From NCBI GenBank assembly GCA_002712305.1, contig PATE01000054.1, forward strand, positions 26,770 through 38,878: a stretch of 12,109 nucleotides of DNA, read 5' to 3'. Positions 1 to 12,109 of this stretch are shown in pieces. The notes under the pieces were generated by a model. That model did no database searches. It had not been told where the DNA came from and saw only the letters and a list, made by a program, of their open reading frames with translations. The position numbers were made by a program, and so were the translations under genes. This DNA is from Gemmatimonadota bacterium (GTDB lineage: Bacteria > Latescibacterota > UBA2968 > UBA8231). Each line of letters begins with the position of its first letter. The stretch's first letter is position 1.

Positions 1-285
1 GGCCTGGATCTGATTGATCGTTCGAGGGTACCCGTCGATGACGAAACCATCGGGTACATCTCCACGATCAACGCGTTCCTCAACCAGGGCCGTCACGTGG
101 TTGTCGGGCACCAGATGGCCGGCCCGCAGATAGGTGCTGATCAATTCACCGAGGTCGGAACCTGAAGAGACTGCTTCACGCAGCATGTCACCTGTGGAAA
201 TGTGAACGATGCCGAATGCAGACACGAGCCGCTTGGCCTGCGTACCTTTGCCCGATCCGGGCGCACCGATGAGAATCAGATGCAA
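1..285 (-). CDS. adk: Adenylate kinase, N-terminal part (gene runs off the left edge)
   Basis: Adenylate kinase interconverts ATP + AMP and 2 ADP in the cytoplasm. The visible 95 residues carry the P-loop GAPGSGKGTQ (residues 7-16), HISTGDMLR of the AMP-binding region and DGYPRT (family form usually DGFPRT). The start is inferred to be TTG at 285..283: it places the P-loop at residue 7, exactly as in well-known adenylate kinases, and an AAAGG stands at 296-300, 10 nt upstream. An in-frame ATG at 397 would add 37 residues with no resemblance to the family and is rejected. The gene is divergent from the plus-strand CBM9-like gene. Its C-terminal part, including the LID region, lies outside the window. 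Identity is certain; the start is likely. Confidence 0.95.
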   Translation of the reverse strand, partial: MHLILIGAPGSGKGTQAKRLVSAFGIVHISTGDMLREAVSSGSDLGELISTYLRAGHLVPDNHVTALVEERVDRGDVPDGFVIDGYPRTINQIQA

Positions 286-381
286 ATCAGCAGTACCTTT
301 GTCTTGAAACGGTTGTCTGGCGAGTGCGAGACCCGAATGGGTCGAACCAGCGGCATGGTGCCGGTGGGAAGCACAGAGCCT

Positions 382-387
382 TATAAT
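382..387 (+). promoter_or_regulatory. Candidate sigma-70 type -10 box for the CBM9-like gene
   Basis: A perfect TATAAT lies about 60 bp before the ATG at 449, in otherwise GC-rich DNA. No good TTGACA-like -35 element is seen 16-18 bp upstream (the region reads gtgccggt). If used, it would give a 5' leader of roughly 55 nt. Bacteroidota-type promoters would look different. The assignment rests on the -10 match and position only. Confidence 0.35.
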
Positions 388-436
388 GTTACCCATCGGC
401 GTCGACCCGGCAAGTCGAGGGTCTGCCCCCAGGTCT

Positions 437-442
437 GAGGAG
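437..442 (+). promoter_or_regulatory. Ribosome binding site GAGGAG
   Basis: GAGGAG lies 6 nt before the ATG at 449. It decides the start in favour of MVHRTP over the in-frame ATG at 386, which would put a non-signal-like extension before the signal peptide. Confidence 0.75.
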
Positions 443-448
443 ACTCCC

Positions 449-1615
449 ATGGTTCACCGAACGCCCATCCATCTCAAGGGAGCGATCACTGCCGCCCGGT
501 TGGCGCTTCCCCTGATCGTCCTGCCCCTGATCGCCTTGCCCCCGATGGCAAGGGCCGACGAACTGGACGAGGAGTATCTGCTGTCTATCGAACCGCACCA
601 TTACGTAGCGCAACGAGCAGCCGGTCCGATCGACGTTGACGGTCGACTCGATGAGCCGTCCTGGCAACACGCTGTGTGGACGGAGGTGTTCGTCGACATC
701 GAGGGGACCCGCAAGCCGGATCCACGGTTCAAGACGCGGGCGAAGATGCTGTGGGACGACGAGTATTTCTATGTGGCAGCCATCATGGAAGAACCCCACG
801 TGTGGGCGACATATGACTACCGGGATGCCATCATCTTTCACGAGAACGACTTCGAGGTCTTCATCGATCCGGATGGGGACACGCACAATTACTTCGAGTA
901 CGAAGTCAATGCTCTGGCTACCGAGTGGGATCTACTGTTGGCCAAGCCCTATCGAGACGGTGGCCCGCCTTATCACGGCTGGGATATCCCCGGTCTGCGA
1001 AGTGGCGTGACGATCTATGGAACACTGAACCAGCCCGCCGATATCGACGAAGGGTGGGGGCTGGAGGTTGCCTTCCCCTGGGAGGGACTGCGGCAGGGGG
1101 CGGGGCGGCCTGTGCCCCCGAGGGAAGGGGATGTGTGGCGTGTGAATTTCTCCCGCGTAGAGTGGGAGATCGATCCGGCCGAGGATGGAGAAGGGTATGT
1201 GAAGGTGAAGGGGCCAAGGGAGGACAACTGGGTCTGGACACCCCAGGGGCTCATCAACATGCATGTTCCGGAGCAATGGGGGTTTGTCCAGTTCTCGCCA
1301 ACCACCGTGGGGCAGACACCCGAAGCCTTTGCCAAACCACCCGAGGAAGAGGGCAAACACCTCCTGCGTGAGATCTACTATCTACAGCGTGAGCATCACG
1401 CGGAACACGGGACCTACAGTGGCGACCTGGGCAGTCTGGGTCTGAAGCACCGAATCCTCGAGAATTTCCTCTGGCCACCGACGCTGCAGGTCACAGACTA
1501 CGGCTACGAAGCCTGGGTCGAGGAGGTCGTCGACCTTCACGAAGATGGTCAGATCAGTCGATGGCTTCTGGAGAAGGACTCCCGCACTCGAAAGGTGAGC
1601 AGTCGGCGTCCCTAG
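449..1615 (+). CDS. Secreted CBM9-like (DOMON-type) carbohydrate-binding family protein
   Basis: This is a 388-residue exported protein. It opens with a signal peptide (basic MVHRTPIHLK, hydrophobic residues about 18-33, probable cleavage after ARA36). Residues about 48-285 match the CBM9-like fold seen in 'carbohydrate-binding family 9-like' proteins: IDVDGRLDEPSW near the start, the aromatic/acidic strands FEVFIDPDGD and YFEYEVNA, and the closing WGFVQFSP (277-284). CBM9 domains bind sugar ends, but many stand-alone members have no known ligand and no catalytic residues are evident here. The tail (about 299-388) has a helix with YYLQREHHAEHGTYSGDL, a pattern recurring in these proteins and resembling pilin-like soluble domains. 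The gene is monocistronic in the window, divergent from adk and convergent with mnmG (21-nt gap). Family is fairly sure; ligand unknown. Confidence 0.82.
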   Translation: MVHRTPIHLKGAITAARLALPLIVLPLIALPPMARADELDEEYLLSIEPHHYVAQRAAGPIDVDGRLDEPSWQHAVWTEVFVDIEGTRKPDPRFKTRAKMLWDDEYFYVAAIMEEPHVWATYDYRDAIIFHENDFEVFIDPDGDTHNYFEYEVNALATEWDLLLAKPYRDGGPPYHGWDIPGLRSGVTIYGTLNQPADIDEGWGLEVAFPWEGLRQGAGRPVPPREGDVWRVNFSRVEWEIDPAEDGEGYVKVKGPREDNWVWTPQGLINMHVPEQWGFVQFSPTTVGQTPEAFAKPPEEEGKHLLREIYYLQREHHAEHGTYSGDLGSLGLKHRILENFLWPPTLQVTDYGYEAWVEEVVDLHEDGQISRWLLEKDSRTRKVSSRRP

Positions 1616-1636
1616 GGCGGTCTTCTGGCTGATGGA

Positions 1637-3535
1637 TCAATTGGCTGGCGTTTGGCGCTGGCCTCGGGCGTGGAGCAAGACCATCAGAGCAGAGATGTCC
1701 GCCGGTGAGACGCCACTGACCCGGGCCGCCTGACCCACCGTCGCCGGTTGCAGGCTGGCGAGTTTCTGTCGCGCCTCCGTCGACAGGGGCTGGGCCTCGG
1801 CATCGTAGTCGAAGTCGACGGGGATGCGATGTGCCTCCAGTCGCTTCAGGCGTGCGATGTCGTCGGCCTGGCGCTCCACGTAACCGGCGTATTTCACCGT
1901 CGCCTCGATATGTTCGCCCGCATCTGCCGTCAGCCTCGTCGGTGGTGGGGCGAGTTCGACGACGTCTTCGTATCGCAGTTCAGGACGACGAAGGAGCTCG
2001 ACAAGGGAGGCCGACTCTCTCAGTGGTGTCGATCCCCGCTGCCGCAGCATGTCATCGACGGCCGTGCCCGGCGCTAGTCGCTGTGATTCGAGTCTCTTCA
2101 GTTCCGCCTCCGTCTGCAGCTGTTTGTCGAGAAACCGCTGCCAGGATTCGTCGGAGACCAGGCCATGGTCCCGGCCAAAGGCCATCAAGCGCATGTCGGC
2201 ATTGTCTTCGCGCAGTTGCAGTCGGTATTCAGCGCGCGAGGTGAAGATGCGATAGGGTTCATCGGTCCCCTTGGTCACCAGATCGTCGATGAGTACGCCG
2301 ATGTAGGCATCGGCTCGATCGAGGACAAAGGGGTCTTCGCCACGTCGCTGCAAGACGGCATTGACCCCCGCCATCAGCCCTTGGGCGCCGGCCTCTTCAT
2401 ATCCCGTGGTGCCATTGATCTGTCCTGCGAAGAACAGACCCGATACGCGTTTGGTCTCGAGCCAGGGATGCAACTGGGTGGGGGGGGCGTAGTCATACTC
2501 TACCGCGTAGGCAGGGCGCATCATCTGCGCATTCTCCAGACCGGGTAACGAACGGAGAATCGATCCCTGCACGTGCTCGGGCAGGCTCATGGACAGACCG
2601 TTGATGTAATACTCGTGCGTGCGAATGCCCTCGGGTTCGACAAAAATCTGATGGCGATCCTTGTCGGCGAAGCGCACAATCTTGTCTTCAATGGATGGAC
2701 AGTAGCGCGGCCCCACGCCCTCGATTCGCCCACTGTACATGGCGGAGTGTTCGAGATTGCTGCGGATCAACTCGTGAGTGGCCTCACCGGTGTAGGTGAT
2801 CCAGCAGGGCAACTGTGGAAGCTGCGGTGTATCGATGGCATAGGAGAAGGTCCTGGGAGGATCGTCCCCGGGCTGAATCTCCATCGCATCAAAATCGATC
2901 GTGCGACCATTGACGCGTGGCGGAGTTCCAGTCTTCATCCGTCCCGTTTCGAATCCCAGGCTCACGAGACCCTCCGCGGCGGCGACAGCGGCTGTCTCAC
3001 CGGCTCGTCCAGCGGCATAGTTCACATCACCGACATGGATCTTGCCCCGCAGGAAGGTTCCCGTCGTGAGCACGACGGTTTTGCTGAAGTAACGGATGCC
3101 ACCCCGCACTCCGACACCGCGAACATGCCCTTTCTCGACGAGCAGCTCCTCCATCAAGCCCTGACGAACGTGGAGGTGCTGTTCGCCCTCGCAGGCGTAT
3201 TTCAGCTCGAATTGATAGACCTTCTTGTCACACTGGGCACGGGATGCGCGCACGGCGGGGCCCCGTCGCGTGTTGAGGCGCCGAAACTGAATCCCCGCCA
3301 GATCAGTGTTGATGGCCATCTGCCCACCGAGAGCATCGATCTCTTTGACCATGTGTCCCTTGCCGATCCCACCGATGGCCGGATTGCAGGACATTTGCCC
3401 GATCGTATCGAGGTTGATCGTGAGTAGAAGGGTCGTTGCCCCCATGCGGGCGGCGGCGAGCGCCGCTTCAGTCCCCGCGTGTCCTCCACCCACGACGATG
3501 ACATCGTAGGCCGGATGATCGGCCGACTCAGACAT
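1637..3535 (-). CDS. mnmG: tRNA uridine-5-carboxymethylaminomethyl modification enzyme MnmG (GidA)
   Basis: MnmG, with the GTPase MnmE, installs carboxymethylaminomethyl at U34 of certain tRNAs using 5,10-methylene-THF, FAD and NADH. The product is 632 residues, close to the E. coli length. Visible motifs are the N-terminal FAD site [10 protein letters not shown] (about 14-23), [12 protein letters not shown], the TTGTFLRG segment, [19 protein letters not shown], the [13 protein letters not shown] region, and the C-terminal helical domain with [13 protein letters not shown] at 3535 is chosen because it gives a normal N-terminus, has GGAG 7 nt upstream, and overlaps the preceding stop in ATGTCTGA. 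A longer reading from 3574 adds an unlikely Arg/Pro-rich extension. It is the last gene of the minus-strand unit and is translationally coupled to the PF13769-type gene. Identity is certain. Confidence 0.97.
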
Positions 3536-3860
3536 CCTCGGGCTCCGTGGTGAGCGTCGGTGTGTCACGGGCATCTGGTTCTTGGGCCTCTGGTTCTTGG
3601 GTTTCAGGGGCGTGGTCGGCGATCAACTGGTCGACGGTCTGACGCAGAAGCTGCTGGGCATCTCCTTCACATTCCTGCTTCGAGGACCAGTTCCACTGGG
3701 CAAGGTATTCGTCGGTGCCGGCCAGTCCCTCGCGCATGGCGATACGATCGATGTGCTGCTGGAATCGATCGGGAAGCTGCTCGGTCAGGGGACGGCGGCC
3801 ATCGAAGACGCGGACCTGCGCTGGGATCTGGCGCCAATAGAGAATCTGTATCTGTGGCAC
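3528..3860 (-). CDS. Small 'virulence factor' family protein (PF13769-type), C1/corrinoid cluster associated
   Basis: This 110-residue cytoplasmic protein has the recognisable family pattern: [11 protein letters not shown] (residues 5-15), then [25 protein letters not shown] and a WNW segment, followed by an acidic tail. From recall the family is named 'virulence factor' in Pfam, but its members commonly sit beside metF, methyltransferase and corrinoid genes in bacteria with no link to disease. The name should not be taken literally and the molecular function is not established. The start is GTG at 3860, 15 nt after the homocysteine methyltransferase stop; the start of mnmG overlaps its stop by 8 nt. 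The tail holds a repeated QEP motif from a 15-bp tandem duplication. Its place in the operon supports a role in methyl or C1 metabolism. Family call is good; function unknown. Confidence 0.82.
3574..3601. repeat. Imperfect 15-bp tandem duplication inside the PF13769-type gene
   Basis: tctggttcttggg occurs at 3574-3586 and again at 3589-3601, a period of 15 bp (five codons). It encodes the repeated EPEAQEP/TQEP residues of the acidic tail. It is probably a small replication-slippage expansion in an unstructured region. Confidence 0.8.
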
Positions 3861-3875
3861 GTGAGGCGCCCTGCC

Positions 3876-4871
3876 TTAGGCGTCGAGGACGGCGCGGAAG
3901 GCACCGATGTGCTCTGGCGTGGTGCCACAGCAGCCGCCGACCATCCACGCCCCCGTCGCCAGCAGAGCAGGCAACTCGGCGCTCATCTGATCGGGGTCCT
4001 GCAGGTAATAGGTCTCCTTCGTCTGCCGATCCATCTTTGGCAGTCCCGCGTTGGGATAGGCCGCCAGGCGCAAGCCGTCGAGACCCCGCTGTGCCAGGGC
4101 TTCGGAGGTCTGCCGAGTACCCTCGATGGCGTAGGCCATCCCCGAGTGATCCTCTCTGCTTGCTTCCGCGCCACAGTTGAGACCAAGCATGTGGATGGAC
4201 GGGAGCAGGTCGACGCCATCGGAGTGTGCACCGGATGCCAGAATGTCAATGGCATCCGGTGGGCCGTGGCCCCAGTCGGTCTTGTATTGAATCTGCTTCG
4301 TCTTGCGGTCCTGCGTGAACTTGTACGTCAGACTGACACAGATGGGCAGACCAAAATGACGAGCCACATCGACGGCGATGGCCGCTTCGCGCGCCGAGAA
4401 CATGGTCTCCACGAGGAAGAAATCAACGCCCGCGTCTGCAAGAGACGTGGCGATGCGCTCGTGTGCATCACGCACCTTGGCATCGGCAATGCCGAAGTCG
4501 GTGTCTCCCGCGTCGGCCTCGATCGCCCCCGGAGACGGGCCGAGGGCGCCGGCGATATAGATCTCGCGATCTGCCGCCTCGGCGGCACGACGAGCATGTT
4601 CGGTGGCCAGGACGGCAAGCTGTTCAGGGCTCGCGTCTCCCGCGTCGGCCATCTCCAGATGCAGCGGGGAGGCGACGAAGGTGTTCGTCTCGATCACCTC
4701 CGATCCTGCCGTCACATACGCTCGATGTACGTCGACGACGGCCTCTGGATGTGATCGGTTGGCCAGTGCCGAATTCGGCAACTCCACGCCTCGGGCGAAC
4801 AACTGCGTACCAAAACCCCCATCGAACAGCAGGGGGCGGTCATCTTGGAGGCGAGCTGCGAATCGGGACAA
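3876..4871 (-). CDS. Homocysteine S-methyltransferase family protein (stand-alone Zn-dependent domain)
   Basis: This 331-residue TIM-barrel protein of the Hcy-binding family (MetH N-terminal domain, BHMT, MmuM) transfers a methyl group to homocysteine to give methionine. Seen here: LLFDGGFGTQLFARGVE near the N-terminus, VIETNTF, GLNC with Cys233, and GGCCGT with Cys314/Cys315. These are the three Zn-ligand cysteines of the family, all present. The TTG at 4871..4869 is taken as the start: GAGG sits 5 nt upstream, and the longer reading from 4970 would run inside the preceding gene and add unrelated residues. The start lies 16 nt after the RACo-type stop. With a separate corrinoid protein and activator in the same operon, the likely methyl donor is the methylcorrinoid protein, giving a split methionine-synthase-like arrangement. 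Methylated thiols or betaines as direct donors cannot be excluded. Confidence 0.9.
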   Translation of the reverse strand: MSRFAARLQDDRPLLFDGGFGTQLFARGVELPNSALANRSHPEAVVDVHRAYVTAGSEVIETNTFVASPLHLEMADAGDASPEQLAVLATEHARRAAEAADREIYIAGALGPSPGAIEADAGDTDFGIADAKVRDAHERIATSLADAGVDFFLVETMFSAREAAIAVDVARHFGLPICVSLTYKFTQDRKTKQIQYKTDWGHGPPDAIDILASGAHSDGVDLLPSIHMLGLNCGAEASREDHSGMAYAIEGTRQTSEALAQRGLDGLRLAAYPNAGLPKMDRQTKETYYLQDPDQMSAELPALLATGAWMVGGCCGTTPEHIGAFRAVLDA

Positions 4872-4876
4872 AGCGA

Positions 4877-4880
4877 CCTC
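4877..4880 (-). promoter_or_regulatory. Ribosome binding site GAGG deciding a TTG start
   Basis: Read on the minus strand, GAGG is followed by 5 nt and then TTG at 4871..4869. It sits in the short gap after the stop of the RACo-type gene and supports TTG as the start of the homocysteine methyltransferase. Confidence 0.6.
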
Positions 4881-4887
4881 GTTGCAG

Positions 4888-6519
4888 TTAGGGAAGCATG
4901 GGCTGGAACATACAGCCGTCGACGAAGGCGTCGAAGAAGGTGGGGTCCGTCTCCAATTCGACGTGATCAATCTGGGGCACGATCTGTTCCAGGCGCGTGC
5001 GTCGCTGTCGATCGATCAAGACCTCACGGGCTCCTTGCAGGGCAGCGTTGCCGATTTTCTCGACGCGTTCGGCGGCGACAGGTACGATGAAGCCGATGGC
5101 CATGGCATTGTCGACGTCGATGTAGTTGGCAAATCCACCGGCCAGGTACAATCGGTCGATGCCACTCGCATCGACGCCAAACTGACGCATCAGCAGCAAC
5201 TGACCGCAGTAGTTGGCCGCCTTCGCCTGAGCAAGGTGTGAGGCATCTTCAGATGAGAAGGTAATACCGCGTGCTTCGTCGAGCAGGACCGACTGATTTC
5301 TCTCGCGCCCATCACCGATGACACCCCGTTCGGACATCATCTCTGATCTGCGCAACTCCGCCAGCAGGTCGACGAGACCGGATCCGCAGATTCCGACCGG
5401 TGCTGCGTCACCGATCACTCGACAGCCAAAGTTGCCATCTCCATCGATGGTGACACTCTCGATCGCGCCTTCATATCCGGGCATGCCATACTGTACGAGC
5501 CCTCCCTCGAAAGCCGGGCCCGCAGGCGAGGAGGCCGCCAACATGCGGCCCTTTCCCGCGATGATGACCTCTGTGTTGGTGCCCACATCTACCAGCATGA
5601 CGATCTGGTCGTCCGGTGGCTCGAGCAGATCGATGGCGACCAGGTCGGCGGCCGTATCGGCGCCTACATGGCTTGCGATCAGGGGCAAGCCGTAGACACG
5701 CGTATGAATGTTGGCCCGCAGACCGAGTCGTCGAGAGCGTTCAACCACCGCTGTCGTACCACGCTCGCCGTTGCGGAAGGCTTCCTCCACCGTGGACTTG
5801 TACGGTCGCGTTCCGATGGGCTGCACATCCAGCCGAAAAAGGAGGTCGCGCATGGTCGAGTTGCCGGCGATGGTGATTTCGTAGATCTCCTGGCGCCGGA
5901 AGCCGAACTTTTCGCCCATATTGGCAATGTGGCGATTGATCGCAGTTGTGACCGCCTTCTGCAACTCGCCGTGGTGCGGGCCCCCGTCGTAGGAGATCCG
6001 ATTCATCACATCGGAGCCACCGAAGCGCTGAGGGTTCTCAAAAGCCACCACCGACAGACTGTCTCCGGTCAGCAGATCGATCAACTCCATGACGATCGTC
6101 GTCGTACCCAGGTCAACGGCAAGGCCCAGGACATGCCCACGAAAGGTGTCTACCCGTTCGCCGTCGTAGTACACGTTTGTGCCGTCGAGGGTCACCATGG
6201 GGTTGAGGTCGACCTCCCGTGACTGGCTGGCAGACAGGATCTGCGGGGTGCGACGCAGGGGGGTGAACCGTACGTCAGTTCCCTCCTCCTCGATCCGCGC
6301 CTGACACGCAAGTCGGTAGGGCGGGGAGAGGAAGGACTCTGCCTGGGTGAGGGGGGAGAGTTGCTCTGCGCCCTGCTCGACAGCCACGACGCACTCGTGG
6401 CAATAGCCATTTCGCAAGCAGGAGGTCGGTACCTGCACCTGCAGGTCATCGGCGTAGTCGAAAAGCGTTCGTCCCTTGATCAGTGGCAGTCTCTGATCCC
6501 CACACCCCACATCAGCCAT
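4888..6519 (-). CDS. RACo-type corrinoid activation protein (2Fe-2S ferredoxin domain plus ASKHA ATPase)
   Basis: This 543-residue protein is expected to couple ATP hydrolysis to reduction of inactive Co(II) corrinoid to Co(I). Residues about 1-90 form a ferredoxin domain with the C-X5-C-X2-C-X28-C cluster set Cys34, Cys40, Cys43 and Cys72. The ASKHA part follows, with nucleotide-site motifs DLGTTT (136-141), DVGTNTE (311-317), SSPAGPAFEGG (330-340), GICGSGL (377-383) and YLAGGFANYID (458-468). It is shorter than the roughly 600-630 residues I recall for acetogen RACo proteins, so the linker or middle region is compact. ATG at 6519 overlaps the upstream stop in ATGGCTGA. It lies three genes after the MtaA-like methyltransferase and two after the corrinoid protein, its likely partner. 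The fold and role are well supported; the exact partner is inferred from context. Confidence 0.92.
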   Translation of the reverse strand: MADVGCGDQRLPLIKGRTLFDYADDLQVQVPTSCLRNGYCHECVVAVEQGAEQLSPLTQAESFLSPPYRLACQARIEEEGTDVRFTPLRRTPQILSASQSREVDLNPMVTLDGTNVYYDGERVDTFRGHVLGLAVDLGTTTIVMELIDLLTGDSLSVVAFENPQRFGGSDVMNRISYDGGPHHGELQKAVTTAINRHIANMGEKFGFRRQEIYEITIAGNSTMRDLLFRLDVQPIGTRPYKSTVEEAFRNGERGTTAVVERSRRLGLRANIHTRVYGLPLIASHVGADTAADLVAIDLLEPPDDQIVMLVDVGTNTEVIIAGKGRMLAASSPAGPAFEGGLVQYGMPGYEGAIESVTIDGDGNFGCRVIGDAAPVGICGSGLVDLLAELRRSEMMSERGVIGDGRERNQSVLLDEARGITFSSEDASHLAQAKAANYCGQLLLMRQFGVDASGIDRLYLAGGFANYIDVDNAMAIGFIVPVAAERVEKIGNAALQGAREVLIDRQRRTRLEQIVPQIDHVELETDPTFFDAFVDGCMFQPMLP

Positions 6520-6832
6520 CGTCCTGTTCCTCAGAAGTCGATCGCGCGTCGCGCGTCTTCTTCAGCTTCGCCCGAGCCCGTTCTACGGCGTTCGGATCCG
6601 TCTCCCACGCGCTTCGGTAGTCGAATTGTCCATCGTGGCTACACAGCAGATCCTCGGTCTTGGCGACGGGCTTTTGATTCCGGCATTTGAACTTGGCTGT
6701 GCACAGATCGTGCCGGTCGCGATAGGGGCAGCGCTCGGCGGCCTGGGCATCGGCATGGGTGGCCATGTCACCAAGGATCGACGACAGACGATCAAATCGT
6801 TTCTGCACCTCAACCGGATCGATCCGGGCCAT
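6512..6832 (-). CDS. Small four-cysteine protein of unknown function in the corrinoid operon
   Basis: The 106-residue product is not recognised. Residues 1-32 look like an amphipathic helix (VEVQKRFDRLSSILGDMATHA). The middle holds CPYRDRHDLC (Cys35, Cys44), then Cys50 and Cys64 (LLCSHDG), together with His41 and His66, a set that could bind a metal ion or Fe-S cluster. The C-terminal third is rich in Lys/Arg and Asp/Glu. It has no signal peptide or membrane segment. The ATG at 6832 is 9 nt after the corrinoid protein stop, and its own stop overlaps the RACo-type start by 8 nt. That placement between carrier and activator suggests an accessory role such as redox or docking, but this is inference only. 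Confidence 0.78.
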   Translation of the reverse strand: MARIDPVEVQKRFDRLSSILGDMATHADAQAAERCPYRDRHDLCTAKFKCRNQKPVAKTEDLLCSHDGQFDYRSAWETDPNAVERARAKLKKTRDARSTSEEQDDG

Positions 6833-6841
6833 TGGCCTATC

Positions 6842-7591
6842 TCATGCGTTGATGCCGAGCAACTGCTTGGCCAGTGCCACACAGGCCAGGGCATCCTTGC
6901 CATACCCATCGGCACCCATGTCCTCGGCGAATTCCTGTGTGACGGGGGCACCACCTACCATAATCTGTACATCCTCTCGCAGATCGGCATCGATGAAGGC
7001 CTCAATCGTCTTGCCCATGTTCGGCATCGTCGTCGTCAGCAGGGCGGACATTCCCATCACCTGCGCCCCTGATTCCTCAACGGCGTCGATAAATTCATCA
7101 GCCGATGTATCTACACCGAGATCGACCACGTCGAATCCTGAGCCTCTCAACATCATATTGCACAGATTCTTGCCGATGTCGTGGAGGTCTCCCTTCACGG
7201 TGCCCATCACAATCGTGCCGGCCTTTTCGATTCCCGATGCAGAAAGAATGGGTTCGATGTGGGCCATGCCCGCTTTCATGGCTCGGGCGCAGGCGAGGAC
7301 CTCCGGAACGAAGATGAAATTCTCCCGGAACTTGATCCCCACAATCCCCATCCCCGCGATCAGGCCGTCATCCATGACCTCGAGGGCCTCGATCCCGTCG
7401 GCCAGAGCCTTCTGCGCCAATTCATCGACAAGATGATGTTCTCCCGCGATCAACGCCGCAGCCATGTCCTGGTGAATCGGACGGGCGGCGCTGAACAGGT
7501 CGATCAGCCGCTGAATCTCCTCCGGATGCTCGACGTACTCCTTGATTTCGAAGCGAATATCCTCGTTGCCGATGTCACTCAGTTCAGCCAT
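6842..7591 (-). CDS. Corrinoid (B12-binding) methyl carrier protein, MtaC/MtbC/MtgC type
   Basis: This 249-residue cytoplasmic carrier shuttles a methyl group on cobalt. Residues about 20-115 form the helical cap domain (IQRLIDLFSA...ALIAGEHHLVDELAQKAL). The B12-binding Rossmann domain follows with the diagnostic GDLHDIGKNL, where His137 is the expected lower cobalt ligand, then later elements VDLGVDTSADEF, MGMSALLTTTMPNM and MVGGAPVTQEFA with the downstream GADGYGKDA. It is somewhat longer than the roughly 210 residues typical of MtaC-like proteins, mostly through about 20 extra N-terminal residues. The ATG overlaps the MtaA-like stop in ATGGCTGA, implying coupled synthesis of enzyme and carrier. 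The family call is secure; which methyl group it carries is not shown by the sequence. Confidence 0.95.
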   Translation of the reverse strand: MAELSDIGNEDIRFEIKEYVEHPEEIQRLIDLFSAARPIHQDMAAALIAGEHHLVDELAQKALADGIEALEVMDDGLIAGMGIVGIKFRENFIFVPEVLACARAMKAGMAHIEPILSASGIEKAGTIVMGTVKGDLHDIGKNLCNMMLRGSGFDVVDLGVDTSADEFIDAVEESGAQVMGMSALLTTTMPNMGKTIEAFIDADLREDVQIMVGGAPVTQEFAEDMGADGYGKDALACVALAKQLLGINA

Positions 7592-8627
7592 TCGGGTGCT
7601 CGGCGTGCCAGGTTTTCACGGCGGCTGGGATGGCCTGCAGGTTTTCCAGTGATGTCTGCAGCGGAATCGCACACTCAGGGCCGATCAGAGGAACCCCCGC
7701 ATCAAGGTTTGCGAACACTTCAGTCTCCACGTCTTGAGGTTCTCGAGCGAACAAGGTTTCAGGATTGTTGATGTTGCCCACCAGCGCGATGCGATCCTCG
7801 ACAATCGACATCGATTCGGCCGGCGTGTTCTTCGAATCAAAGTGGAAGGCCGCCATCCCCGTCTCGGCGATATACTGCATCCGATCTACTGTCCGGCCGC
7901 AGATATGAAGGATGATGGGACAGGACAGACTCTGGGCAAACTCGATATGCAGATCGCGTAGATAACGCTCGTAGTATTCGCCACTGACAAGGTCACCCGT
8001 GGCGTGATCGGGCAGGGTGAGTGCGTCGGCTCCGGCTTCGATCTGAGCGATACCGAAATCGACGGTTACCTGCTTCAGGTGATCAAGAATTCTGCGTGTC
8101 TGGTCAGGGTCGTCGAGGGACATCAGCAAGAAGGCTTCGACACCGAAGCAGTGGTAGGCAAGCGACCAGGGGCCCATGGTCTTGCCAATGATGGCGACCT
8201 CGTCCCCGTAGTCGCGGCGCAGCAAGCGAATCGCTTCCAGCACACAACTCGTGTCGGGGTGAGTCAGCAGATCCTTGGGGATCTCGATGTCCTGCGCCGT
8301 TTTCCAGATCGGCTGACTCATGCGTACGGTGGGCCAGTTGTCCTTCTGCTCCCACTGGATGTTGCAGCCCAGGGCAGAAGACTCCTGGATGATGCTGAAG
8401 ACGGGCATGACCGAGTCGAATCCGAGTTCGGTGTAGCCCGTGGCCGCCAATCGTGCCATGCGTTCAGGTTCACGATTGGCCTGTGGAAAGGGTGCATCTA
8501 CAAGATCCATCAGTTCCACAGTCGCCACGGATGTCGGATTGCAGATCGGCGTGCGATCCGTCGCTTCGCCACGCAGGGCGGCCAATACACGTTGGCGGCC
8601 ATTCATGGATGCCGGAGCGCTTGTCAT
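7584..8627 (-). CDS. MtaA/CmuA-like corrinoid methyltransferase (uroporphyrinogen decarboxylase fold)
   Basis: The 347-residue protein belongs to the UroD superfamily branch that includes MtaA, MtbA and CmuA, which move methyl groups between corrinoid proteins and thiols or other acceptors. Evidence: NGRQRVLAALRGEATDRTP at the N-terminus, GPWSLAYHCFG, and the Zn-site pattern LHICG (His241, Cys243) with Cys319 in GPECAIP. The PxWxMRQAGR motif of true HemE is absent, so it should not be called uroporphyrinogen decarboxylase. The start at 8627 has AAAGGA 5 nt upstream; a longer reading from 8807 would overlap the preceding gene and lacks family sequence. It lies 10 nt after the duplicated-motif gene and overlaps the corrinoid gene by 8 nt. 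It may demethylate an unknown methyl donor or methylate a thiol; the direction is undetermined. Confidence 0.9.
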   Translation of the reverse strand: MTSAPASMNGRQRVLAALRGEATDRTPICNPTSVATVELMDLVDAPFPQANREPERMARLAATGYTELGFDSVMPVFSIIQESSALGCNIQWEQKDNWPTVRMSQPIWKTAQDIEIPKDLLTHPDTSCVLEAIRLLRRDYGDEVAIIGKTMGPWSLAYHCFGVEAFLLMSLDDPDQTRRILDHLKQVTVDFGIAQIEAGADALTLPDHATGDLVSGEYYERYLRDLHIEFAQSLSCPIILHICGRTVDRMQYIAETGMAAFHFDSKNTPAESMSIVEDRIALVGNINNPETLFAREPQDVETEVFANLDAGVPLIGPECAIPLQTSLENLQAIPAAVKTWHAEHPNG

Positions 8628-8632
8628 CGTGG

Positions 8633-8638
8633 TCCTTT
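8633..8638 (-). promoter_or_regulatory. Ribosome binding site AAAGGA for the MtaA-like gene
   Basis: On the minus strand AAAGGA precedes the ATG at 8627 by 5 nt and abuts the stop of the upstream gene. It settles the start against the longer in-frame reading. Confidence 0.7.
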
Positions 8639-9312
8639 CATCGCTGCGCACTGGGGGCAGCCAACACGCCTCGGGCGGCGGCGGCCTCTTGTTCACGGAC
8701 CAGGGCCCGTACGTTGGGGGCACGTTGCAGGAGGAGGCCGACCAGAGCGTCGTGATCGTGGCCGCAGGCAAAGCTGACGCAATCGTTGAGCAGTTGACCG
8801 TCAGCATCCTCTACAGCAAGCATATCGCCGAGTTTCCGCAGGCCATTCACGATGACCCCCACGCGTCGCGCACCATTGTCGGCGTCTTCGGGTGGGTTGC
8901 CCGCTTCATCGGTTGCCTCGATGCGATACTGGCCATCACCGAGACCACGCGCCTGGATGGTCAGTCCTGATTTCCGATCGACAATGTTCAGATCGCAGGG
9001 GGTCGCCGACCCGGGCTCTGGCAATTTGCAACTTTCGAGAAAGGCGCGCTTCATCGCCAACAGATGATCCTGTCCGCAGTCGAAACACAGACACGTTGGG
9101 CCGCCTTGACCGGGTTGCAGGCCACCCAATCGGCAGATTCCGTCGACCACGTCCATGACTCGCTGCTGGGCACCGGGCAGTTCAGAGTAGGAATGAGCGC
9201 GATACTCGGGTGGATTCTGCTCGGTGCGATACAGGGCAATACTGATATCCTGATGGTGCGGATCCATCGAATGGAGTTCGACACGACGCCCCAGGTCAAG
9301 GAGACGACTCAT
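8638..9312 (-). CDS. Unrecognised protein with two copies of a C-x2-F-x-C-G-x-D-H domain
   Basis: The 224-residue product matches no family I recognise. It contains an internal duplication. Copy 1 runs about residues 22-95 with VVDGICRLGG (55-64) then CLCFDCGQDH (74-83); copy 2 about 115-205 with IVNGLRKLGD (154-163) then CVSFACGHDH (178-187). In both the motif is C-x2-F-x-C-G-x-D-H followed by a helix of the LLAMKRAFLE / ALVGLLLQRA kind. The repeat offset is 104 residues at the motif. Two Cys and one His per copy suggest a metal-binding or redox site, but that is inference. There is no signal peptide. The ATG has GAGAGGG 5 nt upstream and overlaps the GHL10 stop in ATGA; the MtaA-like start follows its stop by 10 nt. 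Its position suggests a helper or regulator of the methyltransferase system. Confidence 0.85.
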   Translation of the reverse strand: MSRLLDLGRRVELHSMDPHHQDISIALYRTEQNPPEYRAHSYSELPGAQQRVMDVVDGICRLGGLQPGQGGPTCLCFDCGQDHLLAMKRAFLESCKLPEPGSATPCDLNIVDRKSGLTIQARGLGDGQYRIEATDEAGNPPEDADNGARRVGVIVNGLRKLGDMLAVEDADGQLLNDCVSFACGHDHDALVGLLLQRAPNVRALVREQEAAAARGVLAAPSAQR

Positions 9313-10880
9313 TGGATCCCTCTCGGTTGGGGGGAGCTCATATTTCCGAGCCGATCAACGGTACTGACAGCGACCTGCAACAATCGTCCATCCTGCTCAT
9401 CCTCAGCACCCTCTGGCAGCAGGGGCAACCGGAATCCGGTGCGTGCCGCGGGAAGAATGTGGTGTTCCCAGCCCCGATGCTGGCGTTGCGCATACACAAC
9501 ATAGAGGAAGGGTCGTTCGCCACCGGATCGTCGCCACGACACAAGGGCGGCTTCACCACGCAGACTCAGGCTGATCTCAGGTGCCGGTGGCGGCTCGGCG
9601 TCCAACCAATCGGTCGGCGGGATAAGAGCAGGGGCAGAATAGGGACCCGTAGCCAGCGCCGTCGTCAGTGAATCATCGTGCGCCCCTGTGCGTTGCCCAT
9701 CCAGAGCGCGGGCGGAAAAATGGATATGCCCCGGGTTCTTCGGCAAGAGACCCCGCGCGACCATCACCTGATTGACCACTTCACCCACCGACCAGCCGCC
9801 CGGCCGGACCCGGCCGGTGTAGAGCCCGGGCCACAGGTGGCGACCGTGTGGATTCTGTCTTGTCCACCAGGACAACAGAACGGGAAAGCTCTGCGGAATC
9901 TGTGAGATGGGCCAATAGAGTTGGGGCGCATAGTAGTCGACCCAACCTTCATGGAGCCAACGCCTGGCATCGGCGTAGATCATCTCGTGTTGATCAAATC
10001 CTGCATCGGTGTGTTGGGGCACGCCGGGGCGCCAGATCCCGAAAGGACTGATCCCGACCTTGACCGAGGCCTTCGTCTTCTTCGCGCCTCGGTAGAGACG
10101 CTCGACGAAACGATCGACGTGGTGGCGCCGCCAGTCTGCCCGACTGAGTTGACCGCCCCCGTCGAGATAACGGGCCCAGCTCATCTGGTCTGGAAAGTCG
10201 GCGTGATCGTTGTAGGCAGGATAGGGGTAGAAGTAGTCGTCGAGATGGATCCCATCCACGTCGTAGCGCTCCACCACATCCAGAATCACGCGCAGGCTGT
10301 GGTCATGCACTTCCTGAAGAGATGGGTCCAGCCAACGATAACCCTTTGTCCCCAGCGTGACGGCCAACTCCGGCGATCGCCGGGCGATGGCGGTGGTGGC
10401 CAGTTTCGAGGGATTTGCGGGATGGTCGGCACGAAAGGGGTTGAACCACGCGTGCAACTCGAGCCCGCGAAGATGCGCTTCGGCGACCCAGAAGCTCAAG
10501 GGGTCATAGTAGGGATCGGGTGCCTGTCCCTGCACGCCCGTCAGGTAAGAGGACCACGGTTCCCATTGGGACGCGTACAACGCGTCACAATGAGGGCGCA
10601 CCTGCAGGATGATGGCATTGAGCCCGATCTCGACGGCCTTGTCGAGGATGGCCAGGGCTTCGGATTTCTGCTGTGCCGTGGGCACGCCCGGCTCGGACGG
10701 CCAATCGATGTTGTCGACGGTGGCGACCCACACCGCACGAAACTCGCGCATGGGCTCCGGGATGGGGGGGGGCGTCGTAGTCAGGGTCGGCTGGCCTGCG
10801 CAACCCATCACCAGGGTGACGGCCAAGGACATCCACCATCGTTTGACGGCACCACTCCATGGCAGGCGATTGCCGTTCAT
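9309..10880 (-). CDS. GHL10-family (DUF187) lipoprotein, putative glycosyl hydrolase
   Basis: The reading from 10880 gives 523 residues. The N-terminus has basic residues, a hydrophobic stretch (about 17-25) and the lipobox VMGC with Cys27, so it is probably a lipoprotein. Residues about 45-400 form the GHL10 TIM barrel: EFRAVWVATVDNIDWPS at its start, AIILQVRPHCDALY, GLELHAWFNPFRA, DGIHLDDYFYP (209-219, with candidate acidic catalytic residues), VKVGISPFGIWR, and DYYAPQLYWP. A Pro linker and a probable fibronectin-like C-terminal domain (about 425-523) follow. E. coli DigH/YddW, a related protein, cleaves denuded peptidoglycan glycans; a cell-wall or polysaccharide substrate is likely here. 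The start is uncertain (10910 or 10880; neither has a strong RBS). Its stop overlaps the next start by 4 nt. Confidence 0.88.
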   Translation of the reverse strand: MNGNRLPWSGAVKRWWMSLAVTLVMGCAGQPTLTTTPPPIPEPMREFRAVWVATVDNIDWPSEPGVPTAQQKSEALAILDKAVEIGLNAIILQVRPHCDALYASQWEPWSSYLTGVQGQAPDPYYDPLSFWVAEAHLRGLELHAWFNPFRADHPANPSKLATTAIARRSPELAVTLGTKGYRWLDPSLQEVHDHSLRVILDVVERYDVDGIHLDDYFYPYPAYNDHADFPDQMSWARYLDGGGQLSRADWRRHHVDRFVERLYRGAKKTKASVKVGISPFGIWRPGVPQHTDAGFDQHEMIYADARRWLHEGWVDYYAPQLYWPISQIPQSFPVLLSWWTRQNPHGRHLWPGLYTGRVRPGGWSVGEVVNQVMVARGLLPKNPGHIHFSARALDGQRTGAHDDSLTTALATGPYSAPALIPPTDWLDAEPPPAPEISLSLRGEAALVSWRRSGGERPFLYVVYAQRQHRGWEHHILPAARTGFRLPLLPEGAEDEQDGRLLQVAVSTVDRLGNMSSPQPRGIQ

Positions 10881-10933
10881 GTGAGGCGGAGGTCTGTCCG
10901 TCGGTCCCATCCGGGCTGCGGGTGTCTCACCGA

Positions 10934-11941
10934 TCAGCCGTCGATGAGTGTCCGGTTAATGAACTCGGTGATGTCCTCGATCTTCGCGAGTTCCGTGAAC
11001 ATCAGGCTTTGGCAGATCCGATAGGTGATGTCACGGAAATCGTCGTCCGCCTCCACCACAGGTGCACGTCCCGCCACCAATGCCAGCAAGAGGATCCCGA
11101 AATCACTCAACGCATCGCGCTCTACATCGGCGGCCTTCGGATATTCGGCGATGCGGAAATAGGACATCCAGAACACATTGATGGCTTCCAGGAAGGCTGC
11201 CTTCTGTTGATGATTGAGCATCGCCTTGAGGCACAGATCGGCCGCATAGAAACCCAGGTCGAAAGAAGGCTGGCCGTAGTGGGCGGTGGCGAAGTCGACC
11301 AGATACAGTTGGCCGTTGTTCACATAGACATTGCAAGGCCGCAAGTCAGCCAACACCAGGCAACGGCCGGGTTTTATCAGGTCCTTGGCGCGGCCCTCCA
11401 CCTGCTTCTGAATGTCCGGATAGGACTTGGCTACACTCTCATACAGAGGTTGGATGCGCAGTTGCTCAAAGGCCTTGAGATCCTTGAACATGGTCTTCAC
11501 TTCGTTCACACCCGCCGTCAGGTTGTGAACGGAGGCGAGCAATTCACCCGCCTGGGCGGCGATCTGCAGATCGACGCGCCCACCAACGAGCTCGCTATCC
11601 CACAGAACGGCATCTTTGGATGGCCCCGTGGTGACGAGGACAAAATTCGTGCGGTCTTCACTCAGCGCATCGGGGAAGATGTCCGGGGGCAGGATATTGG
11701 CAAGGATCTCAATACAATTCTTCTCGGCAAAGATGCGTTTGCGATCCGTCCACCAGCGTTCCTTGATCATGACACGTGAGTGCGCCTGTTTTACGATCAA
11801 TCGCTGTTCAGGTGTCGTGACCTCGTAGACCTGGTTTTTCAGCCCATCGCCGATCTGACGCATGTCGAGGATCGGTTCGCTTGAGCCGATACACTTCTTC
11901 TTACGCAGGTAGCCGGTAAGATTGTTCTTGTTCAGATTCAT
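10934..11941 (-). CDS. Aminoglycoside-phosphotransferase-fold protein, methylthioribose-kinase-like, with altered catalytic loop
   Basis: This 335-residue protein has the APH/choline-kinase-like fold. Seen: nucleotide loop GDGLKNQVYEV (31-41), LIVKQA with Lys51, a following RIFAEKN with Glu73, then LVLADLRPCNV in place of the usual HGDLHPGN (Asp199 and Asn204 kept, the His position is Leu197), and VDFATAHYGQPSFDLGF with metal-binding Asp216. The VKQA start and the DFxxAxYGxxxFDxG block most resemble methylthioribose kinase (MtnK), whose product feeds methionine salvage, but the loop differs from MtnK HGDLHTG. It may be an active small-molecule kinase or a modified one. The ATG overlaps the lipA stop by 4 nt and a GGGA lies 7 nt upstream. 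The substrate cannot be read from the sequence. Resistance to aminoglycosides is not implied. Confidence 0.78.
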   Translation of the reverse strand: MNLNKNNLTGYLRKKKCIGSSEPILDMRQIGDGLKNQVYEVTTPEQRLIVKQAHSRVMIKERWWTDRKRIFAEKNCIEILANILPPDIFPDALSEDRTNFVLVTTGPSKDAVLWDSELVGGRVDLQIAAQAGELLASVHNLTAGVNEVKTMFKDLKAFEQLRIQPLYESVAKSYPDIQKQVEGRAKDLIKPGRCLVLADLRPCNVYVNNGQLYLVDFATAHYGQPSFDLGFYAADLCLKAMLNHQQKAAFLEAINVFWMSYFRIAEYPKAADVERDALSDFGILLLALVAGRAPVVEADDDFRDITYRICQSLMFTELAKIEDITEFINRTLIDG

Positions 11942-12109
11942 GTAGGATTCCCATCCACTGCGGTGTTTTCGAGAGTCACCCGTTCCAACGCGGGCGCTGC
12001 CGCTGCCCGCACCGCTCGGCGCTCGAGGTCTGTTACCTGCTGTTCAGCATGGTAAGAACTGCGCACCATCGGCCCTGACTCCACATGCTTGAATCCGAGA
12101 TCTCGCGCG
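11938..12109 (-). CDS. lipA: Lipoyl synthase, C-terminal end (gene runs off the right edge)
   Basis: The visible 56 residues begin ARDLGFKHVESGPMVRSSYHAEQQ, the highly conserved C-terminus of lipoyl synthase; the serine of RSSYHA is the known ligand of the auxiliary [4Fe-4S] cluster that donates sulfur. LipA is a radical SAM enzyme inserting two sulfurs into octanoyl chains on lipoyl domains. The radical SAM CxxxCxxC part lies outside the window. An Ala/Arg-rich tail extends about 30 residues past the conserved block. The stop overlaps the start of the kinase-like gene in ATGA, so the two are likely co-transcribed. Confidence 0.92.
   Translation of the reverse strand, partial: ARDLGFKHVESGPMVRSSYHAEQQVTDLERRAVRAAAAPALERVTLENTAVDGNPT

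What the first reader, a model, noticed from the sequence alone, without database searches (positions are those of the whole stretch)
3528..9312. Split corrinoid methyl-transfer operon ending in homocysteine methylation, with no visible methyl-donor enzyme
An MtaA-like Zn methyltransferase, a corrinoid carrier with DLHDIG, a RACo-type activator and a stand-alone homocysteine S-methyltransferase lie in one tightly packed unit. Together they contain three MetH-like functions (homocysteine site, B12 carrier, reactivation by ATP-driven reduction instead of SAM), but there is no folate-binding domain and no MttB/MtaB-type enzyme. A route from an unknown methyl compound to methionine via the MtaA-like protein is one reading. 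Another is that the missing donor enzyme is encoded elsewhere.
Basis: partly seen in the sequence, partly recalled or inferred. Interest (0 to 1): 0.75.

Follow-up and report, generated by a model that had tools for sequence, protein, structure and literature searches.

The report
MtaA-like methyl donor feeding methionine synthesis
These bacteria carry a conserved set of genes that seems to take a methyl group off an unidentified small (probably sulfur- or selenium-bound) molecule, load it on a vitamin-B12 protein and use it to make methionine, a route that runs beside the usual folate route and includes two previously unnamed protein families.

Summary
In detail: in one packed minus-strand run lie an MtaA/CmuA-family Zn methyltransferase (His-Cys-Cys site), a corrinoid protein, a RACo-type activator and a stand-alone homocysteine methyltransferase. 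The set is conserved in Latescibacterota- and Poribacteria-labelled MAGs (MtaA-like protein 73-92% identical). 'No visible donor' is lineage-specific: several relatives carry MetF-MetV and a folate:corrinoid methyltransferase in this operon, and the sister genome has complete MetH. Its absence here is unproven (contig ends at that spot). In many relatives MetH and this set coexist, with no separate folate methyltransferase, MttB or MtaB found; there the MtaA-like enzyme is the only visible donor-side enzyme. Best reading: methylated thiol or selenol -> MtaA-like:U224 -> corrinoid protein -> homocysteine -> methionine; donor unproven. It works like the Ruegeria MtgBCDE system with an Mlp-type donor enzyme, but meets neither that definition nor that of type 1 mlp clusters. 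New variant of a known kind.

The parts
8638..9312 (-). U224: unnamed protein family (two-fold repeat with a CxxxH motif in each half); lies directly upstream of the MtaA-like gene; likely partner subunit of the MtaA-like enzyme
   Evidence: No Pfam or NCBIfam match. Adjacent to the MtaA-like gene in 95 of 113 loci, the rest mostly contig ends, imprecise ORF limits or distant paralogues; some genomes are counted twice. Confident model, pLDDT 92, no clear PDB match. Invariant C79, H83, C183, H187.
7584..8627 (-). MtaA-like (MtaA/CmuA, URO-D fold) Zn methyltransferase, 347 aa; proposed donor-side enzyme
   Evidence: Pfam and NCBIfam; 31.6% identical to M. mazei MtaA 4AY7 with His240, Cys242, Cys318 aligned to its HxC...C residues.
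6842..7591 (-). Corrinoid methyl-carrier protein (cap + B12-binding, DLHDIG)
   Evidence: PF02607 and PF02310; closest solved structure 1Y80, E 2e-58; Asp135/His137 conserved in 34 sequences.
6512..6832 (-). C106: four-Cys domain (RCPY..CTA.F.C..C..DYR.AW), proposed metal or Fe-S accessory of the activator
   Evidence: No Pfam match; C35, C44, C50, C64 invariant in 31 sequences; fused to the N-terminus of RACo in other genera and in Poribacteria.
4888..6519 (-). RACo-type ATP-dependent corrinoid reductive activator with N-terminal 2Fe-2S domain
   Evidence: PF00111, PF17651, PF14574; matches RACo structure 3ZYY, E 9e-65.
3876..4871 (-). Stand-alone homocysteine S-methyltransferase (TTG start inferred)
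   Evidence: PF02574 5.6e-51; closest solved structures are MetH homocysteine domains; Zn cysteines C226, C307, C308 conserved in 18 sequences (numbering of that construct).
3528..3860 (-). PF13769 ('virulence factor') small protein; accessory of corrinoid/folate methyl-transfer loci
   Evidence: Pfam; homologues lie between corrinoid/DUF1638 and MetV/MetF genes on S. meliloti and Azoarcus replicons and beside corrinoid/DUF1638 genes in Terrarubrum.

Best explanation
The operon encodes a folate-independent entry into methionine. Inferred chain: (1) the MtaA-like Zn enzyme with its partner U224 takes the methyl group from a small methylated compound, most likely with a sulfur or selenium leaving group, and passes it to Co(I) of the corrinoid protein; (2) the stand-alone homocysteine methyltransferase moves it to Zn-bound homocysteine, giving methionine; (3) RACo, helped by its 2Fe-2S domain and the four-Cys C106 domain, uses ATP to re-reduce Co(II). 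In relatives that also carry MetF-MetV and MeTr in the operon, the same carrier can exchange methyl groups with folate. Shown here: the domains, metal-site residues, conservation, linkage and the absence of other detectable donor enzymes in several relatives. Inferred: direction of transfer, donor type and the roles of U224 and C106.
For: Domain and residue checks. Conserved linkage U224-MtaA-CorP-C106/RACo-HMT in Latescibacterota-labelled genomes; in Poribacteria-labelled genomes two units, U224-MtaA and CorP-RACo-HMT, with CorP in 6 of 6 genomes. Genomes with a full MetH keep the set: f3 genus g9, including single-contig G026 and G029, and 5 of 6 Poribacteria. In the g9 genomes no separate MeTr, MTTB or MtaB was found, and the MtaA-like query found at most one other weak URO-D homologue per genome, so the MtaA-like enzyme is the only visible donor-side partner of the carrier. 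The His-Cys-Cys Zn triad is the pattern that PMC10418091 assigns to S/Se (not O) methyltransferases. CmuA and MtsA are precedents for MtaA-fold enzymes on the donor side (own knowledge).
Against: No donor was identified and no activity is known for any member of this clade. MtaA itself works on the acceptor side. In several genera the operon contains a folate methyltransferase, so folate may be the main donor there and the MtaA-like enzyme could methylate a thiol. In this genome MetH may only be hidden by an assembly gap. An unannotated donor enzyme of another family cannot be excluded. In L211 (Poribacteria) no homocysteine methyltransferase lies near the carrier.
Confidence: 0.55

Rival explanations
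1. A split, folate-dependent methionine synthase like that of Phaeobacter: methyl-folate loads the carrier through a MeTr encoded in the operon or elsewhere, and the MtaA-like enzyme is a side branch. In this genome the MeTr or MetH gene is in the unassembled part.
For: Operons with MetF-MetV-MeTr-HMT in genera g4, g6, g7 and g12. Nearly all relatives have either MetH or a MeTr. The sister genome has full MetH, and the contig here ends beside it. PF13769, kept here, goes with folate-type loci in Proteobacteria.
Against: G025-G031, G033, G036 and most Poribacteria tested have full MetH, and the g9 genomes no MeTr, yet keep MtaA-CorP-RACo-HMT. The MtaA-like and corrinoid proteins are the best conserved members.
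Confidence: 0.2
2. The MtaA-like enzyme works on the acceptor side, as in methanogens: it moves the methyl group from the carrier to a thiol, making a methylated thiol, while folate or another source loads the carrier.
For: Its closest characterised relative is MtaA, 31.6% identity, a corrinoid:coenzyme M methyltransferase. The Zn site is built for thiols.
Against: In genomes without any visible loader the carrier would have two acceptor enzymes and no donor.
Confidence: 0.15
3. The carrier is loaded by the genome's MttB-family protein from a quaternary amine such as glycine betaine, as in Ruegeria MtgB.
For: One MTTB-family gene in this assembly, 693 bits.
Against: It lies on contig C88, with 66.5% GC and deviating tetranucleotide make-up (0.82 versus 0.95-0.98 for the other contigs compared), so it is probably mis-binned. 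MTTB was found in only 7 of 40 relatives although the operon is near universal.
Confidence: 0.05

Closest known systems
MtgBCDE / split methionine synthase of Ruegeria pomeroyi and Phaeobacter inhibens (PMC12478193, PMC5764234)
   Same: Separate corrinoid protein, homocysteine methyltransferase and RamA/RACo-like activator; optional folate arm on the same carrier; dual supply of one carrier.
   Different: Donor enzyme there is MttB-family MtgB for glycine betaine; here an MtaA-fold protein with partner U224. No DUF1638 in this operon; C106 is extra; folate enzyme absent from this genome as assembled.
Type 1 mlp gene clusters (Kountz and Balskus, PMC10418091)
   Same: MtaA-like protein with His-Cys-Cys Zn site, corrinoid protein and Ram/RACE activator in one operon; hosts almost always have SelD.
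   Different: Only one MtaA-like protein instead of two or three; 18-24% identity to the three Mlps of an Acetoanaerobium cluster; has its own homocysteine acceptor; relatives carry a folate methyltransferase in the operon.
MtaA/MtbA/CmuA methyltransferases
   Same: Fold family, Zn ligands, subfamily score above cut-off.
   Different: Below the MtaA and MtbA equivalog cut-offs; forms its own clade; not fused to a corrinoid domain as CmuA is (own knowledge).
Folate-independent core methionine synthases MesA-C (PMC7857596)
   Same: Methionine made from a methyl-corrinoid protein without a folate domain.
   Different: Mes proteins are MetE-type (PF01717); here the acceptor is a MetH-type PF02574 protein with a dedicated small carrier.

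Membership tests
Type 1 mlp gene cluster | At least two MtaA-like proteins (Mlps) | tested here: not met
   One URO-D gene in the operon; the only other hit of the MtaA-like query in this genome is on contig C25, 27% identity.
Type 1 mlp gene cluster | Corrinoid protein and Ram/RACE in the same direction within 2 kb | tested here: met
Type 1 mlp gene cluster | No folate methylase homologue within 20 kb | tested here: met
   Only PF00809 match in this genome is on contig C141; but not met in several relatives.
Type 1 mlp gene cluster | His-Cys-Cys zinc triad | tested here: met
   His240, Cys242, Cys318, aligned with 4AY7 and with the Acetoanaerobium Mlps.
Split methionine synthase (Phaeobacter/Ruegeria type) | Stand-alone homocysteine methyltransferase and stand-alone corrinoid protein | tested here: met
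Split methionine synthase (Phaeobacter/Ruegeria type) | Stand-alone pterin-binding methyltransferase in the genome | tested here: inconclusive
   None in G000, which is 91% complete; present in the operon of several relatives.
Split methionine synthase (Phaeobacter/Ruegeria type) | RamA/RACo-like ferredoxin + ASKHA activator | tested here: met
Split methionine synthase (Phaeobacter/Ruegeria type) | DUF1638 protein with the carrier | tested here: not met
   No DUF1638 hit in the fetched loci of this operon; seen only in the separate loci L061 and L185.
MtaA/CmuA subfamily (TIGR01463, NF004889) | Score above the curated subfamily cut-off | tested here: met
   248 vs 235.4 and 263 vs 244 bits.
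MtaA (methanol-specific, NF040654) | Score above the equivalog cut-off | tested here: not met
   244 vs 400 bits.
RACo activators | RACo middle and C-terminal ASKHA domains with Fer2 | tested here: met
Any of the above | Measured methyl donor and acceptor | not testable with these tools
   Needs enzymology.

The most novel reading that the evidence does not exclude
A dedicated methyl-selenium (or methyl-sulfur) reclaiming methionine synthase: MtaA-like:U224 demethylates methylselenol, dimethylselenide or a methyl-thioether, the methyl group goes straight through the corrinoid protein to homocysteine, and freed selenide or sulfide returns to metabolism. U224 would be a new obligate subunit of an MtaA-fold enzyme and C106 a new accessory domain of RACo. 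Consistent with SelD, mostly read through one in-frame TGA, in 61 of the 63 searched genomes that carry the MtaA-like gene; but these are few independent lineages, and two of three genomes without a detected ortholog also have SelD.
Probability: 0.25. Interest if true: 0.8.

Novelty: new variant of a known kind. Interest (0 to 1): 0.55.

Why it matters
Methionine synthesis from non-folate methyl groups is known mainly from glycine betaine, S-methylmethionine and the anaerobic core synthases. Here an MtaA-type enzyme, so far tied to methanogens and to clusters of unknown acceptor, is linked directly to a homocysteine acceptor and a B12 carrier, in groups of uncultured bacteria (mostly Latescibacterota and Poribacteria labels). 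If the donor is a methyl-sulfur or methyl-selenium compound, this would give the MtaA-like clusters a defined methyl sink and a testable role in sulfur or selenium cycling. It also names two unrecognised protein families and puts the misnamed 'virulence factor' PF13769 into one-carbon metabolism.

Tried and rejected
1) Donor enzyme elsewhere in this genome: one MttB gene, on contig C88 of deviating composition and rare in relatives; judged probably mis-binned. MtaB: none in 40 genomes. 2) Claim that the organism lacks MetH: withdrawn, because contig C130 ends where the sister's metH block begins. 3) Strict MetH-or-MeTr exclusion across relatives: not seen; g4, g6 and G024 have both, while nearly all have at least one. 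4) Substrate clue from Poribacteria neighbours: TRAP-transporter genes and a GCV_T protein upstream of CorP, but no consistent metabolic clue beside U224-MtaA. 5) U224 fold: Foldseek best E 7.5e-3; VIA best Z 7.0, over the N-terminal half only; no usable relative, which does not show that the fold is new. 6) C106 fold: model with pTM 0.40, no match. 7) CmuA as tree reference: not among the listed plasmid hits; tree made with 4AY7 and Acetoanaerobium Mlps, where long branches limit placement. 8) Library papers found no description of this system in Latescibacterota or Poribacteria; most subscription journals are not held. 9) Core-MetE-like PF01717 proteins occur in nearly all relatives and were not assigned.

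Full report
Observation. The window is G000:C75:26770-38878 of a 4.77 Mb, 146-contig assembly, 91% complete. On the minus strand, in order of transcription and with overlapping or nearly abutting ends, lie U224 (9312-8638), the MtaA-like gene (8627-7584), the corrinoid protein (7591-6842), C106 (6832-6512), RACo (6519-4888), the homocysteine S-methyltransferase (4871-3876, TTG start inferred), PF13769 (3860-3528) and mnmG.

Parts. The MtaA-like protein passes the MtaA/CmuA subfamily cut-offs but not the MtaA or MtbA equivalogs. It is 31.6% identical to M. mazei MtaA (4AY7), and His240, Cys242 and Cys318 align with its HxC...C residues. The carrier is closest to 1Y80 and to MetH and methylamine carriers. 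The activator has Fer2, RACo middle and C-terminal domains. The homocysteine enzyme is closest to MetH homocysteine domains, with the Cys + Cys-Cys zinc ligands conserved. U224 has no family match; AlphaFold gives a confident model (pLDDT 92) with a repeated motif and invariant CxxxH in each half, without a clear PDB match. C106 has four invariant cysteines; it is a separate gene here and fused to the N-terminus of RACo in other genera and in Poribacteria.

Conservation. In a search of 40 genomes (this one and its relatives), 37 have a close match (74-92% over the aligned stretch in relatives); G002, G003 (46% homologue) and G032 do not. A scan of genome contigs gave 80 loci at 74-92%, labelled mostly Candidatus Poribacteria and Latescibacterota, with some labelled Gemmatimonadota, Acidobacteria, Spirochaetaceae, Alphaproteobacteria and Verrucomicrobia (MAG labels, not verified here). 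U224 is next to the MtaA-like gene nearly everywhere, even where the carrier is elsewhere. In Poribacteria the carrier, the C106-RACo fusion and the homocysteine enzyme form a second unit in four of five fetched loci.

The missing donor. In genera g4, g6, g7 and g12 the operon includes MetF-MetV (PF02219+PF12225) and/or a folate:corrinoid methyltransferase (PF00809). PF13769 is found in the same kind of locus in Azoarcus and Sinorhizobium, and its retention here fits loss of the folate genes from an ancestral operon (inference). Full MetH, about 1220-1250 aa, is present in about half the relatives and in 5 of 6 Poribacteria. In the sister genome G001 it has all domains, activation domain included. 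In G000 no MetH or MeTr was found, but contig C130 ends exactly where the sister's metH block would begin, so absence is not shown. The MttB gene of G000 lies on contig C88, whose composition deviates.

Direction. In the g9 genomes (two of them single contigs) and in most Poribacteria tested, MetH coexists with MtaA-CorP-RACo-HMT. No separate MeTr was found in the g9 genomes, MttB was found in none of the f3 genomes and MtaB in none of the 40 relatives. There the carrier has only two visible partners. As the homocysteine enzyme is an acceptor, the MtaA-like enzyme is most simply the donor-side enzyme. This is inference from absence.

Donor type. His-Cys-Cys zinc sites are assigned to S/Se methyltransferases and carboxylate-substituted ones to O-methyltransferases in PMC10418091. 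The same paper shows weak methylcobalamin:selenide activity for one MtaA-like protein, cites genetic evidence for dimethylselenide use in Methanococcus voltae, and proposes selenium recycling or methionine salvage. Here SelD passes its cut-off in 61 of the 63 searched genomes that carry the MtaA-like gene, usually with one in-frame TGA, versus 2 of 14 control genomes. Because few independent lineages are involved and two of the three genomes without an ortholog also have SelD, this is only suggestive.

Known relatives. It works like Ruegeria MtgBCDE, where one carrier serves glycine betaine demethylation, folate and methionine, but with a different donor enzyme. It is not a type 1 mlp cluster, having one MtaA-like protein; identity to the three Mlps of an Acetoanaerobium cluster is 18-24%. 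No paper found in the library describes it. Verdict: real, conserved, a new variant of corrinoid-dependent methionine formation, with an unproven donor.

Noticed in passing
G000:C93:47061-47981 and 60 further genomes: SelD is almost universal in these groups and nearly always read through one in-frame TGA, suggesting SelD is itself a selenoprotein and that these lineages use selenocysteine.
   Followed up: partly
L061 3923-12248 (G001:C66): Second corrinoid locus: URO-D protein with altered zinc ligands (His-Asp-His in the alignment), carrier, DUF1638, an 899-aa fusion of folate methyltransferase, MetF and MetV, another URO-D protein and a formate-THF-ligase-like gene; looks like an O-demethylation locus.
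   Followed up: partly
window 3528-3860; L222-L224: PF13769, annotated 'virulence factor', sits inside corrinoid/MetF/MetV loci of Proteobacteria; in Terrarubrum it is annotated as a long protein. The name is misleading.
   Followed up: partly
L177 (G000:C88): MttB-family gene among Rieske oxygenase-like, PhyH-like and peptidase-like genes on a contig of deviating composition; likely mis-binned.
   Followed up: partly
L002 1369-3360 (G000:C39): YitJ-like fusion of a homocysteine methyltransferase and MTHFR, the second PF02574 protein of this genome; role unclear.
   Followed up: no
L207-L210: In Poribacteria the CorP-RACo-HMT unit follows TRAP-transporter components (TAtT, DctP) and a GCV_T protein in L207, with genes of similar length upstream in L208-L210; possible substrate link.
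   Followed up: partly
L052 6970-7713 and equivalents: A divergent GntR/FCD regulator lies upstream of U224 in several genera and some Poribacteria; possible regulator of the set.
   Followed up: no
L221 4335-7668 (Thiodictyon plasmid): Three-gene unit cobalamin protein / URO-D (one zinc Cys replaced by Ala in the alignment) / ASKHA protein without a known acceptor.
   Followed up: no

Follow-up and report, generated by a model that had tools for sequence, protein, structure and literature searches.

A reverse-strand gene in the window (the whole stretch of DNA analyzed here, 12,109 nucleotides) encodes an internally duplicated protein of an undescribed family, which is functionally linked to the neighboring UroD-type methyltransferase. 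We put at about even the chance that this protein serves that SCMT-type enzyme as a dedicated, non-corrinoid accessory subunit, working through the mechanism proposed below. Corrinoid methyltransferase systems are usually described as consisting of a methyltransferase, a corrinoid protein, and an activase; an additional conserved subunit associated with one UroD-type enzyme would add a new component to this scheme, found in the mostly uncultured Latescibacterota and Poribacteria. In our best reading, the subunit is new and the system that it serves is of an already known kind, a corrinoid methyltransferase system.

A real gene of an undescribed family

8638..9312 (-): duplicated F-x-C-G-x-x-H protein, ORF of 224 amino acids with homologues in other genomes

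As had been noted in the preliminary description of this DNA, the gene overlaps the GHL10 stop and ends 10 nt before the UroD/MtaA-like gene. The overlap amounts to 4 nt, the ATG of the UroD/MtaA-like gene is at position 8627, and the gap contains a Shine-Dalgarno-like AAAGGA. Taking a score above the curated cut-off or an E value below 0.001 as the threshold for membership in a curated family, we found no match for the protein in Pfam, NCBIfam, PHROGs, or PADLOC, nor any among PDB sequences. Its relatives had no match in Pfam either, the DUF1638 profile (PF07796) matched neither the protein nor its relatives, a scan of viral contigs returned no relative, and no description of the protein was found in the literature searched. 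This is thus a real gene of an undescribed family, and the initial failure to recognize the family was borne out; a strong match of both halves to a known characterized family was likewise not found in family, PDB, or fold searches, the last covering the whole model and the C-terminal half.

A search through 84,980 species genomes turned up 138 homologues, and the best 80 of these 138 were fetched. Their record titles name Latescibacterota or Gemmatimonadota, Poribacteria, Acidobacteria, a few Alpha- and Betaproteobacteria, and one member of the Acidimicrobiia, with the reservation that titles of metagenome-assembled genomes can be wrong. Of 100 whole genomes, 44 had a homologue, all of them inside the host class; within the host phylum, Latescibacterota, 64 genomes were searched, and the homologue was present in 44. 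In the phylum of L088, a relative titled Acidobacteria, it was found in just 3 of 297 sampled genomes, and two of these three homologues are divergent, at about 32 to 35% identity.

The two halves are homologous and share a fold of their own

The two halves, in which the related stretches VVDGICRLG and VIVNGLRKLG occur, had been proposed to be copies of each other, and profile comparisons agreed. Aligning the N-half with the C-half profile by hhalign gave a probability of 96.8% over 55 columns, and an HMM of the N half scored C halves with a median of 22.2 bits, compared to a maximum of 6.2 bits for 1,000 shuffled sequences, 39 of 40 C halves lying above the best shuffle. With the motif masked, the HMM still ranked 32 of 40 C halves above the shuffles, which argues that the homology of the halves extends beyond the motif. 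By these profile comparisons, the protein is the product of a true internal duplication and not of chance resemblance.

The AlphaFold2 model of the whole protein was confident except for the tail (pLDDT 85.9, pTM 0.82), and that of the C half reached a pLDDT of 91.1. Each half is modeled as beta-beta-beta-alpha-beta-(beta)-alpha, with the Cys-His pairs immediately preceding the last helix. Neither the whole model nor the C half gave a Foldseek match with an E value below 0.001, the weak matches being EutL, urea carboxylase, HIT, and type III secretion chaperones, and VIA-align gave Z scores of at most 6.5 for the same two queries, with weak HIT matches near 5.

8641..8673 (-): candidate docking segment, the C-terminal tail RGVLAAPSAQR, nearly invariant and modeled with a pLDDT below 50 from residue 216 on

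Near invariance combined with low model confidence would suit a docking segment, and we regard the tail as a candidate for such a role.

A putative Cys2His2 site formed by both halves

9064..9078 (-): first core motif, C79-G-Q-D-H83, in the N-terminal half
8752..8766 (-): second core motif, C183-G-H-D-H187, in the C-terminal half
L128, 8001-8642: homologue without the four Cys/His ligands
L130, 7911-8642: homologue without the four Cys/His ligands

In the window protein, C74-x2-F77-x-C79-G-x-D82-H83 and C178-x2-F181-x-C183-G-x-D186-H187 are spaced 104 residues apart, and the fact that each copy has two Cys, an Asp, and a His had been taken to indicate a conserved metal or redox site. This description is accurate for the window sequence, and a Cys/His site is indeed conserved, but the ligand set is a different one in the family. 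C79, H83, C183, and H187, which make up one Cys plus one His in each half, are individually retained by 79 of the 81 homologues, whereas position 74 is mostly Leu or Arg, Cys is found at position 178 in only 5 of the 81, and Asp occupies positions 82 and 186 in 10 and 6 of them, respectively. Since the outer Cys and the Asp vary in this way, C-x2-F-x-C-G-x-D-H was rejected as a functional unit; judging from the 81 homologues, F-x-C-G-x-x-H forms the core that both halves have in common.

The two exceptions, L128 and L130, are Acidobacteriota homologues of one lineage in which all four residues are replaced (by Ala, Leu, Asn, and Ile) and the remainder of the protein is kept. Both are single-copy genes in a conserved operon, adjoining a UroD gene whose zinc site is intact. 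That the four ligands were lost together points to one Cys2His2 site common to both halves rather than to one site per half, and it suggests that the halves jointly form this single putative site, the concerted loss being seen in two sequences of one lineage and probably representing one event. The completeness of the loss also favors a fold-stabilizing over a catalytic role and suggests that the Cys2His2 set could be structural rather than perform chemistry, again on the basis of what was probably a single event.

The two divergent Acidobacteriota members keep both F-x-C-G-x-x-H motifs as well as D17, H19, Y42, S43, and R51, and are altered at R89, C95, K96, R197, and the APS tail. C95, considered as a fifth ligand, is absent from these members and was dropped. 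Many polar residues beyond the Cys/His set are invariant in the family, and the five that persist even in the divergent members would fit a metalloprotein that processes or delivers the substrate, in which D17, H19, Y42, S43, and R51 and the Cys2His2 set would bind or convert the methyl donor before its demethylation by the UroD enzyme. No match to an enzyme family or fold rose above noise, however, and one lineage still keeps the gene after losing the Cys2His2 set, so that we regard this explanation as doubtful.

Two Cys and two His also constitute the ligand set of Rieske clusters. With a Rieske-like [2Fe-2S] cluster or some other redox metal as its cofactor, the protein might accordingly serve as a redox partner, supplying the corrinoid protein or the activase with electrons in the place of DUF1638. 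DUF1638 is needed in the split methionine synthase of Phaeobacter (PMC5764234), and it is missing from 38 of the 44 phylum genomes that carry the duplicated protein and from 20 of 24 other genomes with it. Nevertheless, the two coexist in 6 of the 44 and 4 of the 24, 10 genomes altogether, and many genomes without the duplicated protein also lack DUF1638; a simple replacement of DUF1638 is weakened by both observations and is one possibility only. The boxes themselves, C-x3-H twice, differ from the C-x-H and C-x2-H of Rieske proteins, and another type of 2Cys-2His cluster would be compatible with the sequence. If the redox center were essential, the loss of all four residues from an operon that is otherwise kept would be difficult to explain, and where the operon is split, the gene accompanies that of the UroD enzyme rather than those of the activase or the corrinoid protein. 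Taken together, we find a role as redox partner unlikely.

The gene is paired with that of a UroD-type methyltransferase

7584..8627 (-): UroD-family methyltransferase of the MtaA/CmuA type (SCMT-like), zinc ligands His-Cys-Cys, start codon at 8627; identified by profiles, near-obligate neighbor

The downstream enzyme falls into the MtaA/CmuA subfamily (TIGR01463, 248.9 bits against a cut-off of 235.4) and aligns along its full length with MtaA (4ay7). Its ligands are almost invariant, with H240 kept in 78 of 78, C242 in 77 of 78, and C318 in 77 of 77 sequences. His-Cys-Cys is typical of S- and Se-methyltransferases in the UroD superfamily (Kountz and Balskus, PMC10418091), and on this analogy our guess is that the donor is a methyl-sulfur or methyl-selenium compound.

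Among the best 80 of the 138 relatives, which span several phyla, the UroD gene follows that of the duplicated protein in 79 loci and is about 73 to 91% identical to that of the window; L097 has no UroD gene nearby. In 75 of these 79 loci the two genes are within 200 nt of each other (median gap, 14 nt), with gaps of 0.3 to 1.5 kb in some relatives. Presence of the two genes also coincides: a UroD orthologue (74 to 100% identical) is found in precisely those 44 of 64 phylum genomes that carry the duplicated protein and is absent from the other 20 (Fisher P = 5e-17, uncorrected for kinship among genomes), the next best UroD in genomes outside the 44 being 46% identical. Four UroD genes of 44 to 46% identity, from genomes without the duplicated protein, had no member of the family in their neighborhoods. 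In Poribacteria, the duplicated protein and UroD genes are paired, and the corrinoid protein and homocysteine methyltransferase are encoded on other contigs or far off. The divergent Acidobacteriota members again precede a UroD gene, 66 to 68% identical.

GHL10 lies beside the gene in just 4 of the best 80 loci and is outside the conserved unit. This, together with the pair that stays intact in Poribacteria when the rest of the operon is elsewhere, indicates that the UroD enzyme, and not the whole operon, is the partner in this pairing. The original assignment of the gene to the methyltransferase operon was therefore narrowed to a strong link with the UroD enzyme specifically. Adjacency and co-occurrence establish a functional linkage between the two proteins, which is to be distinguished from physical binding. 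The partner-subunit reading draws on this evidence, from the 79 of 80 loci, the shared 44 of 64 genomes, and the Poribacteria pair to the divergent members that keep the motifs and precede a UroD gene, as well as on the near-invariant zinc ligands that mark S/Se-methyltransferases.

So strict a pairing with one zinc enzyme could also be that of a metallochaperone delivering zinc to the His-Cys-Cys site, or of a chaperone for UroD folding or assembly, and the C half does bear a weak resemblance to type III secretion chaperones (best Foldseek E value 0.07, not significant). Other UroD-type zinc methyltransferases have been described without such a helper (PMC10418091), though, and L128 and L130 lost the metal site while the zinc ligands of their UroD enzymes remain, which makes a chaperone of either kind unlikely in our view.

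The rest of the operon and related systems

6842..7591 (-): MtgC-like corrinoid protein (NF047996, 205.8 bits, under the cut-off of 370)
6512..6832 (-): small four-cysteine protein, fused to the activase N terminus in other genomes
4888..6519 (-): RACo/RamA-like reductive activase with 2Fe-2S domain (profile matches)
3876..4970 (-): homocysteine S-methyltransferase (PF02574, profile match)
3528..3860 (-): small PF13769 protein recurring in the operon (profile match)

The four-cysteine protein (106 amino acids, no family) has C35, C44, C50, and C64 invariant in 24 of 24 sequences, and 29 of 30 long activases carry its domain as an N-terminal fusion; the protein is thus probably a metal-binding domain of the activase. 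The homocysteine methyltransferase ORF begins about 33 codons upstream of the starts of its homologues, so its true start is probably internal. The PF13769 protein, named "virulence factor," occurs in 23 of the best 80 loci, often beside the homocysteine methyltransferase, and would more likely be a one-carbon accessory than a virulence factor.

The UroD and homocysteine enzymes are the only methyltransferases of the window operon. The window genome, which is 91% complete, holds a single PF00809 protein, probably a dihydropteroate synthase, and no MtgD was found in it; the UroD enzyme is thus the likeliest donor-side enzyme, an absence at 91% completeness being no proof.

The operon resembles MtgBCDE of Ruegeria and Phaeobacter, a split methionine synthase and glycine betaine demethylase (PMC12478193, PMC5764234), in having an MtgC-like corrinoid protein, a PF02574 homocysteine methyltransferase, and a RamA-like activase, to which relatives such as L137 add MtgD-like (PF00809) and MetF2-like genes. 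Compared with the MtgCDE set, the corrinoid protein and the homocysteine methyltransferase are thus present and the PF00809 MtgD was not found in the window genome. In contrast to MtgBCDE, the donor side consists of an SCMT-type UroD enzyme and the duplicated protein in place of MtgB, and DUF1638 is usually absent. With the SCMT/Mlp systems, namely, type 1 mlp clusters (PMC10418091), it shares a UroD-superfamily enzyme, His-Cys-Cys zinc ligands, and an adjoining corrinoid protein and activase. It departs from them in having one UroD gene rather than at least Mlp2 and Mlp3, a homocysteine methyltransferase in the operon, and the duplicated protein as an extra partner; selenium genes, compared with mlp clusters, were not noticed in the loci viewed. 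As in the Cmu/Cdm chloromethane systems, a UroD-type methyltransferase works with a corrinoid protein, but CdmB is without zinc and in CmuA a single protein unites the methyltransferase with the corrinoid part (PMC13222342), whereas the UroD enzyme here has zinc ligands and a separate corrinoid protein, and we saw no described counterpart of the duplicated protein.

Proposed mechanism

Starting from the observed family, its duplication and residue conservation, the UroD pairing and co-occurrence, and the zinc-ligand signature of the UroD enzyme, we propose the following mechanism. Two homologous alpha/beta halves, arisen by tandem duplication, would join their F-x-C-G-x-x-H motifs into one Cys2His2 metal site, and the metal, most likely zinc, would hold the halves in place. 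D17, H19, Y42, S43, and R51 and the RGVLxAPSxQ tail might then mediate binding to the methyltransferase or to its substrate. Together, the UroD enzyme and the duplicated protein would take the methyl group from the donor, probably an S- or Se-methyl compound, and load it onto the MtgC-like corrinoid protein, methyl flow presumably running in this direction. The RACo-like activase with its four-Cys domain would keep the corrinoid as Co(I), and the homocysteine methyltransferase would form methionine or, in some relatives, an MtgD/MetF2 branch would pass the methyl group to folate. Knowing the donor could bring to light a route to methionine that does not depend on folate. A more far-reaching version, rather doubtful at present, is that the two proteins form a two-component methyl-donor module, of a kind not known before, in which the metal site bridging the halves takes part in handling the substrate; these bacteria could then use a methyl-sulfur or methyl-selenium compound from the environment to make methionine without folate.

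Two further genes lie close to members of the family. An APH-like kinase in the window (10934-11941, reverse strand) has S-methyl-5-thioribose kinase as its best curated match, at 55.7 bits against a cut-off of 275, and an APH-like gene lies near that of the duplicated protein in 16 of the best 80 loci; a methylthio link through this kinase is possible but weak. Finally, a GntR-family regulator is encoded divergently upstream of the gene in L088 (7085-7819, reverse strand; profile checked) and, as judged by eye, upstream in L058, L061, L099, and L104, covering several phyla, an arrangement that suggests induction by the donor.
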